Assembly (NCBI GenBank): GCA_902812405.1
Contig: CADDZI010000013.1
Location: forward strand, 1-49,024
DNA from: a bacterium
GTDB lineage: Bacteria; Vulcanimicrobiota; Vulcanimicrobiia; Eremiobacterales; Eremiobacteraceae
Direction: 5' to 3'
Length of the DNA: 49,024 bases
A model generated the notes under the pieces. The model worked only from the letters and a program-made list of their open reading frames with translations, did no database searches and was not told the origin of the DNA. The translations under genes and the position numbers were made by a program. This document shows positions 1 through 49,024 of the stretch, in pieces (positions within the stretch are counted from its first letter, which is position 1; every line of letters begins with the position of its first letter).

Positions 1-118
1 GTAGCGGCCGCGCTTGCGCGGCCGACGGGGTGTAACGGCTGGGGAGCGCCGGCGTTCGCAAGGGGGAGAGGTTCTCACGGGCGCGCAAGCGCGACGCTCG
101 GCGAAAGCCGACCGCTAC
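1..118. repeat. Inverted pair of REP-like palindromes
   Basis: Bases 1-24 start with GTAGCGG and contain GGCCGCGC-TT-GCGCGGCC, a perfect 8-bp stem with a 2-base loop. Bases 79-118 hold two small hairpins in the opposite orientation (GCGCGC-AA-GCGCG, then CTCGGC-GAAA-GCCGA) and end in CCGCTAC, the reverse complement of GTAGCGG. The pair therefore forms an inverted composite of BIME type, possibly starting before the window. The same end motifs recur near 4.2, 20.6 and 37.4 kb. The 54 bases between the halves show no gene. Confidence 0.7.
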
Positions 119-122
119 AGGA

Positions 123-947
123 TTACGATGGGCGCCAGGCGGTGACAACGAGAGCACGCATGCGGCCCTCGACGGGGCCGGTGCCCAAAAGCTCGCCCAG
201 TCGCCGCTCGGCAAAGGCTGTGACGTCGTCCAGAGAGAGGGTTGTGCGCGCTTCGATCTCGCGGCGCAGCGGCGTACCCTGGCAAATCGCCAGGGCAAGG
301 TGCCGTGCCGAGGGCACGCGAGCAATCTCGTCGCGAGGCACGAACGTGACCCGCTCGAATCCCGCGGCGTGCAGATGCGATTCGATCTGCGCCGGATTGT
401 GGTAGCCGTGGGGAATTCTCGTCATAAAATCGGGAGCTTTGCCGTCGAAGAGCGGCGCAATGGCGTCTTCGATGGCGCGCGGAAAGTCGTTGGCGGCGAT
501 GTCATCCCAGACGTTGAAAACAAACGCGCCACCGGGCTTCAGAACGCGGCGCGTTTCGCGATAGCCGCGCACCTTGTCAGGAAAGAACATGACCCCGAAC
601 TGGCAGGCAACGAGGTCGAACTCAGCATCGTCGAAGGGAAGCGAAAGTGCATCCGCCAGCCGCCAGGTCATGCGACGGTCGCCGGCCAGGTGGGGATCGC
701 TCTGGGCGCGCCCCCGCATGGCCGGACTGAGATCCGTGGCGACAATGTTTGCATCGGGTCCGAGCCGGGCTGCCAGGGCGCGCGTCAAGACGCCCGTACC
801 GGCGGCAATCTCCAAGACGCGACGGAGCTGAAGAGCGGCAACGCGTTGGGCCAAGTCCTCGGCATACACTGTGAAGAACACCGGAACCATGTAGCGCTCG
901 TACGCCTCGGCAATCGCGGGGCTGAAGAGGTCGTGACTGGAGGTCAT
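123..947 (-). CDS. Class I SAM-dependent methyltransferase
   Basis: A 274-residue protein with a Rossmann methyltransferase fold. Motif I is VLEIAAGTG at about residues 44-52, followed by the acidic VATDLSP segment and the late motif RRVLKPGGAFVFNVW. It is closest in pattern to UbiE/phosphatidylethanolamine-type Methyltransf_11 enzymes; the methyl acceptor cannot be told from sequence. The ATG overlaps the stop of the upstream amidohydrolase gene (ATGA), and a GGAAGG ribosome site precedes it, so the two are likely translationally coupled. Nothing in the pair points to a known pathway. Confidence 0.88.
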   Translation of the reverse strand: MTSSHDLFSPAIAEAYERYMVPVFFTVYAEDLAQRVAALQLRRVLEIAAGTGVLTRALAARLGPDANIVATDLSPAMRGRAQSDPHLAGDRRMTWRLADALSLPFDDAEFDLVACQFGVMFFPDKVRGYRETRRVLKPGGAFVFNVWDDIAANDFPRAIEDAIAPLFDGKAPDFMTRIPHGYHNPAQIESHLHAAGFERVTFVPRDEIARVPSARHLALAICQGTPLRREIEARTTLSLDDVTAFAERRLGELLGTGPVEGRMRALVVTAWRPS

Positions 948-2200
948 GATTCCTTCCGATTCTCAGTGAGCAGATTCTTCTCGATGTTGCCGCCCTTGAT
1001 GACCACAATGACTCGCGAGGGATCGTCGAAGAGATCCGGGTCGGTCAGAGGGTCGCCCCGTACGGCGATGACATCTGCGACCTTGCCGACCTGCAAGCTC
1101 CCCAGGAGGTGATCCTGGCGCATGATGCGGGCGTTGTTGATCGTCGCGCACTGCACAGCCCGCAGAGGGGAGAGCAGGCTCGCCTTCAGGACGAGCTCCA
1201 AACCTCGCCTGTTCTGCCGGCGGCCCAAAAGGTCCGAGCCCGAGCCGATGAGCACCCCCGCCTGGTCGGCGAGCAGGAGCGAGCGCCCCATCGCCTCCTC
1301 GCAGCCGCGCACCCGCGGCACGACGCTCTCCGGAAGGCCCCAGGCCCGCCACTCCTCGGCCATGAGGTGACAGACGGTCAGCGTCGGGTCAAGCGCGGCT
1401 CCGGCCTGCGCCATGGCGTGGGCGGTCGCCTCATCGAGCATGGTGCCGTGTTCGAAGCAGGCCAGACCCGCCGCGAGACCGTTGCGAATAGCGCGAACAT
1501 TGTGGGCGTGGCCGGCGACATAGCTGTCGCGAGCCTGCGCCTCCTCGACGGCCGCCCGCAGCTCTTCGACACTCAATTGCGTATCTTCGAGACGATCGGT
1601 CGTGGACACGACGCCGCCGCTGATGAAGACTTTGAGTTGCGTGGCCCCGCGGCGGAAGTTGATACGGGCTTGCTTGCGCACGGCATCCACACCGTCACAG
1701 GGCGCGATCATCTGCACGAGACCGGGCAGAGCGAAGAAGTGGTTGGCCTCGCAGAACGGTCCGGAGAGATTGCCGTGACCGCCGGTTTGCACGATGGCCG
1801 GGCCCGACGGGAAGACGCGCGGGCCGCGCACCGCGCCGCTCTCAATGGCGCGCACCAAGCCGCCGTCGACGCCGCACATGTCGCGCACGGTGGTGAAGCC
1901 GGCATCCAGGCACAGCGCGCAATTTTCAAACGTCCAGGCTGCGACCTGGGCTGCCGAGACGGACCCCGGATCTCCTTCGGCCCTAAAGTCGTACACGAGA
2001 CCAAGATGTGCGTGCGCGTCGATGAGGCCCGGCATCACGGTGAGCCCGCTGAGGTCCAGCACCGTCGTGCCGTTGGGAGAGACGCGCGCGGCCGGGGCAA
2101 TCTCAACCAGGCGATCACCCTCGATTTTGAGGGTCATGCGGGAGCGCGGTTCGGACGAGATGCCATCGATCAGCGTGGCGCCGTGCAGAAGAAGGTTCAT
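944..2200 (-). CDS. Amidohydrolase family protein (prolidase/imidazolonepropionase-like)
   Basis: 418 residues with the cyclic-amidohydrolase TIM-barrel pattern: GLIDAHAHLG (metal-binding H63 and H65), LKVFISGG carrying the lysine normally carboxylated to bridge two metals, GHAHN, CFEHGT and a late GSGSD aspartate. The C-terminus has the usual LGSLQVGKVADVIAVRGDPL segment. The order of motifs matches the Xaa-Pro dipeptidase/imidazolonepropionase-like group that cleaves N-acyl amino acids or dipeptides; the exact substrate is unknown. An AGGAG site lies before the ATG. It is the first gene of a two-gene unit with the methyltransferase. Confidence 0.88.
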   Translation of the reverse strand: MNLLLHGATLIDGISSEPRSRMTLKIEGDRLVEIAPAARVSPNGTTVLDLSGLTVMPGLIDAHAHLGLVYDFRAEGDPGSVSAAQVAAWTFENCALCLDAGFTTVRDMCGVDGGLVRAIESGAVRGPRVFPSGPAIVQTGGHGNLSGPFCEANHFFALPGLVQMIAPCDGVDAVRKQARINFRRGATQLKVFISGGVVSTTDRLEDTQLSVEELRAAVEEAQARDSYVAGHAHNVRAIRNGLAAGLACFEHGTMLDEATAHAMAQAGAALDPTLTVCHLMAEEWRAWGLPESVVPRVRGCEEAMGRSLLLADQAGVLIGSGSDLLGRRQNRRGLELVLKASLLSPLRAVQCATINNARIMRQDHLLGSLQVGKVADVIAVRGDPLTDPDLFDDPSRVIVVIKGGNIEKNLLTENRKES

Positions 2201-2254
2201 GTTCGGGGTCTCCTGGGTCAGTGTGGGGGATAGAGTCGCAGTGTCTATCCTGGT

Positions 2255-3052
2255 TTATCTCGGTCCTGGCGCATCGGCACCAACGCGAGCGCGCCTCTCG
2301 GCTCGGGCGCCGATGGCGACAAGCAGCTCCTCGTCGCTGAGCCCGCCAGCCTGGGGACCAAGTTTCGGGCGGAGCAGCGAAGCGATCTTTGCCGCGGTCC
2401 GGCGCGCCGCGGCGGGCGCGAGCGTGCTACGGCGCTCCAAAAATTGGTCGACGACCTCGATCTCCTCCGGGGTGAGCGCGCCGTGCCAGTTCAGAACATC
2501 TCCCGCGGCATCGCCGCGCAGCCAGCTCGCTGGATCCGCAACCTCCAAGCCACGATCGCGGACGACGATGGTGCCGGCAGCGTAATCGCCCAGGCGCTTG
2601 TTTTCCGGCGAGAGCAGCATCACGACTGCCGAGATGGCATAACCACCCAGCGCCATTTCGAAGAGGCGCACGATGTTGCGCAACAGTGCGCCCATGAAGT
2701 CCACCGCGAAGCCGCCATCCCGCACCACGCGGATGCCGAGCAGGCGTTTGCCCGGCGTCTGACCGTTCCATAGGCATTCGAATGCCGTAAAGTACGCGAG
2801 CAGCAGGGACGCAAACGCGAGAATGACCACGGCGGCGATGGCTGACCCGAGATTCTTGCCGTTGAGATGCAAGAGCTTGGCCAGGTCGGGGGCGCGCGCC
2901 GCGGCGTCGAACCCCAGGATGAGCAAGCCGATGCCGAGGGCGAGCTGGATGAGGCTGTCGACGAAGAGTGCAAGCCACCGGCTGCCCAAGCCGGCCAGTT
3001 CGTATATGAAGGCGATCGCCTCGGGTGTTCGCACGCGTACGAAGCGCTGCAC
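2255..3052 (-). CDS. RDD family membrane protein
   Basis: Contains the RDD-type core: LGSRWLALFVDSLIQLALGIGLLILGF (first membrane helix), a second hydrophobic stretch, the WNGQTPGKRLLGIRVV segment, and SPENKRLGDYAAGTIVV near the end of the domain. A roughly 70-residue soluble tail follows. The frame stays open to 3259, but the forward SpoIIM gene starts at 3155, so I place the start at the GTG at 3052 (265 residues); this is uncertain. RDD proteins are poorly understood, some being linked to ion or solute transport. RDD, SpoIIM, DUF58 and MoxR genes commonly sit together, as here. Confidence 0.8.
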   Translation of the reverse strand: MQRFVRVRTPEAIAFIYELAGLGSRWLALFVDSLIQLALGIGLLILGFDAAARAPDLAKLLHLNGKNLGSAIAAVVILAFASLLLAYFTAFECLWNGQTPGKRLLGIRVVRDGGFAVDFMGALLRNIVRLFEMALGGYAISAVVMLLSPENKRLGDYAAGTIVVRDRGLEVADPASWLRGDAAGDVLNWHGALTPEEIEVVDQFLERRSTLAPAAARRTAAKIASLLRPKLGPQAGGLSDEELLVAIGARAERRARVGADAPGPR

Positions 3053-3154
3053 GCGGCAAATCTTTGACGGCCCGGGCGTCCGGACCCGCGCGGACCAGGA
3101 TTCACCTGGCTGCGCAGGAGCGGCGGCACGGGGGAGCAATGGAAAGGGGGGAAC

Positions 3155-4198
3155 GTGCCGCCTGCGACGCAAAGCGCTCCGTCGATAGGGGGTGCAACCC
3201 GACTGCGGCAGGCGGTCTTCGTTGAGCAGCGTCGAAGCGGTTGGCAACGCCTGGAGCAACTCCTAGACGCTGCCGAGCGGCGCGGCCTCTCGGGCCTCGC
3301 GCCGGAGGACGTCGACGAACTGGGCGTGCTGTACCGCTGGGTGACGTCGGATTTGGCTTTCGCCACGGGGCGCGGTTACGACGCCGGCTTGCAGGCGTAT
3401 CTCAACCGGCTTACGGCGCGCGCACATGCCGTCGTCTATGCCGGCGCCGCCGAAGGCGGCTGGGAACGCGTGTTCACCTTTTTCCGGACGACATTTCCGG
3501 CCGAAGTCTATCGCTCGCGGGGCGTGATTCTTTTGAGCGCGCTCATCTTTGTTGCAGCTGCGCTGCTCGCGCACTATCTGATCCGGCAGCAGCCTTTGGA
3601 TGCGTACGTCTTGCTGCCCGCCCAATTCCTGGAACCCATCCACAAGGGGCTGCACGAAACAAACTTCGTGTCTGCCCAGCGCGGGCTGGGTGCGCCGGCA
3701 CTCTCTGCGCTCATCATGCAGAATAACATCCGCCTGGCATTCTACGCGTTCGCCGGAGGGCTGACGCTGGGTATCGTCACTGTCTACCTGCTTGGATTCA
3801 ACGGCCTCGTCCTGGGCGGATTGGCTGCACTCTACGAGAGCGCCGGGTTCGGTCGCGATTTTTGGGCCAGCATCGCGCCGCATGGCATCATCGAGCTGAC
3901 CGCCGTTCAAATCGCTTCCGGCGCCGGTCTGCTTCTGGCGGCGTCGATCATCGCGCCGGGCCGGTTGCAGCGCCGCGACGCCCTGCGCCGCAATGCGGCG
4001 CGCGCAGGCGTGCTCATTATCGGCGTGACGTCAATGCTTGCCGTCGCGGGATTCATCGAGGGGTTCATTTCCCCCGACAATTTCAGCCCCAGCTTCCGGC
4101 TGGCTTTTGGAGCGGCGACGGCCGTCGGGATGGCAGCCTACTTCTCGGGCGGATGGCGTCGTGCGATCGTTGCGGGCCAGACGAGAGTCGCGCGCTGA
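3155..4198 (+). CDS. Stage II sporulation protein M family (DUF95) membrane protein
   Basis: 347 residues. A soluble N-terminal part (VLYRWVTSDLAFATGR) is followed by several membrane helices and the family signature MQNNIRLAFYAFAGG, GFNGLVLGGL and HGIIELTAVQIASGAGLLL. The GTG start is preceded by GGAAAGGGGGG. Despite the name, this family is widespread in non-spore-formers beside RDD, MoxR and DUF58 genes, where its role is unknown. No other sporulation gene is seen here, so the name should not be read as evidence for sporulation. Confidence 0.87.
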   Translation: MPPATQSAPSIGGATRLRQAVFVEQRRSGWQRLEQLLDAAERRGLSGLAPEDVDELGVLYRWVTSDLAFATGRGYDAGLQAYLNRLTARAHAVVYAGAAEGGWERVFTFFRTTFPAEVYRSRGVILLSALIFVAAALLAHYLIRQQPLDAYVLLPAQFLEPIHKGLHETNFVSAQRGLGAPALSALIMQNNIRLAFYAFAGGLTLGIVTVYLLGFNGLVLGGLAALYESAGFGRDFWASIAPHGIIELTAVQIASGAGLLLAASIIAPGRLQRRDALRRNAARAGVLIIGVTSMLAVAGFIEGFISPDNFSPSFRLAFGAATAVGMAAYFSGGWRRAIVAGQTRVAR

Positions 4199-4210
4199 CA
4201 GGTTCCGTTT

Positions 4211-4251
4211 GGTCGCGCAAGCGCGACGGTCGGCCAAGGTCGACCGCTACG
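4211..4251. repeat. REP-like double hairpin
   Basis: Two adjacent hairpins, GTCGCGC-AA-GCGCGAC and GGTCGGCC-AA-GGTCGACC (one G-T pair), ending in CCGCTAC. Same layout as 79-118. It lies between the convergent ends of the SpoIIM and DUF58 genes, where it could also act as a bidirectional terminator-like structure, although no T-run follows. Confidence 0.7.
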
Positions 4252-4318
4252 AACGGGGCGGATGATGGCGCGTGTCGTAAGGACGGGCGACGCGGATGGC
4301 GGCACGCGGCGAGTGTGG

Positions 4319-5668
4319 CTACAGGAGATGCCGTGACTTCACATCGACGTAGGCGTTGATGAGCGCCACGCTCAACTGGGGTGCCGGCACGTCGACGACA
4401 ATGATACCCCGCTGCGCGAGCAGGGCGGCGGTCGTGCGCCGCGCGACCGCCAGCTCGGCGGCGACGCCGGCTTCGTACGCCTCACGTAGTGTGTGCGGTT
4501 CGGCTTCCAAAGCGCGCCGGACGGCGGCATCGTTGACGAGCACGCACACCGCCAGGTGGCGCGGCGTAAGACGAAAGAGGTTGGCCAGCGTCGCCGCCGA
4601 TGCGACCGGGTCGAAGATGTCGGTGAAGAAGATGGCCAGGCTGCGCTTGGGTTGACGCCGCGCAAAGTAGGTGAAGGCGCGGGCGTAGTCGGCTTCCTCG
4701 AAGCGGGGCTCGAGATCGTAGACACGGTCGGTCAAGCCCCGCATGTGGACCGCCCCGCTGCGCGCAGGGATGTGCTCGACAATCTCGCGGGCAAACGCTA
4801 AAAGTCCGACGCGGTCGCCGGCCAAGGATGCAAGCGCGCACACCGAGAGTGCCGCTGAGACGGCGTAGTCGAACTTACGCAGCCCGTCCAGCCGTGGCGT
4901 CATGAGGCGTCCGGCATCCAGGATGACCATGACCGTCTGGCTGCGTTCCACGCGATACTGGTCGACCATCAACTTGCCGCGCCGGGCGGTGGCCTTCCAA
5001 TCGATGGAGCGGAACTCGTCATCCGGCGTCCACTCGCGAATGCTGTCGAACTCACCGCCCAGACCCCGCAACCGCAGACGCCGAAAGCCGGCTTCGGTAA
5101 GACGTCTGCGCCGCGCCAGCTCGCCGTAACGCTGTACGGCGGATAGGTCGGGGAAGATCCGAATCGTGGTCTCCGCGGCGATGCGCCAGCGCCGCTCGCA
5201 AAGTCCGATGGCGTTGACGGCCCTCACGTAGAGGGTCCCCAGGGTTGCCGGCCCCCGCTGCAGCGGGCTGACCCCAAGCTCGAGCCTGCGCACTCTGTTT
5301 GCGCCGACCACTCCGGACGCCGGCCATTCCGGAAAACGCAATTTCTCGACCGGCGTGTCGACAATCTCGACGCGGATGCTGACACGACCGCGATTGGTCA
5401 CAGCATACGAGAGCCGGCCGGGTACGCCCAGTGCGAAGTGCTTGCCCGCGATGCGCTCGACGGCCACGTCGCCACGGCGCGGTCCCGCCGCCAGGTCCAA
5501 AATCAGCAGGCTGCCCAAAGCGGCCAGCGTGGCCCACGCTACGAAATCCAGCCACGCCCAGATGGCCGATGCCGCAACGACGGCGGCCAGCGCAACAAGC
5601 CACACGACACACCGGGGCGCGGGGACGGCGTAGAAAGCGGGTGCGCGAATGTCCTGCAGGCGCTTCAC
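4319..5668 (-). CDS. DUF58 domain-containing protein (vWA-like)
   Basis: 449 residues. Two N-terminal hydrophobic segments (about 20-60) precede a beta-rich region, then the DUF58 signature GGEFDSIREWTPDDEFRSIDWKATAR and the start of a vWA-like fold (VMVILDAGRLM). DUF58 proteins partner with MoxR AAA+ ATPases in a chaperone-like or maturation role that is not well defined. The GTG start overlaps the MoxR stop (GTGA), so the pair is almost surely co-translated. It is the last gene of the five-gene operon beginning at about 9959. Confidence 0.88.
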   Translation of the reverse strand: MKRLQDIRAPAFYAVPAPRCVVWLVALAAVVAASAIWAWLDFVAWATLAALGSLLILDLAAGPRRGDVAVERIAGKHFALGVPGRLSYAVTNRGRVSIRVEIVDTPVEKLRFPEWPASGVVGANRVRRLELGVSPLQRGPATLGTLYVRAVNAIGLCERRWRIAAETTIRIFPDLSAVQRYGELARRRRLTEAGFRRLRLRGLGGEFDSIREWTPDDEFRSIDWKATARRGKLMVDQYRVERSQTVMVILDAGRLMTPRLDGLRKFDYAVSAALSVCALASLAGDRVGLLAFAREIVEHIPARSGAVHMRGLTDRVYDLEPRFEEADYARAFTYFARRQPKRSLAIFFTDIFDPVASAATLANLFRLTPRHLAVCVLVNDAAVRRALEAEPHTLREAYEAGVAAELAVARRTTAALLAQRGIIVVDVPAPQLSVALINAYVDVKSRHLL

Positions 5669-6669
5669 GACGAGGGCGATGCGGGTGTGTGCGCAGGCTG
5701 CTGGGCGGGTCCGATATCCTTGGGCACCGGTACCGAATCCAAAATGCGCTGCAGCACCTGGGATGCGTTGACCCCTTCGACCTCGGCCTCGGGTCGCACG
5801 ATGAGGCGGTGCGCGATGACGCTGGGAGCGGCGGTTTTCACGTCATCCGGCGTGGCAAAATCGCGGCCGTCCATGGCCGCGGCGGCCTGCGCTGCGACGA
5901 GCAAATGCAAGCCCGCCCGCGGGCTTGCACCCAGGCTGATCTCGCCTTGCGTGCGCGTGCTGGCAACGATGTCGTAGATGTAATGCCGTAGCGACTCGGC
6001 CACGTGGACGGTGCGCACCTCGCGGCGGGCGAGAACGACATCCCCGGCCGATGCCACCGCCTGCACGCCTGCTCGTTCCAGGTAACGCGCGTCGAAGCCC
6101 TGCGCGCTGCGGGCGAGCAGTTCGAGCTCCTGGTCGGGTGCCGGATACGATGTGCCGGTCTTGACCATGAAGCGGTCGATTTGCGCCTCGGGCAACGGGT
6201 ACGTGCCCTCGTACTCAACCGGGTTCTGCGTCGCACACACCATGAACGGCTCGGGCAGCGGAAACGACACTCCGTCGATCGTGACCTGTCGCTCCTCCAT
6301 GCCCTCCAGGAGCGCGGCCTGCGTTTTCGGCGGCGTACGGTTAATCTCGTCGGCCAGTACGAGATTGGCGAAGATCGGCCCCTTGCGGGTGCTGAACTGC
6401 CCGCTCTGCGGGTTGAACACCGTCGTCCCGACGACGTCCGAGGGCATGAGATCGGGTGTGAATTGAATGCGCCGGAAATCGGCGCCCACCAGCAGGGCCA
6501 GGGCGCGGACGAGCAGCGTCTTGGCCGTGCCCGGCACGCCCTCGATCAAGACATGACCTTCCCCGAACAGCGCCAGCAGGATGGCAAAGACCGCATCCTC
6601 CTGGCCGACGACAACCTTACGCAGACCGTCGAGCAACCGGCCCGCGAGAGTACTGACCCGAGAGTCCAT
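5665..6669 (-). CDS. MoxR family AAA+ ATPase
   Basis: 334 residues. Walker A is GVPGTAKT, Walker B is LVLADEINR followed by TPPKTQAALLEGMEERQVT, and sensor-type ATQNPVEYEGTYPLPEAQIDRF is present. The C-terminus has the AAA lid (ISLGASPRAGLHLLVAAQA, DDVKTAAPSVIAHRL). The ATG at 6669 is the family-typical start and has AAAGGAA upstream. It lies 53 bases inside the end of the preceding DUF4350 gene, so a slightly later start is possible. MoxR proteins are thought to remodel or insert cofactors into partner proteins, usually with DUF58/vWA partners. Confidence 0.93.
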   Translation of the reverse strand: MDSRVSTLAGRLLDGLRKVVVGQEDAVFAILLALFGEGHVLIEGVPGTAKTLLVRALALLVGADFRRIQFTPDLMPSDVVGTTVFNPQSGQFSTRKGPIFANLVLADEINRTPPKTQAALLEGMEERQVTIDGVSFPLPEPFMVCATQNPVEYEGTYPLPEAQIDRFMVKTGTSYPAPDQELELLARSAQGFDARYLERAGVQAVASAGDVVLARREVRTVHVAESLRHYIYDIVASTRTQGEISLGASPRAGLHLLVAAQAAAAMDGRDFATPDDVKTAAPSVIAHRLIVRPEAEVEGVNASQVLQRILDSVPVPKDIGPAQQPAHTPASPSS

Positions 6670-7909
6670 CACGGACAAATTCCTTTCGAAGGGTGTGAGC
6701 GAGGCGGGCGGCCTTGAGGACTTCGGCAGGCGTCGGCCGCTCGTAGCCTGCCAGGCGTTCCAACTGCAGGAGGTTCTCGGCAAGTTCGTCTCCGCGGGCC
6801 ATGTCGTGCAACCGGCGCGCAATGGCCGTCGCGGCCGCCGAGTCCGGCAAGCCGGCAGCCCCCGCTGCATCGTGCAGGATAAGACGCGCCAGATTGCGCA
6901 CGGCGATGCGACCTGCGCCACCTCGTTGCAGCAGGCTCGCCATGGACCGAACGTATTCCTGCGAGGTGCGCTCGTCGCCGGGAGGCAGCGGCACGGGCGG
7001 CCCAAAACGCAGCGCGGCATTGCCCAGCCACACGAGCGCCGCAAGCGCGACGAGGATGACCGCAACGTGGAAGGGTCGCGGGAGAATCGACCACCACGTG
7101 TCCCCTCCCTGATAGCCGTGGGACCATTCGTCGAAAGCAACGAGGCGACCGGGCGCCACGCCGGCGGCGGCGATGTTGTACGCAAAGCGCGCGTTGTCGG
7201 CGCGCGCGAGCCGGCCGTTGTCAAAAACGCTCTCGTCGGTGACGACGATGACGCTGCCTTTGCCCAAACGGTACGTGCCCGCGACGATACCGAAGCGGTC
7301 GGCGAGTACGGGCACGATCGCCGGATCGGCGTCGAAGGGGATGCGCAGCTTGCCCACCCCGTCGATGGCGCGGACACCGTTGGTTAGCGCCGACCGCAGG
7401 AGGGGGATTGCGCGATCCCCGCGCGCCGCTGTCTCGACAACCGGAGGGAGACGCAACGGGTCGGAACCGGTACTGTGCAGGCGAACCAGGCGGGCGGAGG
7501 TTGCCATCGCCAAGCCCGCGCTTGCACTGTCCGCAAGCCACACGAGATGCCCGCCGCGGCGCACCCAGGCGGCGAGCGCCTCGTCATCGGCCGCGGTGAA
7601 GAAATCGACTGGTTGACCGATTTGTGCCCGCAAAAGTGCATCGAAGAGGTTGTTGGCGATGATGTAGGTCCCCACGCCGGGGCCTAAGAACGCCGGACGG
7701 TGCAGCCAGCGAGCCGCCGCCACGTCCTCGCCGCGCAACAGGTCAAACCACGCCTCGTAGCCACCGCGCTGCGCGTCGAAGGTCGAGTAGGTGTCGTAGC
7801 GTCCCACCTGGGTCTTCGTTTGGTGGTATGACGTCAGACTCCAGGCGACGAAGAGGACGACGACCGCTGCGGCGACGGCAGTTTCCAGCCAGCCTGGCTT
7901 GAGATTCAC
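6617..7909 (-). CDS. DUF4350 domain-containing membrane protein
   Basis: 430 residues from the GTG at 7909, which overlaps the DUF4129 stop (GTGA). An N-terminal membrane helix (about 8-25) is followed by a DUF4350-type fold: YSTFDAQRGGYEAWFDLLR, then WVRRGGHLVWLAD and KGSVIVVTDESVFDN. A second hydrophobic segment (HVAVILVALAALVWLG) precedes a cytoplasmic C-terminus. The family occurs in MoxR/DUF58/DUF4129 operons; biochemical function is unknown. The end overlaps the start of the MoxR gene by 53 bases. Confidence 0.85.
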   Translation of the reverse strand: MNLKPGWLETAVAAAVVVLFVAWSLTSYHQTKTQVGRYDTYSTFDAQRGGYEAWFDLLRGEDVAAARWLHRPAFLGPGVGTYIIANNLFDALLRAQIGQPVDFFTAADDEALAAWVRRGGHLVWLADSASAGLAMATSARLVRLHSTGSDPLRLPPVVETAARGDRAIPLLRSALTNGVRAIDGVGKLRIPFDADPAIVPVLADRFGIVAGTYRLGKGSVIVVTDESVFDNGRLARADNARFAYNIAAAGVAPGRLVAFDEWSHGYQGGDTWWSILPRPFHVAVILVALAALVWLGNAALRFGPPVPLPPGDERTSQEYVRSMASLLQRGGAGRIAVRNLARLILHDAAGAAGLPDSAAATAIARRLHDMARGDELAENLLQLERLAGYERPTPAEVLKAARLAHTLRKEFVRDGLSGQYSRGPVARRSA

Positions 7910-8949
7910 GGCGCAACCACGCTGCGCAGCTGCTCGTAGGCCCGGCTGGCGTGGATCCATTCGGGCACGAAAACCGGGCGTTCTCCAAAAGCCGCGACGA
8001 CGAAGACGCCGGCAAGCGTATCGAAGGCCTCTGCGGCTTGCGCGAGGCGTGCGCGCACGAGCCGCCGGTACTCCCCCGGCGTGCGGGAAGCCTCGTACGG
8101 GATGCGCCCCGTGCGGTCGAGTAAGGCCAAACTGGCGACAAACAGCAATCCGACCGCGCGAGCGTATGCCCCCTGCGCAGCCGCTGCCATCGCCGCGCCG
8201 TACAGAGCCTGCGGGTCCGGCGGGGCAACCAAGGGCGTTCCCTCTTGTGCTTCCGCTTGCTTGGCATGCGTGCGGCGGATGAGAACCGTAAGAAGCCGGC
8301 CGATTCCCCACCCCGCGGCGGCCGATGCTCCCAGAATGATGACGATGGCGGCCAGATGACCGACAAGCGGCGTCCCCGCGGCGGCCCCAAAGAGCGTCGC
8401 GAGAAGCTTGGCGAACTGGGTCGTGAGCCATGTCAAGACGCGCTGCAAGAGAGATTCTCGCGGCGCCGGTGCAGGCCCGAGGCCAGCCTCGCGAAACTGC
8501 GGTTGCCGGAGGATTTGTGCCGCCAGAGTCTGCGGAGCGCGGCGCGGCGGCGGTACGTTGCCGACAAGGCCCGCAGCGCGCAGCGTTGCGGCAAAGAGAG
8601 CTACGTCGCGCGCGCGTCTGCGCCCCGGCTTGTCACGTGCGAGACGATCCCGCATCGCTCGGATCCATAGCCCGCGAAGGCGGGCGGCAAGCTCGGTATC
8701 GGGTGGGTGTGCGCCGGCGGCAACCCGCGCGGGCAGGGTTGCAGCCGCCGCATAGTCGCCGCCGGGAGCATCGCCCACCCCGTTGCGTGTAACACGTGGA
8801 GGCGCGGCGTGCACCACGGTCGGGCAAAGACACGGTCCCGGGAGCCGATCATTCCGAGGCCCGGCAAACACCGGACCACAGCCCAGCCACAGGTACACAC
8901 CCGCCGCTGCGCAATACAGGGCGGCACGCCGCACGCCGGCTCGGATCAC
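7906..8949 (-). CDS. DUF4129 domain-containing membrane protein
   Basis: 347 residues from the GTG at 8949, which overlaps the previous gene's TGA. It has an N-terminal hydrophobic segment, a central membrane helix (HLAAIVIILGASAAAGWGIG) and a C-terminal DUF4129-like helical region (EGTPLVAPPDPQALYGAAMAAAAQGAYARAVGLLF, then RTPGEYRRLVRAR). The domain usually sits next to DUF4350 and MoxR genes, as here. The frame is open far upstream, but that stretch is arginine-rich and antisense-like, so the overlapping GTG is the better start. Confidence 0.8.
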   Translation of the reverse strand: MIRAGVRRAALYCAAAGVYLWLGCGPVFAGPRNDRLPGPCLCPTVVHAAPPRVTRNGVGDAPGGDYAAAATLPARVAAGAHPPDTELAARLRGLWIRAMRDRLARDKPGRRRARDVALFAATLRAAGLVGNVPPPRRAPQTLAAQILRQPQFREAGLGPAPAPRESLLQRVLTWLTTQFAKLLATLFGAAAGTPLVGHLAAIVIILGASAAAGWGIGRLLTVLIRRTHAKQAEAQEGTPLVAPPDPQALYGAAMAAAAQGAYARAVGLLFVASLALLDRTGRIPYEASRTPGEYRRLVRARLAQAAEAFDTLAGVFVVAAFGERPVFVPEWIHASRAYEQLRSVVAP

Positions 8950-9959
8950 GCGGGTCGCCGCGGTTGCGAACCCGCAAACCGCTCGAGCAGCATCTCCAGA
9001 TCGTACCCCTCGCGCCGAACCCGCAGGTCGTAGTAGTACACGGCGGCAACGACGACGGCAAACGGAACGAAGAACAACTCGACGAGCCCGGAGCCGATAA
9101 AGTACAGAGCGGGAGCGTTGATGAGGGCGGCGGCCAGTGCGCTTCCACCCCCCAGCACCAAAAAGGCCCCAACGTACGTAGCCGTCAGCGAAAGCGCCAA
9201 TCCCGTGCTGCGCCACAATGCGCCGCCGGCAAAGACGCGGCCGAAAGCGCGTCCCAAGGCTGTGACGGGGTCCAGGTTCTCCAGGACCACGCCGATGAAG
9301 GAGACGACGGACACGAGGTACAGCAAAATGAAGAGGATCATCGAAAAGACGAACACGCCGATCAGGAACGTTGCCATGACGGCGGTGAGCAGCGGGCCGT
9401 TGCGGAATGCACCGGCTATTGCCCCCAGCGCGGCTGACGTCACGGCGAGGATTCCGACATACGCGATGAGCACAACGACGATCGCGACGAACCACAGCAC
9501 AATCAAAATCAAGATCGGCAGCCAGCGCGAGAGCGCCTCGCGGTAGGCGTCCGCAAGCCGAACGGGCTGACCCAGGTAGGCGCGGGAAACACCGACGACG
9601 ACGGCGCCGTACGCCAGCGGGAAGCCCAAAAATCCCAACAGCCACTGCAGGCCGAGCAAGGCATCATTGGGTTGGTAATCGATCAGCGTCTTCACGTCCG
9701 GCGTTTTGCCGGGATGGGCGATGACCTGTGTGAAGACGTTGAAGACGTCGGCCATCATCGAGTGCGTCTGCAGGTACGTCAGCAGAATGCTGGGGACGAA
9801 GACGACCGCGAAGATGGCGCAGAAGGTGACGAGGTGGCGCACGTATAGGTGTACGGCACGATCGAAGACCTCACCCAGGTTGAGCGGGCGAACGTCGAGT
9901 GCATCGGCATCCTGTCTCGGACGGGGCGGTGGGGACGAAAAGGATGGTGGAAGCGCCAC
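8946..9959 (-). CDS. Multi-pass membrane protein, PF10110-like
   Basis: About 337 residues with six or so long hydrophobic segments after a short start ending in LDVRPLNLGEVFDRAVHLYVRHLVTF. That LxxGEVxDxAxxLYxxH opening and the later TLGRAFGRV-type segment resemble the membrane domain of glycerophosphoryl diester phosphodiesterases (PF10110), without any catalytic domain. I chose the GTG at 9959; the frame stays open to 10112. It heads the operon DUF4129-DUF4350-MoxR-DUF58 and is divergent from the asparaginase gene. Confidence 0.72.
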   Translation of the reverse strand: MALPPSFSSPPPRPRQDADALDVRPLNLGEVFDRAVHLYVRHLVTFCAIFAVVFVPSILLTYLQTHSMMADVFNVFTQVIAHPGKTPDVKTLIDYQPNDALLGLQWLLGFLGFPLAYGAVVVGVSRAYLGQPVRLADAYREALSRWLPILILIVLWFVAIVVVLIAYVGILAVTSAALGAIAGAFRNGPLLTAVMATFLIGVFVFSMILFILLYLVSVVSFIGVVLENLDPVTALGRAFGRVFAGGALWRSTGLALSLTATYVGAFLVLGGGSALAAALINAPALYFIGSGLVELFFVPFAVVVAAVYYYDLRVRREGYDLEMLLERFAGSQPRRPA

Positions 9960-10047
9960 TTTTACTACACCGCAGCGTCGGGGTGGGAAAACCGGCCCTG
10001 TCCTTCTTGAGGGTGCACGGTGCTTCCTGGACGAAACGCGGGCCGGG

Positions 10048-11100
10048 ATGCCGCAACCCGAGTCACAGCCTGCCCCTGCGCCTAACGTCGTCGTTACCCG
10101 CGGCGGCATCATCGAAAGCCGCCACGTGGTCTTTTATGCACTGGCCGACTCCCGGGGGCGAGTGCTCGCATCGGAGGGAGATATCCAACAGCCGGTCTAC
10201 CTGCGGTCGAGCGCCAAGCCGATGATTGCGGCCGCCGTCGTCGCCTCGGGTGCGGCGGACCGCTTTGGATTTTCCCCGCAGGAGTTGGCGATCGCGGCCG
10301 GTTCTCACGGCGGCGAGCCGCGGCAGGTTGCCGCCGTCGAGAGCATGTTGCGCAAGGCCGGGCTGTCGCCGTCGGCGCTGCGGTGCGGGGCGCATGCTCC
10401 CAGCCACGGGCCGAGTGCCGAGGCGCTGTGCGCCGCCGGGCGGCTGCCCGAACCCATTCACAACAACTGCTCGGGAAAGCACGCCGCGATTTTGGCGCTG
10501 GCGGTCCACCTAGGCGCAGATCCCGCCGGTTACCTTGAACCCCAACACCCCGCTCAGCAAGTCATCTTGTCGGCGTGCGCCCGATTCTTGGACGTGCGTG
10601 TGGACGATCTCACGATCGGCGTCGATGGCTGCGGCATTCCGGTGATTGCCACCGGGCTGGCTCGAGCCGCCCGGTTCTATGCGCGCCTGGCGACCTGCTC
10701 AAGCTTCGGCGAGCCGCTCGGCGGCGCGATGGAGCGCATCCGGGATGCGATGATCGCACATCCGTACTATGTCGCCGGCAGCGGGCGTTTCGATACCGAC
10801 CTCATGACGGTGATGCGACCCGCCGTCCTCGCCAAGGGCGGTGCGGAAGGCTACCACGGCAGCGCCGCACTGGCGCACGGGCTGGGCATGACCGTAAAGG
10901 TTGCGGACGGCAATTACCGCGCGGTCGCACCCTTCGTTTTAGGCCGCTGGCGGGAACGGGGTGTCCTGACCCCGGATCACCTCGCGGCCCTATCGCGGCA
11001 TGTGCGGCCCGCAGTGCGCAATCACGCCGGCCGAATAGTAGGCGAGATTCGCGATCTCGGCGGCGCTGCGCCGGCCGGCGATTCTCACGTTCCGGCGTAG
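10048..11100 (+). CDS. L-asparaginase II family protein
   Basis: 350 residues matching the Rhizobium-type asparaginase II family (PF06089), unrelated to the E. coli enzyme. Visible family landmarks are ESRHVVFYALAD near the start, the SSAKPMIAAAVV serine/lysine segment, AIAAGSHGGEP, HNNCSGKHAAIL and GVDGCGIPV. Predicted to hydrolyse asparagine to aspartate and ammonia in the cytoplasm. The ATG at 10048 has only a weak ribosome site. The last 16 bases overlap the convergent nagA gene. Confidence 0.9.
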   Translation: MPQPESQPAPAPNVVVTRGGIIESRHVVFYALADSRGRVLASEGDIQQPVYLRSSAKPMIAAAVVASGAADRFGFSPQELAIAAGSHGGEPRQVAAVESMLRKAGLSPSALRCGAHAPSHGPSAEALCAAGRLPEPIHNNCSGKHAAILALAVHLGADPAGYLEPQHPAQQVILSACARFLDVRVDDLTIGVDGCGIPVIATGLARAARFYARLATCSSFGEPLGGAMERIRDAMIAHPYYVAGSGRFDTDLMTVMRPAVLAKGGAEGYHGSAALAHGLGMTVKVADGNYRAVAPFVLGRWRERGVLTPDHLAALSRHVRPAVRNHAGRIVGEIRDLGGAAPAGDSHVPA

Positions 11101-12197
11101 ACGAGACGCCCTTCAACGTACACGCGGCTGACGCAATGGTGAGCGTCCCAGACCGTCAGGTCGGCGCGCAGACCGGGAGCGAGCAGACCGATATCCTCGT
11201 CGACCCCAAGGGCGCGTGCCGGAGCCCACGTCGCACACTGGACGGCCTCCGGCAGCGTGATGCCGGTGGCCGCCATGAGGTTGCGAACCGCACGATCGAG
11301 CGTCAGCCGGCTGCCCGCGATGACGCCGTCTTTGGTGCGGGCAACCCCGCCCTCTTCCACCAGGCCATCCACGAGCGGCATGGCATCGGTGGTGAGGATC
11401 AGGTTGACGCCCTTGAGGCGGTACAGCAGTGCGACGTACTCGGGTGCGACATGGATGCCGTCGGCGATGACCTCGCAGAAGCTGCCCGGGTCGAGCAGGT
11501 AGGCGGTGAGGATGGAGGAGCCACGATGGTGCAGCGGCGGCATGGCGTTGAACGCATGCGTTAAGATCCCAAAGCCGGACTCAATGGCCGTGTTCCCCAT
11601 GGCGTAGGTCGCCGCCGTATGGCCGGCGGCAAGCGTCACGCCGCGCCGGCGCAGTTCCGCCGCCGCCCGATCGGCGTCTTCGATTTCGGGTGCCATGGTA
11701 ACGCGCAACCGGCCGCGGCGCCAGACGCTCAAGATGGCCTCGATGCGAGCCGGGTTGGGCGTCAGGAGAAACTCCTGCGGGTGAACGCGGCGATAGGCGG
11801 GGTGAAGGAAAGGACCCTCGAGGTGCACGCCCAGCGGACGCGCCCCGCCGGTCTCCCGCCAGGCGCAGTCGGAGAGAGCGGTTGCGGCGCGCAGCATCTG
11901 TTCCCACGGACCGGTCATGACCGACGGTAGAAAGGCGGTCACCCCATGGGCGGCGACTTCCCGCGACGCCGCCTCCAGCGCGGCAAGCGGTTCGCGGTTA
12001 AACCACAGGTGCGATGACCCGTTGAGGTGCAGGTCGATGAGGCCCGGACTCACGGTCGAACCTTCGGGCAGGGCAACGTCGCACCGCGCCGTCGGTTCCA
12101 ACAGCTCCTCGATCCGGCCATCGGCGATGCGCAAACAGCCGGGCCGGGACGTGCCATCGCCCAGCGCGAGCAAGGCTGGACCGAGGAGGCAGCCCAT
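11085..12197 (-). CDS. nagA: N-acetylglucosamine-6-phosphate deacetylase
   Basis: 370 residues. Motifs follow the NagA order: PGLIDLHLNGSS, HLEGPFLHP, AAGHTAAT, THAFNAMPPLHHR, VIADGIHV and ILTTDAM (catalytic aspartate). The LHLNG form of the first motif, without a full HxH pair, is the E. coli-like single-metal version. It removes the acetyl group of GlcNAc-6-phosphate in amino-sugar and wall recycling. It follows the phosphohexomutase gene by 6 bases, suggesting a sugar-phosphate operon; no nagB or sugar transporter gene is nearby. Confidence 0.92.
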   Translation of the reverse strand: MGCLLGPALLALGDGTSRPGCLRIADGRIEELLEPTARCDVALPEGSTVSPGLIDLHLNGSSHLWFNREPLAALEAASREVAAHGVTAFLPSVMTGPWEQMLRAATALSDCAWRETGGARPLGVHLEGPFLHPAYRRVHPQEFLLTPNPARIEAILSVWRRGRLRVTMAPEIEDADRAAAELRRRGVTLAAGHTAATYAMGNTAIESGFGILTHAFNAMPPLHHRGSSILTAYLLDPGSFCEVIADGIHVAPEYVALLYRLKGVNLILTTDAMPLVDGLVEEGGVARTKDGVIAGSRLTLDRAVRNLMAATGITLPEAVQCATWAPARALGVDEDIGLLAPGLRADLTVWDAHHCVSRVYVEGRLVYAGT

Positions 12198-12203
12198 GCG
12201 GCG

Positions 12204-13556
12204 TTACGACCGGATGAGGGCCAGCACTTCGTCGCGCTTGCGCTCGAGAAGCTGCGGGTCGTCGGCCTCCACGTTGAGGCGCAGGAGGGGCTCGGTGTTG
12301 GAGGGCCGGATGTTGCACCACCAGTCATGGTAGGAGATCGTGACGCCGTCGAGGTGGTCGATCTCTTTCGCGTCCGCGAAGTGCCGTTCGATGGCCGCCA
12401 AGGTGGCCGGAATGTCCGCCACCCGGCTGTTGATCTCGCCCGAACGAAACCGGCGATCCAGAGGCCGTAAAAGTTCGCTGACGGGTTTGCCCTCTTGCGA
12501 GATCAGGTCAAGGACGACGAGCAGTGCGATGAGACCGGAATCCGCATAGTAGTGGTCGCGAAAGTAAAAGTGTCCGGAGTGCTCGCCACCAAAGATCGCA
12601 TTGCGCTCGCGCATGACCTTCTTGATGATCGAATGACCGACCCGCGTGCGGACCGCAACGCCGCCTTCCGCCTGGATCAGCTCGGGCACGCTGCGCGAGC
12701 AGATAAGGTTGTAGAGAATCGTGGCACCCGGATGCCGGCGGAGCAACATCTTGGCGACCAGTGCCGTCACCATATCGCCGCCGACCAGTCGCCCCTGCTC
12801 GTCCGTGATGAAGACGCGGTCGGCGTCGCCGTCGAAGGCGGCGCCCAGGTCGGCGCCCTCGCGGCGCACGGCGGTCTGGAGGTCGGCCATATTTTCAGGC
12901 TCGATGGGGCTTGCCGGATGATTTGGAAACGTGCCGTCAAGGTCGAAGTACAGCGGGATGACGGTGACCGGAAGGCGCGAGAAAACGGCCGGGACGATGA
13001 GGCCGGCCATACCGTTGCCGGCGTCGACGACGATGCGCAGCGGGCGCATGCGAGCAACGTCCACAAACGACAGACAATGCTCGACGAACGCCGGCAGCAC
13101 GTCGCGCGCGGTGATGCGGCCCGGCACGGGCGCCGGGGTAAAACGGCCGGCGAGCACGAGGTCGCGGATGGCGTGCACACCGGTCTCGGCGGACAGCGCG
13201 ATGGCTTCTTCCCGGCACAACTTGAAGCCGTTGTACTCTTTGGGGTTATGGGACGCGGTGATCATGGCTCCGGCCGGATAGCCGAAGTGGCCGACGGCGA
13301 AGTACAGCTCGTCGGTCGAGGTCAGTCCGAGGTCCACGACGTCCGCACCCTGCAGGGTGACGCCTCGTGCGAAAGCCTCGAAGAGGGGTTGCGAGCTGAG
13401 GCGCATGTCGCGGCCCACCGCGACGCAGCCGGGTTTGAGAAAGTCCACGAAAGCGCGGCCGATGGCCTCGGCAATCGGTTCGTTCAACTCGTCGGGGTAG
13501 ATGCCCCGGATATCGTAACTCTTGAAGATGTCCGCCGTCGATGCGGGCATGCTCAC
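12204..13556 (-). CDS. Phosphomannomutase/phosphoglucomutase
   Basis: 450 residues of the alpha-D-phosphohexomutase superfamily. The phosphoserine loop is MITASHNPKEYNGFK (Ser near 102), the metal loop is FDGDADRVF, the sugar-recognition loop is GGEHSGHFYF, and the phosphate loop is RPSNTEPLLRLN. The SYDIRGIYPDELNE start matches bacterial bifunctional PMM/PGM enzymes that make mannose-1-P or glucose-1-P for polysaccharides. The GTG at 13556 has AGGGG about 9 bases upstream; an ATG two codons in (13550) is the alternative. Likely co-transcribed with a small membrane-protein gene upstream and nagA downstream. Confidence 0.92.
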   Translation of the reverse strand: MSMPASTADIFKSYDIRGIYPDELNEPIAEAIGRAFVDFLKPGCVAVGRDMRLSSQPLFEAFARGVTLQGADVVDLGLTSTDELYFAVGHFGYPAGAMITASHNPKEYNGFKLCREEAIALSAETGVHAIRDLVLAGRFTPAPVPGRITARDVLPAFVEHCLSFVDVARMRPLRIVVDAGNGMAGLIVPAVFSRLPVTVIPLYFDLDGTFPNHPASPIEPENMADLQTAVRREGADLGAAFDGDADRVFITDEQGRLVGGDMVTALVAKMLLRRHPGATILYNLICSRSVPELIQAEGGVAVRTRVGHSIIKKVMRERNAIFGGEHSGHFYFRDHYYADSGLIALLVVLDLISQEGKPVSELLRPLDRRFRSGEINSRVADIPATLAAIERHFADAKEIDHLDGVTISYHDWWCNIRPSNTEPLLRLNVEADDPQLLERKRDEVLALIRS

Positions 13557-13570
13557 CGAAGGTTGCCCCT

Positions 13571-13708
13571 TTACTGGCCGTGGAGAGCGGCGTAGCGGTT
13601 TAGCCACAGGATGGCCGCGATGACCGCAGCCAGCGCGATAAGGAGCAGGGCCAGCTGGCGCTCGGGCTGCTGCGATCCTGCGGGTGGCGGCCACCTGCCA
13701 AAGGCCAT
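13571..13708 (-). CDS. Small membrane protein, 45 residues
   Basis: An ATG-TAA frame of 46 codons. The N-terminus is proline-rich and polar (MAFGRWPPPAGSQQPERQ); then one strong hydrophobic helix, LALLLIALAAVIAAILWL (residues 19-36), ends at NRYAALHGQ. A GAAGG site lies about 8 bases before the ATG. Its stop codon immediately precedes the AGGGG ribosome site of the phosphohexomutase gene, 14 bases from that start, so the two look co-transcribed. No family is recognised. Confidence 0.6.
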   Translation of the reverse strand: MAFGRWPPPAGSQQPERQLALLLIALAAVIAAILWLNRYAALHGQ

Positions 13709-13797
13709 TGACGAGCCTTCGGCACGGCCTCGCAGCCTAACCTTTTGACAGGCGCCGGCCGGCCCCCGGGGGAGCTGGGAATGTCAGATCCGGACGA

Positions 13798-15246
13798 TCA
13801 CAGATCGTGATAAAGGTAGAACTCGTAGGGGTGCGGCCGGATGCGAACCTCCTGCAATTCGCGGGAGCGCTTGTAGCTAAGCCACGTCTCGAGCAGATCC
13901 CGGCTGAAGACGCCGCCTTCGAGGAGGTACGCATGATCGCGCTCGAGAGCGGCCAGACTCTCGTCCAGGCTGCCCGGAACGGATTTGATCTTGCGTGCCT
14001 CGCGTGCCGGCAGCTCGTAGATGTTCTTGTCCAGCGGGCCAAAGCCGGCCTTGACCGGATCGATCTTGCGCCGGATGCCGTCCAGGCCCGCCATGAGCAT
14101 GGCCGAGAACGCCAAGTACGGGTTGGCGCACGGATCGGGCGGGCGAAACTCGATGCGCTTGGCCTTGGCAAAACGCGGTCCGCTGAAGAAGATCGGGATG
14201 CGCACCGCCGCCGAGCGGTTGCCCTTGGAGAAGGCGACGTTGACCGGCGCTTCGTAGTGCGGCACGAGACGCTTGTACGAGTTGGTCGTCGGCGCGCAGA
14301 ACGCCATGAGGGAATCGATGTGCGTCAAAAGGCCCCCTATGTAGTAGAGGGCCAGTTGTGACAGCTCCGCGTATCCGTTCTGTGCGTAAAAGAGGTTTTT
14401 CCCGCCCTTCCACAGGCTCTGGTGGACGTGCATGCCCGAGCCGTTGTCGCCGAAGAGCGGTTTGGGCATGAACGTCACGACCTTGCCGTGGCGTCGCGCC
14501 ACGTTGCGGGTGACGTACTTATAGATCATGACGTTGTCGGCTTGCTGAAGCAAGGTCGCGTAGCGGATGTCGATCTCGGACTGGCCGCCGGACGCCACCT
14601 CGTGGTGGTGCATCTCGACGTCGACGCCCCACTCTTTGAGGCGCAGGACCATCTCGGAGCGCACGTCGGTGTGCTTGTCGGAAGGCTGGACGGGAAAGTA
14701 GCCTTCCTTGGGGCGCAACGTGTAGGCTAGATTGGGGTTGTCGTCCGCCCCGGCGTTCCAGTGTGCCTCTTCCGAGTCGACGCTGTAGCCCATGCGGAAC
14801 GGTGCGATGTCGTAACTCAGGTGGTCGAAGATGTAAAATTCCAGCTCCGGGCCGAAGTAGGCCGTGTCCGCGACGCCGGTCGTCTTGAGGTAGTCCTGCG
14901 CCCGCCGCGCGACGTTGCGCGGGTCCCGGCTGTACAATTCGCGCCGGCGCGGATCGACGACTGAGCAGATGAACGAGGCGGTCGGGATGCTGAGGAACGT
15001 ATCCAGGCGCACTGAGGCGGGATCCGGCACGAGCAGCATGTCGCTCTCCTGGATCTCCTGAAAGCCGCGAATGCTCGAGCCGTCGAAGCCAATGCCGGCG
15101 TCGAAGGTTCGCTCGTCCACTTCCTCGGCCGGCACCGAGGTGTGCTGCCACATCCCCGGTACGTCGATGAACTTGAAGTCGACGATCTTGACGCCGTGTT
15201 TCTTGATGAAGTCCAGCGCCGCTTTGGCGGCGGGTGTCTGCGGCAC
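13798..15246 (-). CDS. glnA: Type I glutamine synthetase
   Basis: 482 residues from the GTG at 15246, with GAGGAG 8 bases upstream. All GSI landmarks are present: FDGSSIRGF, the HHHEVASGGQSEID glutamate/metal region, FMPKPLFGDNGSGMHVHQSL, and FSKGNRSAAVRIP with the NRS arginine. It also has KNIYELP, matching the KNLYDLP adenylylation loop of the beta subgroup, so activity may be controlled by adenylylation of that tyrosine. It makes glutamine from glutamate, ammonia and ATP. It sits alone, with a 258-base upstream region containing small palindromes. Confidence 0.96.
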   Translation of the reverse strand: MPQTPAAKAALDFIKKHGVKIVDFKFIDVPGMWQHTSVPAEEVDERTFDAGIGFDGSSIRGFQEIQESDMLLVPDPASVRLDTFLSIPTASFICSVVDPRRRELYSRDPRNVARRAQDYLKTTGVADTAYFGPELEFYIFDHLSYDIAPFRMGYSVDSEEAHWNAGADDNPNLAYTLRPKEGYFPVQPSDKHTDVRSEMVLRLKEWGVDVEMHHHEVASGGQSEIDIRYATLLQQADNVMIYKYVTRNVARRHGKVVTFMPKPLFGDNGSGMHVHQSLWKGGKNLFYAQNGYAELSQLALYYIGGLLTHIDSLMAFCAPTTNSYKRLVPHYEAPVNVAFSKGNRSAAVRIPIFFSGPRFAKAKRIEFRPPDPCANPYLAFSAMLMAGLDGIRRKIDPVKAGFGPLDKNIYELPAREARKIKSVPGSLDESLAALERDHAYLLEGGVFSRDLLETWLSYKRSRELQEVRIRPHPYEFYLYHDL

Positions 15247-15352
15247 GCGTTTACTCCTCTCGTGGCGAAAAGCGCAAGGCGCCGTCGAGCGCATGACGCC
15301 TCTTCCCAGGCGGCGCGGCTTCCCTTTTAGCCGGGTGAACAACGCGCACGGC

Positions 15353-15373
15353 GTGGCCGTTGGCCACATGTGG
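15353..15373. promoter_or_regulatory. Paired palindromes upstream of glnA
   Basis: GTGGCC-GTT-GGCCAC (15353-15367) overlaps the perfect palindrome CCACATGTGG (15364-15373), about 110-125 bases upstream of the glnA start. Either could be an operator or an RNA hairpin in the leader. No recognised regulator signature is matched. Confidence 0.25.
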
Positions 15374-15504
15374 TGTTTGGCGCGCGAGGATGCATCGGCG
15401 CGGCGGAAGCCCGGGATGCAACCCGCAGAGGCGCCCGTTCGACCAAACCCGACGTGTGACTCGATACCGCGGGTCCGGCGTGGCCGGAGCTGCGCCGCCC
15501 GCCG

Positions 15505-16326
15505 TCAGCGTTGACAGGCCCGGCAGAAATACGTGCTCTCGCCGCCTGCGTGAACCGCGGACACGCGATGCCCACAGCGCGGACACAGCGATTTGCCTTT
15601 GCCGTGGATGAGCAGAAAAGAACGGTCTTGCTTGTGAAGGGGATGTCCCCCCGCCTCGTACGTAGCGCGGACCCGCACCGTTGCGTGCGACAAAACCTCA
15701 CGCATGGCCGCATACAGGCGCCGGCGCTCCTCCGGCGTCAGCGTGGATGCGCGGCGCAGCGGCCGCAACCCGGCTGCAAAGAGGATCTCGTCGGCATACG
15801 CGTTGCCGATGCCGCTGACGAAAGCCTGATTACGCAGAACGTTTTTCAGCTCGCCGCGGTGGCGACGCAGGCGCTCGAGGAAGGCGGTTTCGTCCAGGTG
15901 GGGGTCAAGAGCGTCCGGGCCGAGTGCGGCAAACGACGGCACGTCGCGGGCCGGGTCGGGCGTCAGGTACACCCGCGCCCCGAGCGTGGCGTCCAGAAAG
16001 CGGATATCCTCGGCGCCCGATAGCTGCAGGACGAAGCACGTGGCGGGCAGCGGCGGGGCCGCCCGGCTGCAGTAGGCAAAGCGCCCGGCCAGCATGGGGT
16101 TGACGGTCAACGTGACTCCGCCGTCTCGAAACTGGAACAGGAGAAACTTGCCGCGGCGCTCGACCCGGTCCAAGACGCGCCCGGTCAGCTCGCGGACGAA
16201 ATCCTGAGGCGGATATCGAATGACGAAAGCCCGCTTCGGGTTAAGAACAACGGTTCCAATGGTCTTGCCCGCCGCGTAGCGCGTCAGCGCGGTGCGCAGC
16301 AGTTCAAGCTCGGGTAACTCGGGCAC
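15505..16326 (-). CDS. mutM: Formamidopyrimidine-DNA glycosylase family (Fpg/Nei)
   Basis: 273 residues. It starts MPELPELELL with the catalytic Pro and Glu directly after the initiator. The lysine of the beta-hairpin is seen as RRGKFLLF, there is a helix-two-turn-helix region (FVSGIGNAYADEILF), and it ends in a four-cysteine zinc finger (CPRCG...CRACQR). Removes oxidised purines or pyrimidines from DNA with AP-lyase activity. The segment usually reading HLGM(T/S)G is NPMLAGRF here, a variant form, so Nei-like specificity is possible. Starts with GTG, 12 bases after the upstream lipoprotein gene. Confidence 0.88.
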   Translation of the reverse strand: MPELPELELLRTALTRYAAGKTIGTVVLNPKRAFVIRYPPQDFVRELTGRVLDRVERRGKFLLFQFRDGGVTLTVNPMLAGRFAYCSRAAPPLPATCFVLQLSGAEDIRFLDATLGARVYLTPDPARDVPSFAALGPDALDPHLDETAFLERLRRHRGELKNVLRNQAFVSGIGNAYADEILFAAGLRPLRRASTLTPEERRRLYAAMREVLSHATVRVRATYEAGGHPLHKQDRSFLLIHGKGKSLCPRCGHRVSAVHAGGESTYFCRACQR

Positions 16327-16338
16327 GCCGCCGCGCAG

Positions 16339-16695
16339 TTAGTCCGGGGTCATGGGGATCGTGACCGTCGTCTGCTGCGGGTTGGCGTAGACTTGCGGAA
16401 TGACCGCCGACCCGCTCAGGCCCGGAGCGCGGCAGTAGGCGGTCACGTCGGTGCCGATCGGCACCATGGGGACCGTCAGTTGGCCGGCCGCATCCGTTAG
16501 AGCGTTGGGCGTCTGCCCCGAGATCGTCACTTCCGCACCCTGAACCGGCTGGTTGTTGCTTGCTTGCACGCAGGTGGCGAGAACGGTGCCGTATGTCTGG
16601 ACGCCGATGTTGTTGGGGTTGGGACAACCGGTCAACGTCATGCAGGCTGCCGCGGCGGCGGCCGCACCCAGCCAAACCGACATTTTCATTTTCAT
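16339..16695 (-). CDS. Small lipoprotein with carboxypeptidase-regulatory-like domain
   Basis: 118 residues. The signal peptide MKMKMSVWLGAAAAAAACM ends in the lipobox LTGC (Cys24), so it is probably anchored to the outer face of a membrane. The rest reads as a single beta-sandwich of the carboxypeptidase regulatory/CNA-B-like type (QPVQGAEVTISGQ, LTDAAGQLTVPMVPIGTDVTAYCRAPG). AGAGGGA precedes the ATG. It lies upstream of the Fpg gene in the same direction, although no functional link is evident. Confidence 0.75.
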   Translation of the reverse strand: MKMKMSVWLGAAAAAAACMTLTGCPNPNNIGVQTYGTVLATCVQASNNQPVQGAEVTISGQTPNALTDAAGQLTVPMVPIGTDVTAYCRAPGLSGSAVIPQVYANPQQTTVTIPMTPD

Positions 16696-16897
16696 GTGCG
16701 TCCCTCTACAAGCGCCCGGGCGGCACTGTGAGTTCGCGGCGGCACGGCCTTTTGCTTGCCGCCGTGCCCTGTTTTCGGCCCTCGCGCCGGAAAAGCCGGA
16801 CGAGGGAGGAGCGCAAGCAGCCTGGGCGTGCGTGAGAACACGAAGCCGGAGCGCGTCGTTGCGCCCGCGCCGCAGGCGAGGTATACTCGAAGATACC

Positions 16898-18088
16898 ATG
16901 CGCTCCGCCCGTTGGGTCGCAGCGGCGGTGCTGACCGCCAATCTTTTTGCCGGCACCCGCATCCTGGCAGGACCTGTCGCTTCGGCCTCTCCGCTACCCG
17001 CCCCCTCGTCCGTCCAGAGCAGCGCGGCCGACCTTCTCGCGCAAGCCCAGGCGGAGGCCGACGCCGGGCACAACGAGGCGGCGCGGGTTATTCTCATCCG
17101 CGCGACGGCGGCGTACCCCAACGATCTCGCCTTGGCGAAGCTCTTCGGCGACGTGGAATACCGTTTGCAGAATTACACGGCTGCCGCCGCGGCGTACGAG
17201 TTCGTCCTGTCGCGCGACCCGGGCAACAAGGATGTCCATAACCGCTTAGGTGGAGTCTATGCGGCGCTGGATCGATACGCGGACGCCATTCGGCAGTTTC
17301 GCTTGAGCTTGCCCCTTGCGGCGGGATTTGAAAATCTTATTGAGGTCTACGACGACCAGGGCCGCCTGGGAGATCTCGAACGCGAATACGTGGAGGACGT
17401 CGAGCGGTCTCCGGCGTCTCCCGGTGCGCACTTCAACCTTGCCCAGATCTACTACTATGAGAAGAAGTTAAGCGCCGCGCAATACGAATTCGAGCAGGCT
17501 CTCACGCTCGACCCCAACGACCTCGACGCGCGCAACGGTTTGGGAATGGTGTATGGGGATCTGGGGCGATACCAGGACGCGATCGCAGAGTACAAAAGTG
17601 TTCTCGCGCAAGACCCCAAGTACTACCTGGCGTGGATGAACTGGGGCGTTGAGCTCATCAACCAGGCCAAGTACGAGGATGCGATCGACAAACTGCAACG
17701 CGCGATTGCCTTGCAGCCCGCCTTTGCCCGCTCCCACGACAACCTGGGCGTCGCCTACGACTACCTGGGGCGCTTCACGGCGGCGGTCGAGCAGTACGAG
17801 ACGGCGCTGCAACTCGATCCGCGCGAGCACGAGGCGTACGAGAACCTGGGCAACATCTACAACAACCACAACCTGCTCAACCTGGCCGAGGCGGCCTTCA
17901 TCAAAGGCTTGGCGGTGGCGCCGCATGTGGCGGACCTGCACTACGACCTGGGCGTTGTGTACCAAGAGCAGCACAAGTACGCGTTGGCGGCCGAACAGTA
18001 CCGGGAGGCGCTGCGGGCCAATCCAAACCATCCCCAGGCCAAGGCCCTCTTAGCGCAAGTCGAGGCGCAGATCGGCCAGCATCAATAG
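16898..18088 (+). CDS. Secreted or periplasmic TPR-repeat protein
   Basis: 396 residues. An N-terminal signal peptide (MRSARWVAAAVLTANLFAGTRILAG) is followed by about ten consecutive tetratricopeptide repeats, recognisable by recurring YP/DPxxxxAxxxLGxxYxxxGxxxxAIxxY patterns (for example FNLAQIYYYEKKLSAAQYEFEQALTLDP). The repeats fill the protein; no enzymatic domain is seen. Such proteins are scaffolds for protein-protein contacts. It is divergent from the lipoprotein gene with a 200-base spacer. Confidence 0.88.
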   Translation: MRSARWVAAAVLTANLFAGTRILAGPVASASPLPAPSSVQSSAADLLAQAQAEADAGHNEAARVILIRATAAYPNDLALAKLFGDVEYRLQNYTAAAAAYEFVLSRDPGNKDVHNRLGGVYAALDRYADAIRQFRLSLPLAAGFENLIEVYDDQGRLGDLEREYVEDVERSPASPGAHFNLAQIYYYEKKLSAAQYEFEQALTLDPNDLDARNGLGMVYGDLGRYQDAIAEYKSVLAQDPKYYLAWMNWGVELINQAKYEDAIDKLQRAIALQPAFARSHDNLGVAYDYLGRFTAAVEQYETALQLDPREHEAYENLGNIYNNHNLLNLAEAAFIKGLAVAPHVADLHYDLGVVYQEQHKYALAAEQYREALRANPNHPQAKALLAQVEAQIGQHQ

Positions 18089-18192
18089 GCATGCACGTGC
18101 CGCCGCAAGCCGCAGCGACGGTGGGGTGGCCGCGAAACCTCATCCGCCGCTGCCGAAGGCGGCTTTTCTCACCTCGCGTGACGGCCCTCGGT

Positions 18193-18603
18193 TTACGGGA
18201 GATCTCTCTCTGCCGTACCTGCCGTTGTCGAAGGGGCGAGTGCAATTGCATCCACCTCGATCAGCGCTCCGGTCGGCAGTGCGTTGCATCCGACGGTCGT
18301 GCGCGCCGGCCGATGATCGCCGACGGCCTTCTCATACACCTCGTTCACCTCGGCAAAGCGCGACAGGTCGGTGAGGAAGATGGTGATTGTGACGGCCTGA
18401 GCAAGGCTCGATCCGCCGGCTCGCAGGACCGCCTCCAGGTTCGCGAAAGCCCGCTCAGCTTGAGCCCTGAGACCCGGCGCCAAAGTTCCCGTCACCGGAT
18501 CTCTGCCGACTTGGCCTGCCGCAAAGATGAAGCCGCCGGCGTGCACGGCCTGACTGTAAGCGGCCGCGGGCCGCGGTGCTTGGTCCGACGATATCACGCG
18601 CAT
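18193..18603 (-). CDS. RidA family (YjgF/UK114) protein
   Basis: 136 residues of the RidA fold: MRVISSDQAPRPAAAYSQAV, FIFAAGQVGRDPVTG, and the active-site arginine segment PARTTVGCNALPTGALIEVDAIAL. Canonical RidA hydrolyses reactive enamine/imine intermediates released by PLP enzymes. A PLP-dependent aminotransferase gene lies 6 kb away. The C-terminus has a short extra tail (PSTTAGTAERDLP). Assignment to a Rid subfamily is not possible by eye. Confidence 0.88.
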   Translation of the reverse strand: MRVISSDQAPRPAAAYSQAVHAGGFIFAAGQVGRDPVTGTLAPGLRAQAERAFANLEAVLRAGGSSLAQAVTITIFLTDLSRFAEVNEVYEKAVGDHRPARTTVGCNALPTGALIEVDAIALAPSTTAGTAERDLP

Positions 18604-18733
18604 GCGACGAACCTGCCACGCAGGGCGGCCCGGGCCCTGCTGCCATATGAAGGACCATGACGCAAGCAGCCCGGCCTGCCGATAACTAGACCAGCGGTCG
18701 CCCCTGCCACGCAGGCTGGAACCGCCGCATGAT

Positions 18734-20560
18734 ATGAGCAACGCTACCGCAGGTCTGGCCGTCGATGAAGCGCGCCGGCTCGAGAGCAGCATCCTCAAAG
18801 CACGCCTGTTCTCGCTGGGTGTCGCCGCTGTAGCTCTCTCCTTCCTGCCGTGGTCGTATCCGCGTTGGCTGCAGGCTGCATTCATCCTCACGTGGTTCGT
18901 GCAGGGCATCGTGGCCGCGATGTTCGTGCGTCGCGCCTGGGAGGCGCGCCAGGTTCGCGCCGCCGGCCGGGCGCTGATGGTGGCTGACGCCGTCCTCATG
19001 GTGGCGATGATTCGGCTGTTTTTACCGACTCTGCCCGAAGCGTGGATAGCCATGCTCGTGCCGCTGATCTGGGCCGGCGTGCGCGAAGGAGTGTTGGCGG
19101 CGGCGGCGGTGGCCGTTGTCACGACCCTGCTTTTGGCAGCCGCGCTGTGGCTGCGATGGATGCCGCCGGCCGGCGAACCCCTCGCCGGCCGCTTCGCGTT
19201 CGATACGGGCATCATCTGGATGGCTGTATTGGCCATTCGGCAGCTGGTCTGGGGTGTGAGCCGGCGCAATCAGATCCTGGCGACGCAGCAAACGCAACTG
19301 GCGCAGGCGCTGAAGAGTCAGCAGGCGCTGCGGGTACGCGCGGACGCGCAGGCTGCGACTTTGAAAAGGGTTACCGAACTGGCGGTCTCGCTGTTGCGCG
19401 AGAGTCACGTGGAGGCGCTGCTCGAGCGTATCTTGGACGTGACCTTGACGTCGTTTGGCTTCCGAGCCGGCTCACTGCTGTTGGCCGAACGCGAATCGGA
19501 ATGCTACCGCTACCACGTCGTGCGCGGCTATCCCGAGTCCGTTGCACGCCGCCTCCAGGGCGCGACGGTTCCCTTTGCTGTCATCGAATTGAAGATTGAC
19601 AAACGTTTTGCAATACGGCCCGAGGTATTCTATGCGCCGGTCGAACGTCAAACCTGGTACACCGACCCGGAGAGGTGTTACGCTCCGAACCGGGTCGACG
19701 AGCGCCGCGCCGCCCCGGGGGCGTGGCACGAGGCGGATACCTTGATGTTTACCCTGCGCAGCTCCGCAGGCGAGACGATCGGCTTGCTCGTGCCCGACGC
19801 GCCGGCCGATGGGCGCATCCCCAACGACGACACCATCGACACCATTGCGCTCTTTGCCCGCCTGGCGGCCGCGGCGATCGAAAACCTCCACCTCGTTTCC
19901 AGCGAGAAGAGCCGTGCCAAGAGCCTCAGCGAGGAGAACCTCGAGATTCGCCGCCTCTACGCAAGTTTGGAAGCCTTGGCCGAGGAACGCCGCCTGGAGG
20001 CCGAACGTTTGACTCGCATCCTCGAGCTGACGGCGGCGATTTTCCGGGAGCGCAACTTAAGCCACATGCTGAAACGTATCCTGCGCGTCGCCATCGACAG
20101 CTTTGGCTTTTCCGCCGGGTCGATCGTTCTCTACGATCCGCGGCGCAAGGTGTACGTGCGCCACGCCGCGGTCGGCTATGCCGAGGGCGTTGAGGGGGCG
20201 GAGGTGCCGGTGGAGGACGTCGAGCGGTACATGACGGCGCGAACCAGAGTCCGTGAGACGTTCTACTACGCGCCGATGGAGCTCAACCTCGAGGGCGGCG
20301 TCACCCGTCACCCGGAGCGGCTCACGCTGCCGCGCATCCAACCCGGCGACTGGCACGAGAGCGACGTGCTTCTGTTCCCCATCTTCGATTCGGCGGGTGC
20401 GATGATCGGCGTCCTCTGTCCGGACGACCCGAAAGATCGCCGGCTGCCGCGCGAGGAGACGATTCGAACGATCGAAGTCTTTGCCCAACTGGCCGGCATC
20501 GCGGTCGAGAGTGCGCGCCTGCGGGATGCCGTCGGGCAGCAGGCAGCCGCCAGCCTGTAG
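18734..20560 (+). CDS. Membrane-anchored double-GAF protein
   Basis: 608 residues. Four or five membrane helices (about 22-165) are followed by a coiled-coil-like linker (about 170-205) and two related GAF domains (about 215-390 and 440-600), each opening with LxxRILxxxxxSFGFxAGS and ending with IGxLxPDxPxDxRxPxxxTIxTIxxFAxLAxxAIE. A second coiled coil (EENLEIRRLYASLEALAEERRLEAERLT) joins them. No histidine kinase, GGDEF, EAL or phosphatase domain follows; the protein ends right after GAF 2. Its TAG stop lies inside the adjoining palindromic repeat. Confidence 0.82.
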   Translation: MSNATAGLAVDEARRLESSILKARLFSLGVAAVALSFLPWSYPRWLQAAFILTWFVQGIVAAMFVRRAWEARQVRAAGRALMVADAVLMVAMIRLFLPTLPEAWIAMLVPLIWAGVREGVLAAAAVAVVTTLLLAAALWLRWMPPAGEPLAGRFAFDTGIIWMAVLAIRQLVWGVSRRNQILATQQTQLAQALKSQQALRVRADAQAATLKRVTELAVSLLRESHVEALLERILDVTLTSFGFRAGSLLLAERESECYRYHVVRGYPESVARRLQGATVPFAVIELKIDKRFAIRPEVFYAPVERQTWYTDPERCYAPNRVDERRAAPGAWHEADTLMFTLRSSAGETIGLLVPDAPADGRIPNDDTIDTIALFARLAAAAIENLHLVSSEKSRAKSLSEENLEIRRLYASLEALAEERRLEAERLTRILELTAAIFRERNLSHMLKRILRVAIDSFGFSAGSIVLYDPRRKVYVRHAAVGYAEGVEGAEVPVEDVERYMTARTRVRETFYYAPMELNLEGGVTRHPERLTLPRIQPGDWHESDVLLFPIFDSAGAMIGVLCPDDPKDRRLPREETIRTIEVFAQLAGIAVESARLRDAVGQQAAASL

Positions 20561-20741
20561 CGGTCGCGCTTGCGCGACCGTCAGACCCTCGCGTTTTTCG
20601 TGAAGACGTGCGTCTCGGGTAAGAGGCGTAAGGTTCTCTCGGCCGCGTCAACGCGGCCGCCAGACCCTCGCGTTTTTCGTGAAGACGTGTGTCTCGCGTA
20701 AGAGGCGTAAGGTTCTCTCGGCCGCGTCAACGCGGCCGCTA
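20557..20741. repeat. REP/BIME-like element with a 79-bp tandem duplication
   Basis: Begins with GTAGCGG and a GTCGCGC-TT-GCGCGAC palindrome (20557-20580). Two 79-bp direct copies follow (20582-20660 and 20661-20739) that differ at two positions, each ending in GGCCGCGT-CA-ACGCGGCC (20641-20658 and 20720-20737). The end is CCGCTAC. The TAG in GTAGCGG at the left end is the stop codon of the GAF gene, and that at the right end (read on the other strand) is the stop of the glutamine-synthetase-like gene. Confidence 0.85.
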
Positions 20742-22064
20742 CAGGTCGAGGTACGCCTCGCGCTCCCAGGGGTGGACCTGCAGACGGTACGCCTCCCACT
20801 CGGCCAACTTGGCCTCCCGCAACCGGTGATAACTATGGTCGCCGATTGCGGAGCGCATGACCGGATCGGCGTCCAGCGCCGCCACAGCTTCGTCCAGAGA
20901 ACGCGGCAGCGGGTCGATGCCCATCGCCGAGCGCTCATCGTCGCTGAGAGCGGCAACCGCCAGCTCTACCGGGTCACCCGGCACGAGCTTGCGCCGGATG
21001 CCGTCCAGGCCTGCCCGGATGATGCATGCGAGTGCGAGGTATGGATTGCAGGACGGATCCGGGGACCGCAGTTCGACGATCGGACCTCCCGCCGCGTGCT
21101 CGGGCACGCGCACGAGTGCGCTCTTCGCGCGCTGCGCCCACTGCACGTACGCCGGAGCATCGTAGCCAGGCACGAGGCGCTTGTAGGAGTTGACGGTGGG
21201 ATTGGTTACCAAGGTGAAGCCGCGTGCGTGCGCCAGGAGGCCCCCGACGTAGGCCAAGCCTTCCTCGCTGAGGGCGGCCCGATCCGCGCCCGGGGCGGGC
21301 GTGAAGACGTTGACGTCCGCGCGCCGCAATTGCTGCAAGATGTGCAACCCGCTGCCGTCCTGATCTGCAAAAGGCTTGGGCATGAAGGTCGCGTGCAGAC
21401 GGTGCCGCGCCGCCACGGTTTTGACGACCACCCGCGCGGTCGCGATGGCATCCGCCAGTGCGAGCGCATCCGCCGTGCCCAGGTCGATCTCGTGCTGACC
21501 GCGCGACACCTCGTGGTGCGTCGCCTCGACGTGAATGCCCATCTCCTCGAGGGCCAGCGCCATGTCGTTGCGCGCCGCATCCCCGCGGTCGATGGGGCTG
21601 AGATCGAAGTACGAGCCGCGATCGCGGGTTTCCGTCGTCGGCACGTTGTCCGCCGTCGCCTCGAACAGGAAGAACTCCAGTTCGGCGGCTACCCGGGGCG
21701 CAAAGCCCTCCCTGCGTGCATCTTCAATCGCCCGCCGCAGGGTGGTGCGTGTGCAGCCCTCAAACGGCGTGCCATCGATGTTGCGCACGTCACACAGCAG
21801 GCGGGCTTCGATCGGTGCGCCGGCCACAGAGGGCAGCACGGCAAACGTCGCCGGGTCGGGCGCCAAGTACATGTCGGTCTCTTCGTGGCGGACGAAGCCT
21901 TCAATGCACGATCCGTCGAACGCCAGGCTGCCCTCCAACGCCGCCTCCAGTTCGCCGACCGGGAGCGCAACATTCTTGGTGACGCCGTGAATATCGTTGA
22001 ACTGAAGGCGCACCAGGCGCACCCCGGCTTCCTTGGCCCGCTTGACGATGTCGCGCTTACTCAT
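20739..22064 (-). CDS. Glutamine-synthetase-like gamma-glutamyl ligase (GSI family)
   Basis: 441 residues, a GSI alpha-type length. It keeps LAFDGSCIEGFVRHEETDMYLAPD, HHEVSRGQHEIDL, FMPKPFADQDGSGLH and the C-terminal ELRSPDPSCNPYLA. It lacks the KNLYDLP adenylylation loop, and the usual NRSA loop reads QRAKSALVRVP. Catalytic geometry therefore looks kept, but the ammonium/glutamate side has diverged, which fits GS-like enzymes that glutamylate amines (PuuA/GlnA3 type). Its ATG overlaps the stop of the PucR regulator gene (ATGA), and an aminotransferase gene lies upstream in the same direction. A true biosynthetic role is not excluded. Confidence 0.82.
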   Translation of the reverse strand: MSKRDIVKRAKEAGVRLVRLQFNDIHGVTKNVALPVGELEAALEGSLAFDGSCIEGFVRHEETDMYLAPDPATFAVLPSVAGAPIEARLLCDVRNIDGTPFEGCTRTTLRRAIEDARREGFAPRVAAELEFFLFEATADNVPTTETRDRGSYFDLSPIDRGDAARNDMALALEEMGIHVEATHHEVSRGQHEIDLGTADALALADAIATARVVVKTVAARHRLHATFMPKPFADQDGSGLHILQQLRRADVNVFTPAPGADRAALSEEGLAYVGGLLAHARGFTLVTNPTVNSYKRLVPGYDAPAYVQWAQRAKSALVRVPEHAAGGPIVELRSPDPSCNPYLALACIIRAGLDGIRRKLVPGDPVELAVAALSDDERSAMGIDPLPRSLDEAVAALDADPVMRSAIGDHSYHRLREAKLAEWEAYRLQVHPWEREAYLDL

Positions 22065-23272
22065 GGTCGTGATTCGCCGCCGTCCTGCATCTGGTGGATC
22101 GCAAGCGCCGTGCGGACGATGAGCTGCCCGCGCGGCGTTCGCAAGTCGAGTTTGAGAATTTGCGAGATCTGGTTGAGCCGGTAGAAAATCGTATGGCGAT
22201 GCACCGATAGCCGCTCGGCCGCCTCCTTGACGTTCTCGCCCACCTCGAGGTACAAGGCAAGGGTTGCCAAGAGGTCCGTTTTGTGCTTGCGGTCGTAGGC
22301 GATGAGCGGTTCGAGAACGCCGGCCGCAAAGGTTGCAAACTCGTCACGCGTCGCTCCGGCGTGCAGAAGCGCGTAGATGCCGAGGTCGGGATAGAAGGCG
22401 ACGGAGCCACGGCCCAAGATGCGCCGGCCGATGGCCAACGCCTGGCGTGCCTCTCGCAGTGCCGACGGCACGCCCAAAAGATCCGGGTGGGGTGCACCCA
22501 CGCCGCAGGTGACGCACGCCGCCGCACCCTGCGCGGGCAGATCGCGGACGACATTAGCCGCAGCCTGCCGGGCTCGCGCGATGTCGACCTTGTGCCGCAG
22601 CGGGAAGAGAACGACGACCTCGTTGCCCGAAGCAGGCAGCGGGCACAGAGCCTCCGCGGGTGCGACCGCCTGTGCGACGACCTCGCGCACCGCGCCCGGC
22701 GGCACGCCCTCCAGGCTGAAGACCGCCGCCGCGTACGCAGGCGCGAGGTCGATCCCCGCAGCCTGCGCCTCGGCCCGCAGGCTGGCCGCATCGGTGACGG
22801 TCCCGGTTAAGAACCGCTCCCAGAAGGATTGCCGGGCCTGCGCGCGCCCCGCACCGCGGCGCGCATGCTCGATCGCAGCCGCCCCGGCCGCAATGCGCGT
22901 AGCCAGCGCCGCTCCGGGGGGAGGTTTGCCGGCCACAAAGAGCGTGACGTAGCCGCCGGTTGTGTCACCGTCGCCCGGGGTCGGCATCGCGGCGCAGACG
23001 GCATGGAGCGAGGCCGACAGCGCCGTGCGCACGACATTGCCGTCGCTCGCGTGCCGTCCAGCCTGGCGGTAGAAAGGAGCAAACGATGCCGGCAGAGATC
23101 CCAGCTGCCGCTTGGAATGCGCGAAGGCAAGATGACGCCAGCCCTCGTCTTCGATTAACACGGCGCCTTGCATCTCATCGGCCAACAGCTGGGCGAGGGC
23201 GCGCAATCCGCCGCCGCCAGCGATGAGGCGGGCGGCACGCTCCGAAAACGCGGCAAGTTCTTCGGCGGTCAT
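22061..23272 (-). CDS. PucR family transcriptional regulator
   Basis: 403 residues. The C-terminus is the PucR/CdaR HTH_30 domain: LLATLALYLEVGENVKEAAERLSVHRHTIFYRLNQISQIL. The middle has the GGDEF-like/CdaR-type region (VVVLFPLRHKVDIARARQAAANVVRDL), and the N-terminus is a GAF-like ligand-sensing segment (ALAQLLADEMQGAVLIEDEGW). Relatives regulate purine, proline, GABA or sugar-acid catabolism. It is translationally coupled to the GS-like ligase, so it probably controls that gene and perhaps the aminotransferase upstream. Confidence 0.87.
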   Translation of the reverse strand: MTAEELAAFSERAARLIAGGGGLRALAQLLADEMQGAVLIEDEGWRHLAFAHSKRQLGSLPASFAPFYRQAGRHASDGNVVRTALSASLHAVCAAMPTPGDGDTTGGYVTLFVAGKPPPGAALATRIAAGAAAIEHARRGAGRAQARQSFWERFLTGTVTDAASLRAEAQAAGIDLAPAYAAAVFSLEGVPPGAVREVVAQAVAPAEALCPLPASGNEVVVLFPLRHKVDIARARQAAANVVRDLPAQGAAACVTCGVGAPHPDLLGVPSALREARQALAIGRRILGRGSVAFYPDLGIYALLHAGATRDEFATFAAGVLEPLIAYDRKHKTDLLATLALYLEVGENVKEAAERLSVHRHTIFYRLNQISQILKLDLRTPRGQLIVRTALAIHQMQDGGESRP

Positions 23273-23355
23273 AGAGTCCGGGTGAAGGTCGTCATGCCGG
23301 GCACTTCCATGCCGGATGAGCTCTTTACTCGCGCCGGGCGTCAGTGGCCGGCGGC

Positions 23356-24690
23356 CTAGGATGCGGTAGCGGCCGGCGCCCCCGGCCGGCGGCGCGAGCG
23401 GGATTTGCCCACGCGCGGCAGCATCTTGCGCAGCCGTTCGGGGAGAAGCACGTCCACGATGTCGTCCACGGTGACGATTCCCTTCATGCGCCCATCGGCG
23501 TCCACGACCGGTACGGCCAGAAAGTCGTAGCGGGCAATCGTCGTGGCGACTTCCTCGCGGGTCGCATGCAGGTCCACCGTCACGACGTCATCCAGCGCGA
23601 TTTCGCGGATGGGCGTCGCAGGATCGGCGGTGATGAGCTCGCGCAGCGACACGACGCCGGCGATGCGATCGTCGGGCTCCAGGATGTAGACGTAGTAGAT
23701 GAGCTCCGCGGTTTCGGCGGCAGCCCGGATGTGGTCGAAGGTCTGGGCGACGTTGAGCCCGGGCGGAATGGAGAGGTACTCGGTCGTCATGAGGCCGCCC
23801 GCCGTCGTCTCGGGATGTGCCAGGAGCTGCCGGACGTCGTGTGCTTCGTCGGGCTCCATGCGGTTGAGAATCTCCTGCTGCTTGTCGGCGTCAATCTCGC
23901 CGAGCAGGTCCGCCGCATCGTCCGGCGTCATGTTCTCGATGATGTCGGCGGCCTGATCCGGGTTGAGCTCCTCCAGGATCGAGAGTTGCGTGTCGACTGG
24001 CAACTGCTCGAGGGCATCGGCCGCCGTTTCTTCGTCGAGCGATCCGATGAGCGAGGCCTGCTCGTTGGCGGTCAGGTCTTGAATAATTGCGGCGAGATCG
24101 GCCGGATGCAAGCGGGCGATCTTGTCGTGGGGCAGGCGCAGGCGCAGCAGGCTGCCGGGCGGGCCGCCCCCGGTGAGAGGTTGCACGGCATCCCACGAGA
24201 TGAGGGCCGGTCCGCCCCCCGCCGCCGGCATGCGCCGCAAGAGCCGGTCGCCCAGCGCGGTCAACCCCAGGCGGCGCAACAAACCGGGCAGGCCGACATC
24301 CGCGGCAATCACCCGCAGCTGGTCACCGGCGGGGGCCAGCTTGACGTCGTTGACCCGCACGACCTTGCGCCCATCCACATCGACGATTTGCTTGTCCAAG
24401 AGGTGGCGGCGCAGGAGCAGCTCGTCGCCGGCCGTGCCCGCAGCGGCGCCCTCGCGCGGCGGCGAGTTCAGGGTGAGGGCATAGGGTGTGATGTCGGCGA
24501 CCGTTGCGAAGGGTGCGTAGCGCAGCACGCCGTCGTTGCCCTTGACGTAGAAGCCGATGACGGGCGGATACCGTTCGCCGCCCGCGACCGCGATGTCGTC
24601 GACTTTGCCGATGCGCGAACGCTGTGTTCCGGTGAGCAGTTCGACCGGCCGGCCGCAGAGCTGACTTGCGAACTCCTCGCTCAACTCCAT
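23356..24690 (-). CDS. Soluble MgtE_N/CBS-domain protein without transport domain
   Basis: 444 residues. The N-terminus looks like two PRC-barrel-like units (LCGRPVELLTGTQRSRIGKVDDIAV and QIVDVDGRKVVRVNDVKLA). A MgtE N-terminal superhelix follows (RLHPADLAAIIQDL through DDAADLLGEIDADKQQEILNRM), then a CBS pair (TEYLSIPPGLNVAQTFDHIR; FLAVPVVDADGRMKGIVTVDDI). It ends in a basic tail where MgtE would continue into its membrane channel. No membrane helices are seen. A stand-alone Mg2+ or nucleotide sensor, or regulatory subunit, is plausible. It follows the aminotransferase gene by 13 bases. Confidence 0.85.
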   Translation of the reverse strand: MELSEEFASQLCGRPVELLTGTQRSRIGKVDDIAVAGGERYPPVIGFYVKGNDGVLRYAPFATVADITPYALTLNSPPREGAAAGTAGDELLLRRHLLDKQIVDVDGRKVVRVNDVKLAPAGDQLRVIAADVGLPGLLRRLGLTALGDRLLRRMPAAGGGPALISWDAVQPLTGGGPPGSLLRLRLPHDKIARLHPADLAAIIQDLTANEQASLIGSLDEETAADALEQLPVDTQLSILEELNPDQAADIIENMTPDDAADLLGEIDADKQQEILNRMEPDEAHDVRQLLAHPETTAGGLMTTEYLSIPPGLNVAQTFDHIRAAAETAELIYYVYILEPDDRIAGVVSLRELITADPATPIREIALDDVVTVDLHATREEVATTIARYDFLAVPVVDADGRMKGIVTVDDIVDVLLPERLRKMLPRVGKSRSRRRPGAPAATAS

Positions 24691-24703
24691 GCTGCGAAAC
24701 CGT

Positions 24704-26032
24704 TCAGGCTTCGCGGATGGCGCGATCGAGCACGGCCACCGCGCGATCGATGTGTTCCCGGTCCACGATGAGGGCCGGTGTGAAGCGCAAGGCCGAAAAC
24801 CCAGCCGGCAGGAGCATGAGGCCGTGGACAAAGCAGCGCTCCAGCACGCGATCGCGCAGCTCCGCATCGGGGGTGCGGCTGGTGCGATCGGTGACGAAGT
24901 CAATGGCCAGCATCAGCCCTTTGCCGCGCACGTCACCGATGGCGGCATGGCGTTCCTGCAATCCGCGCAGCCGCTCCAAAAAGTACTCGCCCATGTCGCG
25001 CGCGCGTTCAACGAGGTGCTCTTCACGGATGACGTTGAGAGTGGCTTTGACGGCGGCCAGCGCGACCCCGTTGCCGCCGAAGGTGTTGGAGTGGGCGCCT
25101 TTTTCCCCGAAGTCCAATCCCGCGTCGAGGACTTGGGCCGCCACGGCGACGCCCGACCCCACCGCTTTGCCGATCGACGTGCAGTCGGCCGTGACCCCGT
25201 GGTGCTCGATCGCCAGCATCTTGCCGGTCTTGCCGATGCCGGCTTGCACTTCGTCGTCCACGTAGGCGATGCCGTACCGCTGCGCGATGTCGCGGATTAT
25301 GTGAATGAACTCCGACGGTGGGACGATGTACCCGCCCTCGCCCTGAATGGGCTCGACGAAGATGGCCGCGACCTCGTCCGGCGGAATCAACTGTTTGAAG
25401 TACACCTCTTCGAGGATGCGCGCACACCACACGTCGCACGCCGGGTACGTCATCTTGTACGGACAGCGGTAGCACGACGCATACGGCACGTGGTGAACGT
25501 CCGGCATGTTGGGTGTGAAGCGCGCGCGTTGCGCGACCTTGCTCGCGGTGAGCGCGTTGGCACCCATCGTCCGCCCGTGAAAGGCTCCCAAGAAGGCAAT
25601 GAGGCGCTTGCGCGTCGGCTTGTTCCAGCGGGTGGCCTTGATGGCGGCCTCGTTGGCTTCCGCACCGCTGTTGCATAAGAAGACTTTCTTGCGGGCTATG
25701 CCGGGCACAAGGGCCGCCAGGCGCTCGGCCACCTCGGCCTGCAGCGGCGAGTAAAAGTCCGGGCTATTGATGAACAGCCACTGCTGCGCTTGCTCGGCAA
25801 TCGCCGCGGCCACCTTCGGGTGGGAGTGTCCGGTGGCGGCGACCATGCCGTTTGTGAAGTCCAAGAAGACGTTGCCGTCCACGTCTTCGACCAGCACCCC
25901 CTGCGCCCGCTTGACGACGACGGGTGCGGTCTTGGTGCCGGTCGTCACAATGGCCGTTTCGCGGGCCACGATCTCGCGGCCCCGAGGTCCCGGCAGGTCG
26001 TAGGTCGGAATCGCAGATGTCGTGTCGAGCAT
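24704..26032 (-). CDS. gabT: Class III PLP-dependent aminotransferase (4-aminobutyrate aminotransferase type)
   Basis: 442 residues. It has FLDFTNGMVAATGHSHP, the cofactor phosphate region FLCNSGAEANEAAIKATR, FVEPIQGEGGYIVPP, the cofactor aspartate in VDDEVQAGIGKTGKM, and the PLP lysine in SIGKAVGSGVAV. A cysteine-rich insert (CYRCPYKMTYPACDVWC) is typical of archaeal and thermophile GABA-transaminase/amino-acid-racemase relatives. The substrate may thus be GABA, ornithine or another omega- or alpha-amino acid. It appears to be the first gene of a unit running through the MgtE_N/CBS protein to PucR and the GS-like ligase. Confidence 0.87.
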   Translation of the reverse strand: MLDTTSAIPTYDLPGPRGREIVARETAIVTTGTKTAPVVVKRAQGVLVEDVDGNVFLDFTNGMVAATGHSHPKVAAAIAEQAQQWLFINSPDFYSPLQAEVAERLAALVPGIARKKVFLCNSGAEANEAAIKATRWNKPTRKRLIAFLGAFHGRTMGANALTASKVAQRARFTPNMPDVHHVPYASCYRCPYKMTYPACDVWCARILEEVYFKQLIPPDEVAAIFVEPIQGEGGYIVPPSEFIHIIRDIAQRYGIAYVDDEVQAGIGKTGKMLAIEHHGVTADCTSIGKAVGSGVAVAAQVLDAGLDFGEKGAHSNTFGGNGVALAAVKATLNVIREEHLVERARDMGEYFLERLRGLQERHAAIGDVRGKGLMLAIDFVTDRTSRTPDAELRDRVLERCFVHGLMLLPAGFSALRFTPALIVDREHIDRAVAVLDRAIREA

Positions 26033-26087
26033 CCTTCGACCTTCGACGATGCGGGATGTTCCCCATGCTGTGGGAAAGGGCTGTACC

Positions 26088-26834
26088 GTGCTGCGGTGTG
26101 CCATCGGCTTCGACTTCGACCACACGCTGGGCGTCGACAATGAGGTCGAACGGTGCGCCTTCGCGGAGGTTGCGCTTCGCGAAGCGGCACGGCACGGCTG
26201 GCGCTGCGAGCAAGCCGCCGCTGCGGCCGCCTTCGCCACGCACATCCAAGGCTACCGCAACGGGCGCTGCGCCTTGTCCGAGGCGGTTGGCCGAGCGTTT
26301 GAGGAGGTGGGCATCAAGGCCGGTCCGGATGTCGTGCAGGCCTTCCGCGACACGGCCGTGCGTTTCGTGCCGAGGTTCGTCGTACCCGTCTCCGGGGCGC
26401 AGCCGCTGCTGCGCGCCCTCCGCGAACTTGGCATCCCGCATGCCATCCTGACCAACGGCTGGAATCCGCTACAACGGCGCAAGGCGGAACACATCGGTTT
26501 CACCGGGACGGTCTTCGTCAGTGACGACATCGGAGCGCGCAAACCCAACCGGCGCGCCTTCGCCATCCTGGCAGATCATCTGGGCGTGCCACCGGCCTGC
26601 GTCTGGTACGTCGGCGACGACCCGCGCAGCGACGTGTTGGGAGCGCTCGGGGCAGATATGCGCGCGGTGTGGTTTAACCCGAATGGTGCGCGATTTCCCA
26701 CGACAATACCGGCGCCGACAGCCGTCATCGAGAACCTGACCGAAGTGCTCCGCTTGATTGCCCCCGCGACCGGCGTGCACGCCGATTGTGCAGCTGCCAC
26801 ACACGACATGCCGGAGACGGGCCGCTTGCCATGA
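26088..26834 (+). CDS. HAD family hydrolase
   Basis: 248 residues. HAD motif I is IGFDFDHTLG, motif II AILTNG, the lysine RKPNRRAF and the acidic motif YVGDDPRSDVLGALGADM, followed by AVWFNPNG as in FCP1/YjjG-like sugar or nucleotide phosphatases. The cap is the small helical C1 type between motifs I and II. The GTG start has GGGAAAGGG upstream. It is divergent from the aminotransferase gene with a 55-base spacer. Confidence 0.85.
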   Translation: MLRCAIGFDFDHTLGVDNEVERCAFAEVALREAARHGWRCEQAAAAAAFATHIQGYRNGRCALSEAVGRAFEEVGIKAGPDVVQAFRDTAVRFVPRFVVPVSGAQPLLRALRELGIPHAILTNGWNPLQRRKAEHIGFTGTVFVSDDIGARKPNRRAFAILADHLGVPPACVWYVGDDPRSDVLGALGADMRAVWFNPNGARFPTTIPAPTAVIENLTEVLRLIAPATGVHADCAAATHDMPETGRLP

Positions 26835-26940
26835 GTTCACCGCCCGCGTTGCGGGCCGGGCAGGCGGGGCACCCGTCGAGGTTCGGTCTGCCTACGACGG
26901 TCGGATATCCGGTCAGCTGGGTGAAAGGGGAGTACCGACA

Positions 26941-28299
26941 ATGAGCGGGCCACAGATGGTGGATGTTATCGTCGTCGGCAGCGGCCAGGGCGGAGTCCCG
27001 TTCGCGGTCGAGATGGCGCGGGCCGGCAAACAGGTAGTCCTCTTCGAGCGCGGCCGCCTTGGAGGCTCCTGCATCAACTACGGCTGTACGCCGTCGAAGG
27101 CTTTTTTGGCGGCTGCGCACGGCGCCGGCCGCGCCCGCTCGCTGGCGCCGCTCGGCGTCCGCGTGTCATGCGACGTTGATTTTGCGGCCGTCATGGCCAG
27201 GGTGCGAACCATCCGTGACGAGTTCGAAGCCGGCGTGGCATCCCGGCTGGGGGAGGCCGGCGTCCGCGTCATTGGGGGAAACGCTGCCTTCACCGGCCTG
27301 CGCACGCTTGCCGCGGGCGATGTTGAGGTCACGGCGCCGCTCGTCGTCATCAACACGGGAACCGGCCCTCACCTTCCTCCCGTGGAGGGACTTGCATCCA
27401 TACCTTTTCTCACGAACGAGACGTTCTTTGAGCTCACCGCGCTGCCGCGCCGAACGCTTGTCCTCGGCGGCGGCTACATCGGTCTGGAGTTGGGTCAAGG
27501 GCTGGCACGCCTGGGGAGCGAGGTCCACATCGTTGACGCCAACCCGCGGGTTTTGGCCCGCGAGGAAGCCGAGGCATCGGCCGCGCTCCAGGAGGGATTG
27601 CGCCGCGACGGCGTGCGGCTGCACCTCGGGTGCACGGTCACGCGGATCTCGCAGACAGGGGGAGAATTTTCAGCCAGGCTGGATGCAGGCGACGAGGTGC
27701 ACGCGGACATCGTCCTTGTGGCCGTGGGCCGCCGGCCTCATACCGAGACGCTCGACGCCGCGCGCGGCGGCGTCAGGCTGACCCGCGAGGGCTACATCGC
27801 CGTGGACGACCAATTTCGGACGAGTGCCCCCGGTACGTTCGCCATTGGCGATGTTGCCGGTCAGCCGGCTTTCACGCACGTCTCGTGGGAGGACTACAGA
27901 CGCCTCACGGCGATTCTGCGCGGCGAGGCGCGCACGCGGTCGGATCGCGTCTTGGCCTATGCAACGTATACCGAACCGCAGGTCGCCCGCGTCGGCCTGG
28001 ACCAAGTCCAGGCGGCGGCGCAGGGCCGCAGCGCACGCGTGCTCACCCTGCCCCTGACGTCCATCGCCCGTGCGCAGGAATGGGGTTATGACGTCGGATT
28101 CTTTCGGCTGGTTGTGGAGATAGGAACCGATCGGATCCTCGGAGCGACGCTGGTGGGCTACGAAACCGCCGAACTGATTCACGTCATTCTGGCGCACATG
28201 GAAGCCGGCTCGACGTGGCGCGTGCTGGAGCGTTCGGTACACGTGCATCCAACCTACGCGGAAGGATTGCCGACGCTCGCGCGGCAGGCATGCACGTGA
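26941..28299 (+). CDS. Pyridine nucleotide-disulfide oxidoreductase (dihydrolipoamide dehydrogenase/MerA-like)
   Basis: 452 residues. The FAD-binding motif is VIVVGSGQGGVPFA, the redox-active disulfide is GGSCINYGCTPSK, the NAD(P)H motif is LVLGGGYIGLELGQGLARLG, the second FAD motif is TFAIGDVAGQPAFTH, and the dimer-interface histidine region is HVHPTYAEGLPTLAR. It lacks the N-terminal heavy-metal domain of MerA, and no 2-oxoacid dehydrogenase genes are nearby, so the substrate is unsure. A GAAAGGGGAG site precedes the ATG by about 10 bases. The stop overlaps the next gene. Confidence 0.88.
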   Translation: MSGPQMVDVIVVGSGQGGVPFAVEMARAGKQVVLFERGRLGGSCINYGCTPSKAFLAAAHGAGRARSLAPLGVRVSCDVDFAAVMARVRTIRDEFEAGVASRLGEAGVRVIGGNAAFTGLRTLAAGDVEVTAPLVVINTGTGPHLPPVEGLASIPFLTNETFFELTALPRRTLVLGGGYIGLELGQGLARLGSEVHIVDANPRVLAREEAEASAALQEGLRRDGVRLHLGCTVTRISQTGGEFSARLDAGDEVHADIVLVAVGRRPHTETLDAARGGVRLTREGYIAVDDQFRTSAPGTFAIGDVAGQPAFTHVSWEDYRRLTAILRGEARTRSDRVLAYATYTEPQVARVGLDQVQAAAQGRSARVLTLPLTSIARAQEWGYDVGFFRLVVEIGTDRILGATLVGYETAELIHVILAHMEAGSTWRVLERSVHVHPTYAEGLPTLARQACT

Positions 28300-29090
28300 A
28301 GGAGGACGCCGTCGCGGAGCGCTTCGTCCTGGCTCGGCGAGCCGCACGCGAGGCGGGAGCTCTGCTGCGGTCGCGGCTGGGCTCGCGCATGCACGCCTGG
28401 GCCAAAGACGTGCGCAGCAACCTCGTTACAGAGGCCGACACCCAAAGCGAGGCCTTGATCCGAGGTCTCATCCAAGCCTCCTTTCCAGACGACGTCATCG
28501 TGGGTGAAGAAGGCGGACCGTCCGCTGGAAACTCCGGGTACCGGTGGCTCGTCGATCCGCTCGACGGCACGGTCAACTACACCCACGGCTACCGCTGCTT
28601 TTGCGTCTCGATCGCCTTGCAATGGGAGGGCCGTCTGACCTTTGGTGTCGTGTACGATCCGATGGCGGATGAAGAGTACGCCGCACAGCGCGGCGGGGGA
28701 GCCACCTGCAACGGACAGCCCGTGAGTGTATCGCCGGTGGAGAAACTGGAGGATGCTCTCTTGGTGACAGGCTTTCCGCCCTACCGGCCCGACGACCCGA
28801 ACGACAACACGAAGGCATTTTTGGCGTTCTTTCCGCGCGCCCAGGCTTTGCGTCGCGACGGCTCGGCGGCGCTGGATCTGTGCTATGTTGCGGCCGGCAG
28901 GTTGGACGGTTTTTGGGAACCCGGATTGCACGCCTGGGACGTGGCGGCCGGGATCGTCATCGTGACCGAGGCCGGCGGGCGCGTCACCGGTTACCGCGGC
29001 GAGGAGGTCCGGGTGGACGGAGGGCACATTGTGGCCTCCAACGGGCGGATCCACGATGCCATGCTGGCGGTCCTGGCCGGTTGCGGGTAG
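28290..29090 (+). CDS. Inositol monophosphatase family protein
   Basis: 266 residues. It has the metal-binding EEGG, then LVDPLDGTVNYTHG, and HAWDVAAGIVIVTEAGG near the C-terminus: the complete lithium-sensitive phosphatase signature. Likely hydrolyses inositol-1-phosphate or a related sugar phosphate, or PAP. It overlaps the preceding oxidoreductase gene; either the ATG at 28290 or a GTG at 28296 (GTGA overlap) could be the start. Confidence 0.92.
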   Translation: MHVKEDAVAERFVLARRAAREAGALLRSRLGSRMHAWAKDVRSNLVTEADTQSEALIRGLIQASFPDDVIVGEEGGPSAGNSGYRWLVDPLDGTVNYTHGYRCFCVSIALQWEGRLTFGVVYDPMADEEYAAQRGGGATCNGQPVSVSPVEKLEDALLVTGFPPYRPDDPNDNTKAFLAFFPRAQALRRDGSAALDLCYVAAGRLDGFWEPGLHAWDVAAGIVIVTEAGGRVTGYRGEEVRVDGGHIVASNGRIHDAMLAVLAGCG

Positions 29091-29099
29091 GGCGCACGA

Positions 29100-29714
29100 A
29101 TGATTAGGCGCGTCGGCTGCGTGGTGCTGGCGGGGGGGTCTGGGAGCCGCTATCCGGGTGGCCGCCATAAGTTGCTTGTCCCCGTTGGCGGGAAGCCTTT
29201 GGCCCAGCACGCGATCGATGCTGCCGCACAGTGCGATGCGCTAAGTTGTACGCTCGTGCTTGGGGCCAACGCCGAACAGCTCGCCTATCTTCTCGATACC
29301 AGGCGCTGTGCAGTCGTCGTCAACGAGGGTTGGCGCGAAGGAATGGCCGCTTCGCTGCGGGCCGGTCTAGCCCGACATCGCGACGACGACGCGTGCATCT
29401 TTATGGTCGCCGATCAGCCCTTCATTTCGTTTGTCGACCTCAATGCCCTCATCGAGCGCTTCGGCCGGCGGCCGCAAGCCATCCCTGCGCTGCGCGCCGG
29501 GAGGGTCTGGGGCGCGCCTGTGCTTTTCCCTCGCCGTGACTTCGGGGCGCTTTTGCGGCTGCGCGGCGACGCCGGCGCCAAACGGTACGCGCTCACGAAG
29601 AGAGAGCGTTTGGTCTTCGTGCCCGCCTCGGATGCGCGGGCGTTCGAAGATGTCGACACGCCCGAAGATGCGCTTCGTGTTTCACGTCAGTACGGAGGCT
29701 CGCCGGCGGCATAG
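29100..29714 (+). CDS. MobA-like NTP transferase family protein
   Basis: 204 residues. The nucleotide-binding loop is VVLAGGSGSRYPGGRHKLL, with AHD-type ACIFMVADQPFIS, GAPVLFPRRDF and a C-terminal DVDTPEDALR, the layout of MocA/MobA cytidylyl- or guanylyl-transferases. No other molybdenum-cofactor genes are present, so a sugar- or cofactor-nucleotidylation role is possible. It starts 9 bases after the phosphatase gene and is probably in the same transcript. Confidence 0.83.
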   Translation: MIRRVGCVVLAGGSGSRYPGGRHKLLVPVGGKPLAQHAIDAAAQCDALSCTLVLGANAEQLAYLLDTRRCAVVVNEGWREGMAASLRAGLARHRDDDACIFMVADQPFISFVDLNALIERFGRRPQAIPALRAGRVWGAPVLFPRRDFGALLRLRGDAGAKRYALTKRERLVFVPASDARAFEDVDTPEDALRVSRQYGGSPAA

Positions 29715-29738
29715 GCGCAAGAGGCAGCAGCCTTTGCG

Positions 29739-30032
29739 TCAGCCGTGAATGGCGAATCCTTTCAGGTCCCCCTGCGCCGGACCGGCTGTTTCCTCAACCC
29801 GGCTGACGAAAGCACCCGGCGGCCCACGCCGCACCCAGGCACGGAGCTTGTCGAGCGCCTCCGGCGGACCTTCGGCAACCAGTTCGACGCTGCCGTCCGG
29901 ACAGTTCCGTACCCAGCCTGCGATTCCCAGTTCGCGTGCGACCTCACAGGCCGTGGCGCGGAAGAACACGCCTTGGACCCGGCCGTAGACGCGCAGGCGG
30001 ATGCGTTGAAGTGGCGTTCTCTGCGACGACAT
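29739..30032 (-). CDS. acyP: Acylphosphatase
   Basis: 97 residues from the ATG at 30032 (a TTG at 30050 would add six). The family signature is complete: GRVQGVFFRATA with the catalytic arginine, and GWVRNCPDGSVELVAEG with the catalytic asparagine. Hydrolyses acyl phosphates. It lies just downstream of the tRNA-Ser gene on the same strand. Confidence 0.92.
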   Translation of the reverse strand: MSSQRTPLQRIRLRVYGRVQGVFFRATACEVARELGIAGWVRNCPDGSVELVAEGPPEALDKLRAWVRRGPPGAFVSRVEETAGPAQGDLKGFAIHG

Positions 30033-30081
30033 CGTGAAGCCGGTACGCAACGAGTCCCGGGAGCCGACAGCTTTTTGTCTG

Positions 30082-30168
30082 CGGAGGGGGTGAGATTCGA
30101 ACTCACGAGGAGCTTGCGCTCCTAACGGTTTTCAAGACCGCCGCATTCGACCGCTCTGCCACCCCTCC
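30082..30168 (-). tRNA. tRNA-Ser (anticodon TGA)
   Basis: Reading the reverse strand, the 7-bp acceptor stem GGAGGGG/CCCCTCC is followed by discriminator G (position 30082). The anticodon arm is CGGTC-TTGAAAA-CCG with anticodon TGA. A long variable arm (TAGGAGC-GCAA-GCTCCT) identifies a class II serine tRNA, and the T arm is GTGAG-TTCGAAT-CTCAC. CCA is not encoded (the next bases are CAG), so a CCA-adding enzyme is needed. Confidence 0.96.
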
Positions 30169-30379
30169 GCGAGGTCAGGTGCGTTGCGCGGATATCCGGT
30201 CACCGGCCGACTCTGCAGGATTGGAGAATCCGGACATACATCGCGCTAAAAGCTGGGGCCTGCCTTGGCTGCCGGCAGCCCCCGCGCCTGCGCTAGCGGT
30301 CATCGTTTGACGAGGCCGACTGACGGTCTGGGAAACAGTCGCGGGACCCGGCGGTGCGGTCGAAACTCCGTAGTCCTTG
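30169..30379. other. Intergenic region without a recognised gene
   Basis: 211 bases between tRNA-Ser and the end of comEA. It holds a short GCTGCCGGCAGC palindrome near 30268 but no clear coding frame, terminator or known RNA that I can support. Confidence 0.5.
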
Positions 30380-31051
30380 CTAGAGCCTCACGTAGGGTGC
30401 CAACTTCGCAAACTTGGAGGGCCCAATGCCGGAAACGTTTTGCAAATCGTCGATCGTCTGGAAAGGGCCGTTGGCTGCGCGGTATTCCACGATGCGCCGC
30501 GCCAGCCCCGGGCCGACCCCCGGCAGTTGCGTGAGTTCGGTTTCGGTTGCCGTGTTGACGTTAAGTGTTTGGCCCGGCTGCAGCTTGTGACGGTTGTGGC
30601 CGCCTCGGCGCGAGCTGCGCGCGTGCGATACGTCCCCGGCAAGGGGTTCGAAGCCTGCCGCGACGACGCTGTGTCCCTTCACGGGGACGTCAATTTTCAT
30701 ACCGTCGGCAACCGGCTGGGCCAAATTGAGCTGTTCCAGATCGGCGTCGCCGATCGCGCCGCCTGCTCGCGTTACCGCGTCGGCAACGCGTGCCCCGGGT
30801 GACAGCTTGTAGACGCCCGGCCGCTTCACCGCGCCGCAGACATAGACGACGCTGGGCGTAGCTGCCTCCTGTCCGGCCGGCGGTGTCGCATTGGACTGCG
30901 CGTCTACGACTGACAGAGCAGCCGGCACCGTGCTCTGGACGGAAGGCGCGCCCGCGGTTGCGGGCGCCGGGTGGGGAAGAAGGTAGCCGGCGCCGAGGAT
31001 GACGGCAGCAGCGGCGGCGAGGACCAAGCCCACGGGACGCATGGCATTCAT
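30380..31051 (-). CDS. comEA: ComEA-type DNA-binding competence protein
   Basis: 223 residues. One N-terminal membrane helix (about 7-25) is followed by an SLBB domain (VVYVCGAVKRPGVYKLSPGARVADAVTRAGG) and a C-terminal double helix-hairpin-helix (LNVNTATETELTQLPGVGPGLARRIVEYR; FQTIDDLQNVSGIGPSKFAKLAPYV). This is the standard ComEA architecture: a membrane-anchored receptor that binds incoming double-stranded DNA. comEC lies about 4 kb away on the other strand, separated by leuS and an epimerase gene. Divergent from leuS. Confidence 0.92.
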   Translation of the reverse strand: MNAMRPVGLVLAAAAAVILGAGYLLPHPAPATAGAPSVQSTVPAALSVVDAQSNATPPAGQEAATPSVVYVCGAVKRPGVYKLSPGARVADAVTRAGGAIGDADLEQLNLAQPVADGMKIDVPVKGHSVVAAGFEPLAGDVSHARSSRRGGHNRHKLQPGQTLNVNTATETELTQLPGVGPGLARRIVEYRAANGPFQTIDDLQNVSGIGPSKFAKLAPYVRL

Positions 31052-31175
31052 GTCGCACTCATCACGCGCCGGGCGTTTGCGTCAAGGACTGACCGCCGGG
31101 GGCAAAGGATACCTAGCGCAAGATGGTGCCCAACGGTCAAGGGCTTGCGGACAAGCGTATTGTACCCTAAAAAGG

Positions 31176-33740
31176 ATGAACGTCTCCGACAAAACGAGCC
31201 CCCCGGGATCGCGGGATATTCCTTACTATTCACCCCAGACGATCGAGCCGAAGTGGCAAAAGCGTTGGCTGGAAAGCGCTCAAGACCAGACGCCGCCCCG
31301 CAGCGACAAGCGTAAGTTTTACCTGCTGGAGATGTTGCCATACCCGAGCGGCGACTTGCACGTCGGGCACGCCCGTAATTACGCCCTCGGCGACGTGCTG
31401 GCACGCTACAAGCGGATGCGCGGTTTCAACGTCCTGCACCCCATGGGCTGGGATGCGTTCGGCCTGCCGGCCGAGCAAGCCGCCATTGCCCACGGCCTCC
31501 ACCCTAAGGTCTGGACGCGCCGGAACATCGAGCGCATGCGCTCGCAAATCAGATCCCTGGGGACGTCGTATGACTGGACGCGCGAGATCGATTCCTCGTC
31601 CCCCGAGTACTATCGCTGGACGCAGTGGCTCTTTCTCCTCATGTACCGGCGCGGGTTGGCCTACAAGGCGGAGGCGACGCTCAACTGGTGTCCGCGCGAC
31701 GAAACCGTCTTGGCAAACGAGCAAGCCGAGGGCGGCGTCTGCTGGCGCTGCGGCTCCCCGGTGGAGCGGCGGCGGCTGACCCAGTGGTTCTTCCGTATCA
31801 CCGCCTACGCCGACCGACTGTTGGAAGGATTGGAACGGCTCGACGGCTGGCCCGAACGCGTCAAAGTCATGCAGCGCAATTGGATCGGACGCAGCGAAGG
31901 CGTGACGATCGCCTTTCCCGTCGAGGGGACGTCCGACGTCATTCGCGCCTTCACGACCCGCGTCGACACGATTTACGGCGCAACCTTCCTTGCCCTGGCG
32001 CCCGAACATCCTCTCGCCGGCCGGCTGGCCGTAGGCCATCCCGAGGCGGATGCGGTCGCTGCGTTCCTCGCGCGCGTCAAGGACCGCAACGAACTGGAGC
32101 GGGCGCACGCCGGCGTCAAGGAGGGAGTCTTCAGCGGGGCCTACGCGCGGAATCCGCTCAGCGGCGAGCGCATGCCGATCTGGATTGCCGATTACGTCGT
32201 CGCCGAGTATGGCAGCGGCGCCGTCATGGGTGTTCCGGCGCACGACCAGCGGGATTTCGAGTTTGCACGCGCCCACGATCTGCCCATCCGGACAGTCGTC
32301 AAGCCCGCGGATGCGGGCAGCGCACCCAGTCCGAGCAAACTTCCGTCGGCATTCGTTGAGGACGGCGTGCTCGTTCACAGCGGGGAGTTTTCGGGTTTGG
32401 AGAGCGCCGCCGCCCGGGCGGCCATGACCGAGAAATTGGTGCGCGTCAAAGCTGCCGAGGTCACCGTCCACTACAAACTGCGCGACTGGCTGATCTCTCG
32501 TCAACGGTACTGGGGCGCCCCGATCCCCATGGTGGTGTGCCCGCGCGACCGCTACGTGCCGGTCCCGGAATCCGCTCTCCCGGTGCTGCTGCCGCAGGAG
32601 GCGCCGTTTACGGGGACGCACGGCAGTCCCCTCGAGCACGTGCCGTCGTTCATGGAGACGACCTGTCCGCGGTGCGGGGGGCCGGCGCGGCGCGAGCCCG
32701 AGACCATGGACACGTTCATGTGCAGCTCGTGGTACTTCTTACGGTACCTGGACCCGCACAACGACACCGCTCCGTGGGATCCCGCCGAAGCGGCGTATTG
32801 GGCCCCGGTCGACCACTACATCGGCGGCATCGAACACGCCGTGCTCCACCTCATGTACGCGCGTTTCTTCTACAAGGTCTTGGCGGACGAAGGCCTCGTT
32901 CCCGGCGACGAGCCCTTCACGCGGCTCTTCAACCAGGGCATGGTGTTGGGCGAAAATCACGAGAAGATGAGCAAGTCGCGGGGCAACACGATCGGCATTG
33001 ACGAGACGGTTGCAACCTACGGCGCGGATGCGCTGCGCATGTTCGAATTGTTCGCCGGGCCGCCGGAATCGGATTTCCCCTGGTCCACAACCGGCATCGC
33101 GGGGTTGACGCGGATGCTGCAGCGGGTGTGGCGCCTCGTACTCGCCCACGCCGACGCGGTCCGAGCGGCGCACGACGACGTCGCACGTCCGCCGCTGTCC
33201 CCCGGCGGGGCACAGACTGCGGCTCAGTCGGCACGCGAGGCCGAGGCCGCCTTGCGGCGCAGCCTGCATGAAACGATCAAGCAGATCGGCGATGAGTTCG
33301 ACCAGCGCATGCACGTCAACACGTGCGTGGCGGCACTCATGACGCTGCTCAACGGCTTGGAAGAATTTGCCGCCCAAGACCCGGATACCGCCGCGAGAGC
33401 CGAGTTGGGCCGTGCATTGCGGACTTACCTGCTGCTCTTGGCGCCGTTTGCACCGCACATCAGCGAGGAGTTGTGGGAGCGCACGGGTGGGCGCGGCAGC
33501 ATCCACCAGCAGCCGTGGCCGGCCTACGATTCCGCCGCGTTGACGCGCGCGCGGGTGGGTATCGTCGTCCAGGTCAACGGGAAGTGGCGAGGCGTCGTTG
33601 AGGTGCCGCCTGGAAGCCCCCAGGAGGAGGTCTTGGTGCGCGCTCAGGCGCTGCCGACGGTGGCGGCGCAGCTCAATGGGAAAGCCCTGCGCAAAGTCGT
33701 CTTCGTGCCGGACCGCCTCCTCAACATCGTCACCGGCTAG
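31176..33740 (+). CDS. leuS: Leucyl-tRNA synthetase
   Basis: 854 residues, normal for bacterial LeuRS. The HIGH-type motif is PYPSGDLHVGHARNY, the KMSKS motif is HEKMSKSRGNTI, and the CP1 editing domain includes the T-rich FTTRVDTIYGATF and EYGSGAVMGVPAHDQRD. A zinc-type CWRCG appears near residue 190, and a C-terminal anticodon-binding region is present. Attaches leucine to tRNA-Leu. An AAAAAGG stretch directly abuts the ATG, an unusually short spacing, so initiation may be leaderless or use poorly spaced pairing. Confidence 0.98.
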   Translation: MNVSDKTSPPGSRDIPYYSPQTIEPKWQKRWLESAQDQTPPRSDKRKFYLLEMLPYPSGDLHVGHARNYALGDVLARYKRMRGFNVLHPMGWDAFGLPAEQAAIAHGLHPKVWTRRNIERMRSQIRSLGTSYDWTREIDSSSPEYYRWTQWLFLLMYRRGLAYKAEATLNWCPRDETVLANEQAEGGVCWRCGSPVERRRLTQWFFRITAYADRLLEGLERLDGWPERVKVMQRNWIGRSEGVTIAFPVEGTSDVIRAFTTRVDTIYGATFLALAPEHPLAGRLAVGHPEADAVAAFLARVKDRNELERAHAGVKEGVFSGAYARNPLSGERMPIWIADYVVAEYGSGAVMGVPAHDQRDFEFARAHDLPIRTVVKPADAGSAPSPSKLPSAFVEDGVLVHSGEFSGLESAAARAAMTEKLVRVKAAEVTVHYKLRDWLISRQRYWGAPIPMVVCPRDRYVPVPESALPVLLPQEAPFTGTHGSPLEHVPSFMETTCPRCGGPARREPETMDTFMCSSWYFLRYLDPHNDTAPWDPAEAAYWAPVDHYIGGIEHAVLHLMYARFFYKVLADEGLVPGDEPFTRLFNQGMVLGENHEKMSKSRGNTIGIDETVATYGADALRMFELFAGPPESDFPWSTTGIAGLTRMLQRVWRLVLAHADAVRAAHDDVARPPLSPGGAQTAAQSAREAEAALRRSLHETIKQIGDEFDQRMHVNTCVAALMTLLNGLEEFAAQDPDTAARAELGRALRTYLLLLAPFAPHISEELWERTGGRGSIHQQPWPAYDSAALTRARVGIVVQVNGKWRGVVEVPPGSPQEEVLVRAQALPTVAAQLNGKALRKVVFVPDRLLNIVTG

Positions 33741-33749
33741 CGAACATCG

Positions 33750-34682
33750 TCACCGGCCAGCGGCGGTTCGGAAAAAGTTCACCGTCGCCGCAAGCCCCTC
33801 CGCCAACGCGGTTTGGGGCGACCACCCAAGGACCTCGCGGGCGCGGGCGATGTCGAAGACGCAGCGATAGACGTCGCCCGGGCGCTTGGACGCCGGCACG
33901 ACGTCCACCCGGCGCCCCACGACATCGCACAGCATACGGAAGAGGGTGTTAACGGATGTCCCGACACCCGTGCCGATGTTGACGGCTTCGCCATCCCCGC
34001 GTTCGAGAGCCAGCAGGTTGGCTCGCGCAACATCCCCGACGAACACGTAGTCTTTTTGCTGTTCGCCGTCCCAATCGATGCGTACCGCTTGACCCTCGAG
34101 GATGCGGTTGGCAAAGATCGCGATGACGCCTGCCTCCCCGCTGGGATCCTGACGCGGCCCATAGACGTTGCCGTAGCGCAGGGCCGTGTATTGCGGCCCG
34201 CCGCCGGCTGCAAAGTAGCGCGCGTAGTGTTCGCCCGCCAGCTTGGTGATGCCGTAGGGTGATTCCGGCGTTTGGGGATGGGCTTCGTCAATCGGCAGAT
34301 AACGCGGGCTGCCGTAGGTGGCGGCGGAGGAGGCGAAGACGAACTTGCGGACAGCATGGTCTCGCGACAGCTGCAGGACGTTGAGCAAGCCCCGGACATT
34401 GACGTCGGCATCATAGCCGGGATCTCGCGTGGAGAGCGCGACGCTGTGTTGCGCTGCGTGGTGACTCACCGCGTCGGGGGCAAAACGTTTGAAAACGTCG
34501 ACTAAGGCCGCGTCGCGTATGTCGAGGACGAAGAGTTCGGCTCGGGGGTTGACATTGGCGCGGCGGCCTCCGCCGTGGGGCCACAGAGAGTCGACGACCA
34601 CCACCTCATGTCCGGCCTCCAGACAGGCATCGACGACATGGGAACCAATGAAACCCGCGCCGCCCGTTACGAGGATGCGCAC
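33750..34682 (-). CDS. NAD-dependent sugar-nucleotide epimerase/dehydratase (UDP-glucose 4-epimerase-like)
   Basis: 310 residues of the extended SDR family. The NAD loop is TGGAGFIGSHVVDAC, then FVFASSAATYGS (catalytic Ser), the YGITKLAGEHYAR Tyr/Lys pair, and ALRYGNVYGPRQDPSGEAGVI with the sugar-nucleotide-binding part YDVARANLLAL-like. Likely interconverts UDP-hexoses (GalE type), feeding surface-glycan synthesis. It starts at GTG 34682 with GGGGAG upstream. A strong CCCGCGGC hairpin (34709-34729) and a 22-codon reading frame lie just before it. Confidence 0.87.
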   Translation of the reverse strand: MRILVTGGAGFIGSHVVDACLEAGHEVVVVDSLWPHGGGRRANVNPRAELFVLDIRDAALVDVFKRFAPDAVSHHAAQHSVALSTRDPGYDADVNVRGLLNVLQLSRDHAVRKFVFASSAATYGSPRYLPIDEAHPQTPESPYGITKLAGEHYARYFAAGGGPQYTALRYGNVYGPRQDPSGEAGVIAIFANRILEGQAVRIDWDGEQQKDYVFVGDVARANLLALERGDGEAVNIGTGVGTSVNTLFRMLCDVVGRRVDVVPASKRPGDVYRCVFDIARAREVLGWSPQTALAEGLAATVNFFRTAAGR

Positions 34683-34708
34683 GCGGTTCTCCCCGGCGGA
34701 GGAAGGTC

Positions 34709-34729
34709 CCCGCGGCCGTCAGCCGCGGG
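34709..34729 (-). promoter_or_regulatory. 8-bp GC hairpin before the epimerase gene
   Basis: CCCGCGGC and GCCGCGGG form a perfect 8-bp stem with a 5-base loop, about 27 bases upstream of the epimerase start. No T-run follows, so it is not a typical terminator. It could limit read-through or protect the mRNA 5' end. Confidence 0.35.
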
Positions 34730-34740
34730 CCACAATCGAA

Positions 34741-34809
34741 CTAGAGGCGCAGATGACCGGTCACGGCCAGCAGGATTAACACGAGGAGCACAATGACCAA
34801 GGCGTCCAC
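34741..34809 (-). CDS. Putative 22-residue hydrophobic peptide
   Basis: GTG-TAG frame reading MDALVIVLLVLILLAVTGHL and two more residues (RL): a single short membrane helix. AAAGGGG lies about 11 bases upstream, a rather long spacing, and an in-frame stop closes the frame before it. It lies between a hairpin (34833-34870) and the epimerase start, so it could be a leader peptide or a tiny membrane protein. The length makes chance possible. Confidence 0.4.
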   Translation of the reverse strand: MDALVIVLLVLILLAVTGHLRL

Positions 34810-34832
34810 TCTTCACTCAACCCCTTTCTGAA

Positions 34833-34870
34833 AACCTGAGGGCTGGAATTGCTCCTTCCATTATCAGGTT
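34833..34870 (-). promoter_or_regulatory. Nested stem-loop in the divergent epimerase/comEC spacer
   Basis: Outer perfect 7-bp stem AACCTGA (34864-34870, reverse strand) with TCAGGTT (34833-34839); inner 5-bp stem TGGAA with TTCCA (34844-34860) and a 7-base loop. It ends about 23 bases before the start of the 22-codon frame on the reverse strand. It matches no riboswitch I can identify; it might equally serve as an operator for either direction. Confidence 0.4.
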
Positions 34871-34970
34871 CGGCGTTCCTCGCGCCATAGTACTTTCTTT
34901 TTCCCGCCCAGGCTGTGTCCGAAACGGTTGCGGTTGACGCCGGACCGATGTGACGTGATGGATTGTCGTC

Positions 34971-37382
34971 ATGCGTGACGGCGGCTGGTCCTGGCGTGGT
35001 CATGTCTTTGCGCTTATCGTGGCGGCGTACGTGGCTGGCGTGGTTGCGGTTGTCCGTCTGCCGTCAGCGGGTGTCGTCGCATCCGCCCTGGCGCTGGCGG
35101 CAGTCATTCTGCTAACGGGAGGTGAGGTGCGAAAGTTCCTCCTCTGTGCGGGGCTGGGGCTGTGCGTCGGCTATGCCGCCGGAGCTGCGGCACTCGCGCG
35201 GCTCTCACACGCGGCTTTTGCTTCGTTGGACGGCCGCCATGTCGCTCTCGATGCGGTCACTTTGGAGAGACCCCGGTTCGACGACGAGGGTTTGGTCCGC
35301 GTTCGGATCGCGGGGGTCCGCGAACCGCATCGGCCGGCCGCCGGCGATCTCATCGGTCGGGTTGCGCTTGTGCGTTTTCCTCTAGGCACTCCCAGCATTG
35401 CAGCCGGCGAGCGAGTCGCCGTCCGCTGCCGCGTCGACCTGCCGGGCGGCGTTCGTAACGAGGGTGAACCGGCCGAGCGAGACATCCTCGCGGATGAGGG
35501 CGTCAGCCTGGTTCTCACCGTGCACCGAGGGAACGACATCCAGGCTCTCGGTCCGGCCGGCGGCTGGACGGCTTGGTGGGCGCGAGCCCGAGAAACGGCC
35601 GCGCGCGGTATCGAAGCGCGCCTCCCGCCGCTCGAAGCGACGGTCCTGGAAGGCATCTTGTGGGGAGACAGAGGCAACCTGCCCGGGCCCCTGCGCCAGG
35701 AATTTTCCGACACCGGCACCGTGCACGTCTTGACGACCGCCGGGTTGCATCTGGGGATGATGGCAGCCATCCTCGGCTGGCTCCTTGGGATGTGCCGTCT
35801 GCCCCGTAGCGCACGCTTCCTGCTGACCCTGGGCGGCGCGTGGTTGTACGCACTCGTGGCCGGAATGCATTTGCCCACGCTGCGCGCGGCGGCAATGCTG
35901 ACGGCGGGTATGCTCGCCGTTGCCTGCGGACGCGGTCGAACGCCAAGTGCCATCTTTGCGGCCGCCGCATGTGCGGTCGCCGTACCGCATCCGCTCATCG
36001 TCCTCTCGCCATCGTTTGCAATGTCCTTCGCATGCGTTGTCGGCATCGCCCTGGTGAGTCCGGTGCTCACGGCGTGCGGTCTCACGGACGGCCGACTGGA
36101 ACCCGCGTGGCTGAGCGAGGTTCTGCGCACGAGCCTGTCGGTGCAGATCGCGTTGTGGCCCTTGCAGGCACTCTACTTCGATGCCCTGACGCCCTATGCG
36201 GTGGCGGCCAACGCGGTCGTGGTTCCCATCATCGGCGTCATTATGGCCGCCGGGATGCTCTTTGCGGCCGCTTGCCTTGCGTTGCCCGCAGTTGCGGCTC
36301 CCTTGGGAAACCTTGTCTGGTGGTGTTTGGCGTTTGTCATCGCCGCGGTGCGCTGGTTTGCGCACCTGCCCGCCAGCCACATTGACGTTCCGCCGCCCTC
36401 GCATGTGTTTTTGGCGTTGTATTGGCTGGCATTGGGTGGCGCCGCATACGCCGTGCGGCGCGGGGTGCCGCGGCGCCGGCTGGCGGGCGCCGCCGGCATG
36501 GCCGCATTGCTGCTGGCCTGCGTGTACCTTGCGCCGGGGATTGCGGCTCGGTTTGACCGCCATCTGAGGCTGGACGCCATCGACGTCGGCCAAGCCGACT
36601 GCCTCTTGCTGCGGGCGCCGGGCGGGCATGCGCTGCTCGTCGACGGCGGCGGCAGGTTGGAACGGACCGCTCAGGGTTTCGTCGTCGCGGCGCCGATCGG
36701 CGACCGCATCGCGACGCGTACGGTCATGCCGTTCCTTCTTCGACACTGGGTTCTGCATCTGGATGCGGTCGTCTTGACGCATCCGCACGGAGATCACGCG
36801 GGCGGGTTACCCGTGATTCTTGCGCGCGAACGCGTTGCTGCGGTCTACGATTCGGCGCAAGCCTACGCCGGCCCAGCGTACCAGCGAGCCCTGAGTGTGA
36901 TGCGCGCGACCGGCATACCCTGGCGCCGTGCGCTGCGCGGCGAGGAATTCGAACTCGGTCCGGCCCACGTGGCGATCCTGGCCCCGGAGATGCCCTTCAT
37001 CACCGGCACCTCGTCCGACCTTAACAACAACTCGGTCGTTCTCCGCGTTACCTTCGGAAATATTGCCATGCTGTTGACTGGCGATGCCCAAGCCGAAGCC
37101 GAGGCCCGTCTTTTAGCTCATGGCGTGGGTGATGTGCGGGCGGATGTGCTCAAGGTCGGCCATCACGGCAGTGCGTACTCGTCAACGCCGGCCTTCATCG
37201 CCGCCGTGCACCCGCGCCTGGCGATCATTTCGTGCGGGCTGCACAACGTCTTCGGTCACCCGAGTCCTCGGAGTTTGGCGATCCTGCGAGCCGCGGGGGC
37301 GTGGGTGACTCGTACCGACCTGGATGGAGGCGTCTCCGTCGTGACCGACGGACATGCCCTCTGGGTACACACCGCCAGGTAG
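34971..37382 (+). CDS. comEC: ComEC/Rec2 DNA-uptake channel protein
   Basis: 803 residues in the full three-part layout. An N-terminal membrane/DUF4131 region (1-170) is followed by the competence domain with many membrane helices (GTVHVLTTAGLHLGMMAAIL, then LRAAAMLTAGMLA and LSPSFAMSFACVVGIAL). The C-terminus is a metallo-beta-lactamase-like domain with VVLTHPHGDHAGGLPVIL, NNNSVVLRV, MLLTGDA and VGHHGSAYSSTPAFI. It forms the inner-membrane channel for single-stranded DNA during transformation; the lactamase domain may degrade the other strand. With comEA nearby, natural competence is plausible. The stop adjoins palindromic repeats. Confidence 0.95.
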   Translation: MRDGGWSWRGHVFALIVAAYVAGVVAVVRLPSAGVVASALALAAVILLTGGEVRKFLLCAGLGLCVGYAAGAAALARLSHAAFASLDGRHVALDAVTLERPRFDDEGLVRVRIAGVREPHRPAAGDLIGRVALVRFPLGTPSIAAGERVAVRCRVDLPGGVRNEGEPAERDILADEGVSLVLTVHRGNDIQALGPAGGWTAWWARARETAARGIEARLPPLEATVLEGILWGDRGNLPGPLRQEFSDTGTVHVLTTAGLHLGMMAAILGWLLGMCRLPRSARFLLTLGGAWLYALVAGMHLPTLRAAAMLTAGMLAVACGRGRTPSAIFAAAACAVAVPHPLIVLSPSFAMSFACVVGIALVSPVLTACGLTDGRLEPAWLSEVLRTSLSVQIALWPLQALYFDALTPYAVAANAVVVPIIGVIMAAGMLFAAACLALPAVAAPLGNLVWWCLAFVIAAVRWFAHLPASHIDVPPPSHVFLALYWLALGGAAYAVRRGVPRRRLAGAAGMAALLLACVYLAPGIAARFDRHLRLDAIDVGQADCLLLRAPGGHALLVDGGGRLERTAQGFVVAAPIGDRIATRTVMPFLLRHWVLHLDAVVLTHPHGDHAGGLPVILARERVAAVYDSAQAYAGPAYQRALSVMRATGIPWRRALRGEEFELGPAHVAILAPEMPFITGTSSDLNNNSVVLRVTFGNIAMLLTGDAQAEAEARLLAHGVGDVRADVLKVGHHGSAYSSTPAFIAAVHPRLAIISCGLHNVFGHPSPRSLAILRAAGAWVTRTDLDGGVSVVTDGHALWVHTAR

Positions 37383-37391
37383 AGGTCCCGC

Positions 37392-37420
37392 GTCGCGCTT
37401 GCGCGACCGCCCCCTTTTTT
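37392..37420 (+). terminator. Possible terminator after comEC formed by a REP-like palindrome
   Basis: GTCGCGC-TT-GCGCGAC (37392-37407) is followed by CGCCCCC and TTTTTT (37415-37420), placed 9 bases after the comEC stop. The T-run is a little far from the stem for a textbook intrinsic terminator. Confidence 0.45.
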
Positions 37421-37610
37421 GTAGCGGTCGCGCTTGCGCGACCGAGAGAACCGTGCCCTGTTGTGATCCCGCCTCGTGCTCTCAAGGCGTTAGGTTCCCT
37501 CGGCCGCGCAAGCGCGGCCGCTACGTTGGCACCATGCTCCGTCGGCCGCGCAAGCGCGGCCGCTACGTGGTGCCGGCGGCCGCTACGTGGTTGCGACGGT
37601 CGTTACGTGG
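37392..37610. repeat. Cluster of REP-like palindromes
   Basis: At least four good copies: 37392-37407; 37421-37443 (starts GTAGCGG); 37501-37525 and 37543-37566 (both end CCGCTACG). Two degenerate tails follow at about 37576-37590 and 37594-37610. Copies starting GTAGCGG face copies ending CCGCTAC, and the flanks are partly inverted (GAGAGAACC after one, GGTTCCCTC before another), as in BIMEs. It fills the space between comEC and the binding-protein gene; no reading frame is seen. Confidence 0.8.
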
Positions 37611-37642
37611 CTCCAGCAGCCGTTAGGTTTACAAAGATTCTG

Positions 37643-39361
37643 TCAGATGCTCCACTGCCAGGCGTTCCAGGACTCCACCACCGGGTTGGGTGCAAAGCCA
37701 TGGAAATCCACGCTGATAGGTTCCTGTTGGCGCTGCCACCAGAAAAAGAGCGATGGATTGTCGCGCGCCAAGAGCGCCTCGATCGTTGCATAGGCGCGCC
37801 GCCGTACCGCCTCGTCGTAGGAGGACAGCGCAACCTCTTGCGCCCGGTCCATCTGCGGATTGCAGTAGTGGCCGTCATTGTAGCCGTTAGGCGGCACGTT
37901 GTGACAGGCAAACTGCGACGAGTTGTCGGGGTCAATCCCGGCATACCACGGTGCGATGATGATGTCGAAGCGGCCACGGTGTAAGATGCCGCCCATGCCG
38001 GCCGGGGCGTAGAGAAGATCCATCGGGTAGACTTTGATCTCGGCCACGATGCCGACGGCCCGCAGCATGGATTGGACCAGCACGACGAGCTTGCGGTGGG
38101 TGGCGTCTGCATTATCCGAGACAAAAAGCAGGCGCAAAGGGCGGCCTTGCCGGCGCACGATGCCATCCGGGCCCGCAACCCATCCGGCTTGGGCCAGCAA
38201 GCGCCGGGCTCGCCGCGGGTCAAAGGCCGGCGGGTGCGCCTGCGGGTTGAACGCCCACAGCCAGTCCGGGAGATCCTCGGTCGCCATGTGTTCCTGGCCG
38301 AAGGTCAGCGTCCGCACGAGTTCGCGCTTGTCGATGGCGGCCGCGACGGCGGTCCGCACGCGGATGTCGTTCAGAGGCGGGTGCAGGAGGTTGAACTCGA
38401 TGCCCTGGTAGCCGTTCATGTTGTTCCACACGATGCGCACGCCCGGGATGGCCACGATCTCGGGGTACGTGGCGATGGATGCCTGGAACATGTAGTCGAT
38501 ACTGTGCGTGCGCAGCAGCTGGACCGACGTCTGTTCGTTCGGGATGACCTCGATCCGGATTTCGCGCAGGCGCGGCCGGCCCAAGAAGAAACGGTCGTTG
38601 GCCCGCAGGAGCAGGTGGTCGCCGTGCACCCACTCGACGAAGCGGAAGGGCCCGTCGCTCACCGTGGGGGCGGCGTCAAACGAGACCTGATTGAAGGACG
38701 GGTAGCGCGCCAGAACGTGGGCCGGCACGATGTCGTAGGGCTGGTCGCTTTCGGCAAAAAACGTGTTGACGAAGGGGGCAAACCGCGTGCGCAAGTGGAC
38801 GACGACGGTCAAGGGGTCCGGCGTGTCGATGCTGCGCACGACGTCGTACCCGTGACGCGAGACGACGTCGTTGGCGGGATTCATGATTGCCTGCCACGAC
38901 CAACGCACGTCGGCGCTCGTTACCGGCACGCCGTCGCTCCATCGCACGCCGGGGCGCAAATGGTAGGTAATCGTCAGCCCGTCTGGGCTGATGCCTCCGT
39001 TGTGCAGGCTGGGGACCGAACGAGCCAAGATCGGTACGGGCGTGCCGTGCCGATCGGCTGAGATGAGCGGTTCAAACATCAGCCGATCCACGAAGACGTC
39101 GGCGGTCGTTGTGTCCAACAGGGGATTGAGCGTCTTGACGTCTTGCGGCAGGGCAACGCGCAGCAGGCCCGGATGAGTCCACGGGTGCCGGGCTCCTGGC
39201 ATCGCGGGCGTCACCTTCGTGCAACCCGATATGAGGACGGCGGCAACCAGGGCCCAGCACATGACCGCAGCCAGTGCAGACCGCCGTGCACCGGCCACGC
39301 CGCATCGCTGGCCATCCGGATTGTACGTTGGAGCCCGCTTGTGCGGGCGGAGCGTTGTCAT
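37643..39361 (-). CDS. Peptide/dipeptide ABC transporter substrate-binding lipoprotein
   Basis: 572 residues of the SBP_bac_5 (DppA/OppA) family. A signal peptide ends in LISGC (Cys47), followed by the family opening LLRVALPQDVKTLNPLLD, LTITYHLRPGVRWSDGVPVTSADV and NDIRVRTAVAAAIDKRELV. Binds peptides or other oligomeric solutes outside the cell. Notably no ABC permease or ATPase gene follows. Instead it is the last gene of a unit with DUF969, DUF979 and DUF2891, and its ATG overlaps the DUF2891 stop (ATGA). Confidence 0.93.
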   Translation of the reverse strand: MTTLRPHKRAPTYNPDGQRCGVAGARRSALAAVMCWALVAAVLISGCTKVTPAMPGARHPWTHPGLLRVALPQDVKTLNPLLDTTTADVFVDRLMFEPLISADRHGTPVPILARSVPSLHNGGISPDGLTITYHLRPGVRWSDGVPVTSADVRWSWQAIMNPANDVVSRHGYDVVRSIDTPDPLTVVVHLRTRFAPFVNTFFAESDQPYDIVPAHVLARYPSFNQVSFDAAPTVSDGPFRFVEWVHGDHLLLRANDRFFLGRPRLREIRIEVIPNEQTSVQLLRTHSIDYMFQASIATYPEIVAIPGVRIVWNNMNGYQGIEFNLLHPPLNDIRVRTAVAAAIDKRELVRTLTFGQEHMATEDLPDWLWAFNPQAHPPAFDPRRARRLLAQAGWVAGPDGIVRRQGRPLRLLFVSDNADATHRKLVVLVQSMLRAVGIVAEIKVYPMDLLYAPAGMGGILHRGRFDIIIAPWYAGIDPDNSSQFACHNVPPNGYNDGHYCNPQMDRAQEVALSSYDEAVRRRAYATIEALLARDNPSLFFWWQRQQEPISVDFHGFAPNPVVESWNAWQWSI

Positions 39362-40446
39362 ACGTCGCCCGCTCCAAGCAGCCGGACTGCGTCGTCAATG
39401 CTCGAGGCCGCATCCCAGGCGAAGGTCCCTAGCCAGTGCGTGAGGTTGTAGTCGCGGCCCAGCGCATGCTGTACGCTTGCGTCGTACAATCTACGTGCAG
39501 CAGCCAGCCACCCAAGCGACAGGCGGCGCTCGGCACGCGAACCATGCCGGCCGAAAGCAACGGCCAGATGCGCCAGCATGCCTGCGCGCGACACGTTGAG
39601 CCCGTGCAGGTGTGCGATCTGACCATCGCTGCCGGAGGGGACATCAACCGGCGTCAGCATGGTCCTGTGCGGTTGGGAACCGGGTACAAAGCGCCGCCAC
39701 CACAGCCGAAAATGGGGCGGCGTCAGCAGGCGGCGCATGAGGTCCGCCTCGGCCAATCCGGGTGAGAGAAAATCGTGGGCGCTGCGCTCCCACGCCTGCG
39801 GATAGCCGGCGTCGTCGGCAAACCAGGCTCGTGCGCACCGCCGGATAGCCCGTCGCAGATCGGAAAACCCGAGAACACCTGCGGCGTCCCACATCAGCCC
39901 GCAGGCAAAGGCCGTATTGGCGTGCGTGCCGTGTCGAACCGGGCCGGGCAGCGTCCGCAGCCAGCGCAGGGCAGATGCAGCGATCCACGCAGCCATGCGG
40001 CATAGCGGCACCCGGGCAGGGCGAGCCGGGGCCGATGAGCTCCGGCGGACCGCGGCGGCCAGCAGCATTGCCCAGGCCCAGCCGTAGGGGCGTTCGTAGC
40101 TTGGATGATCCCTGAGATAGGAGCGCTCGGCGGCCAGCCGCTGGGCAGTCAGGTTGCGGGCCACAGCCGCAGCCAGGCGTTTGACGGCCGCCGGCTGCGC
40201 GCGCCAACCGGCAAAATAGTCCAACAAACGCACGGCCGTCCAGTGCGAGTGCACGCTTGAGTGCCAATCAAAGGAGTTGGAGAACGCGGGGTGAGACGCC
40301 GCAGGGTGCACCGCTTCGTCGCCGGCGCGGAACAGGTGGCTGTCGTGGTACGGGTAGCGGCGCGTGAGATTGGATGCGACGACCGCCGCAAGCCGTGGTG
40401 CCACGTCGCTTCGCAGATCTGCCCCGGGCCGCCGTGCCGTCGTCAT
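39358..40446 (-). CDS. DUF2891 family protein
   Basis: 362 residues. It carries the family-typical NSFDWHSSVHSHWTAVRLL segment, and a largely helical barrel-like remainder with paired aromatic and histidine residues (YERPYGWAWAMLLA, ARAWFADDAGYP, SAHDFLSPGLAEADLMRRLL). The FDWHSSVHxHW motif suggests a metal or sugar site, but no activity is established that I know of. The ATG overlaps the DUF979 stop. A long alternative start in the same frame lies upstream, but the overlap start fits the operon. Confidence 0.85.
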   Translation of the reverse strand: MTTARRPGADLRSDVAPRLAAVVASNLTRRYPYHDSHLFRAGDEAVHPAASHPAFSNSFDWHSSVHSHWTAVRLLDYFAGWRAQPAAVKRLAAAVARNLTAQRLAAERSYLRDHPSYERPYGWAWAMLLAAAVRRSSSAPARPARVPLCRMAAWIAASALRWLRTLPGPVRHGTHANTAFACGLMWDAAGVLGFSDLRRAIRRCARAWFADDAGYPQAWERSAHDFLSPGLAEADLMRRLLTPPHFRLWWRRFVPGSQPHRTMLTPVDVPSGSDGQIAHLHGLNVSRAGMLAHLAVAFGRHGSRAERRLSLGWLAAARRLYDASVQHALGRDYNLTHWLGTFAWDAASSIDDAVRLLGAGDV

Positions 40447-41417
40447 GCGAAAGGCACGCTCAGGAGAAGAAGACAGTTGACCGCAAAGAGAGCCAGTGCC
40501 GTCGGCACCTGCACTTTGATTTGTCCGTAGCGGTCGCGCATGTCGAGCAGAGCGGGGGGAACCAGATTGAAGTTGGCCGCCATCGGCGTGCACAAGGTAC
40601 CGCAATACCCGGCGAGCATGCCGATGGCGAAGAGCGGAGCCGGGTGCGCGCCCCAGCGCTGCACCAAGATCGGCCATCCGACCGCCGCCGTCATGATTGG
40701 AAAAGCGGCGAACGCATTGCCCATGACGAGCGTGAACAACGCCATGCCGGCGGCGTAGACGAAAACCGCGGCGTCCCGCGATTGATCCGGGACGACGTGC
40801 TGGAAGAGGAGGCCTACGGCGCCACCCACGCCGGCTTGCGTAAACAGCCCGCCGAGCACGGTCAGCATCTGCGGCAGGAGCACGGCCCAGCCCACCGATT
40901 CCAGGAGCCGTCGCCCTTCACAGAGTGCCAGTTGCGGCCGGCGTGGGCAGAACAAGCCGACCGCAAGCCCCAGCGCGACGATCACCGCAACGCCCAGCCC
41001 GATAAGGGTCTCTTGCCCGCGCGCGAGCACTGGCTGACCGTGCAGGGTGATCCCTTTGGCGGCCGTCGCGATGATAATTGTCACGGCGGGGATGGTCAAG
41101 GCGGGCGCAAAGACGAGATTGCCCTCGCGCCGGGCATCCGGGCGAGGTTCGCTCGCAGGGGCCGACGGTCGCCCACCGGCGACTCTCCTGGCGACGACAT
41201 GGCCTGTTCCCGCAAGCAGGGCCATCGCGATGACGCCGATGCCGATCAGCCAGGCCGGCATCGTCCGCACGTCCGCCGCGATGAAGCAGATGCCCAGCAG
41301 CAACCAGAACGCGGCGCTGGTGGCGCGGCGCGGGTGTTGTGCGTCAAAGGCAATCAATGCGCCCGTGGATGCAAAGAAAGCGCCGGCAAGCCAGTAGATC
41401 CAATGGACGCCGATCAA
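40443..41417 (-). CDS. DUF979 family permease subunit
   Basis: 324 residues with about nine or ten membrane helices and the family C-terminus (AGYCGTLCTPMAANFNLVPPALLDMRDRYGQIKVQVPTALALF). The start is TTG, overlapping the DUF969 stop (TTGA). DUF969 and DUF979 proteins occur as a pair and are thought to form a secondary transporter. From memory they are often near pyroglutamyl-peptidase or 5-oxoprolinase genes, suggesting 5-oxoproline or small-peptide uptake; no such enzyme gene is in this window. Confidence 0.87.
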   Translation of the reverse strand: MIGVHWIYWLAGAFFASTGALIAFDAQHPRRATSAAFWLLLGICFIAADVRTMPAWLIGIGVIAMALLAGTGHVVARRVAGGRPSAPASEPRPDARREGNLVFAPALTIPAVTIIIATAAKGITLHGQPVLARGQETLIGLGVAVIVALGLAVGLFCPRRPQLALCEGRRLLESVGWAVLLPQMLTVLGGLFTQAGVGGAVGLLFQHVVPDQSRDAAVFVYAAGMALFTLVMGNAFAAFPIMTAAVGWPILVQRWGAHPAPLFAIGMLAGYCGTLCTPMAANFNLVPPALLDMRDRYGQIKVQVPTALALFAVNCLLLLSVPFA

Positions 41418-42115
41418 CGCGTGCCTCCCGCATCACGCGATTGCCGTGCTCCGGTGCCCGACAGCATGCGGTCCAGGATCAGGAGGCGTGCGCCATGGAT
41501 TGCAAACGCCGCGATGGCGGTCGGGATGGCCCACAGGGCGACGTGCAGGGCATCTAGATGCAGGTGGTAATTGGCGTTGACGTAGGACGTGATGAGTAAA
41601 ACCGAGCCGACTGCCACGAAGACGTCTTCGCCGAAGAACGCGCCGACCGTGTCGACGGCAGCGGCGTGGGCCTTCAGCCTGTCCTTGAGCTCGGCGCAGG
41701 GTGCACGGCCCAACGTGCGCCAGGCTGCGCCTTCCGTCATCGGATAGATGACGGGCCGCACCATTTGCGCGACGCCGCCGATCGCCGTCAAGCCCAGTGC
41801 GGCGGCTGTTTGACGAACAAAGAGGTACAGGAGGAGCAGCCGCCCGGCAGTCAAACGCCGCGCGCGCCCAATGAGGTCCTGCGCGCGTTGCTGCAGGCCA
41901 AAACGCTCCGCCAGTCCGACGACCGGCAGCACGATGAACGCGATGGAGATGGAGCGGCTGGACGCAAAGCCCGTGCCGAAGGCGTCGGCGATGTGCAACG
42001 GCGACATCCCCGCCAGCAGTGCGGCAAAAATGCCGGCCGCCGTCACAACCAGCAGCGGGTTCATGCGCAGCGCGAAACCGATGACCACAGCCGCAACGCC
42101 AAGCAAGGAGAGCAT
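41414..42115 (-). CDS. DUF969 family permease subunit
   Basis: 233 residues with six or so membrane helices. Family landmarks are MLSLLGVAAVVIGFALRMNPLLVV, FASSRSISIAFIVLPVVGLAERFGLQQRAQ, TALGLTAIGGVAQMVRPVIYPM-type text and VGAFFGEDVFVAVGSVLLI. It is the likely partner of the DUF979 protein whose start it overlaps, and the first gene of the four-gene unit. Divergent from the alpha/beta hydrolase gene. Confidence 0.87.
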   Translation of the reverse strand: MLSLLGVAAVVIGFALRMNPLLVVTAAGIFAALLAGMSPLHIADAFGTGFASSRSISIAFIVLPVVGLAERFGLQQRAQDLIGRARRLTAGRLLLLYLFVRQTAAALGLTAIGGVAQMVRPVIYPMTEGAAWRTLGRAPCAELKDRLKAHAAAVDTVGAFFGEDVFVAVGSVLLITSYVNANYHLHLDALHVALWAIPTAIAAFAIHGARLLILDRMLSGTGARQSRDAGGTR

Positions 42116-42218
42116 GCTGCGATGGCCTGCGTCCGCGAGGTTGGCGGTTCCTCCTTCGGATGGGGGTCGCACGGCCGTGCAGAGAGGACGTTGCGGCCGG
42201 CAATCGAAGGCGCGCGCC

Positions 42219-43178
42219 ATGGAAAGACAGCACAGCAAAAGAGCCGGCTTTGTTGCACGGCTGGCGGTCGTTTTCGTGTTTTTTGCGGCGCCCAGCCCAA
42301 GTCTGGCCGGTTTAACGACCCTGCCGGCCGCCCCGCCCACGCAGGCCTCCTACGACGTCGGGTCGCTGCACGTTGACGAGTACGGAACGCCGGGCAAACC
42401 CGCCCTCATCTTCATCCCAGGTCTAGGCTGCGGACCCTGGGTGTGGTTTGGCGTCATCGCGCACTTTGCGCCGAACAACACGATCTATGCGCTGACACTG
42501 CCCGGCTTCGACGGCCGCCCGAGCATCACCACGTCCTCGCTTTTTGCCGCCGTCAGCGCCGACTTCTGGCGTTTCCTCGACCAGCACCACGTGAGCGCGC
42601 CCATTCTCATCGGGCACAGCCTGGGCGGCGCTCTCTCGCTGCTGTTGGCCGAACAGAACCCGCAACGTCTGCGCGCGGTTGTGTCCGTGGATGGACTGCC
42701 GGTTCTCCCGGGTTACGAGCAGCTGACTTTCGAGCAGCGCGCCGCCCGTGCGGCGCAGATAGCGCAAGGCCTGGCCGGTGACACCCACGCTCAGTTCGAT
42801 CAGTACGAAGAGCAACAGGTGATGCCGTACCTGGTTGGAGATACGGCGGTACTGGCCGAGGCGGCACGCCAAACCGCACGGAGCGACCCCAAAGCAGTAG
42901 CCCAATGGCTGAGCGAAGATGTCACGACCGACCTGCGTCCCGGTCTATCGAAGATAACCATTCCCGTCTTGGTGGTCGCCCCGTACGATGCGGCACTCGA
43001 TTCGCGTATCCCGGGCATCAATGGACCCGGCGACAAAGAGAAGTACGACGCGAGCCTTCTCAAAGGTGCGCCCAACGTCACGGTGAGGGTCATCTCGGGT
43101 TCGCGCCACTTCGTCATGTTCGACCAACCCGAGCTGCTCGACCAGACGATCTCCTCTTTTTTGAACGGTCTTCCTTAG
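42219..43178 (+). CDS. Secreted alpha/beta hydrolase
   Basis: 319 residues. A signal peptide (about 1-30, ending in PSLAG) is followed by LIFIPGLGCGPWVWFGV (oxyanion strand region), the nucleophile elbow LIGHSLGGALSLLLAEQNP, an aspartate region VLVVAPYDAALD and the histidine GSRHFVMFDQPELLDQTISSFL. The C-terminal layout (RHFVMFDxPE) resembles small esterases or proline-iminopeptidase-like hydrolases. Substrate unknown. It lies just before the glycan/RiPP-like cluster but 405 bases from its first gene. Confidence 0.9.
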   Translation: MERQHSKRAGFVARLAVVFVFFAAPSPSLAGLTTLPAAPPTQASYDVGSLHVDEYGTPGKPALIFIPGLGCGPWVWFGVIAHFAPNNTIYALTLPGFDGRPSITTSSLFAAVSADFWRFLDQHHVSAPILIGHSLGGALSLLLAEQNPQRLRAVVSVDGLPVLPGYEQLTFEQRAARAAQIAQGLAGDTHAQFDQYEEQQVMPYLVGDTAVLAEAARQTARSDPKAVAQWLSEDVTTDLRPGLSKITIPVLVVAPYDAALDSRIPGINGPGDKEKYDASLLKGAPNVTVRVISGSRHFVMFDQPELLDQTISSFLNGLP

Positions 43179-43583
43179 AAGAAGCAAGGCGTCAAGACGC
43201 CGCACGCGGAGGCGGCGCACCGCGCTTCCGGAAGAGCGGCCTGATTCGCCCCTGTCCGGTCGTGCTGAGGCATCGTGCCATATGAGCAGCGGGAGCGTGG
43301 AACTGCCCGCCGGTGCAGAAGCAGAGACGGCCAAGAGCCAAGGTTGCGGTGCGGGACGTTGCACACGGGTCAGAGATCCCAGCCAAAGCGAGATTCCACA
43401 CGGCAGCCTCTCAGGTACGCGGTCTTCGAGTCTGGATTAGGACCAACGTGGGCACAGATTGGGAAGCCGGGACCTTCGACGGAGGAACCCTTGCTTGGTA
43501 TTCTCTCAAAGCCGGGCACAAAGTCGGGGGAACCATCGCGCGCACAGTTGCCGGAGGACGGGAAACTCCGGCTGGGAGGTCGT
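43179..43583 (+). other. 405-base leader region of the PqqD-HPrK-glycan operon
   Basis: No confident gene. It contains a 52-codon ATG-TAG frame (43282-43440) with two cysteines (QGCGAGRC), but codon choice is weaker in GC3 than the neighbours and its ribosome site is poor. An imperfect direct repeat (AAGCCGGG...GGAGGAACCC, 43464-43490, and AAGCCGGG...GGGGGAACC, 43509-43533) lies just before the PqqD start. Small hairpins such as GTGC...GCAC near 43350 are present. Promoter, operators and perhaps a leader RNA are expected here; none can be named. Confidence 0.4.
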
Positions 43584-44009
43584 GTGCTGACAAAAGAACC
43601 AAAAACGCGGACGTATGTCTTTCGCTCGGACGTCGTGGCCACCGTTCTGAACGACGGCGCCGTCCTGCTGGATCTGGAAACCAAATATTTTTACCGGCTC
43701 AACCGTACGGGCTGGATGATTGCGCAGCTGTTCGAGGCGGGAACGAGCGCCGAAGGGGCGTGGCAGCGCTGCTTGGGGTGGGGATCCTCTGAGGCAGACA
43801 GAGCCGCCGTCGAGGCGCTGTGCGAAACCCTGATCGGCGAGCGGCTAGTCGAAGAAGCCCCGGAGGGCAATGCCGCACAGGTGGCCGCCGGCGCGGACGA
43901 GACATCCAACGGCGCCGCGTGGACCACGCCGACGATTGAGCGCCAGGCCGAGCCGCTCCAGAAGGTCATCATCAGCGCTTTCGATCCGAGCGTCCCGTTG
44001 GTGGAATGA
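43584..44009 (+). CDS. PqqD family protein (RRE-type peptide-recognition domain) with C-terminal tail
   Basis: 141 residues. Residues 11-91 form a PqqD-like winged-helix fold (VLNDGAVLLDLETKYFYRLNRTGWMIAQLFEAG, then VEALCETLIGERLVEE); such domains bind leader peptides in PQQ and lasso-peptide (B1) pathways. A low-complexity linker (92-112) leads to a 29-residue tail beginning WTTPTIERQ and ending FDPSVPLVE, which is leader-like. The GTG start has GGGAGG 4-5 bases upstream; the frame is open upstream but that part is not PqqD-like. Its TGA overlaps the ATG of the HPr-kinase-like gene (ATGA). Confidence 0.8.
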   Translation: MLTKEPKTRTYVFRSDVVATVLNDGAVLLDLETKYFYRLNRTGWMIAQLFEAGTSAEGAWQRCLGWGSSEADRAAVEALCETLIGERLVEEAPEGNAAQVAAGADETSNGAAWTTPTIERQAEPLQKVIISAFDPSVPLVE

Positions 44010-45010
44010 ATAATGCGACGCCGGCCGGACTGTTGACCGCTGGCAGATTCGCATGCGGCCCGCTCGACGTGCAGCTCGTGACGAGTAGCACCGACCTGCG
44101 CACCAAACTGTCCGAAACATTTTCGCTCTATGACTTGGTCTGGACGCCTCCACGGCACCCGGTGCACGTGTGGGCCAGCCTCTGCCGCGTCCCATCCGCG
44201 CCCGCACGGGGGGCCTTCCTACGCTGCGGCCGGATGTGGGTCGATCGAACGCCCCGGGGCCTGCGGGCGACGACGGTTTCCGGCGCCGGGGCCGAGTGTA
44301 TCTATCACGAGGACGGTGAGGAATGGCACCTTGAGGTGGCCGAGAGCCTGGTGGCGGACGGCAAGCTCGAAGAATTAGAGGACATCCTCAGCCTTGTTTT
44401 GACCACCGGCTGGCGCCGGACGGGTTGGACGCCGGTCCATGCGGCGGCGGTTGAGCGCGACGGCAGCTGCGTGATGTTCTGTGCTCCGACCGGCGGCGGC
44501 AAGACGACGATGACCGCAGCCTTGGTGCGGCGAGGCTGGCGGGTGCTCGGCGACGACAAGCTGCTCCTGCACCTTCGGGATGGCGAGCCTGAGGTCGCCG
44601 CTCTCCTGCATACGTTCAATCTCCACCCCCAAACGCGCCGCTGGTTCCCGGAAGTGGGCGACCTGGAACACTTGCCCCGCTACTCGGTCTGGACCGAAAA
44701 GCGGAAGGTGCGGGTGAACGACATTTGGGTCGGGGCGACGGCGCTACGGGCGCGGCCGCGCGTCCTCGTGGCGCTGAATCGCAGCCCGGATGTCGCCCAG
44801 GCCGAGATCCAGCCGCTGTCTCCCCCCGCCGTCTTGGAAACACTCCTGCGTCAGACTGTCATTCCGGCCGACCGCGATGTCGCGCGGCCGATCCTGACGG
44901 CAGTTGCGCACACTGCAGCTCGGCTGCGCGGCCTGCGCCTCACCGTGCCCCACGACGGCTACCGGCAAGCCGGCTTGTTGTCGCGCCTGGAGGAGGCGTT
45001 TGGGGAGTAG
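44006..45010 (+). CDS. HPr(Ser)-kinase-like P-loop protein
   Basis: 334 residues. The C-terminal half is HPrK-like: VHAAAVERDG, the P-loop CAPTGGGKTTMTAALV (about 159-174), and WRVLGDDKLLL with the paired aspartates, then FNLHPQTRRWFPEV. The N-terminal half is unlike the HPr kinase regulatory domain. Homologues in lasso-peptide clusters of the paeninodin type phosphorylate the precursor; others sit in polysaccharide loci with unknown targets. No HPr gene is nearby, so sugar-system control is unlikely. Confidence 0.82.
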   Translation: MNNATPAGLLTAGRFACGPLDVQLVTSSTDLRTKLSETFSLYDLVWTPPRHPVHVWASLCRVPSAPARGAFLRCGRMWVDRTPRGLRATTVSGAGAECIYHEDGEEWHLEVAESLVADGKLEELEDILSLVLTTGWRRTGWTPVHAAAVERDGSCVMFCAPTGGGKTTMTAALVRRGWRVLGDDKLLLHLRDGEPEVAALLHTFNLHPQTRRWFPEVGDLEHLPRYSVWTEKRKVRVNDIWVGATALRARPRVLVALNRSPDVAQAEIQPLSPPAVLETLLRQTVIPADRDVARPILTAVAHTAARLRGLRLTVPHDGYRQAGLLSRLEEAFGE

Positions 45011-45012
45011 CC

Positions 45013-45915
45013 ATGCCATCGGTGAGCGTCGTCCTTCCCGCATACAATGCCGCAGCCACGATCGGCGATACGCTGCAGGCGCTGCTCGGACAAAGCTGCG
45101 GCCCGTCGGACCGGGAAATCATCGTTGTCGATAACGGCTCGACCGACGGAACGCCCGACGTCGTTGCGCGCTATCCCGGTGTACGCCTGCTGCACGAGTC
45201 GACCCGTGGCCCGGCTGCGGCCCGCAACTGCGGTTTGCACCAGGCCGCCAAGGACATCATCGTGCACTTGGACGCGGACACGCTGCCGGCTCGCACCTGG
45301 CTTGCCCGCCTGGTAGCGCCGTTCGACGACCCGCGGGTCGTCCTGGCGGGCGGCCGGACCCTCATCTTCCATCCCACGACACCCGTCGAACGCTACATCG
45401 CCGGCGCCGGGCTCTACGAAACCGAGAGGGCAATCACGCGGCCCCCGTTTCCTTTCGTGCCGTCGCTCAACATGGCCGTGCGGCGCAGCGTCGCCCTGGA
45501 AGTCGGCGGATGGGATGTCGGCTTGTTGACTGCCGAGGACGTCGATTTTTCTCACCGCGTGCTCAAACGCTACCCGGACAGCATCGCCTACGCGCGGGAT
45601 GCGGTCCTCTTTCACCGCGTGCGCGCGACGCCGGAACAGTTGATCCGGCTGGCCGACTCCTACGGCCGGGGCGTCGCAGCGATGTACATGCGCTACCGCG
45701 ATGAGGTTCGCTGGGATATCGTCAAAACGGTCAAGGTGAGAGGCCGGATTGGGCTGCGGGCGATCGAGGCGGCGGCGTTGCGCTGGGGTGCGGCCGTGAG
45801 GATTGTGCCGCCGGCTCGCGCAGATTTTTCGTACTGTCACTACCTCTGGTCGCGCCACTTCGCGCGCGGCTTTTTCACCTACTACCGGCGCGCCCAATGG
45901 GAGGCGCGGGCGTAA
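45013..45915 (+). CDS. Family 2 glycosyltransferase
   Basis: 300 residues, GT-A fold. MPSVSVVLPAYNAAATIGDTLQALL, the nucleotide region VVDNGSTDGTPDVV, the DxD-type HLDADTLPARTW, and the acceptor-side LLTAEDVDFSHRVLKRY give a standard inverting GT2. No membrane helix is evident, so the donor is probably a UDP- or GDP-sugar used at the inner face of the membrane. It starts 2 bases after the kinase-like gene. Confidence 0.92.
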   Translation: MPSVSVVLPAYNAAATIGDTLQALLGQSCGPSDREIIVVDNGSTDGTPDVVARYPGVRLLHESTRGPAAARNCGLHQAAKDIIVHLDADTLPARTWLARLVAPFDDPRVVLAGGRTLIFHPTTPVERYIAGAGLYETERAITRPPFPFVPSLNMAVRRSVALEVGGWDVGLLTAEDVDFSHRVLKRYPDSIAYARDAVLFHRVRATPEQLIRLADSYGRGVAAMYMRYRDEVRWDIVKTVKVRGRIGLRAIEAAALRWGAAVRIVPPARADFSYCHYLWSRHFARGFFTYYRRAQWEARA

Positions 45916-45923
45916 GAGAGATC

Positions 45924-46805
45924 ATGCCCTCGGTTAGCGTGGTCATCCCGGCGTACAACGCGCAGCACACCATTGGGGATTGTCTGGGCGCGTTGGCGGC
46001 GCAGCAGTGGCCGCGTGCGGATTTCGAAGTCATTGTCGTGGACGACTGTTCGTCGGACGGCACCGCCCAGGCCGCGCGCGCCGCCGGGGCGCACGTCGTC
46101 CACCACGCATCCAACCGCGGCGCCGCCGCGGCGCGCAATACCGGCTGGCAGGCAGCGCGCGGGACGTGGGTGGCATTTACCGACGCCGACTGCCTGCCTG
46201 CGCGGGGCTGGCTGCGCTGGCTCTTGGCTGCGGTCACCGGCACACCCGGCGCAACCGGTGCTGCAGGGAAAAGCGTTGGCTTTGATTCGCGAACGCCGGC
46301 CGCCCGGTTTTGCGACCTCGACGGCAGTCTGGATGCCGGCCGCTACCTCGCGCATCCTCGCTTTCCGTTTGCTCCGTCGCTCAATCTGATGTACCGGCGC
46401 AGCGTGCTGGTCGCGGTGGGTGGTTTCGACGAACGCTACGCGACCTACGACGCCTGCGACCTGCATCAGCGCATCCGGCAAGCAGACGGCGGCCCTTTCC
46501 TGTACGAACCCCGGGCGCTCGTCCTGCACCGGCATCGCGAGCGCTGGGCCGAGTTTTGGCGCCAGCAGTACGGCTATGGCAAAGGCTACGGGCAGTTTAT
46601 GCTGCATCACCGCCGCGACTGCCGCTGGACGCTCGGGCACGAGCTGCGCGAGCTGGGCACGATTGGCGGTCTGGCACTGACCGCATGGCTTCCGGCACGC
46701 GACGACCGGCAACTCGTACGGCGCGGGCTCTTGGTGAAGAAAGCAGCTCAGCACGCCGGCTTCCTGCGGGTGTGGCTCGACGCACGGGAGCGAGCCCGGT
46801 GGTAA
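45924..46805 (+). CDS. Family 2 glycosyltransferase
   Basis: 293 residues. MPSVSVVIPAYNAQHTIGDCLGALA, VVDDCSSDGTAQAA, FTDADCLPARGW and RFPFAPSLNLMYRRSVLVAVGGFDERY, with DACDLHQRI as the acceptor-side acidic motif. It is clearly related to the gene before it (similar start, ARGW/ARTW and PFAPSLN/PFVPSLN), suggesting an old duplication. An AGAGAG site precedes the ATG, 9 bases after the first transferase. Confidence 0.92.
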   Translation: MPSVSVVIPAYNAQHTIGDCLGALAAQQWPRADFEVIVVDDCSSDGTAQAARAAGAHVVHHASNRGAAAARNTGWQAARGTWVAFTDADCLPARGWLRWLLAAVTGTPGATGAAGKSVGFDSRTPAARFCDLDGSLDAGRYLAHPRFPFAPSLNLMYRRSVLVAVGGFDERYATYDACDLHQRIRQADGGPFLYEPRALVLHRHRERWAEFWRQQYGYGKGYGQFMLHHRRDCRWTLGHELRELGTIGGLALTAWLPARDDRQLVRRGLLVKKAAQHAGFLRVWLDARERARW

Positions 46806-47296
46806 GCCGGCCGTTTGCGCCGAAATGGACGCCTCGCGGTTTTGCGCAACGCATCCGCTACTGGTTCCGGCAACCTTCGGACGTCCTGCTCGCAGTTCAG
46901 ATCGCTCTCTTCATCTTGCGCGCGCCGGCGCACATGCGCGGCCAGCACCTGGGAGCGTTCCTCGCATCCTTACGTTCACGTCCTCGGCCGCGGGCCCGCA
47001 GCGTGCAGGAAAGTTTGGAGCGCATTCAGCGCCTGCGAAGTCTGTGTCTGTGGCTGCCGCTGTTGCGGTCGCGCAATTCGTGTTACATCCGGGCACTGAC
47101 GCTGTACCGCTTCCTGGAGGCCGGCGACGACAAGGTGACGATCCACTTTGGGATCGAGGAGCGTGACGACCCGGCTGAACGGCTGCGCGGTCATGCCTGG
47201 GTGTCGCTGAACGGACGGCTGTTGGAAGGACCGCCCGAAGTCATTTACTCCGTGTTGCGCGAGGTGCCTCTCGGCGGACAGGGACTCGCCGGATGA
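46799..47296 (+). CDS. Lasso-peptide B2-type transglutaminase-like cysteine protease homologue
   Basis: 165 residues from a GTG that overlaps the previous gene by 7 bases, with GGGAG upstream. It matches the Transglut_core3 (PF13471) pattern: the nucleophile segment NSCYIRALTLYRFL (Cys95) and GHAWVSLNGRLLEGPPEV (His132), with Glu143 at the place of the third catalytic residue. In lasso-peptide pathways B2 removes the leader peptide with help from the RRE protein B1; here the RRE protein is encoded 2.8 kb upstream. The length is normal for stand-alone B2 proteins. Confidence 0.82.
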   Translation: MVSRPFAPKWTPRGFAQRIRYWFRQPSDVLLAVQIALFILRAPAHMRGQHLGAFLASLRSRPRPRARSVQESLERIQRLRSLCLWLPLLRSRNSCYIRALTLYRFLEAGDDKVTIHFGIEERDDPAERLRGHAWVSLNGRLLEGPPEVIYSVLREVPLGGQGLAG

Positions 47297-48435
47297 CCGG
47301 GCAGCCGGCCCCCGAACAGGCCGGATTCGCGGCGTTGGTGGCTGCCGTCCAGGCGATCGAACAGAACCGCCCGGACGATCTGACGGCATTATTGACAACC
47401 GCATCCCGCGAAGGGCTGTTGCGCGCCGCCGCACGTCACCGATGTCTGGGCTTTTTGCGCCGCGGTATCCTCGGCATGGGCGTCCGGACAGCCCAGGCGA
47501 GGGAGCTTGTCGCGTCGCTGCGCGCATATGCAGGCAAGGCTGCCGTCCTTGCCTATGCCGTGCGGCCGCAAGTCGCATCCTTGGTATCGGCTCTCTCAGA
47601 CGGGGACGTGCGCTACGTTCTGCTCAAGGGTGCGGCGCGGCTGTTTCGCGGCCGCCAAGAGGCCGACGACGACACGATGTATGACCTGGATGTGCTCGTC
47701 GCGCGTGCGGATGCGGGTAGGGCGTGGGGAATCCTGCGCGATGCGGGCTACCGCCCGGCGGGCGGAGAAGTCGAGGAACGGCGCTACACGCTGCGCCACC
47801 ATCACCTGGCTCCCCTGCAGCCTCCCGGCGTCGGCCTGCCGGTCGAGCTGCATCTCCAGCTTGCTCCCCGGCGCATGCTCTCGCTCTCGACAGACTATGA
47901 GGCGTGCGAGCCGCACCTCGAACGCGTCGTCGTCGGCTCGCTGACGGCGCCCTGTCTCAACGATGTTGGGATGGTCATCCACATGGCCATCCACGGGGTC
48001 GGCGTGCACCGTTTGTACGACGTCATCCAAATAGCGCGTGCGGTGCGCAACGGGGAAGTCTACGCGCGCGCGTGGCAGGTGCTCTCCTGCGAGCGTCGCC
48101 AGCAAGCTGCGGTTTTGGCGCCGCTTGTCCTGGGGGCGCGCCTTGCAGGCCGGGATGTGGCGTGTCCGCCGCGCGTCGAACGCTACCTGGCATGGGTCAT
48201 GCGCCGTGAAGCCCTGCCGGCGTACGTTCGCGACAGGTCTCAGGTAATGGATGCGTGGTTTTGCAACGGCGGTAGGCTGCTCGGACCGGCATTGTGGACG
48301 GCGTTACCGTTGGTCGAACCGCCGCCGCGCAATCCGCTGGCATATGCTGGGCTATACTGCTACCGTTTGCTAGGGCGCCTGGCAACGGCAGCCTGGATTG
48401 GCATGCACATGCGCATGGCCCGGGACGTGCCGTGA
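47293..48435 (+). CDS. Nucleotidyltransferase family protein (PF14907-like)
   Basis: 380 residues. A helical N-terminal part is followed by the nucleotidyltransferase core: VRYVLLKGAARLFRG (Lys112-Gly113) and the metal pair YDLDVLV (Asp131, Asp133), then HHHLAPLQPPGVGLPVELHLQL and HMAIHGVG. Members often accompany lasso-peptide genes, HPr-kinase-like proteins and asparagine-synthetase-like genes; the transferred group is unknown in most. The ATG overlaps the B2 stop (ATGA). Confidence 0.82.
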   Translation: MTGQPAPEQAGFAALVAAVQAIEQNRPDDLTALLTTASREGLLRAAARHRCLGFLRRGILGMGVRTAQARELVASLRAYAGKAAVLAYAVRPQVASLVSALSDGDVRYVLLKGAARLFRGRQEADDDTMYDLDVLVARADAGRAWGILRDAGYRPAGGEVEERRYTLRHHHLAPLQPPGVGLPVELHLQLAPRRMLSLSTDYEACEPHLERVVVGSLTAPCLNDVGMVIHMAIHGVGVHRLYDVIQIARAVRNGEVYARAWQVLSCERRQQAAVLAPLVLGARLAGRDVACPPRVERYLAWVMRREALPAYVRDRSQVMDAWFCNGGRLLGPALWTALPLVEPPPRNPLAYAGLYCYRLLGRLATAAWIGMHMRMARDVP

Positions 48436-49024
48436 GCGAGCCTTCCACTGCGGGTACGGTTGCACGCAACAGTCTGAGCACGTTTGCGGCACGTTTGGCG
48501 GGCGGCGTGCTCACGACCGTGGCGGGCATCGTCGTCGCCAAATCGCTGGGCCCGGCCGGCAAGGGTATCTACAGCGGCGTTTTCATGTTCGTCAACTTTG
48601 CGATGATTGCACCGGCGGGCATCGGAACCGCACTCGTCTATGCGCTGACCAAACAACAGCGGCGCGTCGGCGACCTGGTTCCCAGCCTCGTCTGGCTGCT
48701 CGTTGCGTGGACCCTCGCATGCTGGCTGGCAGCCCTGATCTGGGGAATCATCCACGGGTTTGGTCCTGCGCTGTGGGCCTTCATCGCGGCCATCCCACCC
48801 TCGATCATCCTCGCCTGGCAGGGAGGTTTGTACATTGGGATCGGCAGGATGGGCAACCTCAACGTTCAGACCTTCGGGTTGTCGGCGGCGCTCTGCCTGG
48901 CGATCGTCATTGTTCTGACCGTCGGCCACGGCGACATCCGGGGTGTGCTGGCCGCGTGGCTCATCTGTCTGTACGGTGCGGCCGCAGTCGTCGTCTGGCA
49001 CGCGCTCCGCCTGGGCGGGCGCAC
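48432..49024 (+). CDS. Polysaccharide flippase (MVF/Wzx-like), partial at window edge
   Basis: The frame starts at GTG 48432 (GTGA overlap with the nucleotidyltransferase stop) and is open to the last base: 197 codons visible. It begins SEPSTAGTVARNSLSTFAARLAGG, with repeated membrane helices (LTTVAGIVVAKSLGPAGKGIYSG, FVNFAMIAPAGIGTALVYALT, WLLVAWTLACWLAALIWGI). The KSLGPxGKGxYS motif and helix pattern match Wzx/MATE-like exporters of lipid-linked sugars. Truncated by the end of the window. Confidence 0.87.
   Translation, partial: MSEPSTAGTVARNSLSTFAARLAGGVLTTVAGIVVAKSLGPAGKGIYSGVFMFVNFAMIAPAGIGTALVYALTKQQRRVGDLVPSLVWLLVAWTLACWLAALIWGIIHGFGPALWAFIAAIPPSIILAWQGGLYIGIGRMGNLNVQTFGLSAALCLAIVIVLTVGHGDIRGVLAAWLICLYGAAAVVVWHALRLGGR

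Follow-up and report, generated by a model that had tools for sequence, protein, structure and literature searches.

What might an operon make that joins recognition, tailoring and leader-removal proteins of lasso-peptide type to glycosyltransferases and a flippase, with no cyclase gene among them? The question is raised by the end of a 49,024-nt stretch of DNA (the window), which is the entire contig C13 of an assembly (G000) with a size of 2.3 Mb and a completeness of 97%; position 49,024 is therefore a break in the assembly and not the end of the operon.

Gene content of the operon

Seven + strand genes occupy the contig from 43,584 to its end; the junctions between them measure −4, +2, +8, −7, −4 and −4 bases. 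The tightly packed, co-directional arrangement given in the preliminary description was borne out when coordinates and junctions were re-checked (−7 to +8 bases). Because the gene set recurs in other genera, the operon is not a chance grouping. Its features are as follows.

43584..44009, + strand: RRE (PqqD/lasso-B1-like) protein; domain at about residues 13-91, variable linker, conserved C-terminal tail; start codon GTG, preceded by GGGAGG
43920..43967, + strand: leader-like segment, residues 113-128 of the RRE protein (WTTPTIERQAEPLQKV); WxxPxI motif with predicted in-cis RRE binding (motif logic from PMC13381572)
43968..44006, + strand: proposed core peptide, residues 129-141 (IISAFDPSVPLVE), up to the stop codon; putative boundary
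43974-43976, + strand: codon of Ser131, proposed phosphorylation site; invariant Ser, +18 register
44006..45010, + strand: HprK-like kinase, proposed to act on the tail Ser; profile match and invariant H/K/D/D
45013..45915, + strand: GT2 glycosyltransferase a; PF00535 113 bits; best NCBIfam match MftF, 146 bits, under cut-off
45924..46805, + strand: GT2 glycosyltransferase b; PF00535 109 bits; best NCBIfam match MftF, 184 bits, under cut-off
46799..47296, + strand: B2-type transglutaminase-like leader peptidase; PF13471 and NF033537 cut-offs passed; invariant C95, H132 and E143
47293..48435, + strand: PF14907 nucleotidyltransferase-like protein, 79.6 bits (cut-off 31); proposed by analogy to act on the phosphorylated peptide
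48432..49022, + strand: Wzx/MATE-like flippase, N-terminal part; GTG start; remainder on contig C59 of the same assembly, bases 3-731

HMM searches confirmed the families previously assigned to all seven products, with two cautions: the RRE protein falls just below the cut-off of the PqqD profile (22.3 bits against 23.4), and the likeness of the kinase to HprK is confined to the surroundings of the P-loop (47 bits against 200 for TIGR04352). Despite its PqqD score, the RRE domain is lasso-B1-like by both fold and profile. It matches the lasso PqqD profile NF033530 at 31.8 bits, the top PDB matches of its HMM are TfuB1 (E = 2.5e-6) and TbiB1 (E = 1.7e-5), and the top Foldseek match is 5v1v, the structure of TbiB1 with its leader. 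Kinase residues H145, K166, D183 and D184 are invariant in nine homologues and correspond to the His-Lys-Asp-Asp residues known from kinases of paeninodin type.

The B2 protein is the sole PF13471 protein in the genome and passes the cut-offs of both PF13471 (49 bits; cut-off 26) and the lasso B2 family NF033537 (41.8 bits; cut-off 33). Its presumed third catalytic position is Glu rather than Asp, and a PDB search with the B2 profile found no relative. Neither GT2 enzyme reaches the 280-bit cut-off of MftF, the enzyme that glycosylates mycofactocin. The last ORF, which is cut off by the contig end, matches Polysacc_synt only weakly. The operon thus holds both the B1/RRE and the B2 leader peptidase of lasso clusters, as well as the combination of RRE, HprK-like kinase and NTP transferase without a cyclase that is found in the LPPs, whereas it lacks an SpI-type leader peptidase gene (B2 is present instead), an MsbA-like exporter (the flippase is of Wzx type) and a radical SAM gene. 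In agreement with the preliminary description, the RRE, kinase and B2 proteins look like the recognition, tailoring and cleavage parts of a RiPP module.

A conserved tail at the C-terminus of the RRE protein

The earlier label of the first gene product as a PqqD/RRE protein holds for its RRE domain but was incomplete, as it overlooked a conserved C-terminal element. After a variable linker, the protein ends in a tail of about 29 residues with the pattern W-x-x-P-x-[ILMV]...PL...S-x-F-D-P-[STG]-x-P-x-x-E-stop. Every family member that we found carries this tail (13 sequences plus the divergent acidobacterial G818, which ends in SPFDPTVPIPE), always at the extreme C-terminus and always closing with Glu-stop. 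The consensus is WxxPxIExQxEPLxxVxxSAFDPSxPLxE, with a near-invariant core: W113, P116, P124 and L125 are invariant in the leader-like segment, and S131, F133, D134, P135, P138 and E141 are invariant in the core in all 14 homologues. Among 11 non-redundant members, mean pairwise identity falls from 48% in the RRE domain to 12% in the linker, then rises to 55% over residues 113-127 and 90% over the last 11 residues. The last 11 codons differ by 333 synonymous and 67 non-synonymous changes (66 pairs from 12 sequences), and this synonymous excess indicates selection on the peptide rather than on the DNA.

Most RiPP cores vary and invariance is unusual, PQQ and mycofactocin being exceptions. The invariance seen here counts against a RiPP reading, and the tail could instead serve in an interaction or in regulation.

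An in-cis tail is not a general trait of PqqD proteins, because 67 of 70 other PF05402 ORFs from the phylum lack such a tail. The remaining three comprise two members of a second RRE-tail family (ending ...LLLLDP[IV]H[DE]V...GWP) and one ambiguous, longer fusion. A profile of the tail gave exactly one strong match in each of 13 genomes (13/13), always the RRE protein. This search found no stand-alone precursor in the 13 genomes, on which ground we reject a separate precursor elsewhere in the genome, and since the genes overlap there is no room for one between them. Likewise, no separate lasso-type precursor (leader plus ring-acceptor core) and no second tail motif were found in the window's genome. 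Lack of a precursor had been named beforehand as grounds against a RiPP role; these grounds do not apply, because a candidate precursor lies inside the RRE protein itself.

Leader-like features of the tail

Lasso and LPP RREs bind a leader motif, [Y/W]xxPx[L/V/I/F/A] (PMC13381572), and the WxxPx[ILV] of the tail fits this motif with the same spacing as in lasso and LPP leaders. AF2 models of the window protein have a pLDDT of about 90 over residues 111-120 and a strand at 118-120, with the preceding linker and the following end poorly predicted; the most divergent member, G818, gave the same pattern at lower confidence (the alignments for these two modelled members held only 13-14 rows each). 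From DSSP assignments and pLDDT, we infer that the WxxPxI strand may pair within the leader groove of the RRE in cis.

In LPPs the leader Tyr is at −16, cleavage follows −1 and the kinase phosphorylates Ser3, so that Tyr and Ser are 18 residues apart (PMC13381572). The distance from W113 to the invariant S131 is likewise +18, a match that is a single coincidence of register; finding a Ser somewhere within a core of about 13 positions is not unusual. If the LPP register applies, B2 would cut after residue 128. A possible part for the PF14907 protein is suggested by pseudomycoidin, in which a nucleotidyltransferase-type protein, PsmN, adds a hexose to phospho-Ser (PMC9266682); this role is proposed by analogy, and PsmN is linked to PF14907 through a description in a review. 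In LPPs, deletion of the NTP transferase changed nothing in a heterologous host (PMC13381572).

In the strongest rival explanation, the tail would serve for docking or autoinhibition: it would sit in the groove of the RRE and attract the kinase, B2 or the glycosyltransferases, whose substrate would be a peptide or protein not linked to it. The last 11 residues are as near-invariant as one would expect of a protein-protein interaction site, and the predicted occupancy of the groove in cis could equally mean autoinhibition. However, no second protein with the tail motif occurs in the 13 genomes and the overlapping genes leave no space for a separate precursor, while the RRE-binding motif at the start of the tail, the Ser in LPP register and the position at the natural C-terminus in every case all fit a substrate better than a docking element. 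We therefore regard a docking role as unlikely, albeit a serious contender.

Distribution and gene neighborhoods

The order RRE-kinase-GT-GT-B2-PF14907-flippase is kept in G017, in G058 and, across two contigs, in G008, and is partly kept in G040 (also on two contigs). A Chromatiales MAG has all seven genes as a stand-alone island among unrelated genes, and Terriglobia and Desulfobacteraceae MAGs have the RRE-tail protein together with at least a GT and B2, or with the kinase and GTs. In the acidobacterial G818, B2 is fused to a MatE domain. In G059, G110 and G113/L055, the two genes upstream of the RRE gene read as an ABC-2 ATPase and permease (Pfam-checked only in G059).

The tail-bearing family spans at least four phyla but is patchily distributed. 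Within the phylum, 10 of the 149 genomes have it (12 matches, two of which are other RREs), and it occurs in 1/399, 2/396 and 1/395 genomes sampled around the Chromatiales, Terriglobia and Desulfobacteraceae MAGs, respectively. Most of the named relatives in which these proteins occur are Candidatus Eremiobacterota (Vulcanimicrobiota) MAGs. Gene calls in relatives came from a home-made caller based on codon usage, which may miss genes in AT-rich genomes (L056, L117). No branch of the kinase tree is well supported, and G818 and G151 have long branches; we therefore claim no route of transfer.

These neighborhoods bear on a second alternative, in which the GT2 pair and flippase would make a short lipid-linked glycan for the envelope and the RRE-tail, kinase, PF14907 and B2 proteins would attach it to an anchoring protein or peptide. 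The GT2 pair and flippase themselves fit such a role, as do a sugar-epimerase-like domain fused to or beside the module in several members and the occurrence of LPP and paeninodin clusters in capsule loci. In the G017/G058/G106 group, moreover, sugar-transferase, UDP-sugar dehydrogenase-like and polymerase-like genes adjoin the module, and there it does lie in a capsule operon. This is the only group in which polysaccharide genes adjoin it. By contrast, the seven-gene module is surrounded by unrelated genes in G000 and in the Chromatiales MAG, with no other polysaccharide genes flanking it, so that a capsule operon is ruled out for G000 and the earlier view of the module as embedded in a glycan operon has to be given up; another subtype, in addition, has the ABC-2 exporter pair beside the RRE gene. 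A glycan-assembly role appears somewhat less plausible still than a docking role.

The end of the operon and the search for a cyclase

The flippase gene resumes on contig C59, where it is followed by symporter, RsmI, MetRS and TatD-like genes (named from our reading of the sequences). The join between C13 and C59 is putative, since about 20 residues are missing between the two contigs and their ends do not overlap. In the relative G008 the flippase, symporter and RsmI genes follow the same order, with one polyphosphate-kinase-like gene in between.

No full AsnB-type cyclase (PF00733) was found beside the operon or elsewhere in the G000 genome. The PF00733 match in G000 is a fragment of 71 residues and 22.7 bits within a 250-residue ORF (L037:7432-8184), which from its sequence reads like an ATP-pyrophosphatase-like protein rather than a lasso C protein. 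PF00733 cyclases are also absent from G017, G058, G040, G106 and G110, three of which are at least 90% complete. AsnB-type genes do occur in G113, G149 and G150, but on contigs other than that of the cluster.

A true lasso cluster, with its cyclase and precursor elsewhere or lost in assembly gaps, would account for the B1-like RRE, for a B2 protein above the curated lasso cut-off and for a kinase and an NTP transferase like those of paeninodin clusters. This reading is very improbable and largely refuted, because the operon boundaries are resolved by C59 and by synteny with G008, and because G000 has only the PF00733 fragment and the five genomes above have none. The content of C59, the rest of the flippase gene followed by housekeeping genes, together with the missing full cyclase leads us to reject the continuation of a lasso cluster past the window that the preliminary description had considered. 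Its other suggestion agrees best with the data: a module of RRE, kinase and B2 that acts on a peptide with no cyclase involved. A full cyclase is absent from G000 and from five other cluster-bearing genomes.

Proposed pathway

The operon probably encodes a RiPP pathway that resembles the LPPs, dispenses with a cyclase and has its precursor fused to the RRE. In the pathway that we infer, the RRE domain would bind its own WxxPxI segment in cis and so present a C-terminal core of about xxSAFDPSxPLxE. The HprK-like kinase would phosphorylate the invariant Ser131, and a sugar would be added, possibly via the Ser131 phosphate, by the PF14907 protein, the two GT2 enzymes or both. The B2 cysteine peptidase would then cut near residue 128, freeing a linear phospho-glycopeptide of about 13 residues, which the Wzx-type flippase (or the ABC-2 pair or MATE domain of other lineages) would export. 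No cyclase step would be involved. Points against this pathway are the restriction of the kinase's likeness to curated HprK models to the P-loop region, the Glu in the presumed third catalytic position of B2 and the lack of effect when the LPP NTP transferase was deleted. The least credible alternative, that the operon is the decayed and now functionless remainder of a RiPP cluster, would agree with the patchy distribution (10/149 genomes in the phylum) but not with the open frames, the synonymous-dominated divergence of the tail or the gene order maintained across genera.

More tentatively, and with somewhat less than even confidence, we suggest that the operon represents a RiPP class in which RRE and precursor are one gene product, yielding a linear phospho-glycopeptide that hardly varies (about xxSAFDPSxPLxE) and whose role, cofactor- or envelope-like, would be conserved in at least four phyla. 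Its family would then be one of two or more RRE-tail families. A core so little changed between phyla points to a conserved function and not to an antibiotic arms race. Genome mining seeks a small precursor ORF beside an RRE gene, and if the precursor is fused a whole set of pathways would be overlooked; RRE proteins currently listed as chaperones may then themselves carry the product. With scaffold and substrate in a single gene and the partners known, the system is testable and opens the role of PF14907 to study.

Comparison with known systems

In mycofactocin and PQQ, an invariant short peptide core is presented by a PqqD-type RRE. The operon resembles these systems in having such a core on such an RRE and in GT2 enzymes that score best against MftF; unlike them, it lacks a radical SAM enzyme, its GTs fall far under the MftF cut-off and its precursor is fused.

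With the paeninodin and pseudomycoidin clusters the operon shares a B1-like RRE, B2, an HprK-like kinase with H-K-D-D, an NTP-transferase-type protein and a WxxP leader motif, but it has neither a macrolactam cyclase nor a separate precursor. Paeninodin kinases act on a C-terminal Ser, whereas the C-terminal residue of the operon's tail is Glu.

The LPPs (Popov et al. 2026, PMC13381572) likewise have a lasso-B1-like RRE, an HprK-like kinase, an NTP transferase, a peptidase and an exporter without a cyclase, a [Y/W]xxPx[LVIFA] leader motif with a conserved Ser 18 residues past the aromatic residue, and sometimes a location in polysaccharide loci. They differ in having separate precursors of 35-200 aa with variable C-termini, in which the motif YxxPxVLxHQxIxFETxxS lies in a discrete peptide; in the operon there is no discrete precursor but a tail fused to the RRE, with a near-invariant core. 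LPPs use an SpI-type peptidase and an MsbA-like exporter, whereas the operon family has B2 and an exporter of Wzx, ABC-2 or MATE type, and the operon adds two GT2 enzymes. LPPs are described as restricted to Bacillota, whereas the operon family occurs in four phyla outside it. Our literature search, mostly of freely accessible papers, found no natural fusion of an RRE to a precursor. Cyclase-less phosphopeptide RiPPs were already established by the LPPs, from which the operon family is set apart by the fused precursor, the invariant core, B2 in place of SpI and the occurrence in four phyla outside Bacillota.

A second RRE-tail family

Six proteins from two sampled phyla form a second RRE-tail family, in which a PqqD domain is followed, close to the C-terminus, by the motif [YFW]xxPx[LI]...D[ML]x[EDG]LLxxDP[IV]H[DE]VxxxGWP. 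The residue at +18 from the aromatic position is Asp, and the Asp-Pro pair is common to this family and the first, that of the window's RRE protein. An HprK-like kinase adjoins the second-family protein at L064 and L194, a GT2-like gene at L193 and L194, and a PF14907-like gene at L195.

Second-family members
L064:9582-10109
L161
L167
L193:1408-1845
L194:1474-1914
L195:1333-1794

Variation in export and sugar-related genes

A single 601-residue protein of the acidobacterial genome G818 combines a B2 peptidase domain with a MatE exporter domain, tying putative cleavage to export. The flippase of some first-family members appears to carry a fused sugar-epimerase-like domain, which may supply the sugar and which in G040, a relative that partly keeps the operon, is a separate gene directly 3' of the RRE gene. 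Two G040 kinases of the window-kinase family (40-43% identical to the window's) sit on the ends of two contigs, and a second copy of the system in this genome is possible.

L112:11879-13684, B2-MatE fusion protein
L024/L025 joined 17495-19636, L026:7573-9714, L057:14712-16844 and L028:1284-2057, sugar-epimerase-like domain
L028:2054-3040 and L029:16232-17206, G040 kinases

Loci resembling those of linear polyphosphorylated peptides (LPPs)

The G724 locus (L114:6729-12080), from the acidobacterial sample, is LPP-like, with a motif fused to its PqqD protein, which ends in YVSPHMEKHGKLDQLMLSGE; it also holds one signal-peptidase-like gene, one HprK-like kinase gene, several GT4-like genes and one PF14907-like gene.

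LPP-like loci also occur in Vulcanimicrobiota, the phylum of the window's genome. Each has one or two HprK-like kinases and a further protein that resembles a signal peptidase over an N-terminal stretch and matches the window's PF14907 protein in its C-terminal region. Small peptides with MYIAPSV or MYVTPKI are encoded in some of them. The only reported range of LPPs is Bacillota (PMC13381572).

LPP-like loci of Vulcanimicrobiota
L066:14373-17793
L033:8253-11772
L036:8061-12437
L031:7792-11189
L035:8236-10849
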